Assembly (NCBI RefSeq): GCF_021568285.1
Contig: NZ_JAKGTQ010000004.1
Location: 124,001-188,000, forward strand
DNA: 64,000 nucleotides
Direction of reading: 5' to 3'
DNA from: Rheinheimera sp. UJ63
Lineage (GTDB): Bacteria > Pseudomonadota > Gammaproteobacteria > Enterobacterales > Alteromonadaceae
Under the pieces are notes generated by a model. It made no database searches. It was not told the origin of the DNA and was given only the letters and a program-made list of their open reading frames with translations. The position numbers were made by a program, and so were the translations under genes. This document shows positions 1 to 64,000 of the stretch, one piece after another. How positions within the stretch are numbered: the first letter of the stretch is position 1; the number at the start of each line of letters is the position of its first letter.

Positions 1-578
1 AACAGGCATTAGCCGCATCAGCTGTTAACACTGAACGTCAGGTAGCCGCAGAGGTACCCGAGTTGCATCAGCATAATGCTGCCGATGAGCATACGCATGC
101 TGCGGCAGAGCATTCACATGACGCCGATGATTTTACGCAGCTTGGTACTCATGTGCATGGGGTTGCCAGCCTGACATTGATTTTAGAAGGAAATGAGTTG
201 CAGTTAGCATTGCAAGCTGCGGCGGCTACCATTGTGGGCTTTGAACACGCCCCGCGTACTGCCGAGCAAAAGCAAGAATTAACGCTGGCATTAGACATCC
301 TATCCCAAGGCCAGTGGTTAAATTTAAGTAAGGATGCAAACTGTGAAATTCAAGGCAGTGATGCGAGCACGGATCTGACCGAGCGTACCTACAGTGGTCA
401 CGGTGATTTTTATGCCAATATCAGTTTTTTATGTCAGCGCCCAGCATTGTTACAACAGCTTGATGTGAGTTTATTTAATCTGCTCCCGTCGCTACAAACG
501 ATGGATGTGCAGTGGGTGTTAAATGGTCAACAAGGTGCCGCTAAAGCGACGTTGGGCAACAGCCAAGTGCGCTTTTAA
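1..578 (+). CDS. zrgA: ZrgA-like zinc-binding protein (DUF2796), 5' end outside window
   Basis: The reading frame is open back to the first bases of the window, so the gene starts upstream; the first TTG at 63 is not its true start. The visible part is a His-rich stretch (HQH, HTH, EHSH, HVHG) followed by a compact domain of about 140 residues. This is the layout of DUF2796/ZrgA, periplasmic proteins of Vibrio-type zinc-regulated ABC uptake systems that bind Zn(II) through the His-rich segment. The signal peptide must lie outside the window. The ATPase and permease expected with it are at 1350-3310, but a strong bidirectional terminator (697-731) and an inverted DUF3299 gene lie between, so it is probably a separate transcript. 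The family call is good; the metal is inferred from homologues. Confidence 0.75.
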   Translation, partial: QALAASAVNTERQVAAEVPELHQHNAADEHTHAAAEHSHDADDFTQLGTHVHGVASLTLILEGNELQLALQAAAATIVGFEHAPRTAEQKQELTLALDILSQGQWLNLSKDANCEIQGSDASTDLTERTYSGHGDFYANISFLCQRPALLQQLDVSLFNLLPSLQTMDVQWVLNGQQGAAKATLGNSQVRF

Positions 579-696
579 ATAAAGCCTAATGGATCCGCAC
601 AACAGTGCTGTAATGCGTATGAGCCTATTGCTTCTGTAGATAGTAGATGAATGCGTTTGTGCGCGCATTTATTGGTTAAAACAGGCACTAGCCGAT

Positions 697-731
697 AAAA
701 AAACCGGTCATTTAACGTGACCGGTTTTTTT
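697..731. terminator. Bidirectional intrinsic terminator
   Basis: A perfect 7-bp stem (CCGGTCA at 704-710, TGACCGG at 718-724) with a 7-nt loop is flanked by A7 on the left and T7 on the right. It can end both the zrgA-like gene on the plus strand and the DUF3299 gene on the minus strand, which converge on it. Confidence 0.9.
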
Positions 732-754
732 GTACGCAGATAAACGGAGTAACA

Positions 755-1300
755 TTACCAAGTATATTCTTCTACTTTATCCGCTTTCATACTGTAAGCC
801 GCATTTGCTAAATCGTGAGACATGCTTTCGGTCGTAATAGTACCAATTATCCAAAAGGGTGAATAAATCATATCTGCACGCAGGTTCGATGCACCACTGA
901 CATAAATAATTTGATTTGGTGGTGGTGGCGGTACGTGGATACAGGCACCAAAGTACGGTACGAGAAAGAAGCTCGTCACATTCTGATCAGCATCAAATTC
1001 CAGAGGTACAATAAAGCCAGGGATCTTGACTTTAACGTTATTGAACTCGGGTTTAACTTTGGCGGACTGCAAAATTTGCTGCCAAGCTTGTGCGGCAGGA
1101 TCTTCACCATTGTAGTTTTCTTCAAACGGTGAGGGCTGGCTATAATCATGCGCCACTTCGGGCATGGCCATTAACGCCTGTAAATCATCTTCAGGCATTA
1201 AATCCGTCCACTCAATGGTTTTTACTTCGTTTGCATGCACGCTAAAAGCCAGACTTGCGGCCAGTACCAGAGAAAACGCAACAGACAACTTCTTGAACAT
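755..1300 (-). CDS. DUF3299 periplasmic protein of the zinc-regulated locus
   Basis: 181 residues with a clear Sec signal peptide (MFKK start, hydrophobic core, VHA-N cleavage near residue 23). The mature part carries the DUF3299 signature: an IPGFIVPL segment, then FFLVPYFGACIHVPPPPPNQ around residues 112-130 with one Cys, one His and a run of prolines. The biochemical function of DUF3299 is not established. It recurs beside LolD/FtsX-like ABC genes and ZrgA-like proteins in Vibrio and Alteromonadales, which suggests a part in metal uptake or handling in the periplasm. It is divergent from the ABC ATPase gene with only 49 bp between, so they probably share a control region. The Cys/His pair could bind metal, but that is inference. 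Confidence 0.8.
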   Translation of the reverse strand: MFKKLSVAFSLVLAASLAFSVHANEVKTIEWTDLMPEDDLQALMAMPEVAHDYSQPSPFEENYNGEDPAAQAWQQILQSAKVKPEFNNVKVKIPGFIVPLEFDADQNVTSFFLVPYFGACIHVPPPPPNQIIYVSGASNLRADMIYSPFWIIGTITTESMSHDLANAAYSMKADKVEEYTW

Positions 1301-1327
1301 TGGAGCTTCGCCTCTTAATTTTGCATA

Positions 1328-1343
1328 ATAGCTGTAGGGCTAT
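1328..1343. promoter_or_regulatory. Small palindrome in the DUF3299/ABC divergent spacer
   Basis: ATAGC-N6-GCTAT lies in the 49-bp divergent spacer, where an operator for both units would be expected. It does not resemble the usual gammaproteobacterial Zur box, so the regulator is unknown and the call is tentative. Confidence 0.25.
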
Positions 1344-1349
1344 CATAGC

Positions 1350-2060
1350 ATGCACAATGGAGTACCTGTGACCACCAAGCCGAAAATTCCTGCTATTGAA
1401 CTCAAAGATCTGCAATTCTGGTATCGCGCCGGTGCTTGGCAATTGTCATTACCGGCAGTAACACTTGAACATGGCCAACATTTATTTATACAAGGCGCTT
1501 CAGGCTCGGGTAAAACGACCTTGTTAAACTTGCTGGCGGGCATCACAGCACCCAGTGCCGGAGAATTATGGGTGCAAGGCCATGCCATGCATCAACTTAG
1601 CGCAGCAAAACGCGATAAGCTGCGAGCCAGTCAAATTGGTGTGGTGTTTCAACAGCTCAATTTAATTCCTTATCTTTCAGTTTTAGATAACGTACTGTTA
1701 CGCGCCACCTTTGCGGGTCAAGCGGCTATCACTTTACAGCAACGTGCCATCGATTTATTAAGGGCGCTAGGACTCACCGATGATTTACAGCGGCAGCGTG
1801 CCAGTGCCTTAAGTGTTGGCCAACAGCAACGGGTGGCCATTGCGCGCGCCTTGTTAACGCAACCCGCTTTGTTAATCGCTGACGAGCCGACTTCGGCGCT
1901 GGATGCGAATAATCGCGACGCCTTTATGCAAGTACTGTTAACCGAAGCGGATAAGTGTGCAACAACAGTTATTTTTGTTAGCCATGATCAGCAACTCAAG
2001 CGCTATTTTCACTTTGAGTTATCGATGGCTGATTTGGCCAAAGGAGTGGTGGCATGTTAA
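1350..2060 (+). CDS. LolD/MacB-type ABC transporter ATPase (ZrgB-like)
   Basis: 236 residues with a complete ABC nucleotide-binding domain: Walker A GASGSGKTT (about 49-57), Q-loop Gln 101, signature LSVGQQQR (about 154-161), Walker B LLIADEP (about 174-180) and a switch His in VSHDQQ. It belongs to the LolD/MacB/FtsE branch, which pairs with FtsX-type permeases; the next gene is one and overlaps it by 7 nt, so the two are translationally coupled. In Vibrio the matching pair (ZrgB/ZrgC) works with ZrgA in zinc uptake. Start choice is open: ATG 1350 has no good ribosome site, while GTG 1368 has GGAG five bases upstream and would drop six residues. Confidence 0.85.
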   Translation: MHNGVPVTTKPKIPAIELKDLQFWYRAGAWQLSLPAVTLEHGQHLFIQGASGSGKTTLLNLLAGITAPSAGELWVQGHAMHQLSAAKRDKLRASQIGVVFQQLNLIPYLSVLDNVLLRATFAGQAAITLQQRAIDLLRALGLTDDLQRQRASALSVGQQQRVAIARALLTQPALLIADEPTSALDANNRDAFMQVLLTEADKCATTVIFVSHDQQLKRYFHFELSMADLAKGVVAC

Positions 2061-3310
2061 TCAAACTGGCACGTCTGAGTTTATGGAACCGGAAAGGCAC
2101 AGCGTTAATGACCTTATTGTCGCTAACGCTCAGTTTAGTGTTGCTATTAGGCATCGAACATATTCGCAAAGAAGCGCGCAGCAGCTTTACTAATACCGTA
2201 TCGGGTACGGATTTAATTGTGGGGGCGCGCTCCGGGCAATTAAATTTATTGTTGTATTCGGTCTTTAGACTTGGCAATGCTACCGCAAATGTCAGTTGGG
2301 CAACCTATGAACGTATTGCTAAGCATCCACAAATTAGTTGGACCATCCCGCTAGCCTTGGGTGACTCGCATCGAGGTTATCGTGTGCTAGGCACAAATCA
2401 AGGTTACTTTGAGCATTATCGCTATGCCAACCAGCAAGGTTTAAGCTTTGCTGCTGGCGAGCAATTTGCAGGCGTCTACGAGGCGGTATTGGGGGCAGAA
2501 GTCGCTAAACAATTAGGCTATCAGCTAGGGCAAGAAATCACGCTGGCGCATGGTGTAGGCGCCGTCAGTTTTTCTGAGCATAAAGATAAACCTTTTGTGA
2601 TTAAAGGTATCTTAGCGGCCACGGGCACACCGGTTGATCAAACCGTGCATATTAGCCTTGAGGGCATAGAAGCGATACATATCGATTGGCAGCAAGGTGC
2701 GCCAATGCCCGGGCGTAAAATTAGCGCTGAACAAACCTTAGAAATGGATTTAACCCCAAAGGCGTTAACGGCTTTTATGGTGGGGCTTAATTCAAGAATG
2801 GCCACTTTTGTTGTGCAGCGGCAAATTAATGAGTTTCGTGGTGAGCCGTTAACCGCCATTTTACCCGGCGTGGCTTTAGCTGAACTGTGGCAAATGCTCA
2901 GTATTGTTGAGAATATTTTGTTGTTAATCACGCTCATGGTGCTTGCTGCCGGTTTAGTTGGCATGATGACAACTTTACTGGCATCGATGCGCGAGCGGCA
3001 GCGTGAAGTGGCCATCTTACGTGCGGTAGGGGCGAGCCCGTGGTATGTTTTTTGGTTAATTCAATTAGAAGTGCTGTTATTAACCCTAGTTGCTATGTTG
3101 CTGTCGGCAGCGGTCTTGTTGTTAACGTTATTTGGTGTGCAAGATTGGCTAGCAGCACATTATGGCCTGTTTATCAGCGTGATGCCCTTTAGCACCGAAA
3201 CGTTGTACTGGGCAGCCGGCATTTTAGCGGCAGCCAGTGTCTTGGCGTGCATTCCGGCATTTGTGGCCTATCGAAAAGCCTTAACCGATGGTTTAAGCGT
3301 AAAATTATAA
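2054..3310 (+). CDS. FtsX-type ABC permease (ZrgC-like)
   Basis: 418 residues. A first membrane helix (about 18-36) is followed by a large periplasmic MacB-PCD-like region (about 40-270) and three C-terminal helices. Between the second and third helices sits the FtsX hallmark RQREVAILRAVGAS, the cytoplasmic coupling loop to the ATPase. The start codon overlaps the end of the ATPase gene (ATGTTAA), which indicates a heterodimeric ATPase/permease unit. FtsX-type permeases are mostly mechanotransmitters or lipoprotein and peptide exporters, so how this pair supports zinc acquisition is not obvious from sequence. The zinc link rests on the neighbouring ZrgA-like and DUF3299 genes. Confidence 0.85.
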   Translation: MLIKLARLSLWNRKGTALMTLLSLTLSLVLLLGIEHIRKEARSSFTNTVSGTDLIVGARSGQLNLLLYSVFRLGNATANVSWATYERIAKHPQISWTIPLALGDSHRGYRVLGTNQGYFEHYRYANQQGLSFAAGEQFAGVYEAVLGAEVAKQLGYQLGQEITLAHGVGAVSFSEHKDKPFVIKGILAATGTPVDQTVHISLEGIEAIHIDWQQGAPMPGRKISAEQTLEMDLTPKALTAFMVGLNSRMATFVVQRQINEFRGEPLTAILPGVALAELWQMLSIVENILLLITLMVLAAGLVGMMTTLLASMRERQREVAILRAVGASPWYVFWLIQLEVLLLTLVAMLLSAAVLLLTLFGVQDWLAAHYGLFISVMPFSTETLYWAAGILAAASVLACIPAFVAYRKALTDGLSVKL

Positions 3311-3318
3311 GGTTTAAC

Positions 3319-3819
3319 ATGAAATTATTTATGGTGTATTTGGGTGGTACCGCTCCGGGCGCGAATATTGAAGTGCATGATATACGCTTTGTGGTCGGTG
3401 ACAGTATTAAAGATACTTATCCGCAGTTACGGCAGCAATGGTTTGGTGAAGCCAAAGGCCTGCACCTAGATAGCTATTTAGAAGTGCATGATATTGATGG
3501 TTATCACATCACGTTGGTTGCCGAGCCGGTGCAGCAAGCGCAAAAGCTTTATTTTGTTAACTTTGGTGGCTATTACCCAGCGCAAATGGCAGAGCAGCAC
3601 GAGTTTATGCTGTGTGTGGCAAGCTCTGCGGCTGAAGCTAAAAAGCGTGCCAAGGCGGCATTACTGATTAAAGCACAAAGCCCACATAAAGACGATTTAC
3701 TGGAACTGGATGACTTGATTCAGCTCGATCAGCTGCAAGGTTACTATATTGAGTTACAACCGAGCGGAGCTAATCAAGCACAGCAGCCGGACTGGTTTGG
3801 TTATGAGGTGATTGGCTAA
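3319..3819 (+). CDS. DUF1543 domain protein
   Basis: 166 residues from ATG 3319, chosen because the frame's longer 5' extension overlaps the permease gene and does not look like protein. It contains two related halves: VYLGGTAPGANIEVHDIRFVV and, further on, YFVNFGGYYPAQMAEQHEF, each followed by a basic helix. This is the DUF1543 layout. The function is unknown. It follows the permease by 8 bp and is probably the last gene of that operon. Its 3' end overlaps the convergent YdjM-like gene by 50 bp. There is no signal peptide, so it is cytoplasmic. Confidence 0.75.
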   Translation: MKLFMVYLGGTAPGANIEVHDIRFVVGDSIKDTYPQLRQQWFGEAKGLHLDSYLEVHDIDGYHITLVAEPVQQAQKLYFVNFGGYYPAQMAEQHEFMLCVASSAAEAKKRAKAALLIKAQSPHKDDLLELDDLIQLDQLQGYYIELQPSGANQAQQPDWFGYEVIG

Positions 3820-4801
3820 GCTCAGTAGGTGCCTCACCTTTTAGCGTTAACCAAATCCAATTGAGGGTAGCTGAAAGCTCTAATTTACGCGGTAAGCGTA
3901 ATGAGGTTTCAGCTGCTTGCTCGGCCACCACAAAACTAAAAGCATAATTTTGTTGCTGTCCCATGCGCAGATCGGTTAACACAATTTGCTGTTGTTGCTG
4001 CTCTAAGGCATAAAAGCCATGGCTGAAACTGGCTAACTTTTGCACGTCAGGATGCAAAGCATATTGCTCAAGCAAAAGAGGATCTTGTTCAAAACGCACC
4101 AATTCAATGGTAGCTTCCTTTTTGAGTAATGAATAAAACCCTTCGTAATAGGCTTCATCCGTTCGGATCAACACGCGCCAAAGTAGCGTATTTAACGCGG
4201 TAGGTTGCACCAACAATTTCGTGGAGTGGTCATAAACCTCCGTTAATTGGCTTTTCACTACACCGGTTACATGTTGTTGCGCCGCCATACTCCACAACAG
4301 ATAACAGCTTGAAAAGACTAATCCTGCCGTATTGGCTGCGAGTAGTGTTTTACCTTTGAGTAATACCCAAATAACGCCAAGTAATAGCGGTAAGGTATAC
4401 AAGGGATCAATAATAAAGATACTGCCAACACCATACGGATAGTCAGAAAAGGGTAGCGCAAGCTGTGTCCCATAGATGGTCATGGTGTCGAGTAGTGGAT
4501 GGGTGATCAATACCAGCCACAAGCCGAGTAACCAATGTTTGTAGTGGGCCATTTCATTATGAATGCGACAAACGAGCAGCGCGAGCAAAGGAGAGAATAA
4601 GGTTAGATAAAACAAAGAATGACTAAAACCGCGATGCTGTACCATATTGCTAAGGTCATCGCCGTAATCGATTAAAACATCTAAATCAGGCAGTGTTCCG
4701 GCAATAGCGCCCCATAGGGCGGCTTTTTTAATTGAGGTGTGTTTACCCACTACTGCAACAGCGACCGCTGAACCCAGTGCTATTTGAGATAGTGAATCCA
4801 T
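3770..4801 (-). CDS. YdjM-family inner-membrane metal-dependent hydrolase (DUF457)
   Basis: 343 residues. The N-terminus MDSLSQIALGSA, followed by GTLPDLDVL and the His motif HRGFSHSL (about 56-63), is typical of the YdjM/YbcI membrane-bound putative hydrolases. A second conserved cluster, THPLLDTMTIYGTQ, follows near 100-113. Four to five membrane helices occupy the N-terminal half, and the C-terminal half is a soluble domain of about 150 residues. The substrate is unknown. E. coli ydjM is LexA-controlled, but no LexA box is visible in the 35 bp upstream here. It lies just downstream of the acyltransferase gene on the same strand and may be co-transcribed with it. A short poly-Gln run (about five residues) lies in the C-terminal domain. 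Confidence 0.8.
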   Translation of the reverse strand: MDSLSQIALGSAVAVAVVGKHTSIKKAALWGAIAGTLPDLDVLIDYGDDLSNMVQHRGFSHSLFYLTLFSPLLALLVCRIHNEMAHYKHWLLGLWLVLITHPLLDTMTIYGTQLALPFSDYPYGVGSIFIIDPLYTLPLLLGVIWVLLKGKTLLAANTAGLVFSSCYLLWSMAAQQHVTGVVKSQLTEVYDHSTKLLVQPTALNTLLWRVLIRTDEAYYEGFYSLLKKEATIELVRFEQDPLLLEQYALHPDVQKLASFSHGFYALEQQQQQIVLTDLRMGQQQNYAFSFVVAEQAAETSLRLPRKLELSATLNWIWLTLKGEAPTELSQSPHNQTSPAAVLD

Positions 4802-4836
4802 ATAAACAAGATGCTCATTAAAAAGGTTTAGGGGTG

Positions 4837-5646
4837 TTAAGCGTTATAATGCTCAAAAGAGCCATGTCGTAACTGTGCCGCAAGAACTCGCCATAACTCT
4901 CGATAATCATCGCAAAGTGTATGTATACACTTATCAATGTCTAGGTAATAGGCTGCACGTTTGCCATTTAGTTCAATCGGATTACTGATTTGCTGAAACT
5001 GAAACCCAACACGATTGAGCATTCGTGCTAAAGCGGGGGCAACCGCTACATAGGCATGCTTTAAATTTAATAAGCGTGCTTGCTCTAAGGCTGCAAGGTA
5101 TAAACCGGCAGAGATGTAGCGATAGTGTGTTTGAGTATCGGTATCTGATACCGCAGCAACTTGTGACAAAATGGGGTTTTGTTGGCTTTGAATATTTCTT
5201 CTAAATGAAGCGGCAACCGCTAAACGAGAAAACTCACTCACGGCTTCACGATCAAAAGCGCTGGGTATTAAGTCAGGCTGCGTAAATTCGTCTTTGAAAT
5301 AATGTTCGATAGGCAGCAGTTCAGCGTCATTGTTTGACGCGATTAACCGTAAAGTACCCGCAGATTCACCCGTTCTTCGATGTTGTAATAAGCAGTGAAT
5401 AGAACGGCGGTCATAATGATCTAACTCTAAACCTGAAGGTCTGACAGGTTCATAAGCTAATTCTTCACAGTAGACTTGATGCCTTAAGCGGAAAACGCGG
5501 TCTCGATCTTCGCGGCTAAAGGCTTTTTTAAGCTCAAAATCTTGGCTAAAACAGGTGGTCCAATGTAAGTTGTGTGGTGCTTTTGCTGTAACAGTAGAAA
5601 CACACTGTTCAGTCGGCGCGACAACAGCCTGATTATTTTGATACAT
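4837..5646 (-). CDS. PEP-CTERM/exosortase system-associated acyltransferase
   Basis: 269 residues resembling autoinducer synthase/GNAT-type enzymes. The FRLRHQVYCEELAYE motif (about 52-66) and the later AVSEFSRLAVA segment match the family annotated as PEP-CTERM/exosortase-associated acyltransferases, relatives of LuxI. The N-terminal 30 residues are variable. These genes usually travel with exosortase and exopolysaccharide loci, and none is visible here, so it is an orphan in this window. The acyl donor and product are unknown. It is followed after 35 bp by the YdjM-like gene. Its long AT-rich upstream region contains a repeated ATGCCGCGAG (see findings). Confidence 0.75.
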   Translation of the reverse strand: MYQNNQAVVAPTEQCVSTVTAKAPHNLHWTTCFSQDFELKKAFSREDRDRVFRLRHQVYCEELAYEPVRPSGLELDHYDRRSIHCLLQHRRTGESAGTLRLIASNNDAELLPIEHYFKDEFTQPDLIPSAFDREAVSEFSRLAVAASFRRNIQSQQNPILSQVAAVSDTDTQTHYRYISAGLYLAALEQARLLNLKHAYVAVAPALARMLNRVGFQFQQISNPIELNGKRAAYYLDIDKCIHTLCDDYRELWRVLAAQLRHGSFEHYNA

Positions 5647-5737
5647 AGCAAAAACCCTAAATGCGGCAAAAGTGTTTATTTTTTACAGCAGTTATACGTT
5701 CATTGGGTGAAAAGACTTAACACACCTGAATAAAAAC

Positions 5738-5777
5738 ATGCCGCGAGTCAACTACTATGCCGACAAGATGCCGCGAG
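5738..5777. repeat. Direct repeat upstream of the acyltransferase gene
   Basis: The 10-mer ATGCCGCGAG occurs at 5738-5747 and 5768-5777, 30 bp apart (about three helical turns), with a partial ATGCCG copy at 5757. It lies 92-131 bp upstream of the acyltransferase start and could be a regulator site. No known consensus is recognised. Confidence 0.4.
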
Positions 5778-6010
5778 ATCAATGCAGAACAGCCATTTTT
5801 TTACCAGTATGAGCAGGATTTTACTTAATATAATGAAATATCTAATTAAATATTTTTAGGCTGAAAACGGGATCTGCTGTAACTATGTAAGAAATAGCTT
5901 AATAAAATTATTTTAAGGTTAACTTATGCTGAATCGCTCTGCAAAATCTACAGTTATATTGCAAAAAAGCACTTTTAGTAGGAAAGCTCAGTAACACAGA
6001 ATGTTGTTGC

Positions 6011-6042
6011 TGAAATGAAAAACGGCGCTTAAAAAACGCCGT
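6011..6042 (-). terminator. Minus-strand terminator, probably the original ssrA terminator
   Basis: The stem is ACGGCG (6022-6027) with CGCCGT (6037-6042). Read on the minus strand, the hairpin ends in TTTTCATTT. It lies 8 bp downstream of the displaced ssrA 3' end copy, the same relative order as ssrA and its present terminator at 9921-9948. Confidence 0.7.
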
Positions 6043-6262
6043 ATTCAATGTGGTGGAGCTGGGAGGGCACCGGTTTGGTGTTTATTATAGTCGCCAAAAT
6101 AGTTCATCCTTAGTTTAAGTAAGCTTCTTATGGTTTATGCTTGCGCAGGAGCTACGGAGTTCTATTTGTCAGAAGCTAGCAGATAGTCGTTTGACACGTA
6201 TTTTTTACAGCAAGCTAGGACATTTCCAATCTCTGTTAATGCCTCTTAATAGTAGATTTTAA

Positions 6263-7171
6263 TCAATAATCATCCCAATAAGGGGGGGCTCCAAAATAAG
6301 AGCTCATAAAATCGAGAAAGACACGTAGCTTTGGCGCCAGAAGTTTCCGATGAGGGTAAACTGCATATAAGCTCATCGCATCCACTTCAATGTCATTTAA
6401 CATGGTTTTGAGCTTGCCTTGTTTTAGTGCTTCACCCACGATAAAAGTTGGTTGTAGAATATACCCTTCACCAGCAGTAGCTGCTGCCGTCAATATCTGA
6501 CCATTGTTTGCAGTCAATCCTACTTGATTATTCTGTGAATTAGCGCGTAATACCCTCATGAGTGGGTGGTTGGATGAGGCGTAATCCGTGTAGCTGTAAT
6601 GTAAGAAATGCGAGCTGTTCAATTCATCAGGCTGGCTGGGATTTCCGTACTTTTCAATGTATGAAGGGGCTGCGCAAAGCACAAGTTTTATTGGCGCTAT
6701 TTTTTTTGCAATTAATGATGAGCTTTTTAAGTTCCCAATTCTCAGAGCTACATCAAACCCTTCTTCGATGACATCCACCTTACGATCACTCAACTCTAGG
6801 TTAACACCCACTTCCGGATACTTTTTTTTGAAATCCCGTATGAGGGGTGCAAGGTGCAATGTTGAAAAGTCTACTGGCGCACTGATTTGTAATAGACCTT
6901 TTGCAGTACTTTGCAACTCACCAAAGTGGTTTTCCATGTCATGAACACTCTCCAGAATATGCATGGCATGATGTAAACACTGTTCACCTTCTTGGGTTAA
7001 GTGAACGCGCCGAGTTGTTCGGTTAAACAGTCTTACGCCAAGCTGATCCTCAAGCTGCGATACATATTTACTTACTAGTTGATTTGATGTCTCTAGTTTC
7101 TCAGCAGCTTTGGTAAAGCTGCCTAGCTCTGCCACGGTAACAAACGCTTTCATTGTGTCTAATCGATCCAT
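6263..7171 (-). CDS. LysR-family transcriptional regulator
   Basis: 302 residues. The N-terminal winged helix-turn-helix (about 1-60) contains AFVTVAELGSFTKAAEKL and ends with LFNRTTRRVHLTQEG, typical of the CrgA-like LysR subgroup. The remaining 210 residues form the co-inducer-binding domain. It is divergent from the DoxX-YqjG-DODA operon with a 148-bp spacer carrying a long palindrome, so it is very probably the operon's regulator, responding to a quinone or aromatic compound. The effector cannot be read from the sequence. It lies inside the ssrA-borne element. Confidence 0.88.
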   Translation of the reverse strand: MDRLDTMKAFVTVAELGSFTKAAEKLETSNQLVSKYVSQLEDQLGVRLFNRTTRRVHLTQEGEQCLHHAMHILESVHDMENHFGELQSTAKGLLQISAPVDFSTLHLAPLIRDFKKKYPEVGVNLELSDRKVDVIEEGFDVALRIGNLKSSSLIAKKIAPIKLVLCAAPSYIEKYGNPSQPDELNSSHFLHYSYTDYASSNHPLMRVLRANSQNNQVGLTANNGQILTAAATAGEGYILQPTFIVGEALKQGKLKTMLNDIEVDAMSLYAVYPHRKLLAPKLRVFLDFMSSYFGAPPYWDDY

Positions 7172-7190
7172 AGATAAATTCTATATTACA

Positions 7191-7224
7191 AATGATATGT
7201 TGATAATTATTCCATAATATCATT
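7191..7224. promoter_or_regulatory. Candidate LysR operator in the divergent spacer
   Basis: AATGATAT (7191-7198) and ATATCATT (7217-7224) form a perfect 8-bp inverted repeat with 18 bp between. It sits 19 bp from the regulator start and about 95 bp from the DoxX start, where LysR proteins usually bind. Confidence 0.5.
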
Positions 7225-7319
7225 ATTTATCCATTTTTATGTTGTTAGTAGTATAGATCTCAACCTGATTGAGGTGGTCAGCTCGGTCAGTCTTCAATAA
7301 TTACTTAGAGAGGGATTCC

Positions 7320-7763
7320 ATGATGAACAAGCAAACTATACATAATATATTGAAATCAGATGCAGGCGTTGCTGCGTTAGCTTTAAGAGTACCTGTTGGG
7401 ATTATCCTAGCTGCTCATGGTGCACAGAAATTGTTTGGCTGGTTTGGCGGTTATGGTCTTGAAGGTACTGGGCAATGGTTGGAAAGTATCGGATTGGCGC
7501 CAGGGTATTTGATGGCCCTCTTGGCAGGTAGCGCAGAATTCTTTGGTGGAATAGCCTTGATTCTTGGCTTGTTAACCAGACCTGCTGCAGCGGTAAGTGC
7601 TTTTACTATGTTAGTGGCCATTTTTAGCGTGCACTTTGAGCATGGTCTTTTCTTATCAAACAATGGATATGAATTTGCTCTTGCTTTGTTAGCTGCAACA
7701 GTAGCGCTAACCATTCAAGGAGCTGGAAGCTATGCAGTGGATAATGCCATAACAAAAACGTAG
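7320..7763 (+). CDS. DoxX-family membrane protein
   Basis: 147 residues from ATG 7320, preceded at five bases by GAGAGGG; the longer upstream frame has no such site. It has four predicted membrane helices and the DoxX features LRVPVGIILAAHGAQKLFGWF (about 22-42) and GLTRPAAAVSAFTMLVAIF. DoxX/YqjF proteins are small quinone-related membrane proteins. E. coli yqjF is induced by aromatic and nitroaromatic compounds through a LysR-type regulator and lies beside yqjG, whose counterpart is the next gene here. A role in quinone or catechol detoxification is inferred from that parallel. Confidence 0.85.
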   Translation: MMNKQTIHNILKSDAGVAALALRVPVGIILAAHGAQKLFGWFGGYGLEGTGQWLESIGLAPGYLMALLAGSAEFFGGIALILGLLTRPAAAVSAFTMLVAIFSVHFEHGLFLSNNGYEFALALLAATVALTIQGAGSYAVDNAITKT

Positions 7764-7873
7764 TGGGTTGTGCTTCAAAAGATAATCTTTCGCTCTAAAA
7801 GCAAGCTGCTTGATTTTTATCAGTAGTGCCTTTCTGTGTAGCAGGAAGGCCATTTCTATGGAGGTATTAGCCA

Positions 7874-8818
7874 ATGTTAGTCAATGGTGTTTGGCAAGAG
7901 AACTGGCAACCAGTTCAAAATAAGGATGAAAAAGGTCGCTTTATACGACAAACATCTTCATTTCGAAATTGGATTACACCCGATGGTTCTCCCGGCATAA
8001 CTGGTGAGGGTGGTTTTAAAGCGGAGGCTAATCGATATCACTTGTACGTTGCCTATATTTGTCCTTGGGCAAGCCGCACCTTAATGGCGAGAGTCTTAAA
8101 AGGTTTGGAAGATATTATTTCTGTTTCAGTGGTTAACCCCAAACTAATGAATCAAGGGTGGCAGTTTGGTGGCTTTAAAGATAGTGACCATGATGATCTA
8201 AATGGGGCGACCTATTTACATGAGCTATACACCGAAGTCACACCAGATTTTACTGGCCGAGCAACCGTACCTGTTTTATGGGATAAAAAAACACAGACTA
8301 TCGTAAATAATGAGTCAGCGGATATTGTTCGAATGTTTAATACCGCGTTTGTTGAGATTGTTGGCGAAGGTTTGGATTTGGTACCTAGGGCGTTAGAGGG
8401 GCAAATTGATGTGTTCAACGACTATATATATTCCAATCTCAATAACGGTGTTTATGAGGCAGGTTTTGCGTCCACTCAAGAAGCTTATGAAGAGGCTTAT
8501 GAAAAAGTATTTACGGCGCTCGACTCGATGGAACAAAAGCTAGCAGATGGGCGTAAATTCCTTTTAGGTGAAGCATTCACTGAGTCAGATATACGTTTAT
8601 TTGCGACCCTGATCCGATTCGATGTTGCTTATTACGGGCTATTCAAATGTAATCGAAACATGATCAAAGAGATGCCAAAGCTCCATGCTTATATGTATCG
8701 CATTTTGTCGATGAAGGGCATTGAGAGCACAGTCAATATTGAACACATAAAGGCAGGTTATTACTCGATAAAGGCGCTGAACCCAATGGGAATTGTTCCT
8801 GTAGGCCCTTGGTTTTAA
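7874..8818 (+). CDS. yqjG: Glutathionyl-hydroquinone reductase (YqjG/Xi-class GST)
   Basis: 314 residues. The thioredoxin-fold domain has catalytic Cys63 in YICPWASR, and the C-terminal helical GST domain (about 165-300) ends in a conserved extension (AGYYSIKALNPMGIVP). Length and motifs fit Xi-class enzymes (YqjG, PcpF, ECM4), which reduce S-glutathionyl-hydroquinones to hydroquinone plus glutathione disulfide. The enzyme is cytoplasmic. It is the second gene of the DoxX operon. The preceding 110-bp spacer holds only weak dyads, so co-transcription with DoxX is probable but not certain. The dioxygenase gene follows after 17 bp. Confidence 0.9.
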   Translation: MLVNGVWQENWQPVQNKDEKGRFIRQTSSFRNWITPDGSPGITGEGGFKAEANRYHLYVAYICPWASRTLMARVLKGLEDIISVSVVNPKLMNQGWQFGGFKDSDHDDLNGATYLHELYTEVTPDFTGRATVPVLWDKKTQTIVNNESADIVRMFNTAFVEIVGEGLDLVPRALEGQIDVFNDYIYSNLNNGVYEAGFASTQEAYEEAYEKVFTALDSMEQKLADGRKFLLGEAFTESDIRLFATLIRFDVAYYGLFKCNRNMIKEMPKLHAYMYRILSMKGIESTVNIEHIKAGYYSIKALNPMGIVPVGPWF

Positions 8819-8835
8819 AACTAACCGGAATTTAT

Positions 8836-9639
8836 ATGAAATCGAAACGAAGTATTGTCTACCTTTCTCATGGCGGCGGCCCCATGCCGTTATTGGGAGA
8901 TCCTGATCATGACGAAATGATCAAAACTCTCAAAGAAATCGCGGCAGAAGTGGGTAAACCTAGCACAATATTGGTGATGAGCGCCCATTGGGAGGCACGT
9001 TTACCGACAGTAACGTCAGGAATAAGTCCTGGAATTATCTATGACTACGTTGGGTTTCCAAAAGAATCGTATGAGATCCAATATCCCGCTCCGGGTGAAC
9101 CAGAATTGGCAGAGTGTGTTGTCAAGGCACTTAAAAAGCACGGTATCGACGCTGCGAAAGATGATCAACAGCGTTTTGATCATGGCTTATTTGTACCACT
9201 TAAGATCATGTACCCTGAATTTGATATTCCATGTGTGCAGCTTTCCTTAGAATACACTCTAGATCCCTTACTGCACATTCAGATAGGTAATGCATTGAAA
9301 TCGCTGGATTGGGATAATCTACTGGTCTTAGGATCTGGCTCTTCATTCCACAACATACGTGCATTTTTTACCCCAGATGCTCAAGGCGCGCTCGCCAATA
9401 ATATTGCTTTTGATGAGTGGCTCAGGGAAACGATAAATGATGAGAGTCTGTCAGAACAGGAAAGACTGGAAAGACTCGTAAATTGGACGTCGGCCCCAGG
9501 AGCTAGGTATTGTCATCCAAGAGAAGAGCACTTAATTCCTCTACACGTTTGTTACGGCATGGCTACGAAATCTAGCTCTAAAACGTATAGAGCGGAAATA
9601 ATGAAAAAACAGTTTTCAATGTTTTATTGGGGGGAATGA
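8836..9639 (+). CDS. DODA-type class III extradiol ring-cleavage dioxygenase (YgiD-like)
   Basis: 267 residues from ATG 8836. The LigB-superfamily layout is clear: LSHGGGPMPLLGD at the N-terminus (first metal-ligand His), SAHWEA (second), FDHGLFVPLKIMYP (catalytic His) and GSGSSFHN. It is closest to YgiD/4,5-DOPA extradiol dioxygenases, which open catechol rings using a non-haem metal ion. The substrate here is unknown. With the preceding GHR gene it would give a route that first removes glutathione from a quinone conjugate and then opens the resulting catechol-like ring; this is inference. Its stop codon lies about 50 bp from the integrase remnant. Confidence 0.87.
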   Translation: MKSKRSIVYLSHGGGPMPLLGDPDHDEMIKTLKEIAAEVGKPSTILVMSAHWEARLPTVTSGISPGIIYDYVGFPKESYEIQYPAPGEPELAECVVKALKKHGIDAAKDDQQRFDHGLFVPLKIMYPEFDIPCVQLSLEYTLDPLLHIQIGNALKSLDWDNLLVLGSGSSFHNIRAFFTPDAQGALANNIAFDEWLRETINDESLSEQERLERLVNWTSAPGARYCHPREEHLIPLHVCYGMATKSSSKTYRAEIMKKQFSMFYWGE

Positions 9640-9688
9640 GAACAGTTGCTTGCGAAATAGTGCGTTTGAAACTGTTCGAGAACTCATA

Positions 9689-9793
9689 ATTTGCCAGCTT
9701 TAGGGCCTGTATTTCTGCGCTGGGTGCGATACCTTGTGCTAATTGCTTGCGTGCCTCGTCTCGAGCATGTCTCGCATCTTTTAAACTAACCTC
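9689..9793 (-). pseudogene. Tyrosine integrase fragment (P4-like, DUF4102 region)
   Basis: Read on the minus strand, about 35 codons give EVSLKDARHARDEARKQLAQ, then GIAPSAEIQALKLAN. This is the N-terminal arm-binding region (about residues 60-100) of P4-type integrases, whose consensus includes SLxEARxxRDEARxLLAxGxDP. The flanking codons of the open frame do not continue the family, and no catalytic domain (R-H-R-Y) is present. It lies about 190 bp from the ssrA 3' end in the position typical of an ssrA-specific integrase gene. It is clearly a remnant. Confidence 0.8.
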
Positions 9794-9920
9794 CGATAAT
9801 ATAGTACTTTTTTGCTGTAGGGTATCGGTTTTGGCGCTGATCACGATACCCCGCAAAAATACCCTAAAACATACGGGGTATCTGTTAGAACATAGTAGAC
9901 CAGCATAGAATGGCAGGCAA

Positions 9921-9948
9921 TAAAAAACCCAGCAATTACGCTGGGTTC
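9921..9948 (-). terminator. ssrA terminator
   Basis: AACCCAGC (9927-9934) and GCTGGGTT (9941-9948) form an 8-bp stem. On the minus strand it is followed by a T-rich run (AAAAAA on plus at 9922-9928). It lies about 35 bp downstream of the tmRNA 3' end. Confidence 0.8.
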
Positions 9949-9981
9949 GTAGCCTGTTTTAGACTTGCTTAGTCTGTCATT

Positions 9982-10341
9982 TGGTGGAGCTGGCGGGAGT
10001 TGAACCCGCGTCCGAAAAACCTAGATCGTCAGTACTACATGCTTAGCCATTCATTTAGTTAACCCTATGAGCGCCGAGTGGCAGGCTATCGTCGGGCGAG
10101 CCTGATTGATTTTAACGGTTTGTCTCCAGGCGAAGACGCGACGCGATCCTATTAGGGGTGATCTTCCAGAGTCTCAGCTTATAGGCATGCGTGAGGGGAA
10201 GAGCTATCTACTGCCTATTAAGCAGCGATTGCGTAGTTTTCGTCGTTTGCGACTAGTTTTTTGCGGCTTTTTTACGAGGCCTACCGCACCTCGGCATGCA
10301 CTTAAGATTTCGTGAGTCCCGTCGAATCCAGAATCAGCCCC
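9982..10341 (-). ncRNA. ssrA: Transfer-messenger RNA (tmRNA)
   Basis: One-piece tmRNA of 360 nt. The 5' end GGGGCTGATTCTGGATTCGA (from 10341) pairs with the 3' end CAGCTCCACCA (to 9982) to form the tRNA-Ala-like acceptor; CCA is encoded. The T-arm GGGTTCAACTCCCGC is present near the 3' end. The tag reading frame (10250 down to 10218) encodes ANDENYAIAA then TAA, giving tag AANDENYAIAA once the alanine carried by tmRNA is added. It rescues stalled ribosomes together with SmpB, encoded 158 bp upstream on the same strand. Its 3' end is the integration site of the element at 6051-9993. Confidence 0.97.
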
Positions 10342-10381
10342 GAATTCTGTGGTCTAACACTAACACCTTCAGTGAGTTTCT

Positions 10382-10411
10382 AGTATACGCCTTTAATATG
10401 CTAATTACCAA
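10382..10411 (-). promoter_or_regulatory. ssrA: Candidate ssrA promoter
   Basis: On the minus strand, TTGGTA (10406-10411), an 18-bp spacer and TATACT (10382-10387) lie about 40 bp upstream of the mature tmRNA 5' end, leaving a short leader for RNase P to remove. Confidence 0.45.
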
Positions 10412-10499
10412 TGGCACAGCAGCGTGTTACTACAAACATTTTTACTTTATAAGGTTCACTTGCACGCTTTTCAAGCGTCTAATCAAAATAAAAGCCAGT

Positions 10500-10982
10500 T
10501 TAGCGTTTTGAATGCTTCATCATGCGCTCTTTTTCACGAGACCAATCGCGATCTTTAATATCATCACGTTTGTCGAAGTTTTTCTTACCTTTTGCCAAGT
10601 GAAATTCTAATTTTACCCAGCAAGCTTTCCAATACATAGCCGTGGCGATAAGGGTATAACCATCACGTTCTTTTAAGCCAATTAACTTCATCAACTCGCG
10701 TTTATGCAGTAATAACTTACGGCTGCGGTCTGGATCGCAAATGACATGGGTAGAGGCGTTATTCAAGGGTTGGATCTGCGCGCCAAACAAATAAGCTTGG
10801 CCATCTTGTAAGATGACATAAGCATCCGATAAGTTAACCTTACCGTCCCGAATACTTTTTACTTCCCAGCCTTGTAGGCTAAGACCGGCTTCAAACCGTT
10901 CTTCTAGAAAGTATTCATGGCGCGCTTTACGATTTTGCGCGATGGTGCCATTGTTCTTTTTGTTTGTTTGCTTTTTACTCAT
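10500..10982 (-). CDS. smpB: SsrA-binding protein SmpB
   Basis: 160 residues, the normal length. It contains [12 protein letters not shown], the [18 protein letters not shown] segment of the OB-fold core, [18 protein letters not shown], and the basic C-terminal tail ending [15 protein letters not shown] that folds into a helix in the mRNA channel. It binds tmRNA and delivers it to stalled ribosomes. The gene is upstream of ssrA on the same strand and divergent from ratA, the standard gammaproteobacterial arrangement. Confidence 0.97.
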
Positions 10983-11107
10983 AATTCACTTTTTTGGCTA
11001 GTTGCAGCCATCATGTATTCATATTCAGTTATGCAGGCTACACGGTGCAAGGTTGTCGCTGGGCGTTATTCTGTTACAATCTGTGGCCTGATGTAAGGGG
11101 AGTGAGT

Positions 11108-11539
11108 ATGCCACAAATTGAGCGCAGTGCCTTGGTTTTTTACAGCGCGCAACAAATGTTTGAACTGGTAAATGATGTCGATGCTTACCCGCAATTTTTA
11201 CCAGGTTGTAGTGCTGCCAACATTGTTAGTCGTGCTGAGAAAGAGGTGGTGGCGAAGTTACATATTTCCAAGGCCGGTATTGGTCAATCTTTTACAACTC
11301 GTAATCATTTGCATCCTTTTCAACGTATTGAGATGCAATTGGTCGATGGGCCATTTAAACATTTACGTGGTGGCTGGGAGTTTGAACCTTTAAACGATCA
11401 AGCCTGCAAAGTGATTTTAAAGCTAGAGTTTGAATTTTCTAGTCGGATAATACAGTTTGCTTTTGGTAAGATTTTTCAAGAGTTAACCGCGGCCATGGTG
11501 CAGGCTTTTACACAACGGGCAAAACAAGTTTATGGATAA
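11108..11539 (+). CDS. ratA: RatA-family START/Coq10-like protein
   Basis: 143 residues from ATG 11108, preceded by GGGGAGTGAG; the longer upstream frame is not protein-like. The polyketide-cyclase/START fold is evident from [17 protein letters not shown] near the N-terminus and the GGWEFEPL strand. Members of this family are called RatA (reported in E. coli to interfere with 50S-30S association) or Coq10-like (ubiquinone binding), and sequence alone does not decide between these roles. It overlaps rnfH by 8 nt, as in E. coli ratA-ratB. Confidence 0.9.
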
Positions 11540-11885
11540 TTCCAGTGCGGGGGCGGCAGCTGCCGATCGTATTACGGTTGAAGTGGCTTATGCCTTACCT
11601 GAGCGTCAGGTGCTGTTAACACTTGCGGTAAGTCGTGTGGCAAGTATCGAACAGATTATTAAGCAGTCAGGTATTTTACAACAATTCCCACAGATCGATT
11701 TAACGTTGCAAAAAGTGGGAATTTGGAGTCGGCCGGTTAAGTTATCCGATCAGGTAAAAGAGGGCGATCGTATTGAGATTTATCGCCCATTAATTGCGGA
11801 TCCGAAAGACTTACGGCGCCGCCGAGCAGAAAAAGCAAAAGAAGAAGGCCGCGCTGATAAAGTCACGGGCGGCCGGCCAAATTAA
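11532..11885 (+). CDS. rnfH: RnfH-family ubiquitin-fold protein
   Basis: 117 residues. The beta-grasp core has [20 protein letters not shown] near the start, IGIYSRPVKL-like [12 protein letters not shown] in the middle and [20 protein letters not shown] at the end, the RnfH signature, followed by a Lys/Arg-rich tail. The function is not settled; it is named after an Rnf-cluster gene in Rhodobacter and called RatB in E. coli. It is translationally coupled to ratA through an 8-nt overlap. Confidence 0.92.
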
Positions 11886-12094
11886 CTACAGGTGCTTTTA
11901 AAAAGTGGTTGTGGTGATTATATGCCGAGTGAGATAAGTGAGTACACTTATCCGCTTGATACCGTGCTTAGCTCAGCGGTTTATAACGTGTTAGGCCTTT
12001 TTGTGGGTGTTTTGCCAAGCCGCTAAAGCGCTAAATTTAAACACTGCTTTATAAAGATGATGCATTGCTTGGGTCATACCCTAAACAACAAAAA

Positions 12095-12132
12095 CCGCAG
12101 ATGAAGTGCAAAGGCTTCATCTGCGGTTTTTT
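12095..12132. terminator. Strong bidirectional terminator between rnfH and bamE
   Basis: A perfect 12-bp stem (12095-12106 with 12115-12126) has an 8-nt loop, an A-run on the left and T6 on the right. It serves the converging rnfH and bamE genes. The rest of the 279-bp gap (11886-12094) shows no gene. Confidence 0.93.
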
Positions 12133-12164
12133 ATATTAACAAGCTAAGCCGCTTTGCTTAAAAA

Positions 12165-12524
12165 CTAAATATCCAGCGGTTTATCAAAGTCAGCGTGTTT
12201 AGTAAAGTCACCATTGATATTGACTAAGCGGTCTTCTTTAAACTCGACTACTAGCCGTTTTTCAAAGTTGTTACCACGACCACCTTTTAAGGCATAAAAA
12301 TAATGCCAGGTGTTGGTATCAAACGGATTGGCGGCCACAGGGTTGCCTAGGACATAAATAACTTGCTCTTTTGTCATCGCTACTCGTAGCTTATCCACGT
12401 CTTTTTGCTCTAAAAAATTACCTTGTGGAATATCAATACGGTATACCCAGCTGCTACATGCCGTGCTTAAGCCTAAAGTGGCGACGAGTAATGCTGTCTT
12501 TAATACTGCTTTCATAATGATCAT
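12165..12524 (-). CDS. bamE: Outer-membrane assembly lipoprotein BamE
   Basis: About 119 residues. A lipoprotein signal with lipobox LSTAC is followed by VYRIDIPQGNFLEQKDVDKL, MTKEQVIYVLGNPVAANPFD and TNTWHYFYA, the BamE/SmpA/OmlA fold that stabilises BamA-BamD in the beta-barrel assembly machine. Three starts are possible (TTG 12527, ATG 12524, ATG 12515) and none has a strong ribosome site; the signal peptide works with any of them. It follows recN on the minus strand, the usual gammaproteobacterial order. Confidence 0.95.
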   Translation of the reverse strand: MIIMKAVLKTALLVATLGLSTACSSWVYRIDIPQGNFLEQKDVDKLRVAMTKEQVIYVLGNPVAANPFDTNTWHYFYALKGGRGNNFEKRLVVEFKEDRLVNINGDFTKHADFDKPLDI

Positions 12525-12542
12525 CAATTTAAAGTGAATAAC

Positions 12543-12563
12543 GCTATCATACCCTATGATAGC
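12543..12563. promoter_or_regulatory. Perfect inverted repeat upstream of bamE
   Basis: GCTATCATA-CCC-TATGATAGC is a perfect 9-bp palindrome with a 3-nt centre, between the recN stop and the bamE start. No clear U-tract follows on the minus strand, so it may be an operator or RNA-processing hairpin rather than a recN terminator. Confidence 0.55.
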
Positions 12564-12582
12564 TGTGCAGAAAAACCCTGAA

Positions 12583-14256
12583 TCAGACTACAGGTGCACA
12601 TAATAGTTCCCGAGCATTAGCTAAAGCATTGGCACTGATGTTTTCACCGGCGAGTAAACGGGCAATTTCTTGGATACGTTCATCATCAGATAGCTGGCGC
12701 ATACGTGTTTCTGTGGCTTGGCCGTCAGTATATTTTTCAACAAACAATTGTTGGTGACCTTGGCTAGCGACTTGCGGTAAATGTGTTACGCAAATAATTT
12801 GTGTGCTGCGGCCTAATTGGCGTAACAGGCGACCGACACCGGCAGCCACTGGCCCACTGATCCCGACATCAACCTCATCAAAAATTAAGGTGGGTGTGGT
12901 GATCTTATCGGCTAAAATAACTTGAATGGCTAAACTGATCCGCGACAGCTCTCCACCCGAAGCGACTTTCGCCAGTGCTTGTAAGGGCTGGCCTGGGTTA
13001 GTGGAAACGGTAAAGCTAATTTGATCTAAACCCATGGCGCTAGCGTGTTCTAGTGGTAAATTTTGTAAATCAATAGCAAAGCGGGCATTAGCCATACTGA
13101 GTTCGTGCATATTTTGGGTGATTAACGCACTTAATTCTGTTGCGCCCAGTTGCCGAGCTTCTGTGAGCTTGGTTGCCGCTACTTGATACACGTCTGCCGC
13201 TTGGTTAATCGCCTGTGCTAATTCGTTTAGGCGTTTATCATGGCCGGTTAATTCAGCCAGCTGTTGGCTTAGTTGCTGATGTAACTCGGCCAGGTTTTCA
13301 ACATTAACTTGATGTTTGCGAGCTAAATTAAGCCAAGTGCCCATGCGCTCATCAATTTCTTGTAAACGCTCAGGATCCAGTTCTACTTTATCGGCATAGC
13401 GGCGTAATTCACGACTGGCTTCTTCGGTTTGCAGCAAAGCGTCATTCAACATGTTTTGCACATCTTGCAAAGCCGGATCGAGCTGAACTAATTCATCTAA
13501 TTGCTGAGTTAAATGCGATAACGCACGATAAATATTTTGGTTATCGTCATCGTACAGTTGTTGTAGGCATTGTTGGCTTTGTGTCAGTAGAGTATGGCCA
13601 TGACTCAAGCGGCTGTGTTCGGCTTCAAGTTGGTCAAATTCAGTGGCTTGTGGCGCAAATTGATCGAGCTCAGCCACTTGATATTCCAACAATTGGCGCT
13701 GGGCATCACGCTGCTGCTGCGATTGCTCCAATTGGCTAAACTCTTGCTTGAGTTGTTGCCAATAGCGATAACTTTGACGGGTTTGTTGCAGTAACTCTGG
13801 CTTACCCACAAAAGCGTCTAATAATTGGCGTTGATAATCGGCTTTTTGCAGTAATTGATGTGCATGTTGGCCATGAATAGCGAGCAGATGCTGCCCTAGT
13901 AGTTTTAACTGCTGTGCCGGTACTTGTACGCCATTAATATAGCCGCGTGAGCGGCCTTCAGCACTGATCACCCGCCGGACAATACACTCATTGCCCATGA
14001 GTAAATCTTGCTGTTGTAGCCAATCTTTAGCGGCGGTCAGTTGGCTGATATCGAAGGTGGCAACAATATCGGCTTTGTCTGCACCAGGGCGCAGCACTGC
14101 CGCATCGGCACGCTCTCCTAAACAAATAGCAAGAGCATCAATAGCAATGGATTTACCGGCACCGGTTTCTCCAGTAATGGTTGACATACCTGCGGCCCAG
14201 TCAATTTCCAGCGCTCGCACTATAGCAAAGTTACTGATATGAAGATGACACAGCAT
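12583..14256 (-). CDS. recN: DNA repair protein RecN
   Basis: 557 residues, normal length for this SMC-like ATPase. Walker A GETGAGKS lies at 29-36. The centre is a Gln/Glu-rich coiled coil (about 150-360). The C-terminal signature VASGGELSRISLAIQVI and Walker B TLIFDEVDVGISG complete the ATPase head. RecN acts early in double-strand-break repair. The ribosome site GGAGTGGG lies just before ATG 14256, and two LexA boxes lie immediately upstream, so it is SOS-induced. Confidence 0.97.
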   Translation of the reverse strand: MLCHLHISNFAIVRALEIDWAAGMSTITGETGAGKSIAIDALAICLGERADAAVLRPGADKADIVATFDISQLTAAKDWLQQQDLLMGNECIVRRVISAEGRSRGYINGVQVPAQQLKLLGQHLLAIHGQHAHQLLQKADYQRQLLDAFVGKPELLQQTRQSYRYWQQLKQEFSQLEQSQQQRDAQRQLLEYQVAELDQFAPQATEFDQLEAEHSRLSHGHTLLTQSQQCLQQLYDDDNQNIYRALSHLTQQLDELVQLDPALQDVQNMLNDALLQTEEASRELRRYADKVELDPERLQEIDERMGTWLNLARKHQVNVENLAELHQQLSQQLAELTGHDKRLNELAQAINQAADVYQVAATKLTEARQLGATELSALITQNMHELSMANARFAIDLQNLPLEHASAMGLDQISFTVSTNPGQPLQALAKVASGGELSRISLAIQVILADKITTPTLIFDEVDVGISGPVAAGVGRLLRQLGRSTQIICVTHLPQVASQGHQQLFVEKYTDGQATETRMRQLSDDERIQEIARLLAGENISANALANARELLCAPVV

Positions 14257-14270
14257 AAACCCACTCCGGT

Positions 14271-14303
14271 TACTGTTTAAGTATACAGTGTAAATCTATA
14301 CAG
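14271..14303. promoter_or_regulatory. Two LexA (SOS) boxes upstream of recN
   Basis: Box 1 is CTGT-N8-ACAG at 14273-14288 (TACTGTTTAAGTATACAGTG), a full match to the gammaproteobacterial consensus. Box 2, offset by 15 bp, is GTGT-N8-ACAG at 14288-14303 with one mismatch. E. coli recN also carries multiple boxes. Confidence 0.88.
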
Positions 14304-14347
14304 TATTTTCTGTTTTGGCAAGTTGTCGATGCAGAAATATTTGCCGG

Positions 14348-15229
14348 TTAATACAGTTTACTGCCCCAGCCTAATTTATTGCGCAGGACATGATAATAAC
14401 TGTAGCCTGGTGGATGCACCAAGCGCAGTGGGTTGGGGTGTTTACGAATATAGATATCGTCGCCCGGCATAACAGCCAAAATAACATGGCTGTCGCAGCT
14501 TATTTGCAGATGGGCATCATTCGTTTCAGCGACTTTTAAGCGTATCTCACTGTTACCGGCAACGACTAAGGGTCTGCTACTTAAGGTATGTGGAAACATC
14601 GGCACTAAGCTCATGGCATCCAGATCCGGTGTTAAAATAGGGCCTCCACCGGATAAGGAATAGGCGGTAGAGCCTGTGGGCGTGCTGATAATTAAACCAT
14701 CAGAGCGCTGGCTATAGACAAATTCATTATTGATATAGGCCTCAAATTCAATCATGTGGGCCACTTTGTCGGCGTGTAACACTGCTTCGTTAACCGCACT
14801 GTTACTACTTTTTATACTGCCGTGTCGATGCACGGAAATTTCCAGTAAGTTACGTTTTTCTGTAACAAAGTTACCGGCCAGAACATCTTTTAGCGGTTGC
14901 TCAAAATTCTCAGGCGCCAGATCGGTTAAAAAGCCCAGATTGCCACGGTTCACGCCAAGAACGGCCACATCAAAACGGGCTAACACCCGCGCGGCGCCCA
15001 GCATATTCCCATCGCCACCTACTACAATCGCTAAATCACAGGTTTTGCCCAATTCAACCAAATCAAGGATCACCGCATCAGCCAGTTGTAAGCTTTGAGC
15101 GACTTGCTCTTCGACAAATACACTGAGGCCTTGGGTTTTTAAAAAGTGATAAAGGCTGGCCAATGTTTGATTCGCGCCAGGGTGATGGGGTTTTCCAATT
15201 AAACCAACTTTGGCAAATGTAGAGCTCAT
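14348..15229 (-). CDS. nadK: NAD kinase
   Basis: 293 residues from ATG 15229, chosen because the protein then begins [18 protein letters not shown] like E. coli NadK; the longer frame adds 23 non-conserved residues. The catalytic [11 protein letters not shown] motif (about 72-82), [11 protein letters not shown] and the substrate-binding [20 protein letters not shown] are all present. It phosphorylates NAD to NADP. It is divergent from hrcA-grpE and downstream of no close gene, matching the nadK/grpE arrangement of E. coli. Confidence 0.97.
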
Positions 15230-15377
15230 AGCAACAGTCTTCCTTATCCAGACCCGTTCAGTATATACATAACCCACAAGAAGTTGCAGCCTTGTCAATC
15301 AACTAAGCTTTTGGGCAAAGCGCTATGGACTTAACTTTTTAGACAAAACAGCTTTATCGAGCGATTATGCAAAACTG

Positions 15378-15405
15378 CTTGAATTTGAAAATAAAAACCC
15401 CATTA
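15378..15405 (+). promoter_or_regulatory. Sigma-32 promoter of hrcA-grpE
   Basis: CTTGAAT (15378-15384), a 13-bp spacer and CCCCATTA (15398-15405) match the heat-shock consensus CTTGAAA/CCCCATNT closely. It lies 30 bp upstream of the hrcA start. Confidence 0.85.
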
Positions 15406-15434
15406 CCTCTTTAACTGAATTACAGGTATTGCGC

Positions 15435-16454
15435 ATGGCTGTGGCATTAAGCAGAACAGAGCTAATTTTAAAGTTGATTGTGGAGCAATATTTGCTCGAT
15501 GGTCAGCCCGTTGCGTCAAAGTTGATCGCTGAGCATAAACAGCTTGATGTGAGCTCGGCAACGGTGCGTAACACCATGGTGCAACTGGAACAACAAGGAT
15601 TAATTCGCTCACCGCATACTTCGGCAGGGCGGATCCCTACCACCTTAGGCATTCGTTTATTCATTGATAAAATGCTGCAGCTAGCGCCCTTGAGCGACAA
15701 GTGGCAACATGAAATAACCAGCCGCTTACTACCGCAATTGCCGGTGTCCTTAATGTGTCAACAAGCCGGACAATTATTAGCGAACTTAACCGGTTGTGTG
15801 GCCATTGTTAGCGCTCCTAAAGCCGCAGGGCGCGAAGTGCGGCAAGTGGACTTAGTGCGCTTAGCCAGCGATCGTTTGTTGTTGGTGGTGGTCGATGAAG
15901 ACGGTGACATCTTGCATCGTATTATTAATTGTGAGCAAAGTGTCGATTCAGCCACCATGAGTAAGGTGTTGTGCTTACTTAATGCCGCTTTAGCCGGTGG
16001 ACAATGGCAAGATGGCATGGTGCGTTTAAACACGATTTTGCGCAATGAAACGGGCCTTGGCCAGATCCTCATTGAAAAAGTGTTAGGCCAATTAAGCTTA
16101 GACGAGTTTGTGCAGCATCAACCCTTGATTTATGGACAACATCAATTATTGCTAACGCCGGATTACCAGCAAAACTCTGCATTACAACAAGTCGTGCAAA
16201 TGCTGGAACAACCCTCAGGTTTAATTACCTTGTTACAAACGGTCACCCGTGATGCTCAACCTAAACTCATCTTAGGTAAAGAGTCTGGATTTGTTGAGTT
16301 ATCGCAGTTAAGTTTAATCGCCCAAAGCTATCAAACGCAGCCACATCGCTTTGTCGCTTTGCTTGGCCCGCGGCGGATGGACTACGCAAAATTAATCCCT
16401 TTACTCGAAGGATGCGCGGCACAATTAAATTTAAACTTGAATCGGCAGAATTGA
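15435..16454 (+). CDS. hrcA: Heat-inducible transcriptional repressor HrcA
   Basis: 339 residues from ATG 15435. The N-terminal winged helix contains SSATVRNTMVQLEQQGLI and PHTSAGRIPTTLGIRLFIDK, the signature by which HrcA is recognised. The GAF-like middle and dimerisation regions follow. HrcA represses chaperone operons by binding CIRCE inverted repeats. E. coli lacks it, but several other gammaproteobacteria have hrcA directly before grpE, as here (39-bp gap). The gene sits behind a sigma-32 promoter. I see no CIRCE element upstream of hrcA, grpE or dnaK, so its targets (groESL is the usual one) are probably elsewhere in the genome. Confidence 0.92.
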   Translation: MAVALSRTELILKLIVEQYLLDGQPVASKLIAEHKQLDVSSATVRNTMVQLEQQGLIRSPHTSAGRIPTTLGIRLFIDKMLQLAPLSDKWQHEITSRLLPQLPVSLMCQQAGQLLANLTGCVAIVSAPKAAGREVRQVDLVRLASDRLLLVVVDEDGDILHRIINCEQSVDSATMSKVLCLLNAALAGGQWQDGMVRLNTILRNETGLGQILIEKVLGQLSLDEFVQHQPLIYGQHQLLLTPDYQQNSALQQVVQMLEQPSGLITLLQTVTRDAQPKLILGKESGFVELSQLSLIAQSYQTQPHRFVALLGPRRMDYAKLIPLLEGCAAQLNLNLNRQN

Positions 16455-16493
16455 TCCCCATAATACCCCTACATTAATTGGAGTATTGTAACA

Positions 16494-17069
16494 ATGACTG
16501 AGCAACAAAAGCCTTCCGAACCCACAGAAGCAACGAATCAGGCCACTAACGATGCTAATACCGATACGGTAGAGCTGTCTTCTGAGCAGACCATTATTGC
16601 TAAGCTGGAAGATGAACTGGCTAAAGCGCAAAGCCAGTTGGCCGAACAACACGAATTAATGCTGCGCATTAAAGCTGATGCTGAAAATGCTCGCCGTCGT
16701 GCTAGCCAAGATGTCGAAAAAGCGCACAAGTTTGCGTTAGAAAAATTTGCCGGTGATTTATTACCCGTTGCCGACAACCTTGAGCGCGCACTGAACTTTA
16801 TCAACCGTGAAGATGAAGCGTTTAAAGGCATCATTGAAGGCGTAGAGCTAACCATGAAGAGCTTTTTAGATACGGTAGCTAAGTTTGGTGTGGTGCAAAT
16901 TGACCCTGCGGGGCAGCCGTTTAACCCGGAACAACATCAAGCGATGAGCATTCAGCCGTCAAATGATGTACCGCCCAATACCGTGACCTTTGTTATGCAA
17001 AAAGGTTATGAGTTAAATGGTCGCTTGTTACGTCCGGCTATGGTCGGCGTATCAAAAGCAGCAGAGTAA
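16494..17069 (+). CDS. grpE: Nucleotide exchange factor GrpE
   Basis: 191 residues. An acidic N-terminus is followed by a long coiled coil (about 30-85, including [20 protein letters not shown]) and a C-terminal beta domain with [12 protein letters not shown] and [24 protein letters not shown]. It releases ADP from DnaK. GGAG lies ten bases before ATG 16494. It is probably co-transcribed with hrcA from the sigma-32 promoter, and a strong hairpin follows it. Confidence 0.97.
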
Positions 17070-17080
17070 CGCCCTTCGTA

Positions 17081-17114
17081 GCAAAGCTAACGCGCTGTTA
17101 AGCGTTGGCTTTGC
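17081..17114 (+). terminator. Strong hairpin after grpE
   Basis: A 13-bp stem with one G-U pair (17081-17093 with 17102-17114) and an 8-nt loop lies 12 bp after the grpE stop. There is no U-tract, so it may act as a 3' stabiliser or a Rho-dependent end rather than a classic terminator. Confidence 0.5.
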
Positions 17115-17231
17115 TGCATACCGCAGTTCATTGGTTTTTCTTCGCAAAATCACCCGCAAAGCACAACAAGCGCTAGCCTCTGTTCGAAAAAACTGTTAAT
17201 TAGTATAAAACTGATTTCTTAGGTAAATGTT

Positions 17232-19994
17232 GTGAGTTGCCGCCCTGCTATTAGCCCTGCTTTTTTGGCCTCTGCCCGTGCAGTTATTCCTAGTGAACGC
17301 TGGTTTGACGATGCGTTATCCTGCTTAGCTTTTGGCACTGATGCCAGCTTCTATCGTTTAAATCCGCAATTGGTGTTGCGAGTGGAATCTGAGCTTGAAG
17401 TGGTGTCGTTGCTAAAACTGGCTTTGCAACACCAAGTGGCGGTGACGTTTCGCGCTGCGGGTACCAGCTTGTCAGGGCAAGCGGTAACGGATTCCGTGTT
17501 ATTAGTGTTAGGCGAAAATTGGCAGCAATATCGCATTTTTGGTTTAGGGGAACAGATCCGTTTAGGCCCCGGCGTGATTGGTGCACAAGCGAATAAATGG
17601 CTAGCGCCTTATGGTCGAAAAATAGGGCCCGATCCTGCCTCGATAAGTAGTTGTAAAATTGGCGGTATCGTCGCCAATAATGCCAGTGGCATGTGCTGTG
17701 GTACGGCGCAAAACAGCTTTAATACCCTTGCGGGAATGCGGGTAGTGTTATTTGATGGCACCGTGCTAGACACCGAAGAGGCCGATAGTGTGGCGCGTTT
17801 TCGGCAATCGCATGCGGCATTACTGCGTCAACTGGCCGAACTGGCACAGCAAACTCAGCAAAACGCCGAGTTATTGGCGAAGATTCGCCATAAGTACCGC
17901 TTAAAAAATACCATGGGGTTTTCACTGAATGCCCTCACCGAATTTAGCGATCCTATCGATATCCTCAGTCATTTAATGGTGGGCTCCGAAGGCTGCTTGG
18001 GTTTTATCAGCAGTGTCACCTATCACACCGTGGCTGATCATGCGCATAAAGCGACAGCGTTGTGGGTTTTTCCTGATATTGTCAGTTGCTGTGCCGCAGT
18101 GAGTTTATTGAAAACGGCGCCGGTCGCGGCAGTGGAGCTGTTAGATAGACGAAGTTTACGCTCGGTAGCAGGTAAAGCCGGTTTACCCCCTTGGGTTAAA
18201 ACGTTATCCGATGGTGCTGCCGCTTTGTTGATTGAAAGCCGAGCTAACTCACCGGCGGCCTTGCAGCGGCAATTAACCGAGATAGCCGCCTTATCCGCAC
18301 AATTCAGCCTTGAGCAAAGCGTTGATTTTAGTACCGACGCTAAGGTATCAGAGCAATTGTGGGCGATCCGCAAAGGTACGTTTCCAGCGGTGGGCGCCGT
18401 TCGTGAAACCGGTACTACGGTGATCATTGAAGATGTCACTTTTCCGTTAGCCGATCTCGCCGCAGGTGTGCAGGCATTGCAGCAATTATTTGACCGTTAT
18501 CAGTATCATGAAGCGATTATTTTTGGGCATGCGTTGGAAGGCAATTTACATTTTGTGTTCACGCAAAGCTTTAACGATGCTGAGCAAGTGGCGCGCTATG
18601 ATGCGTTTATGCAAGATGTCGCGCATTTGGTTGCCGTTGAGTATGGTGGTTCATTAAAAGCCGAGCATGGTACTGGACGCAATATGGCGCCATTTGTGGA
18701 GTTGGAGTGGGGCAGTGCGGCTTATCAACTTATGTGGCAGCTTAAAAAGTTATTCGATCCTAAGCATATTCTTAACCCAGATGTGGTGCTTAGCCAGGAT
18801 AAAACCTTACATCTGCAACATCTAAAAGCGTTACCTGCAACTCATGAGTTAGTGGATAAATGTATTGAATGTGGCTTTTGTGAGCCGGTGTGTCCGTCAC
18901 GTAAACTCACTTTAACGCCGCGACAACGCATTGTGGTGCAAAGAGAAATTAGCCATTTACAAACAACAGGGCAAGCGCCGGCACGTTTAAAGCAATTAAC
19001 AAAAGATTATGCTTATCAAGGTAATGCCAGTTGCGCAGCTTGTGGCATGTGTAGCACAGCTTGTCCGGTGGGTATCAACACGGGCGATTTAACGCGGCAA
19101 TTGCGCAGCAAAGATAATCAGTTGTGGCAGCCAGTCGCAAGACAAGTTGTTACGCAATTTGCCAAAGTGACTCAGCTGGCAAAGTTGGGCTTGCGAGTGG
19201 GGCAACTGGCTTACGGTGTACTGGGTAAAAATACACCCATGTGGCACAGCGCTATGCCCACCGCCAACCGCATGCCAGTTTTGCCTGAGCAAACGGGTTT
19301 AAAACCGGTTTTGTATTTAAGCAGTTGTAGTAACCGGGTGATGGGGCCTGCTAAAGGTAGCAGTGATAGCCGCTCACTACAGCAGGTAAGCGCCAACTTA
19401 CTGGCTAAGGCCGGCTATCAATTGATTTTGGCCCCCGATTTAGCCAGTCAGTGTTGCGGTATGCCAATGCAATCAAAGGGGCAATTTGCCGCGCAACAAC
19501 AGCAACAACAGCAACTTAACGCCTGGTTGTTGCACCATAGTTTGCAAGGTCAGATCCCTATTTTTTCGGATACCAGCCCTTGTAGTTTAACCTTGCAAGG
19601 TAAACTCGATCCACGCTTAAAACTCTATGACAGTATCGACTTTATTACAGAGTTTGTGCTGCCAAAACTGACACTGAACAAGGTAAACCAGCCCATTGCG
19701 TTGCATATAAGTTGTAGTGCGCAGCAGTTAGGGCAAGCAGATAAACTGATGACGTTACTTCGCGCTTGTACCGAGCAGGTCGTGCTGCCTGACAATATCA
19801 GTTGCTGTGGTTTTGCCGGAGATAAAGGTTTCTTTATGCCTGAATTAAATGCGTCGGCTTTATCCAGTTTAGCTTCTCAAGTAAGTGAGTGCTCACGGGG
19901 GGTATCCAGTAGCCGAACCTGTGAAATCGGTTTAAGCCGACACAGTGGCTTAGCATATCAGCATCTGATGTATGTGCTAGATCAGTGCAGCTAA
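17232..19994 (+). CDS. D-lactate dehydrogenase, FAD and Fe-S type (Dld-II-like)
   Basis: 920 residues, GTG start with AGGT eight bases upstream. The N-terminal FAD-binding type-4 domain has FRAAGTSLSGQAV and KIGPDPASISSCKIGGIVAN. The FAD-oxidase C domain continues to about 520, with AEHGTGRNMAPF. Two [4Fe-4S] motifs follow: CIECGFCEPVCPS (about 543) and CAACGMCSTACPVG (about 601). Two CCG motifs, QCCGMPMQSKG and CCGFAGDKGFF, complete the protein. This single-chain fusion matches Shewanella Dld-II, which oxidises D-lactate to pyruvate and feeds the quinone pool. No lactate permease or L-lactate genes are nearby. A CAA/CAG run encodes seven glutamines near 19495-19515. It overlaps the convergent GGDEF/EAL gene by 4 bp. 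Confidence 0.85.
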   Translation: MSCRPAISPAFLASARAVIPSERWFDDALSCLAFGTDASFYRLNPQLVLRVESELEVVSLLKLALQHQVAVTFRAAGTSLSGQAVTDSVLLVLGENWQQYRIFGLGEQIRLGPGVIGAQANKWLAPYGRKIGPDPASISSCKIGGIVANNASGMCCGTAQNSFNTLAGMRVVLFDGTVLDTEEADSVARFRQSHAALLRQLAELAQQTQQNAELLAKIRHKYRLKNTMGFSLNALTEFSDPIDILSHLMVGSEGCLGFISSVTYHTVADHAHKATALWVFPDIVSCCAAVSLLKTAPVAAVELLDRRSLRSVAGKAGLPPWVKTLSDGAAALLIESRANSPAALQRQLTEIAALSAQFSLEQSVDFSTDAKVSEQLWAIRKGTFPAVGAVRETGTTVIIEDVTFPLADLAAGVQALQQLFDRYQYHEAIIFGHALEGNLHFVFTQSFNDAEQVARYDAFMQDVAHLVAVEYGGSLKAEHGTGRNMAPFVELEWGSAAYQLMWQLKKLFDPKHILNPDVVLSQDKTLHLQHLKALPATHELVDKCIECGFCEPVCPSRKLTLTPRQRIVVQREISHLQTTGQAPARLKQLTKDYAYQGNASCAACGMCSTACPVGINTGDLTRQLRSKDNQLWQPVARQVVTQFAKVTQLAKLGLRVGQLAYGVLGKNTPMWHSAMPTANRMPVLPEQTGLKPVLYLSSCSNRVMGPAKGSSDSRSLQQVSANLLAKAGYQLILAPDLASQCCGMPMQSKGQFAAQQQQQQQLNAWLLHHSLQGQIPIFSDTSPCSLTLQGKLDPRLKLYDSIDFITEFVLPKLTLNKVNQPIALHISCSAQQLGQADKLMTLLRACTEQVVLPDNISCCGFAGDKGFFMPELNASALSSLASQVSECSRGVSSSRTCEIGLSRHSGLAYQHLMYVLDQCS

Positions 19995-22438
19995 TTATCA
20001 AGTAATTGCGAAGAGGGTTTTAGCCATTGGCTTTGCTCTAACTCGTTCACCGTGAGGGGTTTACTAAAGTAATAGCCTTGATAAAAATGGCAATATTCGT
20101 CTTGTAAAATGCTGAGTTGCTGCAATTGTTCCACCCCTTCTGCGGTCACTTTTAACTCCAGCTCTTTGGCCAGATGAATGATCGCTAGGGTGAGTCGTTT
20201 GGCTTTACGATCCGATAAATTACTAACAAAACTGCGGTCTATTTTTAAAATATCCACCGGGTAGTTATTCAAATAACTTAATGAAGAGTAGCCCGTACCA
20301 AAGTCATCTAAAGCGATGCTAAAGCCTTGCATTTTTAAATGCTCTAGCTTCTTCGTAATATGATCTTTTTGTTGAATTAAAATGCTTTCGGTAATTTCTA
20401 AGGTGAGCGCTGTTGCCGGTAATTGTTGTTTTTGGAGTAATTGTTGAAGCAATTCAGGCAGCCGCACATCGGCGATATCTGGCACACTCAAATTAATACT
20501 TAACGTCAGCTCTGGCAGGGTTTTACGCCAGTGAGCTAGTTGCGCTAAGCCCTTATGCAACATCTGTTGTGTGAGTTGGCTAATTAGCCCTTCTTCTTCG
20601 AGCAGCGGGATAAAAGTATCTGGACCTATCGGACCAAACTCGCTGTGCTGCCAACGTGACAATAACTCAAAGCCTTTTAACATACCTTGGCTATTTACGA
20701 TCGGTTGATAAACGGGATAAAACGCCTCGTCTAATAAGGCTTGTTTTAAGCTTTGTTGTATTTGATAACGCTTGCTGATATTCGATTGCATCGCGCTGTT
20801 ATAGCAGCGAATTTGATAACCCGGCGTTTTCTTTGCCTCATGTTGCGCCATATTGGCCTGTTGCATTAACGTTTCGGCATTAGCTGTTTGATCAAGAGAA
20901 GCGCATAAACCAATACTTGCCGATAAATTAATATTGGCATGTAACGCCTCGGAGTGTTGCGAGAGTTGGAATAGCAGTTTTTCTGCCAGTTTTTGCACTG
21001 CATTGACATCTGCTGAGTGAATTAAAAGCCAAAACTCATCGCCACTTTGCCGATACAATTTATCTTCAGCACGCAATTGCTGTGCTAATTTCCATGCCAC
21101 TGTTTGCAACAGTAAATCACCTGTGCCATGGCCATATACATCATTGACCAAATGAAACTTATTGAGATTCAATTTCAGAATATAAAAAGGCTGGCGATCC
21201 TGCTGCAAATGCTCAATATCTTTTTTCAATAGCCATAAAGTGGGCAGCGCAGTAAGGGTGTCGAGGTGCTGCACTAATTCGGGCTGGCGCATTATTTGGC
21301 GCTTTTGCTGTTGAAGCAATCGGCTGCGCTTAACGCGGGCTTCAACCACCATTAACAAACGCCAGGGGGCAATGGGTTTATGAATAAATTCATCGCCTGC
21401 TAAACGCACGGCAGCGAGTTTTTCATCGGTGCTCTCGTCTGCCGACATAAACACAATAGGAATGTCGACTAATTGACTGTGTTGGCGAATAACTTGCCCT
21501 AGCTCTAAACCATGACAACCCGGCATATGTAAATCGATTAAAACCAACTCTGGCTGGTGTTTAATCATTAAAGTTAGGGCGTTTTCGGGCTCGTTAGTAC
21601 AGAAAACTTGATAGCCTGCCAGCTGTAAGGCTTGACGATAAAAGCGTAATACATCGGTATCGTCATCAACTAATAAGATCCGATAAGGGTTTTCTTCCGG
21701 TTGTTGTAACAGGTTCAGCAGCATCTGAATTAATGCCTGCGAAGAAACCGGTTTCGCTAAAAAATGACTACTGCCAGCCCGCACTGCAGCCAACCGGCTG
21801 TCAAAGGTATCAAAAGCAGAAATGAAAATAACAGGGAAATTAACACCTTGCTGCTCGCGCAGCGCTTTTAGATAATCGGCTCCTGCCGTTTCGCCTTCAG
21901 GGAACACCATGTCGCAAATAGCAGCAATAGGCTGCTGTTCAGCAACGGTCGCAGCAAGTTGTTTAATATCTTGCAATTCAATTACGTGATAGCCAGCCGC
22001 CTCTAAAGGTGCTCGATGATACTGCAGCATGTCAGCATCATCATCAACAAACACTATTTTAGCTTGGTTAAAACCTAACGCGGCTAAAGCTACTTCAGGC
22101 TCATCAGCAACGTATTCATCGGTATAGTGGTTATTAAGCTCTTGAAGTAAATCGGCTAGTTGCAGTTTTATCGTGGTGTCATTACTCACTTTAGTCGGTT
22201 CAACACTCTGTAACAAATGGTTGAGCGACTGGGCATAACGAGAAACATCCGGAAAGCCATAAATGCTGCCAGAACCAGCAAGTTGATGAGAGAGATGTTG
22301 CAGTTGCGTCAAAGCAGCGAGATCGGTGTTTTGCTGCAGTGCCATCCAGTATTGCTGAATGCTTTCTGCTTTATGTCGCAAATTCAGTCGATATTGAATT
22401 TGCATGGCTCGCCATTTATTTTTGTCTGTCTGCTTCAT
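19991..22438 (-). CDS. HPt-REC-REC-GGDEF-EAL signalling protein
   Basis: 815 residues. Domains in order: an HPt-like helix bundle (HLSHQLAGSG, putative phospho-His 51); REC1 from about 127 (VFVDDD; candidate Asp in AICDMVFPEG); REC2 from about 253 (ILLVDDD; LIDLHMPG); a GGDEF domain with the degenerate motif SGDEF; and an EAL domain (about 560-800) starting FELLSRW. The EAL catalytic set looks complete (NLSVPD, LEITES, ALDDFGTGYSS, KIDRSFV, AEGVEQ), although the name motif reads ELL. It is therefore most likely a c-di-GMP phosphodiesterase with a non-catalytic or regulatory GGDEF, controlled by phosphotransfer. It is divergent from the receiver/kinase operon, which probably feeds it. Confidence 0.87.
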   Translation of the reverse strand: MKQTDKNKWRAMQIQYRLNLRHKAESIQQYWMALQQNTDLAALTQLQHLSHQLAGSGSIYGFPDVSRYAQSLNHLLQSVEPTKVSNDTTIKLQLADLLQELNNHYTDEYVADEPEVALAALGFNQAKIVFVDDDADMLQYHRAPLEAAGYHVIELQDIKQLAATVAEQQPIAAICDMVFPEGETAGADYLKALREQQGVNFPVIFISAFDTFDSRLAAVRAGSSHFLAKPVSSQALIQMLLNLLQQPEENPYRILLVDDDTDVLRFYRQALQLAGYQVFCTNEPENALTLMIKHQPELVLIDLHMPGCHGLELGQVIRQHSQLVDIPIVFMSADESTDEKLAAVRLAGDEFIHKPIAPWRLLMVVEARVKRSRLLQQQKRQIMRQPELVQHLDTLTALPTLWLLKKDIEHLQQDRQPFYILKLNLNKFHLVNDVYGHGTGDLLLQTVAWKLAQQLRAEDKLYRQSGDEFWLLIHSADVNAVQKLAEKLLFQLSQHSEALHANINLSASIGLCASLDQTANAETLMQQANMAQHEAKKTPGYQIRCYNSAMQSNISKRYQIQQSLKQALLDEAFYPVYQPIVNSQGMLKGFELLSRWQHSEFGPIGPDTFIPLLEEEGLISQLTQQMLHKGLAQLAHWRKTLPELTLSINLSVPDIADVRLPELLQQLLQKQQLPATALTLEITESILIQQKDHITKKLEHLKMQGFSIALDDFGTGYSSLSYLNNYPVDILKIDRSFVSNLSDRKAKRLTLAIIHLAKELELKVTAEGVEQLQQLSILQDEYCHFYQGYYFSKPLTVNELEQSQWLKPSSQLLDN

Positions 22439-22662
22439 GCGGTTTCATTCTCTACTTCCTTTACATAACCTTAGCAAATTTCTCTGAGAAAAAGAGAGTT
22501 TTTTTAAATTTGTCGCAAAAATAGTGACGAAGCGCGAAATCATGCTGAGCACGGCCAGATCAAAAAGCGCTATACAGGTGCTATTGTTAGAGTATGCTAG
22601 AGTTGATTAGTATTTAATGTATTTGCAAAGTGAGTTGGTTAGAGAAAATAAGTGAGGCATTT

Positions 22663-23052
22663 ATGGCATTAAAACGGATAATGCATGTAGAAGATGATGA
22701 GTCAATTCGAGCGGTAGCTGAAATAGCCTTGGTTGATGTTGCTGGTTTTGAGCTACTGAGCTGTGACAGCGGTGCAAGTGCAGTGGCTCAAGCATCTGAT
22801 TTTAGTCCAGAATTAATATTATTGGATGTGATGATGCCTCAAATGGACGGCATGCAAACTTTAGCCGCATTGCGCGCTATTCCAGAACTGGCGAACGTAC
22901 CTGTGGTCTTTATGACCGCAAAAATTCAACAAGCTGAGAAACAGCATTATCTGGATGCCGGAGCTATTGCCGTGATCGATAAACCCTTTGAACCCATGGC
23001 TTTGGGCGACAGATTACAGCAGCTGTTTGAGCAAACACAAATGAGTCATTAA
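22663..23052 (+). CDS. Single-domain response regulator
   Basis: 129 residues from ATG 22663 (GTGAGG seven bases upstream). It is a stand-alone receiver: acidic pocket HVEDDES near the start, phospho-acceptor Asp in LILLDVMMPQMDG (about residue 53), VVFMTAK with the conserved Thr, and DKPFEP with the conserved Lys. There is no output domain, so it acts as a phosphate shuttle or by protein contact, CheY/DivK fashion. It is the first gene of a same-strand run of four, with the next kinase 18 bp downstream. Confidence 0.9.
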   Translation: MALKRIMHVEDDESIRAVAEIALVDVAGFELLSCDSGASAVAQASDFSPELILLDVMMPQMDGMQTLAALRAIPELANVPVVFMTAKIQQAEKQHYLDAGAIAVIDKPFEPMALGDRLQQLFEQTQMSH

Positions 23053-23070
23053 GGTAACAAATTTGTCCTT

Positions 23071-25524
23071 ATGCCATATTTAAATTATGCCCAAGGTTGG
23101 TTAGCGTTGGCTGTATTGCCAAGATGGTCGTTGATACTGCTTTTTTCACTGCTGGGTTTTGGCTTTAACTTTTTACGTTTGCCGCTGCTTTTTGACATCG
23201 ATTTTATTTTTGGTTCTGTTTTTGCGCTCTTAGCGCTGGTACTACTGGGGGGGAAAGCGGCTATTATTGTCGGTATTTTTGCGGCTAGCGCAACGGTACT
23301 GATATGGCAGCACCCCTTTGCTTGGCTGATTTTTAGCAGTGAAATACTCTGGTTAAGCTTACGCTATGGTAAAAACAATCAGTCTAATTTAGTTTTATTA
23401 GATCTGCAGTTTTGGTTATTCGCGCTGCCAGCAATCATCGGTTGTTATGCCGTTGTACTGGACTCTTCTTTACAAACCGCCGTGCTAATTGTGCTAAAGC
23501 AGATTAGTAATGGTATTTTTAATACCCTGGTTGTTGCCGTGTTTGTGGCGATGCTGCAACTTAACAAACCCCTGAGTAAAAAACTGGCCTTACCCGAAAT
23601 CAGTTTAAGGCAGTTAGTTTTTCTCACGTTGCTTAGCTTAACGCTGCTCTCTGGTGCGATGCCAGTGATCCTTGATGCCAAGAAATCAAAAGCAGCTTAC
23701 GAGTTAGCCGTGGCAGATCGTTTGGCCGAGATCTCTGCCATCATGGCGTTGCAGTTGGATAATATCCCAAAACCCAGCTCAGCATTGCTGCCCAGTATGT
23801 TACAACCACTTGCAGCAAGTTTACCCATTGAACGTGATTACGCGCTCGCGCTTGTAAACAGTCAAAAACAATTTACTCAGTTGGTGGGGCAAAACCAAAC
23901 TATTTCTTTTAAAGAACCCATAAGCTTATTGGCAGGTTTTGCACACTGGAAACCCAGTTCAGAACCGCTCCCCATTCAACGATGGCGTAAAAGTCGCTAC
24001 GTTTTTACCTACCCTGCGCGCTGGCAAAACGAAGCCGTCTGGCTGGTGCTTGAGCAGCCTGCCGCGCCAGTGGTGACTGAATTAGAGCAAGACAGTGCGC
24101 AGCAATTAGTGCGTTTAGTGTTGTTTTTAGGGCTGACCATCGGGATCAGCGCTTTGCTCAGTAAAGCGATCAGCTTACCTTTAAGGCGCATTGATGTGGC
24201 TAGTCAGCGCATACAAGCCGATCTTACTCAGCAACAAAAAACCGTTATGCCGCAAACTCGCGTGTTGGAATACAGCAATTTATCGCACACCTTGGCACAG
24301 ATGAGTGCTCGTTTAAATGAGGCTTTTCAGCGCAGTCGAATGATGCAATGTGAATTAGAGCAACAGGTAACACAACGTACTGAGGCTTTACAACAAAGTC
24401 ATAGCCAACAAAATGCCATCTTATCTGCCGCTTCCGATTTTTCGATTATTGCTACGGACCCTAACGGTGTTATTCAGTTTTTTAGTGTTGGTGCAGAGAA
24501 AATGCTCGGCTACCAAGCAGAAGAATTGATCGGAAAGCACACCCCAGAAATGTTACATCGATCTTCGGAAGTGGTTAACCGCGCTAAAGAACTGAATGCC
24601 GAGTTAGCACAGCCGGTGAAAGGTTTTCGTGCTTTTGTTATTAAGGCTGAGCAAGAGGGGAGCGAAACACATGAATGGACCTACCTGCATAAGTCTGGGC
24701 AAGCCATTCCGGTATCCCTTACGGTAACGGTTATTCGAGATCATTCAGGCGAGATCAGCGGCTATCTTGGCATTGCGCGTGATGTATCAGAGTTGCAGCG
24801 TACAGAACGCTTGAAGAACGAATTTATTGCGACGGTAAGCCATGAGTTACGCACTCCTTTAACCGCGATTTATGCATCTTTACGTTTGGTAAATTCTGGC
24901 AAAATAGGCGAATTGAACAGCAAAACCTCAAAGTTATTATCGATAGCTGAGCAAAACAGTGAACGACTGACCCTGTTGATTAATGATTTGCTGGATATCG
25001 AAAAGTTGATCTCGGGAAAATTTGTTATGCCATTGCAGATACAGCCATTGCAGCCACTGTTAGAGGCAGCAGTTGAAGGCGTTTTGAGTTATGCTAACGA
25101 GTATCAGATCCGTTTTAGTATCGATGTGTTGGACCCGACGATTCAGGCTAATGTTAATGCAGAGCGACTTATTCAGGTTATTGTTAACTTGCTTTCTAAT
25201 GCGATTAAATTCTCACCGAAGGGTGCTGAAATAAAGCTCGTGTTGCGAGTGAAAGACCATCACGCTTTGCTTGAAGTGACAGATCGAGGTGAAGGCATTA
25301 AGGATGAGTTTAAACCACGCATTTTTCAAAAGTTTGCCCAAGGCGATGCCGCGAGTAATCGAAATAAAGGCGGTACAGGTTTAGGTTTAGCCATCACAAA
25401 AGAGCTGACAGAAAAGATGGGGGGGCAAGTGGGTTTTGATTCTCAATATGGTCTTGGCAGTACTTTCTGGCTGGCCTTTGCGCTGGCTGAGCCAGAATCC
25501 TGTTTAAATGATGAAACTAGCTAG
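23071..25524 (+). CDS. Membrane sensor histidine kinase (PAS-HisKA-HATPase)
   Basis: 817 residues. An N-terminal integral membrane sensor of several helices (about 1-165), another helix near 175-200, a periplasmic stretch (about 200-345) and a further helix lead into a HAMP-like segment and coiled coil. A PAS domain follows (about 455-580, IATDPNGVIQFFSVGAEKML). The kinase core has H-box ATVSHELRTPLTAIYASL (His about 590), N-box NLLSNAIKFSPKG and G-boxes DRGEGI and GTGLGLAI. There is no attached receiver, so its phosphate probably goes to the single-domain regulator before it or to the HPt/REC proteins of the cluster. The stimulus is unknown. Confidence 0.88.
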   Translation: MPYLNYAQGWLALAVLPRWSLILLFSLLGFGFNFLRLPLLFDIDFIFGSVFALLALVLLGGKAAIIVGIFAASATVLIWQHPFAWLIFSSEILWLSLRYGKNNQSNLVLLDLQFWLFALPAIIGCYAVVLDSSLQTAVLIVLKQISNGIFNTLVVAVFVAMLQLNKPLSKKLALPEISLRQLVFLTLLSLTLLSGAMPVILDAKKSKAAYELAVADRLAEISAIMALQLDNIPKPSSALLPSMLQPLAASLPIERDYALALVNSQKQFTQLVGQNQTISFKEPISLLAGFAHWKPSSEPLPIQRWRKSRYVFTYPARWQNEAVWLVLEQPAAPVVTELEQDSAQQLVRLVLFLGLTIGISALLSKAISLPLRRIDVASQRIQADLTQQQKTVMPQTRVLEYSNLSHTLAQMSARLNEAFQRSRMMQCELEQQVTQRTEALQQSHSQQNAILSAASDFSIIATDPNGVIQFFSVGAEKMLGYQAEELIGKHTPEMLHRSSEVVNRAKELNAELAQPVKGFRAFVIKAEQEGSETHEWTYLHKSGQAIPVSLTVTVIRDHSGEISGYLGIARDVSELQRTERLKNEFIATVSHELRTPLTAIYASLRLVNSGKIGELNSKTSKLLSIAEQNSERLTLLINDLLDIEKLISGKFVMPLQIQPLQPLLEAAVEGVLSYANEYQIRFSIDVLDPTIQANVNAERLIQVIVNLLSNAIKFSPKGAEIKLVLRVKDHHALLEVTDRGEGIKDEFKPRIFQKFAQGDAASNRNKGGTGLGLAITKELTEKMGGQVGFDSQYGLGSTFWLAFALAEPESCLNDETS

Positions 25525-25541
25525 GGCTGTAACGAGGCATT

Positions 25542-28328
25542 ATGCAAAAACCAGAAATCCCTTTATCAGAAGAACATCGATTACAGATATTACAGCAAAC
25601 ACAGCTGTTAGACACCGATCCCGAGGCTAGGTTTGATCGCATCACGCGTTTAGTACAGCAATGTTTTGATGTGAAAATTGTGCTCATTTCATTAGTCGAT
25701 CGAGAACGTCAGTTTCTGAAATCACGCCAAGGTTTAGAGGTGTGTGAAACACATCGGGATATTTCATTTTGTGGGCACACCATCTTAGGTGATGATGTTT
25801 TCGAAGTGTACGATGCGCAGCAAGATGCACGGTTTGATGATAATCCGTTAGTGACAACGTCACCTTTTATTCGTTTTTATGCTGGCGCACCATTAACCTT
25901 AGCGAATGAACGTATTGGCACCTTGTGTTTAATTGATGAGTTACCGCGTCGTTTATCTGAACGGGAGCGTCATAGTCTCAAGCAGTTTGCGGCGCTTATT
26001 GAACAAGAAATTAAAGATCGACTGCAAGAGCATGCGCATGAACAGCTTGCGGCAAGAGAATTAATGTATCGTTCGGTATTAGAAGGTACGCGTATTGGGA
26101 CTTGGCAATGGAATGTCCAAACCGGCGAAACCATTTTTAACGAACGCTGGGCTGAAATGGCGGGATACACCTTAGCTGAGTTAGCGCCTATTTCCATTTC
26201 TACTTGGTTTGATCTTGCACACCCTGAGGATGTTGAACAGTCTAACAGCTTGTTAGAACAGCATTTTCGCGGCGAGTCCGCCTTTTATGACTGTAAATGT
26301 CGTATTCGACATCGAGCCGGCCATTGGATTTGGGTGCATGACCGAGGTCGGGTGATTTCATGGACAGATGATGGTAAGCCGTTAATGATGTATGGCACCC
26401 ATGCTGATATTACTGCCCAAAAACAGGCAGAATTAGAAATCAAGGCCAGCCGCGATCAGTTTCAAGCACTGGTATCAAATATCCCTGGCATTACTTATCG
26501 CTGTAAGGTAGACGCAAACTGGACCATGCTGTTTATGAGCAGCAGTATTGATCCAGTTTCGGGTTATCCAGCCAGTGACTTTATTAACAACAAGGTCCGC
26601 ACCTATGCCAGCGTGATCCATCCTGCAGATCGCGCTTGGTTAGAAAAGGCCGTGAACCAAGCCGTGGCTGAACAACAAAGCTGGAAATTGCAGTACCGTG
26701 TTATGCACAAAAACGGTGAGATCCATTGGGTAGAAGAGCGTGGTAAAGCCGATTACAGCGAAGATGGCAAGGTGCGTTATCTCGATGGTTTTATTTTGGA
26801 TATCTCCGAAGAAAAGCTCGCCAAGCATAAGTTGTCTGTTTTAGCGTCACAATTACCTGGCATGGTGTATCAATATCAACAATGGCCTGATGGGCGAGTT
26901 GCCTTTCCTTATGCTAGCCATGCCATTGAAAAGATTTATGGCTTAAAACCGGCTGAAGTAAAAAAAGATGCCTCTGCCGCGTTTCAGAAAATCTATGCCG
27001 AAGATTTACCTGCACTGGTTGAAAGCATTGAGCACTCACGTTTGAACTTAACTGAATGGTTTAATGAATATCGGGTAATAAAAGAAGATGGCTCATTTAT
27101 GTGGTTGTCTGGCAGTGCCCAGCCAGAAGCCATGCCCGATGGCAGTACCTTGTGGCATGGCTATATTCAAGATATCACCACTACTAAACAATACTATTTA
27201 CAGTTAGAGCGGGTAAACCGTGAATTAAAAATGGCTCAGCAACGGCTTGATAGTGCCAGTAAAAATGCCGCTATCGGTTTTTGGCAGGCATCACTAGTTA
27301 GCGGTGAGTTATGGTGGTCACCGATGATTTATCAATTATTTGGTTTTAACGAGCAAGATACCAAGCCGAGCGTAGCCTTGTTTAAAAGTACTGTGCATCC
27401 GGATGATCGTCAGTTAGTGGAACAAAGTGAGCAAATGGCGCAAGAAACGGGCGTGCATGATGTTATCCATCGCATTATTCGCCCCGATGGCACCATTCGC
27501 TGGGTGCATGAAGTGGCTAAATTGTTGCCACTGACCGAAAACCCCGAAAAATTGTTGGTAGGTTCGGTGCAAGATGTCACTGAGCAAATGAAATTACAAC
27601 AACTCAAAGATGAATTTATTTCGACGGTAAGCCATGAATTACGCACACCCCTGACGGCGATTAAAGGGGCGTTAAGTTTATTGAATGCCGGCGCCAGGGA
27701 CCAGCTGTCGGATAAAATGCAAAAGATGCTGCAAATTGCGGCCAGTAATACCGAACGTTTAGCTAACTTAATTAATGACTTACTCGACATTGAAAAGTTA
27801 ACTGCGGGTAAGATACAGCTTAATATCCAACCTTTGCATGTTGCAACAGAACTGCAGCAGGCCCTAGAAAATTTATTACCTTACGCTGAGCAACATCAAA
27901 TCACTTTAAATATTGAACAGTGTGATAACAGTCTGTGTGTGTTAGCCGATGCGATGCGTTTACAACAAGTACTGACTAACTTAATATCTAATGCTATTAA
28001 GTTTTCACACCATGAGGGGGAAGTGGCTATTAACGCAGAGCACTTAGGGGACAAAGTGCAAATTGCCATCACGGATCACGGTATTGGTATCAGCCCAGAC
28101 TTTAAACATCGTGTGTTTGAACGTTTTGCTCAAGCTGATGGTTCCAATAATCGACAAACCGGCGGAACCGGCTTAGGTTTAGCCATTTGCAAAGAATTAA
28201 TTGAGCAAATGCAGGGAACCATTAGTTTTGACTCTGTTCTTGCCGAGGGCAGCACCTTCCGTTTTGTGTTACCGTATTATCAAAAACCTGAATATATCTC
28301 TGTTGTACAGGAAGACCCAGATGAATAG
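25542..28328 (+). CDS. Cytoplasmic multi-PAS sensor histidine kinase (GAF-PASx4-HisKA-HATPase)
   Basis: 928 residues without membrane helices. An N-terminal GAF domain (about 20-160, including VSLVDRERQFLKSRQG-like ISLVDRERQFLKSRQG) is followed by four PAS/PAC repeats (about 175-685), each ending in a PAC-type strand such as YGTHADITAQK, LDGFILDISEEK, HGYIQDITTTK and VGSVQDVTEQM. The kinase core has STVSHELRTPLTAIKGAL (His about 696), NLISNAIKFSHHEG and GTGLGLAICKELIEQ. Its core is very similar to that of the preceding kinase, suggesting duplication. It overlaps the next gene by 8 nt, so coupling to that HPt-REC-REC-GGDEF protein is likely. Confidence 0.88.
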   Translation: MQKPEIPLSEEHRLQILQQTQLLDTDPEARFDRITRLVQQCFDVKIVLISLVDRERQFLKSRQGLEVCETHRDISFCGHTILGDDVFEVYDAQQDARFDDNPLVTTSPFIRFYAGAPLTLANERIGTLCLIDELPRRLSERERHSLKQFAALIEQEIKDRLQEHAHEQLAARELMYRSVLEGTRIGTWQWNVQTGETIFNERWAEMAGYTLAELAPISISTWFDLAHPEDVEQSNSLLEQHFRGESAFYDCKCRIRHRAGHWIWVHDRGRVISWTDDGKPLMMYGTHADITAQKQAELEIKASRDQFQALVSNIPGITYRCKVDANWTMLFMSSSIDPVSGYPASDFINNKVRTYASVIHPADRAWLEKAVNQAVAEQQSWKLQYRVMHKNGEIHWVEERGKADYSEDGKVRYLDGFILDISEEKLAKHKLSVLASQLPGMVYQYQQWPDGRVAFPYASHAIEKIYGLKPAEVKKDASAAFQKIYAEDLPALVESIEHSRLNLTEWFNEYRVIKEDGSFMWLSGSAQPEAMPDGSTLWHGYIQDITTTKQYYLQLERVNRELKMAQQRLDSASKNAAIGFWQASLVSGELWWSPMIYQLFGFNEQDTKPSVALFKSTVHPDDRQLVEQSEQMAQETGVHDVIHRIIRPDGTIRWVHEVAKLLPLTENPEKLLVGSVQDVTEQMKLQQLKDEFISTVSHELRTPLTAIKGALSLLNAGARDQLSDKMQKMLQIAASNTERLANLINDLLDIEKLTAGKIQLNIQPLHVATELQQALENLLPYAEQHQITLNIEQCDNSLCVLADAMRLQQVLTNLISNAIKFSHHEGEVAINAEHLGDKVQIAITDHGIGISPDFKHRVFERFAQADGSNNRQTGGTGLGLAICKELIEQMQGTISFDSVLAEGSTFRFVLPYYQKPEYISVVQEDPDE

Positions 28329-29961
28329 TACTCCGGCTAAAAGATCACCGTCAGAAGCGTTTGCACAGTTACGACAGCGTTTTGAACACGGTTTGCCAGA
28401 ACGATTAGCGCGTATGGTAAAGCTTGCTAAGGCCGATGCCAGTAAAGAGTCGTTAACATTATTAATGGCAGAAGCCCACAAACTGGCGGGTGCATGTGGC
28501 ACCTTTGGATACGCCAGTTTAGGCACACAAGCCCGGCAAATTGAGCAATTAACCTTAATTATTATTAACAAAACTGAGCTTGAGCAGAACCAAGCTATAC
28601 CCTCGTTAAAACGCGCGGTAATAGAGTTCGAAATTGCTATGGACAAAGCTTTACGCAATAAATACAGTGAATTAGGCATTCCAGATCCAATAATCTTACA
28701 ACCGAACACCATTTGGTTAATTCTCGATTCTAAAACCATTATTGATGAATTAAGCCAGCAGTTAACCGCATTTGGGATGCAAGTTGAGCTATTTACTGCC
28801 TTTGATGACTGTTTACAGCGGCTGCAAAATACCGCACCCACTATTTTATTGTCAGCTATTACTTTAGCCGACGGCAGCCTGTTGTTTGAACAGACGCTAC
28901 TATTAGACCAGTTAGTTAAAAAGCATGCGCGTTTGCTGGTTTTATCTGCTAAAGATAATTTTGATTTACGTATTAAAGCAGCACAACAGCGTGCCGATGC
29001 TTTTTTTGTCGCGCCTTTAGATATTCCTAGCTGTATTTCTACCATTACTGAGTTACTTGAAACCCACAGTGGCAGTATTGGCCGGGTGTTTATTGTTGAT
29101 GATGATACCTTACTGGCTGAGCATTACGCTTTAGTTTTGCAAAATGTCGGTATTGAAACGGCGATTGTCAATAATGTCCGCGATATTGTGAACGAGTTAA
29201 TGCGCTTTCAGCCTGATCTGGTATTAATGGATATTTACATGCCAGAGATTTCTGGTGCTGAACTGGCAGGGCTGATTCGGCAATATCCCTCATTGAAGCG
29301 TATACCTATTGTTTATCTTTCTTCAGAGGTAAACAAATCCCTGCAGTTGCGTGCCATGGCGCATGGTGCAGATGATTTTTTAACCAAGCCGATTGACGAT
29401 ACGCAGTTAACACAAGCAATAAAAGTGCGGTTGGCGCGCAGTATTCAGATTAAAAACTTAATTGAAAAAGATGGTTTAACGGGCTTAATTAAACACAGCT
29501 CGATTAAAAGTGCGGTGGAGATAGAATTAGATCGTACCGGGCGCGAACAGCAACCGCTTAGTGTTGTGATGGTTGATATCGATTTGTTTAAATCGGTAAA
29601 TGATAATTATGGTCATGCGATTGGTGACGTGGTTATTTCAGCCTTAGCGACATTATTACGCAAGCGTATTCGTAAAACGGATCGCGCCGGTCGCTATGGT
29701 GGTGAAGAGTTTTTACTGGTGTTACCCGATTGCGGTGCCGAAGAAGCCAAAAAAATAACTGAAAGTATTCTCGATGCCTTTAGAAAGTTAAAGTTTACGG
29801 CTGATGATAACACCTTTAGCTGTACTTTCTCTGCGGGCGTGGTTTCAACCAGTAACCAACGTTTTAGTGATGCGGCAACAATGATTGTTGCGGCGGATGA
29901 CGCACTATATCACGCAAAAGAAACGGGCCGAAACCGCATTTGTCTTGCTGAGGATGATTAA
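28321..29961 (+). CDS. HPt-REC-REC-GGDEF diguanylate cyclase
   Basis: 546 residues from ATG 28321, inside the end of the upstream kinase gene. Domains: HPt (AEAHKLAGACGTFGY, phospho-His about 53); a pseudo-receiver (about 135-245) that lacks the phospho-Asp (TILLSAITLADG); a true receiver (about 255-375; VFIVDDD, LVLMDIYMPE, YLSSE, TKPIDD); and a GGDEF domain (about 390-545) with intact GRYGGEEF and the inhibitory I-site RKTD five residues before it. It should make c-di-GMP under phosphorelay control with product inhibition. It is the opposite-activity partner of the divergent EAL protein at 19991. Confidence 0.9.
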   Translation: MNSTPAKRSPSEAFAQLRQRFEHGLPERLARMVKLAKADASKESLTLLMAEAHKLAGACGTFGYASLGTQARQIEQLTLIIINKTELEQNQAIPSLKRAVIEFEIAMDKALRNKYSELGIPDPIILQPNTIWLILDSKTIIDELSQQLTAFGMQVELFTAFDDCLQRLQNTAPTILLSAITLADGSLLFEQTLLLDQLVKKHARLLVLSAKDNFDLRIKAAQQRADAFFVAPLDIPSCISTITELLETHSGSIGRVFIVDDDTLLAEHYALVLQNVGIETAIVNNVRDIVNELMRFQPDLVLMDIYMPEISGAELAGLIRQYPSLKRIPIVYLSSEVNKSLQLRAMAHGADDFLTKPIDDTQLTQAIKVRLARSIQIKNLIEKDGLTGLIKHSSIKSAVEIELDRTGREQQPLSVVMVDIDLFKSVNDNYGHAIGDVVISALATLLRKRIRKTDRAGRYGGEEFLLVLPDCGAEEAKKITESILDAFRKLKFTADDNTFSCTFSAGVVSTSNQRFSDAATMIVAADDALYHAKETGRNRICLAEDD

Positions 29962-29976
29962 CAGTACAACACCCTA

Positions 29977-30003
29977 CAAAAGGTCAGCAAGCTGACCTTT
30001 TTG
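29977..30003. terminator. Bidirectional terminator between the GGDEF gene and luxS
   Basis: AGGTCAGC (29981-29988) and GCTGACCT (29991-29998) pair around a 2-nt loop, flanked by A-run and T-run. It serves both converging genes. Confidence 0.85.
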
Positions 30004-30015
30004 TGAGCGATACCC

Positions 30016-30525
30016 TTATAACTTGCTGAGTACTTCAGCCGGTAACGCCAATTCATCATTACGGTTCACACCGACACCGCGAGTTAAAATGTTTTGTGCG
30101 ATTTGCTTGGCTTCTTCTAATGAATGCATTTGTGCGGTGCCACACTGATAGATATTCAGCTCAGGAATATCCTGTTGGCTTGCAACCTGTAACACATCTG
30201 TCATGGCGGCTTGCCAAGCTTGGCCAACACGTTGCTCATCAGGCGTACCAATTAAGCTCATGTAAAAACCAGTGCGGCAGCCCATTGGCGAGATATCAAT
30301 AATTTCAACGTCAGCACTGTTTAGGTGATCCCGCATAAAACCGGCAAATAAGTGCTCTAAAGTGTGAATACCTTTCTCAGATAAGATCTCTTCGTTCGGT
30401 ACACAAAAACGTAAATCATAAACGGTGATCGCATCACCCTTAGGCGTGTTCATCTTCTTCGCAACCCGAACGGCAGGCGCTCGCATAATGGTATGGTCTA
30501 CGGTAAAGCTATCAAGTAATGGCAT
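30016..30525 (-). CDS. luxS: S-ribosylhomocysteine lyase LuxS
   Basis: 169 residues, normal length. The metal site is visible: His54, Glu57 and His58 in [10 protein letters not shown], and Cys128 in [14 protein letters not shown]. Catalytic Cys83 is in MGCRTGFYM. It splits S-ribosylhomocysteine into homocysteine and DPD, the AI-2 precursor, in the activated methyl cycle. No AI-2 receptor or lsr genes are nearby, so a recycling role is as likely as signalling. Confidence 0.97.
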
Positions 30526-30658
30526 AGCGGATCCTATTTAGAAAAAAAGTGTTGGTCGATTATAGCCCTGAGCGGTGGCTTAAGTTAACCGCTTTTCAAC
30601 AAAAGCCGCGTTAAAGTCATTTAACTTAGACAAAATCAAAAAAAATCACGTTGATAAC

Positions 30659-30688
30659 CTTGAATAGATCAGGGCTAATCCCCACTAA
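30659..30688 (+). promoter_or_regulatory. Sigma-32 promoter of dnaK
   Basis: CTTGAAT (30659-30665), a 14-bp spacer and CCCCACTA starting at 30680 match the heat-shock consensus. It lies about 50 bp upstream of the dnaK start. No CIRCE repeat is present in the 212-bp luxS-dnaK spacer. Confidence 0.85.
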
Positions 30689-30737
30689 TTTACCATCGCA
30701 ACGATACATTGTTCAGAATATTAGGTGGAGAGAAATT

Positions 30738-32645
30738 ATGGGTAGAATTATTGGTATTGACTTGGGTACAACCAACTCTTGTGTGGCTATTTTAGATGGC
30801 GATAAGCCAAGAGTATTAGAGAATGCTGAAGGCGCTCGTACTACGCCATCCATCATTGCTTATGCAGAAGATGGTGAAGTTTTAGTAGGGCAACCAGCAA
30901 AACGTCAAGCGGTGACCAACCCTAAAAATACTCTGTATGCAATCAAGCGTTTAATTGGCCGTCGTTTTGAAGACGAAGAAGTACAACGCGACATCAAAAT
31001 CATGCCGTTCAAAATTGTTAAAGCAGACAATGGTGACGCTTGGGTTGAAGTAAAAGACCGAAAATTAGCTGCGCCACAAATTTCAGCTGAAATCTTGAAA
31101 AAAATGAAGAAAACCGCTGAAGACTATCTTGGTGAAGCGGTTACTGCCGCAGTCATTACGGTTCCAGCTTACTTCAACGATGCGCAGCGCCAAGCGACGA
31201 AAGATGCTGGCCGTATCGCAGGTTTAGACGTTAAACGTATTATCAACGAACCGACAGCCGCGGCATTAGCCTACGGTATGGATAAAAAGAAAGGCGACAC
31301 CAAAGTTGCAGTATATGACTTAGGTGGCGGTACTTTCGATATCTCTATTATTGAAATTGATGATGTGGATGGCGAGCAAACGTTCGAAGTATTAGCGACC
31401 AACGGTGATACTCACTTAGGTGGTGAAGACTTTGATAACCGCGTAATTAACTACTTAGTTGAAGAGTTTAAGAAAGAGCAAGGCATGGATTTACGTAATG
31501 ATCCTTTAGCCATGCAACGTTTAAAAGAAGCAGCAGAAAAAGCTAAGATTGAGCTGTCATCTGCTTCACAAACTGAAGTTAACTTACCGTACATCACCGC
31601 AGATGCCTCAGGTCCAAAACACCTGAACATCAAAGTGACTCGCGCTAAATTAGAATCTTTGGTTGAAGATTTAGTACAACGCACCTTAGAGCCATTGAAA
31701 AAGGCGCTTGCTGATGCCGATTTAAGCGTCAGCGAAATCAACGAGATTATTCTGGTTGGTGGTCAAACGCGTATGCCGAAAGTACAAGAAGCCGTTACCG
31801 CTTTCTTCGGTAAAGAGCCTCGTAAAGACGTTAACCCAGATGAAGCCGTTGCGGTTGGTGCGGCCATTCAAGGTGCGGTGCTGTCAGGTGATGTTAAAGA
31901 CGTTTTATTACTGGATGTTACCCCGTTATCACTAGGTATCGAAACCATGGGTAGCGTGATGACAGCTCTGATTGAGAAAAACACCACTATCCCGACGAAA
32001 AAGTCGCAAGTGTTCTCAACGGCGGATGATAACCAATCTGCGGTGACGATCCACGTCATTCAGGGTGAGCGTAAGCGCGCTTCAGATAATAAATCTCTGG
32101 GGCAATTTAACTTAGAAGGTATTCGCCCAGGTCGTCGTGGCGAGCCACAAATTGAAGTAACTTTCGATTTAGATGCGGACGGTATTTTACACGTGTCGGC
32201 GAAAGACAAAGACACCGGTAAAGAGCAAAAGATCACCATCAAAGCTTCTTCAGGTTTAAGTGAGGAAGAAATCGATAAAATGGTGCGTGATGCCGAAGCG
32301 AATGCTGAAGAAGATAAAAAGTTCGAAGAAATGGTGCAGGCACGTAACCAAGCCGATGCTATGGTACACTCTACCCGCAAACAGCTGGAAGAAGCCGGTT
32401 CTGCGTTAGCTGCCAATGATAAAGAAGCTATCGAGAACGCGATTACCGATCTGGAAAAAGCGATGAAAGGCAGCGATAAAGCTGACATCGAAGCGAAAAC
32501 CCAGGCCTTGTTACAAGCTTCGCAAAAACTGATGGAAGCAGCACAAGCTAAAGGTCAGCAGGGTGGTGAAGAAACCGCTCAGCAGTCTGGTGGCGATGAT
32601 GTTGTTGACGCTGAATTTGAAGAAGTTAAAGACGACAAGAAGTAA
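30738..32645 (+). CDS. dnaK: Hsp70 chaperone DnaK
   Basis: 635 residues from ATG 30738 (AGGTGGAG upstream); the longer frame runs through the promoter and is not coding. The ATPase domain has [26 protein letters not shown] and [13 protein letters not shown]. The interdomain linker [18 protein letters not shown], the substrate domain and a helical lid follow, ending in EEVKDDKK. It works with DnaJ (next gene) and GrpE (16494) in folding and in control of sigma-32. Confidence 0.98.
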
Positions 32646-32659
32646 TTATCACCCATATC

Positions 32660-32687
32660 GGGCTGCAGCATAATCTGTAGCCCTTTT
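32660..32687 (+). terminator. Hairpin between dnaK and dnaJ
   Basis: GGGCTGCAG (32660-32668) and CTGTAGCCC (32675-32683) form a 9-bp stem with one G-U pair and a 6-nt loop, followed by TTTT. It is weak enough for readthrough and would lower dnaJ relative to dnaK. Confidence 0.65.
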
Positions 32688-32709
32688 ACTGAGAATTAAG
32701 CACAGATCT

Positions 32710-33840
32710 ATGTCCAAGCGTGACTATTATGAAGTATTAGGTGTCGCTAAAGGCGCCGATGATAAAGAGATCAAAAAGGCTTATAAACGCCTCGCCATGA
32801 AATTTCACCCCGATCGCACACAGGGTGATAAAGCCATGGAAGAGAAGTTTAAAGAAGTGCAAGAAGCCTATGAGATTTTGTCTGACGACCAGAAAAAAGC
32901 CGCCTATGATCGCTTCGGCCATGCCGGGGTAGATCCGAATCGTGGTGCGGGTGGTGGCGGTAATGCTGACTTTGGTGATATTTTCGGCGACGTGTTCGGC
33001 GATATCTTCGGAGGCGGTGGCCGTCGCGGTCAATCACGGGCACAGCGCGGCTCAGATCTTCGTTATAACTTAGAACTGACATTAGAAGAAGCCGTTAAAG
33101 GTAAATCAGTCGACATTAAAGTGCCGACAATGGTCGGTTGTGATAGTTGTGATGGTTCAGGTGCTAAAAAAGGCACTTCAGCCAAGAGCTGCCCAACCTG
33201 TCATGGTGCTGGCCAAGTGACGATGCGCCAAGGCTTTTTCGCGGTACAACAAACCTGTCCTACTTGTAGTGGGCGTGGCAAGATTATTCCTGATCCTTGC
33301 AGCAAGTGTCATGGTGAAGGCCGCATCGAAAAAACCAAAACGCTGGCAGTTAAAATCCCTGCGGGTGTGGATACCGGTGACCGTATTCGTTTAACCGGCG
33401 AAGGCGAAGCAGGTATGCATGGCGCTCCGGCGGGTGATTTGTATGTGCAGGTTAGCGTTAAGCAACACGCTATTTTCCAGCGTGATGGTAACAACCTGTA
33501 TTGCGATGTGCCGTTAAGCTTTGCGACCGCAGCTTTAGGTGGTGAAATTGATGTGCCAACCCTAGATGGCCGGGTTAAATTAAAGATCCCAGCCGAAACA
33601 CAAACTGAGAAAATGTTCCGCCTACGTGGCAAGGGCGTGCAATCAGTGCGTGGTGGTGGTGTCGGTGATTTAGTGTGTAAAGTGGTGATCGAAACGCCAG
33701 TGAATTTATCTGAGCGGCAAAAAGAGCTACTAAGACAACTGGACGATAGCATGGCTGGCGACAGTGAAGCCAAGCATCGGCCGAAGTCAAAAGGGTTCTT
33801 CGATGGTGTGAAGAAGTTTTTTGATGATTTAACTAACTAA
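32710..33840 (+). CDS. dnaJ: Hsp40 co-chaperone DnaJ
   Basis: 376 residues, type I layout. The J domain has the HPD motif in KFHPDRTQG; the Gly/Phe linker (about 75-110) contains [16 protein letters not shown]. Four CxxCxGxG zinc repeats follow (about 140-205: [32 protein letters not shown]), then the C-terminal substrate domains. It stimulates DnaK ATPase. It is in an operon with dnaK across a 64-bp spacer with an attenuating hairpin. Confidence 0.98.
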
Positions 33841-33854
33841 TCTAATTAGTAAAA

Positions 33855-33886
33855 AAATAAACCACCCATAATCGGGTGGTTTTTTT
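33855..33886. terminator. Terminator after dnaJ
   Basis: ACCACCC (33861-33867) and GGGTGGT (33874-33880) form a 7-bp stem with T6 following at 33881-33886 and an A-run before it. Confidence 0.88.
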
Positions 33887-33942
33887 ATGCCAGCAGAGTA
33901 AACTGGTCAAATGTGTTCGATGAGTTTGCAAAAGGATTTAAG

Positions 33943-34755
33943 ATGATAAAGAAATTATTGGTGTCAGCCATTTGTACCGTGTTACTGGTGGCCTGTGCTG
34001 AGTCACCGACCGGACGTCGTCAAGTGATGTTGTACGATAACCAGCAATTAAGCACCATGGGTGCACAAACCTTCGAAGAAATGAAAGCCGCTGAAAAAAT
34101 CAGCAACGATGCTGAAATTAATCGCTACGTGTTATGTGTCAGCAATGCCTTACTGAAAGTGACCCCTGATGAATATCAGCAACAAAGCTGGGAAATTGTG
34201 GTTTTTGATAGCGAGCAAGTGAATGCCTTTGCATTACCTGGAGGCAAAATTGGTGTTTATACCGGCTTGTTAAAAGTGGCAGAAACACCAGCACAATTAG
34301 CTGCCGTAGTAGGGCATGAAATTGCACACGTGATGGCGGGCCACAGCAATGAGCGGCTCTCTACCAATCAATTCTTACAAATGGCCCTAGCCCTAGGCGA
34401 TGCCGGCTCTAAAGCCTACGGCGTGCAATATCAGCAAGAATTAATGGCGGCCTTAGGTGTCGGTGCGCAATTAGGCGTAGCTTTACCGTTTAGCCGGGCC
34501 CATGAAACAGAATCTGATATAATTGGCCTTGAATTAATGGCAAAAGCGGGTTTTGACCCAAGCGAAGCGGTTAACTTATGGCGTAATATGGCGAAGGCCA
34601 GTGGCCCTGCTGGCCCACAATTCTTATCGAGCCACCCTGTACCCGAAACCAGGATTACGACCTTACAAGACATGATGCCTGAGGCGAATGGTTTTTATAC
34701 ACAGCGCAAAGCAGCTGGCAATTTGCCAAGTTGCCGCAAACCGGCTAAATTATAG
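33943..34755 (+). CDS. M48-family zinc metallopeptidase lipoprotein
   Basis: 270 residues from ATG 33943, with AAGGA seven bases upstream. Lipobox LLVAC gives an acylated Cys18, so it is anchored in the periplasm. The zinc site HEIAH is at 125-129, with the third ligand in the downstream HETESDIIGLELM, and NAFALPGGKIGVYTGLL precedes the active site as in other M48 proteins. It is closest in layout to LoiP/YcaL-type outer-membrane quality-control proteases. It follows dnaKJ but sits behind their terminator, so it has its own promoter. Confidence 0.88.
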   Translation: MIKKLLVSAICTVLLVACAESPTGRRQVMLYDNQQLSTMGAQTFEEMKAAEKISNDAEINRYVLCVSNALLKVTPDEYQQQSWEIVVFDSEQVNAFALPGGKIGVYTGLLKVAETPAQLAAVVGHEIAHVMAGHSNERLSTNQFLQMALALGDAGSKAYGVQYQQELMAALGVGAQLGVALPFSRAHETESDIIGLELMAKAGFDPSEAVNLWRNMAKASGPAGPQFLSSHPVPETRITTLQDMMPEANGFYTQRKAAGNLPSCRKPAKL

Positions 34756-34921
34756 GTAAGCTATTGTAATTAAATAACGTCAGCTTTTTTTACACTAACC
34801 TAATAGTACTGATATCGGGTTTAAAATAACCCCATAGAAATCAGAGATCTGTATTTTTGGTGTGTAAATTGCATGTTTAATTGTAAGCTCACAGAATTCA
34901 ACTTGTTGTAGGAAGGTTTAT

Positions 34922-35584
34922 ATGCAAGGAAATAACCCGAAAGACCAACACGACGCTAAAGTAAGTCGTCGTAAGTTTTTGACCAAAGTCGGCACTGGTG
35001 TCGTGATTTCTGCATTGCCTGCTAAGTCAGTTTGGGGAGCTTGTTCTGTTTCAGGAGCATTGTCTGGTAATTTATCGCACAATACTAATAATGACCACTG
35101 TATAGTTCCAACGCTAACGAATGGACGTTCTCCAGGCGGTTGGTCAAATATTAGCAGTAATAATATTAATTCTTTTTTCATTGAACTAGACCGGATTAAA
35201 TCTTCTTATGGCAATAAATCAAATGAGTTTAATAATGCGGTAAAAAAATATTTAGATTTCGTTAATACTGTTAAAAATCATACATTACCTGTACCTAAAG
35301 AACTTACTACTAGAAATTATACTATTAAAAGTGGGCTGTCTTCTAACGGCTCAGGTGATAATAATATTTTTTATCATTTGTCTGCCGTCTACCTTAATGC
35401 TTATTTTGGTTTTTATAAAGGTTACCTCGGAAAACAATCTGCAGATGAGTTAGTAAATACTATATTTATGGTCTGGTATATTCAGCTAAGTAATACTAAC
35501 ACGAGAAGTCGTAGCTCAGTAAACTTTAGTGATACAGTTCTGGGTTATAATGATGGTAGTACTGATTGGAAACTACCTATCTAA
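34922..35584 (+). CDS. Tat-exported protein of unknown function (first gene of HPr-rel-A operon)
   Basis: 220 residues. A twin-arginine signal, SRRKFLTKVGTGVV at 15-28, ends near SVWGA (40); a Cys directly follows, but the preceding residues are not a good lipobox. The mature part is rich in Ser, Asn and Tyr, with a helical middle (FFIELDRIKSSYGN) and a second hydrophobic stretch (YLNAYFGFYKGYLG). I recognise no domain. GGAAGG precedes the ATG. It is more AT-rich than its neighbours and heads a tight operon with a PqqD-like protein, an HprK-related kinase and a nucleotidyltransferase, so it is the natural candidate substrate of those enzymes. That link is inference from gene order. Confidence 0.7.
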   Translation: MQGNNPKDQHDAKVSRRKFLTKVGTGVVISALPAKSVWGACSVSGALSGNLSHNTNNDHCIVPTLTNGRSPGGWSNISSNNINSFFIELDRIKSSYGNKSNEFNNAVKKYLDFVNTVKNHTLPVPKELTTRNYTIKSGLSSNGSGDNNIFYHLSAVYLNAYFGFYKGYLGKQSADELVNTIFMVWYIQLSNTNTRSRSSVNFSDTVLGYNDGSTDWKLPI

Positions 35585-35598
35585 TTAATAAATTTTAA

Positions 35599-35865
35599 AT
35601 GACAAACTACTGTTTTAATATGAATGCTGAGCTTTTAGCCTTAACTGATGGCAGTGGTTTGGTAATTTATAACCTATATTCTGGCAACACATTATTTTTG
35701 CGTTCTAATTCATTCAGCTTCAATAATTTAATCGAGCTTACTCAATCACCCAAGTTTAATAAGGTCGTACTATGTCGTCTAATAGCAGTAGATGAATCTG
35801 AAGCTCAGCAAATGTTAGGCTATTTGCTTAATAATAATTTGATATCCATAGCTAGTGAGATGTGA
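35599..35865 (+). CDS. PqqD-family peptide chaperone, HPr-rel-A system
   Basis: 88 residues, a single small winged-helix-like domain resembling PqqD and RiPP recognition elements. It opens with a strand pair (LLALTDGSGLVIYNLYSGNT) and ends with a helical segment (EAQQMLGYLLNNNLI). PqqD-like proteins bind a leader or recognition peptide and present it to a modifying enzyme. It lies 14 bp after the Tat-protein gene and directly abuts the kinase gene (stop TGA, then ATG with no gap), so it should be coupled to it. This combination matches what databases call the HPr-rel-A system; its client is unknown. Confidence 0.75.
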   Translation: MTNYCFNMNAELLALTDGSGLVIYNLYSGNTLFLRSNSFSFNNLIELTQSPKFNKVVLCRLIAVDESEAQQMLGYLLNNNLISIASEM

Positions 35866-36711
35866 ATGCTGATTAATTGTGGTCAATATAGTTTCGACCT
35901 AGCCACATCTCTTCCATTAATACAGAAAAGCGCCAACTTAATTTATGGTGATGCGCCGGTATCTGGTGTTATTTCAGATTTTAATCTTTCTTTAAACGCT
36001 AGCTCTTTGCTACGGCGATTTGTAAAGCCGCAAGTAAGTTTTCTTTGTGACCAACATTCACCTTTTAAACCTTTACCATTAAACCAAGGTTATGCTTTAT
36101 TAGAGTGGGGTATGAATTGGTGTATTGCTGCGCATGAATATACTCGATTCTTAATACATTCCGCAGTTTTAGTAAAAAATGACAAAGCTATTCTATGCCC
36201 CGCTTCTCCGGGGTCAGGTAAAAGCACTTTGAGTGCTTATCTTGGTCTAAGTGGTTGGTATGTTTACAGCGATGAAATGGCGATTATTGATATGGATGAG
36301 CAACGTGTCCTTCCGATGTTTCGACCGGTTTGTTTAAAAAATGAAAGTATTTCGTTGCTGCAAAGTTGGCATCCAAGCGCAACAGTTACGCCTGTTTGCC
36401 GTGACACCCAAAAAGGTGATGTGGCTCACGTAAAGGTTCTTTCTTGGTCTCAATATCAACAATTACGACCTGCTCCCATTGCTGGGTTAGTTTTTCCAAG
36501 ATATAAAGTAGGTTCAGATCTGAAAATTTATCAGCTTGACCAATTAGATTCCTTTAATCAATTGAGTCACAATGCTTTTAATTATAATGTTTTAGGTAAA
36601 TCTGCTTTTAAAGCAGCTGCACAAATAGTTGGCAATGCAAAATCATTTGAAGTTGAGTATAGCAAATTGACTGATTTAGCGTTATTTTTTGATGAGTTGG
36701 TCCAAGATTAA
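35866..36711 (+). CDS. HprK-related kinase A
   Basis: 281 residues. The C-terminal half has an HPr-kinase-like fold: LIHSAVLV (about 96-103), P-loop SPGSGKST (114-121), and YSDEMAI (134-140), which supplies the acidic metal-binding residues. The N-terminal 90 residues are not HprK-like. True HPr kinases also carry a C-terminal signature for PTS HPr binding, which I do not see, and no PTS genes are near. Related kinases in lasso-peptide clusters phosphorylate a Ser of the precursor. Here the likely target is the Tat protein or another client presented by the PqqD-like protein. It overlaps the next gene by one base (TAATG). Confidence 0.8.
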   Translation: MLINCGQYSFDLATSLPLIQKSANLIYGDAPVSGVISDFNLSLNASSLLRRFVKPQVSFLCDQHSPFKPLPLNQGYALLEWGMNWCIAAHEYTRFLIHSAVLVKNDKAILCPASPGSGKSTLSAYLGLSGWYVYSDEMAIIDMDEQRVLPMFRPVCLKNESISLLQSWHPSATVTPVCRDTQKGDVAHVKVLSWSQYQQLRPAPIAGLVFPRYKVGSDLKIYQLDQLDSFNQLSHNAFNYNVLGKSAFKAAAQIVGNAKSFEVEYSKLTDLALFFDELVQD

Positions 36712-37808
36712 TGTCTATTGCCCCAAAACAAATTCTACACTATCTCGCGCAGCCAGAACGATGTACATTGATATCTTTAGTGCAGTGGCAACAACTAATA
36801 TGGCTATTTCGTGAAGCCAAGCTTTTGTCCTCGCTTGCGGCAGTTCTTGAACGTAGAGCGTTGTTATGTTCTTTACCAGTTTATGCGCAACGTCATTTAC
36901 AGTCTGCGTTAGTATATGCCGATAGACAGGCACAACAAATTCGTTTTGAATGTGATGAGTTACAGACTATATTCCTGAACACGGATATTAAAGTTTTATA
37001 TCTTAAAGGTGCGGCTTACACTTTAGCTGATACTGAGAATAGCAGAGGTCGAATTTGCAATGATATCGACGTGCTTGTAAATAAATCACAGCTTGCAGCG
37101 GCCGAGGCTTTATTAAAAAGAAATTATTGGAAATCAGATAAGCTTTCTTCACATGACGAGCGTTATTATCGTGAATGGAGCCATGAAATCCCACCAATGG
37201 TTCATATTCTAAGAGGGACCGTACTCGATCTGCATCATAATTTGTATTTGCCGATTAGTGGCCGTTCGGCAGATATGGCTAAGTTTTTTGAGTTAGTAAA
37301 AACGACGAATTCTGGCGCCTTAGTGCTCAATCAAGAAGCAATGGTACTTCATAGTATCATTCATCTTTTCATGAACGAAGAAACGCAAAGCGCAATGCGT
37401 GATTTATGGGATATTCACTTACTGACGGCGCAATATAGTACCGCAGATTTTTGGAATAATTTACATAACCTTGCACTCTCAACGGGGTTTGAGCTTGAGT
37501 TTAGGTACTGTTTAACCGCATTAAAGTATTATCTTGGTTCGGCTCTGGACCCTTTAACAAAAAATCAATGTGAGCAATATTTCGAAGATAACTGGTGGGT
37601 CCGTAAGGTGTTGTTACCGGCTCTATTACCTGATCACCCTTTAGTTATAGGCTGGCAGCAACGTTGGGCCAAACGTTTTATGTATTTTCGCGGCCACTTT
37701 TTAAAAATGCCATTGCATATTTTGCTCGGGCATTTAACGATGAAAAGCTTTTTCGGGCTTAGAGATGCCATTTTTGGTAAGCATCAATTTAGCCCGAAAA
37801 AAAATTAG
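36711..37808 (+). CDS. Nucleotidyltransferase (PF14907-like), HPr-rel-A system
   Basis: 365 residues. The catalytic region has VLYLKGAAYTLAD (about 95-107) and GRICNDIDVLV (113-123), where Asp118 and Asp120 form the metal-binding D-x-D of the nucleotidyltransferase fold. Later HDERYYREWSHEIPP and LDLHHNL are also typical of the uncharacterised family PF14907. The C-terminus is helical and basic. It starts on the stop codon of the kinase gene and ends with a 4-bp overlap of the convergent antiporter gene. Together with the kinase it could transfer a nucleotide or phospho-sugar to a phosphorylated client; the actual reaction is unknown. Confidence 0.8.
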   Translation: MSIAPKQILHYLAQPERCTLISLVQWQQLIWLFREAKLLSSLAAVLERRALLCSLPVYAQRHLQSALVYADRQAQQIRFECDELQTIFLNTDIKVLYLKGAAYTLADTENSRGRICNDIDVLVNKSQLAAAEALLKRNYWKSDKLSSHDERYYREWSHEIPPMVHILRGTVLDLHHNLYLPISGRSADMAKFFELVKTTNSGALVLNQEAMVLHSIIHLFMNEETQSAMRDLWDIHLLTAQYSTADFWNNLHNLALSTGFELEFRYCLTALKYYLGSALDPLTKNQCEQYFEDNWWVRKVLLPALLPDHPLVIGWQQRWAKRFMYFRGHFLKMPLHILLGHLTMKSFFGLRDAIFGKHQFSPKKN

Positions 37809-39121
37809 GCACTTTGTGCCGGGCGACGCAGCACTATTACACCCAGTGCTACGATGAAAAGTAACATACAGTAGTAATTATAAGTAATGACCTGCCACGG
37901 TGAAATGCCAAAGCTCGCGCCTAACAGCAACGCCTGCGCACCATAGGGTACCAAGCCCTGACTGATACAAGCAAAGATGTCCAATAAGCTCGCGCTGCGT
38001 TTCGGGGTGATTTGGTGTTGCTTTGCTAAATTGCGGCTCACATCACCCGTTAATACGATCGCCACTGTGTTGTTGGCAATACACAGGTTACTGATAAAGG
38101 CTAAAGCGGCGATGGCCAATTGCTGAGCTTTGTTACCGGCCAGTTTAATACTTGAGGTTAACTTCTGTATTTGTGATGAAATCCACTGTAAGCCACCTTG
38201 TTGTTTGATGAACTCACTCAGCGCACTAACTAACATCGCCAGCAAGAAAATCTCCTGCACGTTGGCAAAGCCGGTAGCAATATCGGTACCTAAACCGCTG
38301 ATCGCGTAATCTGCAAAAATACTGCCTTGCAAAGCAGCCAGTAAAATACCCAGCAGTAGCACCACAAACACATTCAGCCCCATTACGGCTAAAAATAAGA
38401 TGGCGGCATAGGGCAGCACGCCAGTCCAATTAACCGTTTCGCTGACAATGGCTGTGGGTTCAGTGGTCATTAGGCTAAAAGCGATGAGGGTGAAAAACGC
38501 TGCTGGCAGAGCGATTTTAATGTTCTCTTTAAATTTGTCTGCCATCTTGGCACCTTGCGTGCGAGTTGCGGCAATGGTGGTGTCTGAGATAATCGACAGG
38601 TTATCGCCAAACATGGCGCCGCTGAGTAACACACCGGCTACCAAAGCCGGCTCTAAATCCGCTTGGTTGGCTAAGCCAACGGCAATTGGTGCTAAAGCGC
38701 CTATCGTGCCCATCGAAGTGCCCATCGCGGTGGAAACCAGTGCTGCAATAATAAATAAACCGGGCAATAAAAATTGTGCCGGGATCACACTGAGACCGGC
38801 ATTAACCACCGCATCAACCCCGCCAGTGGCTGTCGCCACACTAGCAAAAGCACCGGCAAGCAGATAGATTAAGCACATCGTAATAATATTATGATTACCC
38901 GCCCCCTTAACCATTACCTCTATTGATTGGGTTAACGGCGCGCGATGTAACCAAATGGCTAAAATTAACGCAGGGATAATGGCGACATGGCCAGGCAATT
39001 GATAGAACGCATAATCGACGTTTTGGCTTTGGAAATACAAGCCGCTACCGAGAAACAGCAGGATAAAAAACAGTAATGGCAGCAGCGAACGGCGCGCGCC
39101 AACAGTGGCAACAGTATTCAA
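37805..39121 (-). CDS. NhaC-family Na+/H+ antiporter-like transporter
   Basis: About 438 residues with roughly 11 to 12 membrane helices. NhaC/ArsB-like features include STAMGTSMGTIGALAPIA, SGAMFGDNLSIISDTTIAA and FISNLCIANNTVAIVLTG. The likely start is TTG 39121, with GAGG eight bases upstream; the ATG at 39202 gives 27 extra polar residues that do not fit a transporter N-terminus. It belongs to the inner-membrane ion transporter superfamily; the ion (Na+/H+, or an organic anion exchange) cannot be told from sequence. It is a single-gene unit. Confidence 0.82.
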   Translation of the reverse strand: MNTVATVGARRSLLPLLFFILLFLGSGLYFQSQNVDYAFYQLPGHVAIIPALILAIWLHRAPLTQSIEVMVKGAGNHNIITMCLIYLLAGAFASVATATGGVDAVVNAGLSVIPAQFLLPGLFIIAALVSTAMGTSMGTIGALAPIAVGLANQADLEPALVAGVLLSGAMFGDNLSIISDTTIAATRTQGAKMADKFKENIKIALPAAFFTLIAFSLMTTEPTAIVSETVNWTGVLPYAAILFLAVMGLNVFVVLLLGILLAALQGSIFADYAISGLGTDIATGFANVQEIFLLAMLVSALSEFIKQQGGLQWISSQIQKLTSSIKLAGNKAQQLAIAALAFISNLCIANNTVAIVLTGDVSRNLAKQHQITPKRSASLLDIFACISQGLVPYGAQALLLGASFGISPWQVITYNYYCMLLFIVALGVIVLRRPAQSA

Positions 39122-39334
39122 TTTAGCGACCTCATAAAATGGCTGCGCAATATATAGATGGCCAGACGTCTTGTCAATGCGGCCGCGTTGGCTGCAGGCC
39201 ATTTAGGTTGCAGCTATGTGCATTTGAGTTTACACCGCTAAGGTAAAGTATTCTTGATCATAAAACCAAGTATTTACCGCAAGCGATGCAGAATAAAAAA
39301 CTATTAAGGCTAGATTGTCTAGCTAGGAGCAGTG

Positions 39335-41206
39335 ATGGATCCGCAGCAAAAGCTATCATCTAAACGATTTATCCCCTTTTTCTTTACTCAAGCCTTGGGC
39401 GCGTTTAACGATAATGTATTTAAAAACGCCTTGATGCTGCTTCTCACCTTCGGCGCTGCCAGTGCCATGCCTTGGAGTGTTGATGTCAGTATGAACTTGG
39501 CTGCAGGCTTATTTATCTTACCTTTTTTATTGTTCTCTGCGACTGCCGGAACTTTGGCTGACAGTTTATGTAAAACACGGCTGATCCAGCGCTTAAAGCT
39601 GGTAGAAGTGGGGTTGATGTGTTTGGCGGCACTGGCCTTTATGTTTGAGCAATATGTGTATTTACTAGGTGTGCTGTTTTTAATGGGCGCGCAATCAGCA
39701 TTTTTTGGGCCAGTGAAATACGCCATATTGCCGCAGTTGTTAACGGACAAACAGTTACTCGGGGGGAATGCTTGGGTAGAAATGGGCACGTTTATTGCTA
39801 TTTTACTCGGTACTGTCGTCGGTGGTTTATTGGTGGGTATTAACAATGCGCATACCTGGATTGGCTTAATGGTGATTTGCTTTGCGCTTTCGGGTTATCT
39901 GGTGAGTTTGCAGATCCCTAAAGTGGGGGTAGTAGAAAATGCGCCTCACTTTCGTTTTGCGCCGTGGCAGCAAACCTTAGCAACGGTGCGAATTAGCTAT
40001 CAAAATCGCACTTTATATTTGGCGATTATGGCCATTAGTTGGTTTTGGTTTTTAGGTGCCAGCTATTTAACGCAATTTCCAAACTTTACCAAAACCGTTT
40101 TAGGAGGCGATAACACCGTCGTTACCGCATTACTGGTGGCGTTTTCTGTCGGTGTGGGTATAGGTTCTTTGTTGTGTGAGCGCTTGTCGGGTAAGCGTGT
40201 CGAACTGGGTATCGTACCCATTGGCTCTATCGGTTTAACGTGTTTTGGTATCAGTTTATATTTTAGTACCCCCGCAACAGTGTCATCTGAGCTATTAAGC
40301 TTACCGGCGTTTTTAAGCAGCAGTTTTGGCTGGTGGGTGTTACTCGATCTGAGTTTAATTGGGTTGTTTGGAGGGCTATTTATTGTGCCCTTGTATGCGT
40401 TATTACAGCAACGAGCTAATCCTACCGAGCGCGCCCGCATGATTGCCGCTAATAACATCTTTAATGCGCTGTTTATGGTGGTAAGTGCTATCGCCGGCAT
40501 TGTGTTCTTAACGGTATTTGAGCTAAGTATTCCGCAGTATTTTTTAATTCTAGCGCTGATGAACGCCGTGGTTGCCGGTTACGTTTATAGCCAAGTGCCG
40601 GAGTTTGCGCTGCGCTTTGTTATTTACTTATTAAGCCACACGCTGTATCGCGTTAAAGCAAGCGGTTTAGAGCATATCCCAACTGAGGGGCCTGTTGTCT
40701 TAGTCGCTAATCATGTGAGTTATGTTGATGCTCTTTTAATTGCGGGTGCGGTGCGCCGACCCGTTCGCTTTGTTATGGATCAGGGTATTTTTAAGATCCC
40801 CGTGGCCAATTTACTGTTTCGAGCAGCAAAAACCATTCCGATTTGCAGTAAGCATAAAGATGAAGCTGTGTATGAAGCTGCCTTTTCGGCGATTGCGCGC
40901 GAGTTAGCTGAAGGAAATGTTATTTGCATCTTCCCGGAAGGGCACTTAACCAAAGATGGTGAAATTGATCGGTTTCGCCCGGGTATTGAGCGAATTATTG
41001 CTGAGTCGGCTGTGCCTGTGGTGCCGATGGCGCTGCAAGGATTATGGGGGTCGTTCTTTAGTCACCATGGCAAAGGCGCATTTAAAATTAAAGGTCGTTT
41101 TTGGTCAAGGGTAAAGCTGCATGTCGGCCCCAGTATCGCAGCAGAACAGGTCAGTGCTGCCGAGTTAGAGCAGCAAGTCAGGCAGTTGCGAGGCGAGCAT
41201 CGCTAA
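39335..41206 (+). CDS. MFS lysophospholipid transporter-acyltransferase fusion (LplT-PlsC)
   Basis: 623 residues from ATG 39335 (AGGAG five bases upstream). Residues 1-415 are a 12-helix MFS transporter resembling LplT (TQALGAFNDNVFKNALMLLL at the start). From about 430 a PlsC acyltransferase domain follows with NHVSYVD (the HX4D motif, about 455) and FPEGHLTKDGE (about 534). In E. coli lplT and aas are separate genes, and Aas adds an AMP-binding domain that is absent here. The fusion should flip lysophospholipid inward and re-acylate it, probably with acyl-CoA or an acyl-ACP made elsewhere. Confidence 0.87.
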   Translation: MDPQQKLSSKRFIPFFFTQALGAFNDNVFKNALMLLLTFGAASAMPWSVDVSMNLAAGLFILPFLLFSATAGTLADSLCKTRLIQRLKLVEVGLMCLAALAFMFEQYVYLLGVLFLMGAQSAFFGPVKYAILPQLLTDKQLLGGNAWVEMGTFIAILLGTVVGGLLVGINNAHTWIGLMVICFALSGYLVSLQIPKVGVVENAPHFRFAPWQQTLATVRISYQNRTLYLAIMAISWFWFLGASYLTQFPNFTKTVLGGDNTVVTALLVAFSVGVGIGSLLCERLSGKRVELGIVPIGSIGLTCFGISLYFSTPATVSSELLSLPAFLSSSFGWWVLLDLSLIGLFGGLFIVPLYALLQQRANPTERARMIAANNIFNALFMVVSAIAGIVFLTVFELSIPQYFLILALMNAVVAGYVYSQVPEFALRFVIYLLSHTLYRVKASGLEHIPTEGPVVLVANHVSYVDALLIAGAVRRPVRFVMDQGIFKIPVANLLFRAAKTIPICSKHKDEAVYEAAFSAIARELAEGNVICIFPEGHLTKDGEIDRFRPGIERIIAESAVPVVPMALQGLWGSFFSHHGKGAFKIKGRFWSRVKLHVGPSIAAEQVSAAELEQQVRQLRGEHR

Positions 41207-41240
41207 TGACATTAAGGCCGAGTTTAAACAACATGTTCAT

Positions 41241-41261
41241 GCGCTAATAGCGCTCTTTTTT
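41241..41261 (+). terminator. Probable terminator after the MFS-acyltransferase gene
   Basis: GCGCT (41241-41245), loop AAT and AGCGC (41249-41253) are followed by TCTTTTTT. The stem is short. Confidence 0.5.
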
Positions 41262-41338
41262 GTACTAAACCTTGAATCTGTGCAGTAACGCTCGCATTAA
41301 GTTTACTGCACATCATCTTGGTATTAGCGGAGTTCAAC

Positions 41339-42493
41339 ATGTTTAATTTTTCTTATCAAAATAGTACTCGTATTCTTTTTGGCCAAGATCAGATAAAGCA
41401 ACTGGCAGAATTAATTACACCAGAGCAAAAAGTGTTGCTGTTGTATGGTGGCGGATCGATCAAAACCAATGGTGTTTATCAGCAGGTGACCGCAGCTTTG
41501 CAGGCGGCTGAGGTTATCGAATTCTCGGGTGTTGAGCCTAATCCTAATTTTGAAACGTTAATGCGCGCCACCGATATTGCGCGTCGTGAGAAAATAGACA
41601 TCATTCTAGCGGTGGGCGGGGGTAGCGTGATTGATGGCGCTAAATTTGTTGCAGCCGCCGCTTTATTTGAAGGTGATGCTTGGGATATTTTGGCAAAAGG
41701 CGCCAACGTTGAGCAAGCGCTGCCGATTGGTTGTGTTTTAACGTTACCGGCCACCGGTTCTGAAAGTAATGGTAATTCGGTCGTCACGCGTTATGAAACC
41801 AAACAAAAATTAGCGTTTTCCAGCCCATGGGTTTACCCACAGTTTGCCATTCTTGATCCCACCGTGACCTACAGTTTACCGCCGAAACAAGTGGCAAACG
41901 GTGTGGTCGATGCCTTTGTACATGTGATGGAGCAATATTTAACGTATCCGGTGAATGCGCCGGTGCAAGATCGTTTTGCAGAAGGGTTATTATTAACTTT
42001 AATTGCTGAAGGGCCCAAAGCCCTGTCTGATCCACAAAACTATGCTGTGCGCGCCAATGTCATGTGGGCCGCAACGATGGCGTTAAACGGTTTAATTGGC
42101 CAAGGTGTACCGCAAGATTGGGCAACGCATATGATAGGCCATGAAATTACTGCCTTGTTCGGCCTGGACCATGCACAAACCTTAGCCATAGTGTTACCGG
42201 CTTTAATGCAACAGCAACGCAGCCAAAAGCGCGAAAAGCTGTTGCAGTATGCAACGCGGGTTTGGCAGTTACAGCATCAAGATGAAGAGCGTTTAATTGA
42301 TGAAGCCATTAGTCATACGCGTTATTTTTTCGAGCGCATGGGGATACCGACGCGTTTAGCCGATTATGGCATACAAGCTGAAGCGATAGAGCAGTTAGTG
42401 AGCAAGTTAGTGCAGCACAACATGCTGGCATTAGGCGAACATCAAGATATTACACCCGAGGTGTCTCGCCGTATTCTGCAACTGGCGCTGTAA
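41339..42493 (+). CDS. yqhD: NADPH-dependent aldehyde reductase (YqhD-type iron-containing ADH)
   Basis: 384 residues from ATG 41339. It aligns through its whole length with E. coli YqhD as I remember it: STRILFGQDQI, LAVGGGSVIDGAKF, CVLTLPATGSESNG, QVANGVVDAFVH, VPQDWATHMIGHE, LDHAQTLAIVLPAL. The metal site uses Asp in VVDAF and the His residues in DAFVHVMEQ, MIGHE and LDHAQT. YqhD reduces a range of toxic aldehydes (glyoxal, acrolein, malondialdehyde) with NADPH. No yqhC-like regulator is next to it. It is followed by a weak hairpin and dapB. Confidence 0.93.
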   Translation: MFNFSYQNSTRILFGQDQIKQLAELITPEQKVLLLYGGGSIKTNGVYQQVTAALQAAEVIEFSGVEPNPNFETLMRATDIARREKIDIILAVGGGSVIDGAKFVAAAALFEGDAWDILAKGANVEQALPIGCVLTLPATGSESNGNSVVTRYETKQKLAFSSPWVYPQFAILDPTVTYSLPPKQVANGVVDAFVHVMEQYLTYPVNAPVQDRFAEGLLLTLIAEGPKALSDPQNYAVRANVMWAATMALNGLIGQGVPQDWATHMIGHEITALFGLDHAQTLAIVLPALMQQQRSQKREKLLQYATRVWQLQHQDEERLIDEAISHTRYFFERMGIPTRLADYGIQAEAIEQLVSKLVQHNMLALGEHQDITPEVSRRILQLAL

Positions 42494-42604
42494 GCCATTT
42501 CAAATAAAAGCCGTCTTTCATTTCAGGCGGCTACACTTCTTTCTTCTATCTGTCGCTGTTTTTTGGTCTAATAGTCAATATTCAGATTAACAGCAGAGTA
42601 AGTG

Positions 42605-43414
42605 ATGAGTACGATCGGTATTTTTGGCGCTAATGGCCGTATGGGGCGGGCGCTGGTCAGTGTCGCAAAAGAACAACAATTGTCTTTAACGGCAGCAACG
42701 GTGCGTAGTGGCTCTGCTGTCTTAGGCCTAGACGCTGGCGAATTAAGCGGTTGTGGTGCTGTGGGTGTGTCATTAGAAGCGACTTCTGCTAACGCTGTAG
42801 CAAAAGCCGATGTATGGATCGACTTTACTATGCCTGAACCCATGTTAGCGCACTTACAGCTCGCTGTGGCTGCAGGTAAAGCCATGGTCATTGGCGTGAC
42901 CGGCTTAACGGATCAGCAGTATGCGCAAATCCAACAAGCCAGTCAGCATATCGCCATTGTTTGGGCCCCTAATATGAGTGTTGGTGTGAATTTAATGCTG
43001 CATTTAGTGCAAACTGCCGCCAAGGTGATGGGGAATACGGCCGATATTGAAATTATTGAAGCGCATCATCGCTTTAAAAAAGACTCGCCTTCGGGTACGG
43101 CGATGGCCATTGGCGCGAGCATTGCGCGCAGCTTAGATCGCGATCTTGCCGAGGTTGCGGTGTATGGTCGCGAAGGCATGATTGGTGAGCGCTCACAGCA
43201 AACTATTGGTTTTGCTACGGTAAGAGGCGGTGACATTATTGGCGATCATACTGCACTATTCGCTGATATTGGTGAAAGACTGGAAATAAGCCACAAAGCT
43301 TCCAGCCGAAACACCTTTGCGCAAGGCGCACTGCGTGCTGCTTTGTGGTTGCAAAATAAACAGCCAGGACTTTATACCATGCAACAAGTGCTCGGATTGC
43401 CGCAGTTAGATTAA
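42605..43414 (+). CDS. dapB: 4-hydroxy-tetrahydrodipicolinate reductase
   Basis: 269 residues. The Rossmann motif GIFGANGRMGRALV is at the N-terminus. The catalytic HHRFKKDSPSGTA and the hinge WAPNMSVGVNLML are present. It uses NAD(P)H in lysine and diaminopimelate synthesis. ATG 42605 is preferred to GTG 42602. It precedes carAB, the same order as dapB-carAB in E. coli and Pseudomonas, with a 250-bp leader between. Confidence 0.97.
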   Translation: MSTIGIFGANGRMGRALVSVAKEQQLSLTAATVRSGSAVLGLDAGELSGCGAVGVSLEATSANAVAKADVWIDFTMPEPMLAHLQLAVAAGKAMVIGVTGLTDQQYAQIQQASQHIAIVWAPNMSVGVNLMLHLVQTAAKVMGNTADIEIIEAHHRFKKDSPSGTAMAIGASIARSLDRDLAEVAVYGREGMIGERSQQTIGFATVRGGDIIGDHTALFADIGERLEISHKASSRNTFAQGALRAALWLQNKQPGLYTMQQVLGLPQLD

Positions 43415-43584
43415 ACTTTTGCGGCATTTAGCTAAAAATAATGTTAAAGGCTGTGTTTTTGTAAAATAACAAAAAAATCATGGCTAATTTCGCGCTGATC
43501 GCCTAAAATATCGAGGTTTGCCTGTAAGCAGAGAAATTATCTCGCTCGCGACTGGTTCTTTGAGATCATTAGGCGAAGGCAAAT

Positions 43585-43647
43585 ACGGGTATCAGAATTT
43601 TAGGTCAAAACGGGTTGTAAAACGTCTGTGGTTTTCACCCGTTTTTT
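43585..43647 (+). promoter_or_regulatory. Hairpin leader upstream of carA (possible attenuator)
   Basis: AAAACGGGT (43607-43615) pairs with ACCCGTTTTTT (43637-43647), an intrinsic-terminator shape just 17 bp before the carA start. A second ACGGGT lies upstream (43585-43590) and could pair with the same ACCCGT, giving an alternative structure. This suggests attenuation of carAB, perhaps by pyrimidines or arginine. The rest of 43415-43584 shows no gene I can support. Confidence 0.55.
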
Positions 43648-43664
43648 GCTGTTTGGAGGTTATT

Positions 43665-44795
43665 TTGACTAAGTCCGCCCTGCTCGTACTGGAAGACGGC
43701 ACCGTATTTCACGGTACAGCCATTGGCGCCGAAGGAGTTTCTGTTGGTGAGGTAGTGTTTAATACCTCGATGACCGGGTATCAGGAAATATTAACTGATC
43801 CCTCTTATGCAGAACAAATTGTAACACTAACTTATCCTCATATAGGAAACACCGGAACGAATGAGGAAGATGAGGAATCCGGACAGGTATGGGCCAAAGG
43901 CCTTATTATCCGTGACCTCCCGCTGTTAGCCAGTAATTTCCGTAATCAACTCTCGCTTAGTCAATACCTTAAAAATCACAACATTCTCGGCATCGCCGAC
44001 ATCGATACTCGCAAACTGACTCGCATCCTTCGTGAAAAAGGCGCTCAAAATGGCTGCATCATGGCAGGTGATAATCTGGATGCCGCGGTTGCCTTGCAAC
44101 ACGCTAAGGCTTTCCCAGGTTTAGCGGGGATGGACTTAGCTAAAGAAGTGACCGTTAAAGCCCCTTATCAGTGGACTGAAGGCAGTTGGACGTTAGGTGA
44201 GGGCCACAAAACCATTACCGAACATCCGTTTCATGTGGTTGCTTACGATTTCGGTGTTAAACGCAACATTTTACGTATGTTAGCGGATCGTGGTTGTAAA
44301 CTCACTGTTGTTCCGGCACAAACACCGGCTGCTGAGGTGTTAGCGCTGAACCCAGATGGTATTTTTCTATCGAATGGTCCAGGCGATCCAGCACCTTGCA
44401 CTTACGCCATTGAGGCGATCAAAACCTTTTTAGAAACAGACATTCCGGTGTTTGGTATCTGTTTAGGTCATCAACTGTTGGCGTTAGCCAGTGGTGCGAA
44501 AACGGTCAAAATGGGCCATGGTCACCACGGTGCTAACCACCCAGTGCAAAACTTAGACACTCAGCGCGTGTTAATCACTGCGCAAAACCATGGTTTTGCG
44601 GTTGAAGAAGCCACCTTACCGGCTAATTTACGCGCTACCCATAAATCGCTGTTCGACGGCACCCTGCAAGGGATCCACCGTACTGATAAAGCGGCATTTA
44701 GTTTTCAAGGGCATCCCGAGGCCAGCCCAGGCCCGCATGAAGCCTCTGAACTGTTTGACCATTTTATCAAGCTGATGCAACAACATCAGGCTTAA
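43665..44795 (+). CDS. carA: Carbamoyl-phosphate synthase small subunit
   Basis: 376 residues from TTG 43665, preceded five bases upstream by TTTGGAGGT. The protein then begins (M)[16 protein letters not shown], lining up with E. coli CarA. The frame is open further upstream, but that part overlaps the leader hairpin. The class I glutaminase domain has the nucleophile in [13 protein letters not shown] and the His/Glu pair in GHPEASPGP. It hydrolyses glutamine and passes ammonia to CarB for arginine and pyrimidine synthesis. carB follows after 30 bp. Confidence 0.96.
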
Positions 44796-44825
44796 GCCGA
44801 CACGAATTACGGAGACTGAGACGCA

Positions 44826-47800
44826 ATGCCAAAACGTACCGATATAAAAAGTATTCTGATTTTAGGCGCTGGCCCGATCGTCATTGGCCAAGCCTGTGAA
44901 TTTGACTATTCAGGCGCACAAGCCTGTAAAGCTTTAAAAGAAGAAGGTTATCGAGTTATTTTAGTTAACTCTAACCCCGCGACTATCATGACTGATCCAG
45001 AAATGGCTGATGCGACCTACATCGAGCCTATTCATTGGCAAGTGGTAGAAAAAATCATTGAAAAAGAACGCCCTTGTGCGGTACTGCCTACCATGGGCGG
45101 GCAAACTGCATTGAACTGTGCGTTAGAGTTAGAACGCCAAGGTGTTCTGGCAAAATATAACGTGGAAATGATTGGTGCTACCGCTGACGCCATCGATAAA
45201 GCAGAAGATAGAAATCGCTTTGATAAAGCGATGCGCTCAATTGGTTTAGCCTGCCCACGTGCCGGTTTTGCTCATTCCATGGAAGAAGCTTATCAGGTAC
45301 TCGATGATATCGGTTTCCCTTGTATTATTCGCCCATCGTTCACAATGGGTGGCTCGGGCGGTGGTATTGCTTATAACCGCGAAGAGTTTGAAGAAATTTG
45401 TACCCGTGGTTTAGATCTGTCTCCGACCAAAGAGCTGTTAATCGACGAATCGTTGATTGGTTGGAAAGAATACGAAATGGAAGTGGTACGCGACAAAAAC
45501 GATAACTGTATTATTGTATGTGCCATCGAAAACTTTGATCCTATGGGTGTGCATACCGGTGATTCGATCACTGTGGCGCCAGCGCAAACACTGACCGACA
45601 AAGAATACCAAATTATGCGTAATGCTTCGTTAGCGGTATTGCGTGAAATTGGCGTAGAAACGGGTGGTTCAAACGTACAATTTGGTATTAATCCAGCAGA
45701 TGGCCGTATGGTCATTATTGAAATGAACCCACGGGTATCGCGCTCGTCGGCATTAGCTTCCAAAGCAACCGGTTTTCCTATTGCTAAAGTTGCCGCCAAG
45801 TTGGCTATCGGTTACACCTTAGATGAATTGGCTAACGACATTACGGGCGGGATCACGCCGGCTTCATTTGAGCCAAGTATCGATTATGTTGTAACTAAAA
45901 TTCCACGTTTTAACTTTGAAAAATTTGCTGGCGCTAACGACCGCTTAACGACCCAAATGAAATCGGTTGGTGAAGTCATGGCGATTGGTCGTAACCAACA
46001 AGAGTCGTTACAAAAAGCGCTACGCGGTTTAGAGATTGGTGTATCGGGCTTAGATCCGATTATTGATATCAATGCACCAGAAGCGAAAGAAAAAATCATT
46101 CGCGAATTACGTGAGCCTGGCGCACATCGTATTTGGTACATTGCCGATGCATTCCGTTTTGGTATGACCTTAGATGACATTTACAACCTAACCAAAATTG
46201 ACCACTGGTTCTTAGTGCAAATTGAAGACTTAGTGAAAGAAGAACTGGCTCTAGGTACTGATGGCTATGCGGCCTTAGACGAAGCACGTTTATCTCGCTT
46301 AAAACGCAAAGGTTTTGCTGATGCTCGTATTGCTGACGTTTTAGGTGTGAGTGAAACCGAAGTACGCAAAAAACGTTATAGCTACGGTTTACACCCAGTG
46401 TACAAGCGGGTAGATACCTGTGCCGCGGAATTTGCCTCTAACACCGCTTATATGTACAGCACCTATGATGAAGAGTGTGAAGCGGCACCTACCGATCGTG
46501 AGAAAATCATGATTATCGGTGGCGGGCCAAACCGTATCGGCCAAGGTATCGAATTTGATTACTGTTGTGTGCATGCGGCTTTGGCGTTACGTGAAGACGG
46601 TTACGAAACTATAATGGTCAACTGTAACCCAGAAACCGTTTCAACCGATTATGACACCTCAGATCGCCTGTATTTTGAATCTATCACCTTGGAAGACGTA
46701 CTGGAAATCGTACGCAAAGAACAGCCTAAAGGGGTAATTGTGCAATACGGTGGCCAAACGCCATTGAAATTAGCCCGTGCCTTAGAAGCCAACGGTGTGC
46801 CAATTATTGGTACTTCGCCAGATGCGATAGACCGTGCTGAAGACCGTGAGCGCTTCCAACAAGCCGTCACTCGTTTAGGCTTAAAGCAGCCTAAAAACGT
46901 CACGGTAACGAGCTTTGATGAAGCGATCGCCAAAGCACCAGAAATCGGTTATCCGATGGTGGTTCGCCCGTCTTATGTTTTAGGTGGCCGCGCCATGGAA
47001 ATCGTTTATGACGAGCAGGATTTACGCCGTTATATGAACGAAGCGGTTAGCGTATCAAATGACTCGCCAGTCTTATTAGATAACTTCTTAGATGATGCGA
47101 TTGAAGTCGACATTGATGCTATTTGTGATGGTAGCGAAGTGATTATCGGCGGCATTATGGAACACATCGAGCAAGCCGGTGTGCATTCGGGCGATTCTGC
47201 CTGTACCTTACCACCACACAGCTTATCGCAAGCCATTCAAGATGTGATGCGCGAGCAAGTGAAAAAGCTGGCGTTAGAGTTAGGCGTGGTCGGCTTAATG
47301 AATACCCAGTTTGCGGTTAAAGATAACGAAGTTTACTTAATTGAAGTGAACCCACGAGCGGCACGTACCGTACCCTTCGTTTCTAAAGCAACGGGTGTCG
47401 CAATTGCTAAAGTGGGGGCACGCTGTATGGCGGGTAAGTCGTTAGCCGAGCAGGGTATCACCAAAGAAATTATTCCACCGTTTTTCTCAGTGAAAGAAGT
47501 GATGATCCCGTTTAACAAATTCCCAGGTGTCGATCCTATTCTTGGCCCTGAGATGCGTTCAACGGGTGAAGTGATGGGCATTGGCGATACGTTCGCCGAA
47601 GCCTTTGCTAAAGCTGAGTTAGGCTGTGGCACGCTGATTCCAACGGGTGGCCGTGCCTTGCTTTCTGTACGTGACAGCGATAAAGTGCGCATCGTTGAAC
47701 TGGCTAAACTAATGGTTGAATCGGGTTTCGAGTTAGATGCCAGTGGTGGTACAGCCAAAGCATTAGCGGATGCGGGTATTCCATGTCGGGTTGTTAACAA

Positions 47801-48047
47801 GGTATTTGAAGGTCGGCCTCATATGCTTGACCGTATCAAAAACGGCGAGTATAGCTATATTGTTAACACCACTGAAGGTCGTCAGGCGATTGAAGACTCT
47901 AAAGTACTGCGTCGCGGTGCCTTACAGCACAAAGCGAACTACACTACGACCTTGAATGCCGCTTTTGCTACTGTCAAAGCGAATGCTGCCAGTGCCTTTG
48001 CTAACGTAAATTCTATTCAGGAATTGCATAAGAGAGTAAACGGATGA
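44826..48047 (+). CDS. carB: Carbamoyl-phosphate synthase large subunit
   Basis: 1073 residues, normal length. Two homologous halves each have an ATP-grasp unit: the first opens with [20 protein letters not shown], the second (about residue 560) with [19 protein letters not shown]. The C-terminal allosteric MGS-like domain (about 940-1073) normally senses UMP, IMP and ornithine. It makes carbamoyl phosphate from bicarbonate, two ATP and ammonia from CarA. The last bases overlap the greA start (ATGA), so greA is co-translated. Confidence 0.98.
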
Positions 48048-48520
48048 GCTTAATTCCAATGACAGTGCAAGGCGCAGAAGCGCTGCGCATTGAACTGAAT
48101 GAGTTAAAAAGTGTAAAACGGCCTGCGGTAATTCAAGCTATCGCTGAAGCACGTGCGCACGGCGATTTAAAAGAAAACGCCGAATATCACGCGGCTCGCG
48201 AACAGCAAGGTTTTATTGAAGGGCGTATTCAGGATATTGAAGGCAAATTATCCAATGTGCAGATCATCGATGTCACTAAGTTGCCTAACACGGGTAAAGT
48301 GATTTTCGGTTCAACGGTAACCATTCTTAATCTGGAAACAGAAGAAGAAATGACTTACCGCATTGTGGGTGATGATGAAGCGGATATAAAAAATAATCTG
48401 ATTTCAGTTAACTCACCGATTGCACGGGGTTTAATTGGCAAAGTAGCCGATGACGTGGCGAATATCACCACGCCTAAAGGCGTGGTTGAATTTGAAATTG
48501 TTGACGTGAAATACCTGTAA
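48044..48520 (+). CDS. greA: Transcription elongation factor GreA
   Basis: 158 residues. The N-terminal coiled coil has [20 protein letters not shown] and the tip acidic pair in [17 protein letters not shown]; the C-terminal domain includes [10 protein letters not shown]. It inserts into the RNA polymerase secondary channel and stimulates cleavage of backtracked RNA. Its start overlaps the carB stop by 4 nt, the same carAB-greA order found in many gammaproteobacteria. Confidence 0.97.
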
Positions 48521-48562
48521 TAACGCGACAACTCACTTGAGCAACCCTGTTGTCTCAAACGT

Positions 48563-48592
48563 AAAAACGCCAGCATCTTCGCTGGCGTTTTT
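48563..48592. terminator. Bidirectional terminator after greA
   Basis: CGCCAGC (48568-48574) and GCTGGCG (48581-48587) form a 7-bp stem with a 6-nt loop, A5 before and T5 after. It separates greA from the convergent sigma-factor gene. Confidence 0.9.
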
Positions 48593-48620
48593 GTTTCTAA
48601 CGGCTAACTGACTGCCATGT

Positions 48621-49775
48621 TTAACCGAAAAACCAGCGGCCGTTTTTGATCAGGCCAGCAATCAAGCCGGCAAAGCCAGCTGTTGTTCCACCGAGCATCC
48701 CAAACCAACACCAGAGTAGATTATTGCGATACTGCCGTTTTGCTGGTGTACTCTGCGCTGCTTTTGCCAACAAGCGTGGTTTAATCGTTTGCCATACCCG
48801 AACTTGTAAATACGCTACGCCGGTCATAAAAAGGCCAAAGGCCAGCAGCGGTGCTATGGCACCGGCGGTAAATTCGTATGCTGCAGCCAGTAATAAGCCT
48901 GAGAGGCCAACCCAAACCAAAGCCTGATTGCGATAACGTAATAAGCGATTACGCTCGGTATCGCTGGCAGCGTTTTTTAGTGGCGCGCGCATGCCCAGCA
49001 ACACACCAAGCATGCCGCCGAGCGCGCCAAGTAGTGCTCCACTCAATAGCCAGCCAAATTTTGCCAAGCCGCTGCTGTGTGCTGTCATGGCACTAGCGGT
49101 CGCGGCAGCTGCAGGTGGGCTACCGATCAGTAAAGCACTGATGATGGCGCTAGTTAAGCCGATGTTTGGCGCCGTGCTTAAAATCAGCTTACCGTAACGG
49201 TTTAGTAGCTGTGTTTTTAACAACTCACGTACCCGTTGCAGCTTTTTACGTACGCTATTTTCGGTTATGCCTAGTAACGCCGCGACCTGCTGGCTATTTT
49301 GCTCTTCCCGATAAAACAGCAGTACAATTTCACGACTTTCACTCGGTAATTCGGCTAAAAACTCGCGGATAATATCGGCTTGCTCGTCGCGAAGTAACTC
49401 TTCATCGGGAAAGGTGTCACTAGCAAAAGCGGCGAGCAAGGTTTCGGCTTTCTCACCACGCTCGATACGATGCTCTTGCCGTTCGCGTAAATAGCTATAA
49501 GCACGGTAGCGCGTAATTTGACGAAGCCAAGGCAAAAAACTGGTGGTGTTTTGTAAGCTACTCAGTTGTTGCCAAGCCGCAATAAATACCTGCTGGCAAA
49601 TATCCTCACTGGCATCCAAGTCTTGCACAATGGCTAAGGCAATGCTGCTGACACTGTTTTGGCAGCGCTGAATTAATCGGCCAAAAGCCTGCATATCACC
49701 TGCGATGGCTGCCATCACATCAGGCTGTAATTGTTGTTCTAGGGTGTTTTTTGGGCTCAGTTGTGCATGGTGCAT
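48621..49775 (-). CDS. ECF sigma factor with C-terminal membrane domain
   Basis: 384 residues. Sigma-70 region 2 lies at about 20-95 (ALAIVQDLDASEDICQQVFI, then LPWLRQITRYRAYSYLR). Region 4 lies at about 135-195 (LAELPSESREIVLLFYREEQ, then VAALLGITENSVRKKLQRVR). After residue 200 there are about five hydrophobic helices separated by short basic loops. Ordinary ECF factors stop near 190 residues, so this one carries its own membrane anchor, probably in place of a separate anti-sigma factor. It is the second gene of an operon, 4 bp after the alpha/beta hydrolase gene. No promoter consensus can be assigned. Confidence 0.82.
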   Translation of the reverse strand: MHHAQLSPKNTLEQQLQPDVMAAIAGDMQAFGRLIQRCQNSVSSIALAIVQDLDASEDICQQVFIAAWQQLSSLQNTTSFLPWLRQITRYRAYSYLRERQEHRIERGEKAETLLAAFASDTFPDEELLRDEQADIIREFLAELPSESREIVLLFYREEQNSQQVAALLGITENSVRKKLQRVRELLKTQLLNRYGKLILSTAPNIGLTSAIISALLIGSPPAAAATASAMTAHSSGLAKFGWLLSGALLGALGGMLGVLLGMRAPLKNAASDTERNRLLRYRNQALVWVGLSGLLLAAAYEFTAGAIAPLLAFGLFMTGVAYLQVRVWQTIKPRLLAKAAQSTPAKRQYRNNLLWCWFGMLGGTTAGFAGLIAGLIKNGRWFFG

Positions 49776-49779
49776 GCCA

Positions 49780-50739
49780 TTACTCCTTTAATGCCACACG
49801 CAGCTGAGCGATAAACCACTCGGGTTCATCCAGCATGATAAAATGGCGACTGTCAGTATTCATCAGTAGTTTTGCATTAGCAATAGACTCAATTTGTTGT
49901 TGGTACAGTGCTGCTGCCAGCACTTGCTGATCCGGTGCTAGCGCTCCACTGGCGCCAAGTAAGTAGACTTGGCTTGTTATTGCTGTCACTTGCGGTCGTA
50001 AATCGGTGGTTAATAGTTCATACATAGCTTGGCCGACTGTCTGGCTATCCGAGGCCGCGGCCATGTCCAACACTAATTGTTGATGTTCTGCAGATCGCGC
50101 CTGAATAGCGATGCCTTGTGTTGCAACGGCTTTTAATTGTGCGCTAGAAAGCTGTTGATAGTAGGCTTTTAATTGCAGTGCTTGTGCTTGCATGTCGGCC
50201 ACTTGCGTTGCTGAGTTGCGGCTAAAAATCGGCGCGATATAAGGCAAACCATCTACCGCGATAACGGTGCCAATCTGCTTAGGAGCAGAACTTGCCAATG
50301 AAAAAGCGAGAAAAGCGCCTAGGCTATGGCCAATCACTGCTGGCTGTTGCAGTTGCTGCTCTGTCACATAACCCAGCAGCTCTTGCTGCACTTTGGGTAA
50401 AAACTCACCATCCAGAGTGCTAGGCGTACCAGCAAAACCGGCTAAGCTAATCAGATGTAATTGAAAATCGGCTTGCAAGGCGCTAACTGTGCTTTGCCAA
50501 ACACGGCGGTCCGACATTAAACCGGGAATGATTAAAACCGGTTTACCTTGTCCTACCACCTCAACGGTAAAACTTACCCTCGGTTGCGGTTGCTCAATCG
50601 CTTTGATTTGCGGTGCTACCGCACCACCTATAATGGTTAGGACAATGGCAAAGTAGGTCCAAAAGCTTGGTTTGTTTTGCTGAGTTTTTTTGGCAATGTT
50701 GTTGTTAGCGTTTTGGTTTGTGTGCTGTGGTGCGTTCAT
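49780..50739 (-). CDS. Alpha/beta hydrolase, membrane-anchored
   Basis: 319 residues. A polar N-terminus of about 25 residues precedes one membrane helix (SFWTYFAIVLTIIGGAVA), then a periplasmic alpha/beta-hydrolase fold: oxyanion strand PVLIIPGLMSDRRVW, nucleophile elbow GHSLGAF (Ser about 140), a late Asp region and the catalytic His in SRHFIMLDEP near 305. The substrate is unknown. It immediately precedes the membrane-tailed sigma factor gene and may sense or release its signal; that role is inference. Confidence 0.83.
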   Translation of the reverse strand: MNAPQHTNQNANNNIAKKTQQNKPSFWTYFAIVLTIIGGAVAPQIKAIEQPQPRVSFTVEVVGQGKPVLIIPGLMSDRRVWQSTVSALQADFQLHLISLAGFAGTPSTLDGEFLPKVQQELLGYVTEQQLQQPAVIGHSLGAFLAFSLASSAPKQIGTVIAVDGLPYIAPIFSRNSATQVADMQAQALQLKAYYQQLSSAQLKAVATQGIAIQARSAEHQQLVLDMAAASDSQTVGQAMYELLTTDLRPQVTAITSQVYLLGASGALAPDQQVLAAALYQQQIESIANAKLLMNTDSRHFIMLDEPEWFIAQLRVALKE

Positions 50740-50869
50740 GATAAATCCTTAGTTAGTGGTGATGACCTAACTAAGTCGCATCAACCTCAGCAGTTGTGAC
50801 AAATTATTTTAATTATTTTTAATAAACGCGATAACGGGTCTTACCGCGTTCCAGATAGGGTGGTTGTAA

Positions 50870-52027
50870 TTAGCTGGAAATAAAAATCAGGGGTAAAGTT
50901 GTTCCTGGGATCCCGCTATCTGCCATGATGGTTGATAGCCACAGTAACACTGCTAATAAACATAGGTAACTGACAATGGTTATTAATATGCCTGTATTAC
51001 TCATAGGTAAAACGTTTTTTGCTTGTTCATCTGCTTCAAACCATAAATCTAGCGTACCGAGTAGGCCAAACAGCATTAACAGATAAAAACCAAAGTACCA
51101 TGCGGCGAATGACAAACTGCCAGTAATGAATAATAACGCTAGTTTGGCTGCTTTTCCGTTACGGCTATAAACAGCGGCTTGGATAACGCGCCCCCCATCT
51201 AATGGCACCATGGGCAATAAGTTAAATAGGTTAAGTAATAAACTGATGGCAGCAAATAATGCTAAGGCGGCATGATGCGTTTCAAGCCAAAGCCCGTAGG
51301 CGATGACGGCACCTAAGGTACCAAAAGCCGGGCCGGCAACAGCAATCTTAAAGTCTTGCCAACGACTGGTCGCGCGTTCACTGACTGCAACTCCGCCAAC
51401 AAACGGCAGTAAATAGACCCCTTTAACCTTAAGGCCGGAGCGCTTCATCGCATAAACATGGCCATACTCGTGAATAATTAATGCGGCAATTAAGCCTACA
51501 GCAAATTCTAGATTAAATAGCCAAGCCCAGCCAGCAAGAGATGTACCTGCTAGCGCAGCCTTTATCGCTCCCGCACTTTTTGACAGCTTAACTAACACTA
51601 AACCGATCACGAAAAAGGGTTTAAACCCTTTTTTTAGTAAAGAAGGGGTGGTTGATTGCTGCACTTCAGTCTGCTCATTAAGCACTGATGTTTGCTCAGT
51701 TCGTGCGGTTACTTTTTCTGCGGATGAAAGTTTGCTTTCTAATTTGTGCAGCCATGCAGGTGGCCTGGCGACCGTTTCGCCCTCGCACAACAATGTTTCA
51801 GGTGTTTCTAGCCAGTAATGCACCTGGTTATTTCGTATGGCTAGCTTGAAGTGCAAGCGCACTGGGCCATGTTTAGGGCACAAAAAACGGTGATCATAGC
51901 TATGACTTAATAACGCTCGCCCTTCAGAGACGAGAACACCATTACGCCAGACTTGCTCTTTACCAAAGTTATTTCCTTTGATCCGATAATGGTCTTGGTC
52001 ATGGCAGAATTCAAATAACGTTTGCAT
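50870..52027 (-). CDS. Site-2-protease-family (M50) intramembrane metalloprotease
   Basis: 385 residues. The N-terminal 130 residues are soluble with several His/Cys (CPKHGP). Membrane helices start near 165. The zinc motif HEYGH is at 186-190, and the second M50 motif, NLLPMVPLDGG, is near 268-278 with the third ligand Asp. Such proteases cut transmembrane anti-sigma factors or anchored regulators. It lies upstream on the same strand as the hydrolase and the membrane-tailed sigma factor (130-bp gap), so a role in releasing that sigma factor is attractive but unproven. Confidence 0.85.
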   Translation of the reverse strand: MQTLFEFCHDQDHYRIKGNNFGKEQVWRNGVLVSEGRALLSHSYDHRFLCPKHGPVRLHFKLAIRNNQVHYWLETPETLLCEGETVARPPAWLHKLESKLSSAEKVTARTEQTSVLNEQTEVQQSTTPSLLKKGFKPFFVIGLVLVKLSKSAGAIKAALAGTSLAGWAWLFNLEFAVGLIAALIIHEYGHVYAMKRSGLKVKGVYLLPFVGGVAVSERATSRWQDFKIAVAGPAFGTLGAVIAYGLWLETHHAALALFAAISLLLNLFNLLPMVPLDGGRVIQAAVYSRNGKAAKLALLFITGSLSFAAWYFGFYLLMLFGLLGTLDLWFEADEQAKNVLPMSNTGILITIVSYLCLLAVLLWLSTIMADSGIPGTTLPLIFISS

Positions 52028-52127
52028 ATTTAATGTTAAAAAAGGGTAATAAATATGCGTAGTTTAGCAGCGGGGGTTAGAAAAGACAGGCTGGCTTGGT
52101 TAAAAATATCGCTCAGTGAGCAAGGCG

Positions 52128-52201
52128 TGGAGCGGGTGGCGGGAATCGAACCCGTGTCTAAACCTTGGGAAGGTCTCATTCTACCATTGAACTACACCCG
52201 C
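52128..52201 (-). tRNA. tRNA-Gly (anticodon CCC)
   Basis: On the minus strand the acceptor GCGGGTG (from 52201) pairs with CACCCGC, the D-arm is GTTCAATGGTAGAAT, the anticodon loop is TTCCCAA (anticodon CCC), the T-arm is CGGGTTCGATTCCCG, and TCCA ends the gene at 52128. CCA is encoded. All four stems close. The rest of the 52028-52404 gap contains only a 10-bp tandem repeat (52325-52344). Confidence 0.96.
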
Positions 52202-52404
52202 GCTCTGTCGCTAAATTATAACTGCTAAGACCTGAAGTCAACTGCTATAAAGTGTGTTTTACCGCGTCGGCTGCTGCATAGATGGCCGTTGTAACCACCA
52301 AAAAAGACGCACCTTAGCTGCGCAAAGCTGAGTAAAGCTGAGTAAAGAAGCTTAAATTAAGTGCTTAGCCTGCTCCATCTAAGTGACTTACCTGTCCACC
52401 CGCC

Positions 52405-53622
52405 TTAATTCGGCGTGGTTAAAATCACGAGCACACCACTCCAATCTAGGCTACGGCTTTTATTACCGATAGGCGCGATTTCAACGCCGGTGTAAATACC
52501 CAGCAAAGGGATCTTTGCTGCAGTTAACTGTTGCTGCAGTTCGCGCGCTTCTTGCGGGGTGGCTATGCGCCCAGCACAATCAAAATACAGAGCCACAATA
52601 GGAGTGTGTTGGTCTTGTTTGATTTGCGTGAGCAAGGCACGGGTTTGTTTAGCGGTTTGTGCAACAATATGCTGTGGATCGCGCTGCATAATCTGAATTT
52701 GCATGCCTTCACGAAAATCTGGTTCAAATAAGATTATCCCTTCATCATTTGGCAGTATGCCATTGATGAGGCGTGTAACATAAGAAGAACTGTAATCGGG
52801 CTTACCAGAAGTTGCGCCATTAAAGCCTAAGGCCAGTTCGGTCACCGGTGTTTGCCTACGCCAATCTGAGCTACCGGTTACCCGATCGATAACCTGGGTA
52901 ACGGGCTCATCGTTCAATTGATACAGAAATTGTTCAAAAATCTTGGTAATGGTAAAACGCTCAGCACTGAGCGGTGAACACCCATGCATATTGCTGATAT
53001 AGGGTTTAACATGGCCGCTGATCAGTAAAGCTGTCGCGAGCTGGCTTTGCACTTGTGAATCGTAAAACAATTTAGTGGAGCTAAATTCTTGATCGGCGAG
53101 TAAGCCGGCGCCTGCAATAGGGACCTTTATCGGTAAAGTGTTATAGAGGCCGTTAAGTATTGGACGTGAAGCATTTAATACGGCTGGGTTTTGCAAATTA
53201 CCGGCGTAACGCACTGAATCAAAAAATAACAGGAGGAGAGCAGGTGATACCACTTGTTGCAGTTTCGCCCCTAACTGTTGCCCAGCTAAAAACGGGTTCT
53301 GGGCGATCAGCTGTGAGCAAGCACGACTAAATGTAATATTGTCGTTATCCGATACTATTGCTAAGGCGGCCGCGGGAGCTCCTTCGATCATAATCTGATC
53401 GTGGCTGATAATACCTGCAGCTGAACCTCCCAAGATGATGGTATCTGTGCCGCAGACTAATCGGGCGCCATCTAATAAGCGTTGATAATCAGTTTTTGCT
53501 GTGCAAAACAGCAGTAGAAGCTGTGCAGCAGAACGGCCGGTTTGGGCAATAGCTTCACGAGCAAGTTGTTGACCTGCGGCAAAAGCCGCATTGGTCTGAG
53601 AGAACGCAATCCCTGCGAACAT
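52405..53622 (-). CDS. FIST domain signal-transduction protein
   Basis: 405 residues with FIST-N (about 25-220, containing TDTIILGGSAAGIIS and NDNITFSRACSQ) and FIST-C (about 230-385, with LILFEPDFREG-like IILFEPDFREGMQI and VALYFDCAGR). FIST proteins are thought to bind small ligands such as amino acids and often occur beside kinases or GGDEF proteins. It is a single gene here, divergent from the DUF2339 gene. No signal peptide or membrane helix is present, so it is cytoplasmic. Confidence 0.83.
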   Translation of the reverse strand: MFAGIAFSQTNAAFAAGQQLAREAIAQTGRSAAQLLLLFCTAKTDYQRLLDGARLVCGTDTIILGGSAAGIISHDQIMIEGAPAAALAIVSDNDNITFSRACSQLIAQNPFLAGQQLGAKLQQVVSPALLLLFFDSVRYAGNLQNPAVLNASRPILNGLYNTLPIKVPIAGAGLLADQEFSSTKLFYDSQVQSQLATALLISGHVKPYISNMHGCSPLSAERFTITKIFEQFLYQLNDEPVTQVIDRVTGSSDWRRQTPVTELALGFNGATSGKPDYSSSYVTRLINGILPNDEGIILFEPDFREGMQIQIMQRDPQHIVAQTAKQTRALLTQIKQDQHTPIVALYFDCAGRIATPQEARELQQQLTAAKIPLLGIYTGVEIAPIGNKSRSLDWSGVLVILTTPN

Positions 53623-53791
53623 AGTTTAATCCTTTTGTCACAAAACCTTCATTACTACGTAAGCGATGAAAAGCTAGCTCACTGCTCAGTATAGAATATT
53701 TCTGTAAACAGATTGTATCATTAACAATGATATATTGGTAATTCGGCGAAACTCCCTTATGCTAAGTAAAAATGTGTTGATGGTCTGAGCT

Positions 53792-56470
53792 ATGTTTGAA
53801 TTATTGGCGGTAATATTGGTGCTTGCCGTAATTGTTGGCACCTTTTGTGGCTTTATCGCTTTAGTTCGGCTTAGCGGCTTAGAAGCTCAAATAAGAATGC
53901 TGCAACAGCGTATACAGCAATTGCAAGCAGAGCTAAAACACATACATACCCGCTCAGTGGGCGCTGCTGAGAATGCTAATGTGTCTCAAGTTGACGCTCC
54001 GCTGCCATCTTCGGCTGCCCCAGCAACCCCCCTAACAGAACCCACCATCGCAGCACAAACGGCAGAGCCTAACACGGCAACAACAACCGTTTCTCCGGCA
54101 GCGTTCTTTGCTATGAGCAAGCAGCATGCAGAGCCGACAGAGCCGGTTAAACCCAAAGCAGAGGCAAGCCAATGGCTAAGTTGGTTAGAGCGGCAGTTTA
54201 TTGATCGCGGCATGGTTTGGTTGGGTGGGGTGGCTTTAGCATTTGGCGGTATTTTTTTAGTGCGGCATTCGTTAGACGCGGGTTGGTTTTCTCCAGAGTT
54301 ACGCGTGTTCAGTGGTATTAGTTTAGGCCTGTTACTCTTAGTGGTAAGTGAGTGGCTGCATCAGAAAAAGCAGTTAAGTCAGGTCTTAGAAAACTACATT
54401 CCTGCGGCATTAGCTAGCGCAGGCTTTGTGACCTTGTATGCGGTGCTATTGATGGCCCAGCATTTTTATCAGCTGATCAGCCCAACACTGGCTTTTGCTT
54501 TACTGGCTTTAGTCGCGCTTTGCGCGTCTTGGTTTTCTTTACGGCAAGGGCCTATTTTAGCGGTGATCGGCATTGTTGGGGGATACGCAGTACCGATTTT
54601 AGTGTCATCGGGTAGCAATAATTGGTTAGCACTGTTGTTATACATTGCCTTAATTACAACGTCGTCGTTATTGGTTGAACGCAGGGTACAACGTTTTTGG
54701 TTATGGTTAATAACGGTTGTGGCACATTGTGGCTGGTTATTGTTGGCAATCACACAGGCTGGCGCAAACAACATCATGGTGCTGTGGGCTGCCTTATTAC
54801 TTAGCTTTATTGGTATGGTTGCCTTACCTCGCTTAGGCTGGCCGTTACGCTGGCAAAAAGCGGTGTTACCGATGCGCCAATGGTGGCCGCTATTGCGCGA
54901 ACACTATCTTGGCGTCGTGTTACTAGCCTTTGCAGTGGTGCTGCAACTGCAGTTTAGTAGTTACAGCCATCTGTGGCCTTGTGTGTTGTTAGTCAGTGTT
55001 TTATATGCGGCAGCCTTAAGTGAAAATCGCTCTGAGCTGTGGTTATGGGCGGCGGCGCTGCTGGCATTGGTTTGGCTATTACTGGGGCCTGCACTTAATG
55101 CTGACAACTTTAGCTGGACGGACGGCATACTCTTTAATTGGCAGTTATGGGTGCTGCTGCTGACAATTCCTGCGGCTTTTGTTAGCGTGCTACTGCCAGC
55201 AAGACAACATTGGGCGGCTTTTTTAGCGATCGCACCGATACTATTTCTGGCCGTATCTTATCAATTAGTGCCGAGTACACTGCAACCGTTAATTCAATTA
55301 GGTTGGATGCTATACGGCGCATTGTTAGTGATCCTTCAAAGTATTCTAGCGAAACAGACAGCAAGTAAAGCGTTGGCTTTTATTCATGCGGCTGGCGCTA
55401 ACCTCGCGTTAAGTTGGTGTTTTAGCTTATACCTGTCGGCAGCCGCTTTCACGGTAGCCATGGCGTTACAGTTAGTTTTTATTACACAATTAAGCGTTAA
55501 ACAACGTTTTCCTATCCCGTCTTGGCTGATCAAGGGGATGGTCGCCTTTGTCTTATTACGTCTTACTTCAGCCCCATTGTTGGGCAGTTATGAAGGCATC
55601 AGTATTCTGGGGTTGCACTGGTCATGGATCGTCTATCCGCTGGTGTTAGCGAGTTTTGGCCTTGCAACCTGGTTATGGCGGCATAGCAGCTTGCGTGGTT
55701 GGCTCGAAGGGGCTTGCTTGCAGTTAACGGCGTTATTCGTCACGGTGCAAACGCAATTAGGGTTGCATCCGGAGGCGCTTGATTTTTCTGTAATGGATTT
55801 TTACAGTTTAGCGTTACACAGCGCTAATTGGTCTATTTTAGCTTGGGTCTATCAGTGGCGCAGTTATCGGGCCGCGAGCATGCAAACTTTATATCGTTTT
55901 GCCGCAGGCTGTTTAGTGGTGCTGGTGTTATTTACGCAACTGACCTTAAATGTAAATTATAACCCCTTGCTAAGTGCACAAGACGTAGGGCAGTGGCCGC
56001 TATTGAATTGGCTATTCATATTGTGGGCCGTGCCTGCCTTGTGTGCAGCGGGTTTAGCTAACATGCCGCTGCCGCAGCGTTATCGACCTACTGGCTATTA
56101 TGTGGCTGCGGCCGGTTTGCTGTTGTACCTACTGAGTTCGGTACGGCAGTTTTGGCAGGGGGCGCAAATTACCTTAGGTTTAGCAACCAGTAATGCAGAG
56201 CATTATAGTTATTCTTTAGTGTTGTTGTTAACGGCGGCGGGGCTAATTGTGCTGGCGCAATGGCGTGTTTGGGGCATGCTGCGTAAAGTGGGGTTCTTAT
56301 TGCTCAGTGCAGTGGTCGTTAAAGTATTTGTGTTTGATTTAAATGAGCTGCAAGGTTTATTCCGTGCGGCATCATTTATGGGGTTGGGGTTAAGTTTAGT
56401 GTTGTTAAGTGCTATGTTTCAGCGCTTGCAGCAAAAAATGCTTGATCGGCAAGCCCATGCCACAGAATAA
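53792..56470 (+). CDS. DUF2339 multi-spanning membrane protein
   Basis: 892 residues. One N-terminal helix (about 3-27) leads into a coiled coil (about 30-50) and a Pro/Ala/Thr linker (to about 125). From residue 140 there are more than twenty hydrophobic segments up to the C-terminus. WLSWLERQFIDRGMVWLGG and the AFGGIFLVRHS that follows at the start of the membrane part are typical of DUF2339. The function is unknown; similar proteins are seen near cell-envelope genes. It stands alone between two oppositely oriented genes. Confidence 0.85.
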   Translation: MFELLAVILVLAVIVGTFCGFIALVRLSGLEAQIRMLQQRIQQLQAELKHIHTRSVGAAENANVSQVDAPLPSSAAPATPLTEPTIAAQTAEPNTATTTVSPAAFFAMSKQHAEPTEPVKPKAEASQWLSWLERQFIDRGMVWLGGVALAFGGIFLVRHSLDAGWFSPELRVFSGISLGLLLLVVSEWLHQKKQLSQVLENYIPAALASAGFVTLYAVLLMAQHFYQLISPTLAFALLALVALCASWFSLRQGPILAVIGIVGGYAVPILVSSGSNNWLALLLYIALITTSSLLVERRVQRFWLWLITVVAHCGWLLLAITQAGANNIMVLWAALLLSFIGMVALPRLGWPLRWQKAVLPMRQWWPLLREHYLGVVLLAFAVVLQLQFSSYSHLWPCVLLVSVLYAAALSENRSELWLWAAALLALVWLLLGPALNADNFSWTDGILFNWQLWVLLLTIPAAFVSVLLPARQHWAAFLAIAPILFLAVSYQLVPSTLQPLIQLGWMLYGALLVILQSILAKQTASKALAFIHAAGANLALSWCFSLYLSAAAFTVAMALQLVFITQLSVKQRFPIPSWLIKGMVAFVLLRLTSAPLLGSYEGISILGLHWSWIVYPLVLASFGLATWLWRHSSLRGWLEGACLQLTALFVTVQTQLGLHPEALDFSVMDFYSLALHSANWSILAWVYQWRSYRAASMQTLYRFAAGCLVVLVLFTQLTLNVNYNPLLSAQDVGQWPLLNWLFILWAVPALCAAGLANMPLPQRYRPTGYYVAAAGLLLYLLSSVRQFWQGAQITLGLATSNAEHYSYSLVLLLTAAGLIVLAQWRVWGMLRKVGFLLLSAVVVKVFVFDLNELQGLFRAASFMGLGLSLVLLSAMFQRLQQKMLDRQAHATE

Positions 56471-56481
56471 GAAAAAGAGCG

Positions 56482-58212
56482 TTACTGTTCAGTGAACTGC
56501 TGATAGCGCCCCTGGTAATCAAAATAGCTTTCGACATGCTGCCAGCTATGTTTCTGTTTTTGTAATAATATCAGCTGCGGCGGCCGAAACCGCTCAGCTA
56601 AAGCCACCAGTTGCGCGGCTGTTTTAATGGTGGGTAAAGGTGTTCCGGGCGCTTTGCTGTGCGGTTTAATAAACAAGGCGTAAAGCGCACGGCGCTGAGC
56701 CGGGCTTTGTAACTTAAACCAACGATAAAACGGGTTACCTTCGATATCGTAATAACTTACCTTTAAATCGCCGTTATCATCGGATAGCTGCATGTTATGG
56801 CAGCGAAAAAGGTGATGATGCTGCTGGTTTAACACTTCGCGTAATCGTTTATCGGGATCAACTAACACCGACTCACATTGCTGACAGCTGCGTGCGGCGA
56901 TGTCATTCTCGGCGCCACACTCTGGGCAATTGCGGCTCCGATAACGATACTGACATTGTTGAGCTGTATCTTCGATTAAGCCCTGACAACGCCTGCCGTA
57001 ATGCTCAATAATGTCGCCATCTTGGTCGGTTAACCCCCAAAAAATATTAGCAAAGCCGCATTCAGGGCAGAGAACTTGTACCGGCACCGATTTACTGTTT
57101 GGTTTTGCTTGCCCCACTTCAGGGCTAAATAAATCATAACCATTTGCGGCATAATCAATAATTAAACATTCTGTTTTGCCTGCGGCGATGCGTAAACCTC
57201 GGCCCACCATTTGTTGAAATAAACTGACTGAGGCGGTAGGGCGTAAAATAGCTATTAAATCAACATGGGGGGCGTCAAAGCCCGTTGTTAATACCGCCAC
57301 ATTTACCAGAAACTTGATTTGTCGATCTTTAAAGGCGTCAATCAATTGATCGCGTTCAACTGTGGGTGTTTCCGCGGTCAGGATGGCAGCGCTTTGCTTA
57401 CTGAGTAACTGCATAATTTCGTTGGCATGTTTTACCGTAGCCGCAAAAACAATGATGCCTTGGCGTTGCGTCGCCAAAGTGATTAATTGTTGCATGATCA
57501 GTGAGGTTGCCCGACCACTTTTTCCTAAGATAGAGTTCACTTCTGTTTCAGTGTAATCGCCTTCAGCTTTGGGTTTTAGCGAGCTAAAATCGTATTGTGC
57601 ACTTAAGCCATCATATAAACGTGGCGTTGTTAGGTAACCTTGTTTAATTAAGGGCCTTAGCGGCAAGTCAAAAATACAATATTCAAACGTGGGGTTAAGT
57701 GTATTCCCCACCCGGCCATGATAATGTTGCCGATAGATCCAGCCACTGCCCAACCGAAATGGGGTTGCGGTAAGTCCCAACAACTTTATCTCGGGATTGT
57801 GTTGTTTCAGTTGGCTAAATAGTTGTTGGTATTGGCTGTCGGTGCTCAGGCTAACGCGATGGCACTCATCAATAATCACTAATGAAAAAGCGCTGGCAAA
57901 GGCATCTAAATTACGTACGGCAGACTGTACACTAGCGACCACCGTTTTCGCGCTAGCATCTTTTTGTTGCAGGCCTGCTGCATAAATACTGGCTTTTGCG
58001 GTTAAAACGGCCACTTTTTCCGCATTTTGTGCAACCAATTCTTTAACATGCGTTAAAATAAGAACACGTCCTTTGGCACGACGAGCTAGCTCGGCAATAA
58101 CAATGCTTTTACCTGCCCCAGTTGGTAATACTAATACCGCTGAGACCGAACGTTGTTGGAAATGGCTAATAGCGGCATTAACGGCCTGTTGTTGGTAATC
58201 TCTGAGTTGCAC
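56482..58212 (-). CDS. radD: DEAD/DEAH-box DNA-repair helicase RadD (YejH)
   Basis: 576 residues. Superfamily 2 motifs: RDYQQQAVNAAI at the N-terminus, Walker A LPTGAGKS (about 29-36), DECH (about 115), LTATPFRLGSGW, VAVLTTGFDAPHVD and QMVGRGLR. The C-terminal zinc region follows, with CPECGFANIFWG, CPECGAENDIAAR and CQQCESVLVDPD. It follows E. coli RadD closely in motif order and length. RadD helps in recombinational repair and limits crossing-over defects together with RecA. It is convergent with the DUF2339 gene. Confidence 0.93.
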   Translation of the reverse strand: MQLRDYQQQAVNAAISHFQQRSVSAVLVLPTGAGKSIVIAELARRAKGRVLILTHVKELVAQNAEKVAVLTAKASIYAAGLQQKDASAKTVVASVQSAVRNLDAFASAFSLVIIDECHRVSLSTDSQYQQLFSQLKQHNPEIKLLGLTATPFRLGSGWIYRQHYHGRVGNTLNPTFEYCIFDLPLRPLIKQGYLTTPRLYDGLSAQYDFSSLKPKAEGDYTETEVNSILGKSGRATSLIMQQLITLATQRQGIIVFAATVKHANEIMQLLSKQSAAILTAETPTVERDQLIDAFKDRQIKFLVNVAVLTTGFDAPHVDLIAILRPTASVSLFQQMVGRGLRIAAGKTECLIIDYAANGYDLFSPEVGQAKPNSKSVPVQVLCPECGFANIFWGLTDQDGDIIEHYGRRCQGLIEDTAQQCQYRYRSRNCPECGAENDIAARSCQQCESVLVDPDKRLREVLNQQHHHLFRCHNMQLSDDNGDLKVSYYDIEGNPFYRWFKLQSPAQRRALYALFIKPHSKAPGTPLPTIKTAAQLVALAERFRPPQLILLQKQKHSWQHVESYFDYQGRYQQFTEQ

Positions 58213-58311
58213 GGGAGGTTCGTTGCTTAGCTAAATTGTCGATAGGTTAGCATAGCCATGGCCATTCGTAGCAAGTTTCCGCCAGATTAGTACAGTAGTA
58301 GGAGCCTTATC

Positions 58312-58707
58312 ATGGCAAAACATACCGCCTTTTCCTTACGTTTAGAGCAGCGAGTCTTGTGGGTATCCGCCAACGGTTTTTGGACTAAAGCGATCGCGCA
58401 ACAGTACGTTCGTGAAATGCGTTCATTAATTTTGCCAATAAGCGCAAAACCTTGGGCAGTAGTATTGGATATTCGGCAGTGGGAAATATCTCCAGCCGAG
58501 GTGTTTGCGCTATTAAATGAAAACACGGCTTGGTGCTTTGCCAATAATCTAAAGCATGTCGAAACTATTGGCGCTGATAATACAATGGTGATGTGGCAGT
58601 TTGCCAAGGCGACACAAGCAGTAAAGCCCGCCGATGTTGTAAGTACATTAAAAGATGATGAACTCGCAGCCCGGCAGTCATTGCGAGCTGCCGGGTATCT
58701 GTTTTGA
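58312..58707 (+). CDS. Small STAS-like protein of unknown function
   Basis: 131 residues. The FSLRLEQRVLWVSANGFWTK start, the central strand KPWAVVLDIRQWEISPAEV and alternating helices suggest a SpoIIAA/STAS-like fold, but I do not recognise a named family. It has no signal peptide. The convergent yhbY gene ends 4 bp after its stop codon, so transcription probably ends at a shared site I cannot see clearly. Confidence 0.55.
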   Translation: MAKHTAFSLRLEQRVLWVSANGFWTKAIAQQYVREMRSLILPISAKPWAVVLDIRQWEISPAEVFALLNENTAWCFANNLKHVETIGADNTMVMWQFAKATQAVKPADVVSTLKDDELAARQSLRAAGYLF

Positions 58708-58710
58708 TAT

Positions 58711-59007
58711 TTAACCGCGTGGCAAATGGATCTTTTTTTCTTGCGATTGGCGGAATAAAACCAAGATTTTGCCGATAACCTGAACTTTTTCAGCGTTGGT
58801 TTCTCTGACTATCGCGTCCATAATCAACACTTTTTGTTCTCTATCTTCGCCTGGCACTTTAATTTTAATTAATTCATGAAAGTTTAGAGCGTTATCAATT
58901 TCAGCAACCACACCCTCTGTTAAACCGTTACCGCCTAGTAAAATAACGGGTTTTAAATCATGGGCTTTGGTTTTTAAAAATTGTTTTTGTTTATTGGTTA
59001 AACTCAT
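58711..59007 (-). CDS. yhbY: Ribosome assembly RNA-binding protein YhbY
   Basis: 98 residues, one CRM domain: LTNKQKQFLKTKAHDLKPVI, the GxxG loop in LLGGNGLT, then EIDNALNFHELIKIKV. It binds the 50S subunit during assembly. It is divergent from rlmE-ftsH across 82 bp, the same arrangement as in E. coli. Confidence 0.95.
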   Translation of the reverse strand: MSLTNKQKQFLKTKAHDLKPVILLGGNGLTEGVVAEIDNALNFHELIKIKVPGEDREQKVLIMDAIVRETNAEKVQVIGKILVLFRQSQEKKIHLPRG

Positions 59008-59031
59008 AAGGTTAGAATGTCCGTAGAAAAG

Positions 59032-59060
59032 CTTGAATTATGCCTATTGTAGCGCCATCT
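59032..59060 (+). promoter_or_regulatory. Sigma-32 promoter of rlmE-ftsH
   Basis: CTTGAAT (59032-59038), a 14-bp spacer and CGCCATCT (59053-59060) match the heat-shock consensus with one change in the -10. It lies 29 bp upstream of rlmE. In E. coli this operon is also heat-shock controlled. Confidence 0.8.
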
Positions 59061-59089
59061 ACAGCATAAGACTATTTAAGAGTAGTAAC

Positions 59090-59719
59090 ATGACTAAGAA
59101 AAAACGCTCAGCCAGTTCATCGCGTTGGCTAAAAGAGCATTTTGATGATCACTTTGTACAAAAAGCGCAAAAGCTGGGATTACGTTCGCGCGCTGCGTTT
59201 AAATTAGAAGAGATCCAGCAACAAGACAAATTGGTTAAACCGGGTATGACAGTGGTAGATTTAGGCTCAGCCCCTGGTAGTTGGTCTCAGTTTGTGGTGG
59301 GATTAGTGGGTAAAGAGGGCACGGTCATTGCCTGTGATATTTTACCCATGGATCCGCTGGCCGGGGTCGCTTTTTTACAAGGTGATTTTCGAGAGGAAGC
59401 GGTTTTAGAGGCATTACTGAGCCGGATCGGTGGTAAAACCGTAGATGTGGTATTATCGGATATGGCACCGAACATGAGTGGCAATGACACTACCGATCAA
59501 GCCCGTTCTGTTTATTTAGTTGAGTTGGCATTAGACATGTGCCAAAAAGTTTTGAAGCAAAATGGCAGTTTTGTAGTCAAAGTGTTTCAGGGAGAGGGTT
59601 TTGAGCAATTCCTGAAAGATGTACGCGCCGCCTTTAGTAATGTGAAAATTCGTAAGCCTGATTCGTCGCGTGCCCGTTCACGCGAGACATATATCGTGGC
59701 CACCGGCTTTAAACTTTAG
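59090..59719 (+). CDS. rlmE: 23S rRNA 2'-O-ribose methyltransferase RlmE
   Basis: 209 residues from ATG 59090; the upstream extension of the frame covers the promoter. The N-terminus [14 protein letters not shown] and [10 protein letters not shown], then the SAM-binding [14 protein letters not shown] and the catalytic Asp and Lys in [12 protein letters not shown] and [12 protein letters not shown], identify FtsJ/RrmJ. It methylates U2552 of 23S rRNA in the 50S subunit. It heads the operon with ftsH, whose start is 50 bp downstream. Confidence 0.97.
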
Positions 59720-59769
59720 TAAAGTAGTCCGGTATTAATGATTTTTAGAGTAAAGATGAGGTTATAACC

Positions 59770-61698
59770 TTGAGTGACATGGCAAAAAATCTGATTGTCT
59801 GGTTAGTCATCGCGGTAGTACTGATGTCAGTATTCAATAGCTTTGGCCCGAGTGAAAACACGGATCGCATGACCAGTTACACCCAGTTCGTTAAAGAAGT
59901 AAATCAGGGAGTGATCCGTGAAGTTAAAGTAGAGCGCACGGGTGTGATTACCGGTGTAAAACGCAGTGGTGAACGCTTTGAAACCGTGATCCCTGGTGGC
60001 TACGACGAAAAACTTCTGGATGATTTAATCAAAAATGACGTGCGCACTTTGGGTAGCAAACCTGAAGAGTCCAGCTGGTTAGCAACCATCTTTATCTCTT
60101 GGTTCCCAATGCTGTTGTTAATCGGTGTCTGGATTTTCTTTATGCGTCAGATGCAAGGCGGCGGTGGCAAAGGCGCCATGTCGTTTGGCAAAAGCAAAGC
60201 GCGCTTAATGGGTGAAGACCAAATTAAGACTACGTTTGCTGATGTTGCCGGTTGTGATGAAGCGAAAGAAGAAGTTTCAGAACTGGTTGAATATCTACGC
60301 GACCCTTCACGTTTCCAGAAGCTCGGCGGTAAGATCCCTAAGGGTATCTTAATGGTGGGCCCACCAGGTACAGGTAAAACGCTGTTAGCAAAAGCGATTG
60401 CTGGCGAAGCGAAAGTGCCTTTCTTTACCATTTCTGGTTCTGATTTCGTTGAAATGTTTGTGGGTGTTGGTGCTTCTCGGGTACGGGATATGTTCGACCA
60501 AGCCAAAAAAGCCGCACCTTGCATTATCTTCATCGATGAGATTGATGCCGTAGGCCGTCAGCGTGGTGCCGGTTTAGGTGGTGGTCACGATGAACGCGAG
60601 CAAACGCTTAACCAGATGCTGGTTGAAATGGACGGTTTTGATGGCAACGAAGGCGTGATTATTATCGCTGCAACGAACCGTCCCGATGTGCTTGATGCAG
60701 CGTTGCTGCGTCCTGGCCGTTTCGATCGTCAAGTCGTGGTCGGTTTACCTGATGTGCGCGGTCGTGAGCAAATTTTAAAAGTACATATGCGTAAAGTACC
60801 TATTGCAGATGATGTGAAAGCCAGTGTTATTGCTCGAGGTACACCAGGTTTTTCGGGTGCTGACTTGGCAAACTTGGTTAACGAAGCAGCGCTATTTGCC
60901 GCTCGTGGTAATCGCCGAGTCGTTAGCATGGAAGAGTTTGAGCGTGCTAAAGACAAGATTATGATGGGTGCAGAGCGCCGTTCCATGGTAATGACAGATG
61001 CCGAGAAAGAAATGACGGCATATCATGAAGCGGGGCATGCCATTATTGGTTGTTTAGTTCCTGAGCATGATCCTGTGCACAAAGTGACGATTATTCCGCG
61101 TGGCCGTGCCTTGGGTGTGACCTTCTTCCTACCAGAGCAAGATGCTATTAGCGTCAGCCGTCGTAAGCTAGAAAGTAAAATTTCCGTCGCTTATGGTGGG
61201 CGTTTAGCCGAAGAAGTGATTTACGGTTTAGATGCGGTGTCGACCGGTGCTTCGCAAGATATTAAATACGCGACCTCGATTGCCCGTAACATGGTGACAC
61301 AATGGGGTTTCTCTGAGAAGTTAGGGCCATTGTTATATGCTGAAGAAGAAGGTGAAGTATTCTTAGGCCGCAGCATGGGCAAATCGAACAATATGTCAGA
61401 TGAGACCGCCTCGATTATCGATTCGGAAATCAAGGCCATTATCGATCGTAACTATAATCGGGCAAAACAGCTGCTAGATGAAAACATGGACATTTTACAT
61501 GCCATGAAAGATGCGCTGATGTTGTACGAAACCATTGATTCACGTCAGATTAAAGAGTTGATGGAGCGTAAAGCAGTTAGCCAGCCTGAAAACTGGGAAC
61601 CGCGTGATAAGGATAGTAAAGGCGGTGATGATGATAAGTCAGCGCCATCTGCTGCGCCTACCGCAACGGATAAACCCTCTGAAGGCAGCGTGCACTAA
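59770..61698 (+). CDS. ftsH: ATP-dependent zinc metalloprotease FtsH
   Basis: 642 residues. Two membrane helices (about 8-25 and 100-120) flank a small periplasmic domain. The AAA+ domain has Walker A GPPGTGKT, Walker [10 protein letters not shown] and SRH GRFDRQV. The protease has HEAGH, and the C-terminus is acidic. TTG 59770 is preferred because GAGGT lies seven bases before it; ATG 59779, also used in E. coli annotations, would drop three residues. It degrades membrane proteins, sigma-32 and LpxC. Its sequence is very close to the E. coli enzyme. Confidence 0.98.
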
Positions 61699-61730
61699 GT
61701 CACTTACATGCCTTTGCAAAGCAGTTATAA

Positions 61731-61760
61731 TAACAACCCCGGCTTGTCCGGGGTTTTGTT
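61731..61760 (+). terminator. Terminator after ftsH
   Basis: AACCCCGG (61735-61742) and CCGGGGTT (61748-61755) form an 8-bp stem with a 5-nt loop, followed by TTGTTTTT. Confidence 0.85.
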
Positions 61761-61778
61761 TTTAGCGGAGTAAGCCAC

Positions 61779-62615
61779 ATGCAGTTACAGTTACCTCGGC
61801 AACGTTCTCTTATTTTAGATCGACCACAGATCATGGGCATATTAAATATTACCCCTGATTCATTTTCTGATGGTGGTAAACACCAAGTACTGGATCAAGC
61901 CTTATTTAGTGCGGAGCAAATGTTGCGTGACGGCGCAACCATTCTCGATGTCGGTGGTGAGTCCACACGACCTGGCGCTTCAGCCGTTAGCTTAACTGAA
62001 GAATTAGCGCGAGTTATCCCCGTAATCAGCGCTTTACGCCAACGTTTTGATTGTGCCATTTCGATTGATACCAGTAAAGCTGAGGTGATGTCAGCGGCCG
62101 TTCAGGCTGGCGCCGATATGATTAATGATGTCTGTGCTTTGCAAGCTCCGGCGGCGCTAGAAACTGCCGCTGCGTTGCAAGTTCCCGTTTGCATTATGCA
62201 TATGCAAGGGGCGCCTCGTACCATGCAACATGATCCACAATATGAGCAACTGGTACCTGAAGTACTGGCGTTTTTATTGGCCAGAGCCGAGGCATGTCAG
62301 CAAGCGGGCATTCCTGCGAGTCAAATTGTGCTCGATCCTGGTTTTGGTTTTGGTAAAACCTTAGCGCATAATTATCAGTTGTTAGCCGCATTAGATCAAT
62401 TTGTGGCAAGCGGTTATGCGGTGCTTGCCGGTATGTCACGTAAAAGTATGATTGGCCAGTTACTAGGGTTACCAACGTCAGAAAGGCTTGCTGGCAGTCT
62501 TGCATGTGCCAGCTTAGCGGCTTATGCTGGCGCACAAATTATTCGTGTGCATGATGTTAAAGAAAGTGTGCAAGCAGTACGCGTTGCTGCTGCGGCCCGT
62601 TATGGAGTTAAATAA
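61779..62615 (+). CDS. folP: Dihydropteroate synthase
   Basis: 278 residues. The family motifs are [15 protein letters not shown] near the N-terminus, [11 protein letters not shown] (pterin loop), [22 protein letters not shown] and [10 protein letters not shown]. It joins p-aminobenzoate and dihydropterin diphosphate in folate synthesis and is the sulfonamide target. The stop codon shares a base with the glmM start (TAATG), so the two are coupled. ftsH-folP-glmM is the common gammaproteobacterial order. Confidence 0.97.
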
Positions 62616-63949
62616 TGACAAGAAAATATTTTGGAACTGATGGTGTACGCGGTCGCGTTGGTGAATTTCCTATTACCCCTGAATTTGCCATGAAATTGGG
62701 TTGGGCCGCGGGTCGAGTATTATCTCAGCGCGGTACACGCAAAGTATTGATCGGTAAAGATACGCGCATTTCAGGTTATTTATTAGAAACGGCATTAGAA
62801 GCAGGCTTAATTGCCGCCGGTATTGATGTGCGCTTATTGGGCCCAATGCCCACACCTGCCGTCGCCTATTTAACGCGAACTTTCCGGGCCGAAGCCGGTA
62901 TCGTGATCAGTGCTTCACACAACCCTTATTATGACAATGGCATTAAGTTTTTCTCCGCTGATGGTATGAAACTGGCGGATGAAATTGAATTGGCGATTGA
63001 GCACGAGCTTGAACAACCGATGATTTGTGAATCGTCAGAAAAGCTCGGTAAAGCAGAGCGTATCAATGATGCGGCGGGTCGTTATATCGAATTCTGTAAA
63101 AGCCACCTTAACAACAACTTGTCGCTCAGTGGGTTAAAAATCGTCATCGATTGTGCTCATGGAGCAACTTACCATATTGCGCCTGCGGTTTTTAAAGAAC
63201 TGGGTGCTGAAGTTATCGCGATCGGCTGTAAGCCAGATGGTTTAAATATTAATGAGCAGTGCGGCGCAACCCATACTGATTTATTACGTGCAACCGTGTT
63301 AGAAAAACAAGCTGATCTGGGTATTGCCTATGATGGCGATGGTGATCGCGTGATGATGGTCGATCAACATGGTCGCGTGCTTGATGGTGATGAGATTGTT
63401 TATATCATTGCGCGTGCTGCGAAAGAAGCCGGTACATTAAAAGGCGGCGTAGTCGGGACCTTAATGAGCAATATGGGTTTAGAGCTGGCTTTAGCTAAAT
63501 TAGATATTCCGTTTGCGCGCAGTGCCGTAGGTGATCGTTACGTTATGGAATTACTCCGAGAAAAGAACTGGCGCATTGGCGGTGAAAACTCAGGCCATGT
63601 GTTAAATCTTGATTACACCTGCACCGGTGATGGCATTATTGCCTCACTTCAAGTCCTCACTGCCATGCTCTCTAGCGGCAAAAGCTTGGCGCAATTGATG
63701 AGCGATATGCGTAAGTTACCGCAGGTACTGGTTAACGTGAAATTTGCTAAAGGTTCTACGCCATTAGATAAAGTTAACGTAAAAGAATGTATTGCTGCAG
63801 TAGAGCGCGATTTGGCAGGAAAGGGCCGCGTGCTGATCCGTAAATCAGGTACCGAGCCATTGATCCGCGTGATGGTTGAAGGCGAGGATGCCGACACCGT
63901 TCGCCAATATGCTGAAAAAATTGCTGATGCGGTAAAAATTGCCAGTTAA
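62615..63949 (+). CDS. glmM: Phosphoglucosamine mutase
   Basis: 444 residues, complete inside the window. [13 protein letters not shown] is at the N-terminus, the catalytic phospho-serine is Ser101 in [13 protein letters not shown], the metal loop is DGDGDR, and the C-terminal phosphate-binding motif is [12 protein letters not shown]. It converts glucosamine-6-phosphate to glucosamine-1-phosphate for peptidoglycan and LPS. A hairpin follows at 63971-63992. Confidence 0.98.
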
Positions 63950-63970
63950 GATCAGTTAATAAATAGACAA

Positions 63971-63992
63971 TTAGCCGCGTTGTCGCGGCTAA
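63971..63992 (+). terminator. Hairpin after glmM
   Basis: TTAGCCGCG (63971-63979) and CGCGGCTAA (63984-63992) form a perfect 9-bp stem with a TTGT loop. The window ends 8 bases later, so a U-tract cannot be checked. Confidence 0.6.
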
Positions 63993-64000
63993 AGCTTGTT

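Follow-up and report, generated by a model that had tools for sequence, protein, structure and literature searches.

A four-gene operon in Rheinheimera sp. UJ63 joins a Tat-signal protein bearing a conserved block of serines to a predicted RiPP recognition element (RRE), an HprK-related kinase and a nucleotidyltransferase-fold enzyme, and we consider it probable that these genes form a protein-maturation cassette, in which the RRE would present the precursor, the kinase would phosphorylate its serines, the nucleotidyltransferase would elaborate the phosphate and the Tat machinery would export the folded product. The gene partnership is well supported, and the chemistry is a prediction. HPr-rel-A, a database system of no known function, gains in this way a concrete candidate substrate family and predicted target residues, for a tailoring kit hitherto known from small modified peptides. 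If the reading is true, tailoring enzymes of peptide natural products could also work on folded exported proteins, a Tat signal could act as an enzyme-recruitment leader, and the operon would parallel, on the Gram-negative side, the linear polyphosphorylated peptide (LPP) pathway of Bacillota and might play a role at the cell surface.

Operon architecture and tailoring enzymes

The window, i.e., the whole stretch of 64,000 nucleotides that was analysed, encodes on its forward strand a 220-aa Tat-signal protein as the candidate substrate (34922..35584), an 88-aa PqqD-like protein as the predicted RRE (35599..35865), a 281-aa HprK-related kinase A (35866..36711) and a 365-aa NTP_transf_5 nucleotidyltransferase-fold enzyme (36711..37808). 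The initial annotation had described this order, the very tight spacing and AT-richness of the operon, its Tat, P-loop and D-x-D motifs and the PqqD-like, kinase and nucleotidyltransferase calls, all of which were upheld. The open reading frames (ORFs) are separated, 5' to 3', by 14 bp, 0 bp and a 1-nt overlap (−1 nt), the G+C content is 0.31-0.41 inside the operon versus 0.40-0.51 in the flanks (500-base windows; flanks examined, 30000-42000), and the motifs read SRRKFLTK, PASPGSGKST and D118-I-D120. The scanned neighbours of the operon are an M48 gene and an NhaC-like gene, next to which lie what we take to be genes for DnaK, DnaJ and an acyltransferase.

The kinase is a member of TIGR04352 (287.8 bits; cut-off, 200), with its P-loop at residues 112-121 and with H98, K119, D136 and E137 invariant in 104 distinct orthologues; its family thus has a Glu where lasso kinases have the second catalytic Asp (D-E versus D-D). 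The P-loop region resembles that of the HprK structures 1jb1 and 2qmh, with weak sequence homology (E 0.023). A bona fide HPr(Ser) kinase/phosphorylase (HprK) was ruled out, since TIGR00679, the model for HPr kinase/phosphorylase proper, was not among the four matches of the kinase up to E 1. The nucleotidyltransferase is reckoned part of the HPr-rel-A system; the window protein matches PF14907 with an E value of 1.5e-40 and contains the motif R114-x3-D118-I-D120, in which R114 and D118-x-D120 are conserved, as is K99-G100. Across the 110 kinase loci, 99 distinct ORFs of at least 300 aa begin no more than 130 nt past the stop codon of the kinase; these ORFs were called by length and position and then aligned, and at least 96 of the 99 keep the DxD and K-G motifs. 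Judging from sequence, both enzymes retain their putative catalytic residues.

The 88-aa PqqD-like protein has no family match of its own in the Pfam and NCBIfam scans, and it is identified as PqqD/RRE-like because of its same-position orthologues, the profile shared with them and the predicted fold. When nine same-position proteins were tested against TIGR04353, two scored over the cut-off of 35 (51.3 and 44.7), six fell below it and the window protein gave no match. The AF2 model (pLDDT 91) adopts a PqqD-type fold with an antiparallel sheet and three helices, and its Foldseek/VIA matches include TbiB1, TfuB1, MccB, the PbtF RRE and PqqD among others. These matches are modest: MINA53 gives the best row, every Foldseek E value is 0.001 or higher, VIA Z reaches 7.2 at most, and winged helices of ribosomal oxygenases as well as GdmN score like the RREs. 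By sequence, the top PDB match of the family profile is TbiB1 (E 0.0053), with a MarR-type repressor close behind, and in part of the genus the ORF spans just 56-85 aa and scores weakly or not at all against the profile. By its predicted fold, the 88-aa protein would be an RRE.

The Tat-signal protein and its recurrence beside the kinase

The Tat-signal protein, delineated by its ORF, a family profile and its predicted structure, contains a signal region of about residues 1-39 with RR at 16-17 (SRRKFLTK, residues 15-22) and a c-region AKSVWG, the cleavage site being positioned by eye. It carries the S/T-R-R-x-F-L-K motif and hydrophobic stretch of Tat substrates, its export itself being predicted, and TatC, by which the Tat machinery was checked, is encoded in the genome. 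Behind the signal lie a flexible tail with Ser44, Ser48, Ser52, Cys41 and Cys60 and a helical domain from about residue 61 to 220, predicted as a low-confidence tail followed by a confident domain. As the initial annotation had it, the protein belongs to no known family, with nothing over the cut-off in Pfam or NCBIfam profile scans. For the mature domain, a PDB search returned no fold match of note (best Z 3.3 among 46 re-aligned chains) and weak matches by sequence; a known family or fold was accordingly rejected, by which a new fold is not proven.

The tail holds a Ser-x3-Ser-x3-Ser block (VSGALSGNLS, codons 43-52; 35048..35077, forward strand), of which Ser44, Ser48 and Ser52 are, from homologue conservation, the predicted modification sites. 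This pattern stands just past the predicted cleavage site in 94 of the 103 distinct Tat proteins, which are related sequences giving non-independent counts; among 407 control windows elsewhere in these proteins it turned up in 5, and among shuffled sequences in 6%. Three of the nine proteins that miss the exact pattern retain it with Thr allowed, and it is kept in 40/46 clusters built without the tail and in subgroups that lost the flanking Cys, Gly and Asn. The RR pair occupies the aligned position in 102/103 rel-A Tat proteins (shifted by one residue in L099), and [YW]xxPx, the RRE motif of lasso and LPP precursors, was found in none of the 103, the window's protein included.

The initial annotation had named, as support for its reading, the recurrence beside the kinase of a Tat or other secreted family with a conserved Ser/Thr/Tyr region, and both the serine block and the pairing itself answer to this. 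An iterated profile detected a Tat homologue at 105 of the 110 kinase loci (104 distinct kinase sequences, six records occurring in both sets), one was found at L079 by reading ORFs, and the loci without it (L015, L054, L086 and L088) are cut by contig ends. Among 98 related genomes, the Tat protein was present in 42/42 with the kinase, while 1 of the 56 without the kinase has a match, a partial one (Fisher p 5e-27, with genomes treated as independent and relatedness ignored). Class-wide, 36 of 41 kinase genomes showed an adjacent Tat profile match and 4 more were recognized by reading. The long Tat profile also matches 10 of 328 class genomes with no kinase over the cut-off, covering the mature domain only in four (G177, G181, G196 and G311) and short Tat-signal ORFs in six (G133, G198, G280, G380, G413 and G454). 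These co-occurrence counts indicate that the arrangement is not due to chance. The whole operon is missing at one syntenic site in four same-genus genomes; the M48 neighbour gene is still there where the operon is absent, so that the M48 protease was rejected as a member of the system.

An alternative would be that the serines are structural or serve for post-export attachment, e.g., surface anchoring by another enzyme, with the kinase having a small molecule or a different protein as its target and the genes linked only by a shared envelope role. The operon does lie near XrtA/PEP-CTERM exopolysaccharide genes at part of the loci (PrsR-like genes at 17, PrsK-like at 16 and an exosortase-associated acyltransferase at 14 of 80), as this would lead one to expect, but no such genes were found at most of the 80 loci or among the window's immediate neighbours in the stretch examined. 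The co-occurrence of kinase and Tat protein and the presence or absence of the operon as a unit also speak against it, as do five related loci (L186, L188, L190, L193 and L240) where one open frame matches both the RRE and the kinase profile. We regard this as the least probable of the alternatives weighed.

Proposed maturation and related HprK-like loci

The initial annotation had inferred phosphorylation or nucleotidylation of the Tat protein in the cytoplasm, guided by the PqqD-like protein and followed by export in folded form, and the present findings support this interpretation. In the maturation cassette that we favour, the RRE would, in the cytoplasm, recognize the 220-aa precursor, presumably by its N-terminal Tat signal region, and bring it to the HprK-like kinase, which would phosphorylate Ser44, Ser48 and Ser52 of the flexible segment just past the signal peptide. 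The nucleotidyltransferase-fold enzyme might then extend the phosphates, either by the hexose transfer proposed for PsmN or by adding a nucleotide, and the Tat system would export the folded, modified protein before the signal is removed. What results would be a periplasmic or surface-located helical domain preceded by a short N-terminal stretch of modified serines.

The Tat protein might instead be a precursor from which a post-export protease frees the modified N-terminal serine segment or a larger piece in RiPP style, the domain being merely a carrier. Such release could be suggested by the short Tat peptides encoded at related HprK-like loci, mostly of fewer than 110 aa with little beyond signal and tail, and by a trypsin/HtrA-like secreted protease gene in the examined flank of 22 of 80 loci. 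However, no such protease was found at the other 58, some of which have short flanks, the window locus has only below-cut-off HtrA-family matches, and its M48 neighbour does not follow the operon. The mature part in rel-A systems is, moreover, a domain of some 160 aa that is confidently predicted and also present in large secreted proteins, and release of a peptide appears unlikely here.

Some of the non-rel-A HprK-like kinases adjoin short Tat peptides that carry YxxP, the lasso/LPP RRE motif, in the signal, where YxxPx[hydrophobic] lies about 19 residues before Gly-Ser, compared with 18 in the LPP consensus. Within a set of 19 non-rel-A loci (L183-L201), chosen by kinase score, a Tat-peptide profile match occurred in 5, at least three more were Tat-like by eye (L183, L184 and L186), and the remaining 11 gave no match to that profile. 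In ten stretches with a Tat-peptide match (L166, L168, L232-L237, L239 and L241), of which some are truncated where their contig stops, no kinase, RRE or nucleotidyltransferase was found, and L239 is without a Tat motif despite its profile match. It is conceivable, at somewhat less than an even chance, that Pseudomonadota harbour a broad class of systems whose Tat signal also serves as a RiPP-type leader. An RRE would read this signal, an HprK-like kinase and a nucleotidyltransferase would assemble phosphate-based groups on serines directly behind the cleavage site, and the tagged product, a peptide or a folded protein, would leave through Tat. The RRE might also delay export until tagging is complete, much as redox enzyme maturation proteins (REMPs) do in the case of cofactors. 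REMPs are described as binding Tat signal peptides (PMC3712460, PMC3316669), and the PqqD-like protein might resemble them as a small chaperone keeping a Tat precursor until matured; unlike REMPs as described there, it has a predicted RiPP-chaperone fold, and cofactor insertion is not involved.

Comparison with known phosphate-tailoring systems

Within HPr-rel-A (TIGR04352, TIGR04353), the window kinase is a member and some orthologous PqqD genes reach TIGR04353, whereas neither NCBIfam nor Pfam offers a model that the candidate Tat substrates match over the cut-off. In the open-licence literature, we found no paper naming HPr-rel-A, joining an HprK-related kinase with PqqD, or bringing Tat signals together with RiPPs and their precursor and leader peptides, and a Tat-linked kinase system appeared in no title or abstract start among the matches listed. 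Lasso peptides or RiPPs combined with an HPr kinase led to lasso or LPP papers, and the twin-arginine signal combined with PqqD and a kinase to a single genome paper. By analogy, the best reading is that the operon works like, yet is not, an LPP or phospho-lasso pathway.

The LPP system (LppA, LppB, LppK, LppN, LppS and LppD; Popov et al. 2026, PMC13381572) is described as restricted to Bacillota, and the words Tat, Proteobacteria, Pseudomonadota and TIGR04352 are absent from the main text of that paper. As far as its description goes, LPP shares with the window operon a discrete RRE, an HprK-like kinase and an NTP transferase (LppN being alike by description), a location often near capsule loci, and a precursor modified on Ser just past the leader, LppK placing phosphates onto core Ser3 and the modification in the window operon being predicted. 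In contrast to the LPP described there, neither a SipW-like peptidase (LppS) nor an MsbA-like exporter (LppD) is among the operon's four genes or scanned neighbours, the Tat signal takes the place of the YxxP leader, and the candidate substrate combines a folded domain with three conserved serines at regular spacing; an LPP cluster was ruled out on the lack of LppS, LppD and a YxxP leader.

The phosphorylated lasso peptides, paeninodin (PadeK/ThcoK) and pseudomycoidin (PsmK/PsmN), are reviewed in PMC9266682, where the tailoring set likewise comprises an RRE (B1), an HprK-like kinase and a nucleotidyltransferase, with Ser phosphorylation followed by hexose addition, the latter proposed for PsmN on phospho-Ser. 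That review, in what it says of pseudomycoidin, leaves nucleotidylation possible, and the LppN deletion gave no detectable change in the LPP host (PMC13381572). Together with the conserved DxD and K-G motifs, this could fit an NTP_transf_5 enzyme that nucleotidylates (e.g., AMPylates) the serines or phosphoserines with no sugar involved; nevertheless, the one product described in the review for a similar enzyme is a hexosyl-phosphate, and we hold such a course to be improbable, more so than peptide release. For the elaboration step, by analogy to PsmN, attachment of a sugar to the phosphate would be at least as likely as plain nucleotidylation.

Unlike the phospho-lasso clusters described in that review, the window operon is without a B2 protease, a macrolactam cyclase and a lasso precursor, and its serines lie near the mature N terminus rather than at the C terminus. 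The initial annotation had excluded a lasso-peptide cluster, and rightly so, since no B2 and no asparagine-synthetase-like cyclase was found among the operon genes or scanned neighbours. Genes for a B2 leader peptidase and an asparagine-synthetase-like cyclase do occur elsewhere in this genome, within a separate cluster.

The operon and its recurring Tat-signal partner

The four open reading frames at 34922-37808 of the window are as described in the initial annotation: a Tat-signal protein (220 aa, SRRKFLTK followed by a hydrophobic stretch), a PqqD-like frame (88 aa), a P-loop kinase (281 aa) that scores 287.8 bits as HprK-related kinase A (TIGR04352, cut-off 200), and a nucleotidyltransferase (NT; 365 aa) with a D-x-D motif and a match to PF14907. 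The operon is A+T-rich and lies among dnaJ, M48 and nhaC-like genes; family-model scans gave neither the Tat protein nor the 88-aa protein a match of its own over cut-off.

The initial annotation proposed that the Tat protein is modified by its neighbors, with recurrence of a Tat family beside the kinase as the test, and the genomic half of that idea was borne out. Kinase loci were sampled as the best 30 matches from related whole genomes plus 80 of 102 from named genome contigs, giving 110 loci and, with six records common to both sets, 104 distinct kinase sequences. An iterated profile seeded with the window Tat protein found a homologue in 105 of the 110 loci. In most of these the Tat gene immediately precedes the PqqD-like gene; in 16, mostly betaproteobacteria where named, it lies 3′ of the NT gene, with two copies in L055, L056, L061 and L082. 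Among the loci missed by the profile, L079 contained a Tat protein with the serine motif, found by reading, and L015, L054, L086 and L088 had a contig edge on the side expected for the Tat gene.

Across 98 related genomes, all 42 with a kinase over cut-off contained the Tat family, compared with one of the 56 relatives without a kinase over cut-off (G073, mature domain only, within a 760-aa frame; Fisher p 5e-27, uncorrected for relatedness). In a class-wide set of 369 genomes, 41 had a kinase over cut-off, with an adjacent Tat profile match (E <=0.001) in 36; the same position was filled by a Tat-signal protein of different sequence in G309, G188, G398 and G112, and the kinase of the remaining genome (G354) starts 640 bases into its contig. 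Profile matches in 10 of the 328 class genomes without a kinase over cut-off were the mature domain only in four and short Tat-signal frames in six. In Catenovulum sediminis (L038:5057-5730), the Tat gene is broken across two frames beside an intact kinase, through sequencing error or decay. Two equal-scoring kinase copies in one genome (G010:C4:71-907 and G010:C5:363801-364637), one at a contig edge, are probably an assembly duplicate.

That the operon is found whole or not at all is illustrated by four congeneric genomes (G007, G016, G023, G025), which lack both kinase and Tat protein. Their M48 and NhaC-like genes neighbor each other, with 107 to 162 bases between the aligned ends, leaving no space for any of the four operon genes. 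In G001, tblastn placed the kinase and NT between this pair, but was too weak to show this genome's own Tat and PqqD-like genes.

In 80 loci with flanks of differing length, 17 gave a PrsR-like gene (that of L063 doubtful at 36% identity), 16 a PrsK-like gene, 14 an exosortase-associated acyltransferase and 22 a trypsin/HtrA-like protease; the search seeds were over NCBIfam cut-offs for the first three and below for the protease. These neighbors suggest a cell-surface or exopolysaccharide role for part of the family, in contrast to the dnaJ, M48 and nhaC-like surroundings of the window operon. Clusters of the linear polyphosphorylated peptide (LPP) pathway and of paeninodin are described in PMC13381572 as often lying within capsule loci.

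The serine block and the catalytic residues

In 68 aligned Tat members, the near-invariant residues other than the start and twin arginine are Cys41, Ser44, Ser48, Ser52, Cys60 and Gly68. Of 103 distinct Tat proteins, 94 have Ser-x3-Ser-x3-Ser directly after the signal, whereas the pattern appears in 5 of 407 windows elsewhere in these proteins and in 6% of shuffled segments; Ser-Ser pairs at distance 4 numbered 213 against 66 expected. Allowing Thr recovers three of the nine exceptions. The spacing persists in subgroups without the Cys and the SG-x-x-SGN context (e.g., L039) and in 40 of 46 representatives clustered on the domain alone; it was also kept in 8/8 further class-search loci, a biased set drawn from the ten best matches of a motif-containing profile. 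A loose motif around S-K-P-V-W-G in the preceding c-region fits 92/103.

The AlphaFold2 model of the window Tat protein has low confidence for residues 1-60 and predicts a helical domain for 61-220, mostly above 90, for which no notable PDB fold match was found. This mature domain also ends large, apparently secreted proteins with TPGYW: a C-TPGYW ... GRHxVAALLNA domain forms the C terminus in L178:226-1650, L180:133-2091 and L179 (minus strand), and no Pfam model covering it was found in L178 or L180.

The kinase retains H98, P-loop K119, D136 and E137 in all 104 distinct orthologues, and 96 to 98 of 99 NTs retain K99-G100, R114, D118 and D120. Lasso-peptide kinases have a catalytic His-Lys-Asp-Asp according to PMC9266682, so that their last catalytic residue is Asp whereas that of the window kinase is Glu (E137).

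A predicted recognition element and a possible tailoring route

The model of the 88-aa protein (pLDDT 91) consists of four strands followed by three helices and a short final strand. Foldseek placed MINA53 first and RiPP recognition elements (RREs; TbiB1, TfuB1, McbBCD, MccB) in most of the next ten rows, none with E below 0.001; VIA ranked the PbtF RRE top (Z 7.2), with ribosomal-oxygenase winged-helix parts and GdmN closely behind; and the family profile against PDB sequences matched TbiB1 best (E 0.0053), then the repressor AdcR (0.0069). On its own, this model-based fold evidence is modest; together with the orthologues that score over TIGR04353, it leads us to take the protein as a predicted RRE. 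RRE and kinase profiles match one open frame in L186, L188, L190, L193 and L240, which supports substrate delivery from RRE to kinase. In part of the genus (L013, L016-L019, L022-L024, L028-L030), the PqqD-like frame directly upstream of the kinase has just 56-85 aa and is scored poorly or not at all by the profile; the kinase there is intact, but the RRE may have shrunk or be decaying.

By analogy with known systems, the predicted RRE would bring the Tat precursor to the enzymes for phosphorylation of Ser44/48/52 by the kinase, and the NT would elaborate the phosphates prior to export; TatC was found in the host genome. As outlined in PMC13381572, the LPP pathway joins an RRE and an HprK-like kinase with a precursor polyphosphorylated on Ser3 after the leader, and the effect of its NTP transferase was undetectable; in the pseudomycoidin pathway, PsmN is reported to add hexose to phospho-Ser, with nucleotidylation left as a possibility (PMC9266682). 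The chemical half of the initial idea stands as a strong and specific prediction, and we place the window system as a variant of the RRE/HprK/NT tailoring type, outside the LPP and lasso families. The source genome also contains a lasso-type cluster (L182:2851-11447, within G000:C11:368000-386000) with NTP_transf_5, lasso B2-like transglutaminase, ABC transporter, PqqD, HprK-like kinase, sulfotransferase and lasso-cyclase-like Asn synthase genes, and therefore carries both lasso-type and Tat-type sets of these tailoring enzymes.

Short Tat peptides beside other HprK-like kinases

Eleven loci (L162-L165, L167, L188, L190, L194, L195, L198, L240) combine a short Tat peptide with an HprK-like kinase below the TIGR04352 cut-off in the same stretch, and most also have a PqqD-like gene or domain; the set is biased in part, as L162-L165 and L167 were fetched for their Tat match. 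Many HprK-like loci examined yielded no Tat partner. All 13 peptides chosen from nine loci share S-R-R-x-F, Pro23 and Gly38-Ser39, and all but one have Tyr20, the exception having Phe. Their Y-x-x-P-x-[hydrophobic] fits the lasso/LPP RRE motif [Y/W]xxPx[L/V/I/A/F/Y], as quoted in PMC13381572, with a Tyr-to-Ser distance of 19 residues in the first peptide versus 18 in the LPP consensus there.

A second set of 14 frames, found mostly by a profile favoring the Y-x-x-P motif, has a Tat-like twin arginine in 13 and Y-x-x-P-x-hydrophobic in 13/13 (Met in L190), two of these being identical copies; Gly-Ser lies a few residues past Ala-x-Ala in 11 of the 13 twin-arginine frames and is absent in L188 and L190. 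The Tyr form was found in none of 103 Tat proteins of the HPr-rel-A system, the window's included; a hydrophobic residue replaces Tyr in 35/103, and P-x-hydrophobic occurs nearby in 62/103.

Same-type short Tat peptides also occur in L166, L168, L232, L233, L234, L235, L236, L237 and L241, stretches in which no kinase, RRE or NT was found; these are possible orphan substrates, and some of the stretches end at contig edges. L162:2156-3385 (minus strand) has three short Tat peptides in tandem, flanked by a PqqD-like gene on one side and an HprK-like kinase on the other. L184:1871-4306 (minus strand) encodes an 802-aa protein with an internal HprK-like kinase domain, near which, on the opposite strand, lie two RRG[TA]LKK-type proteins with long Thr-rich tails.
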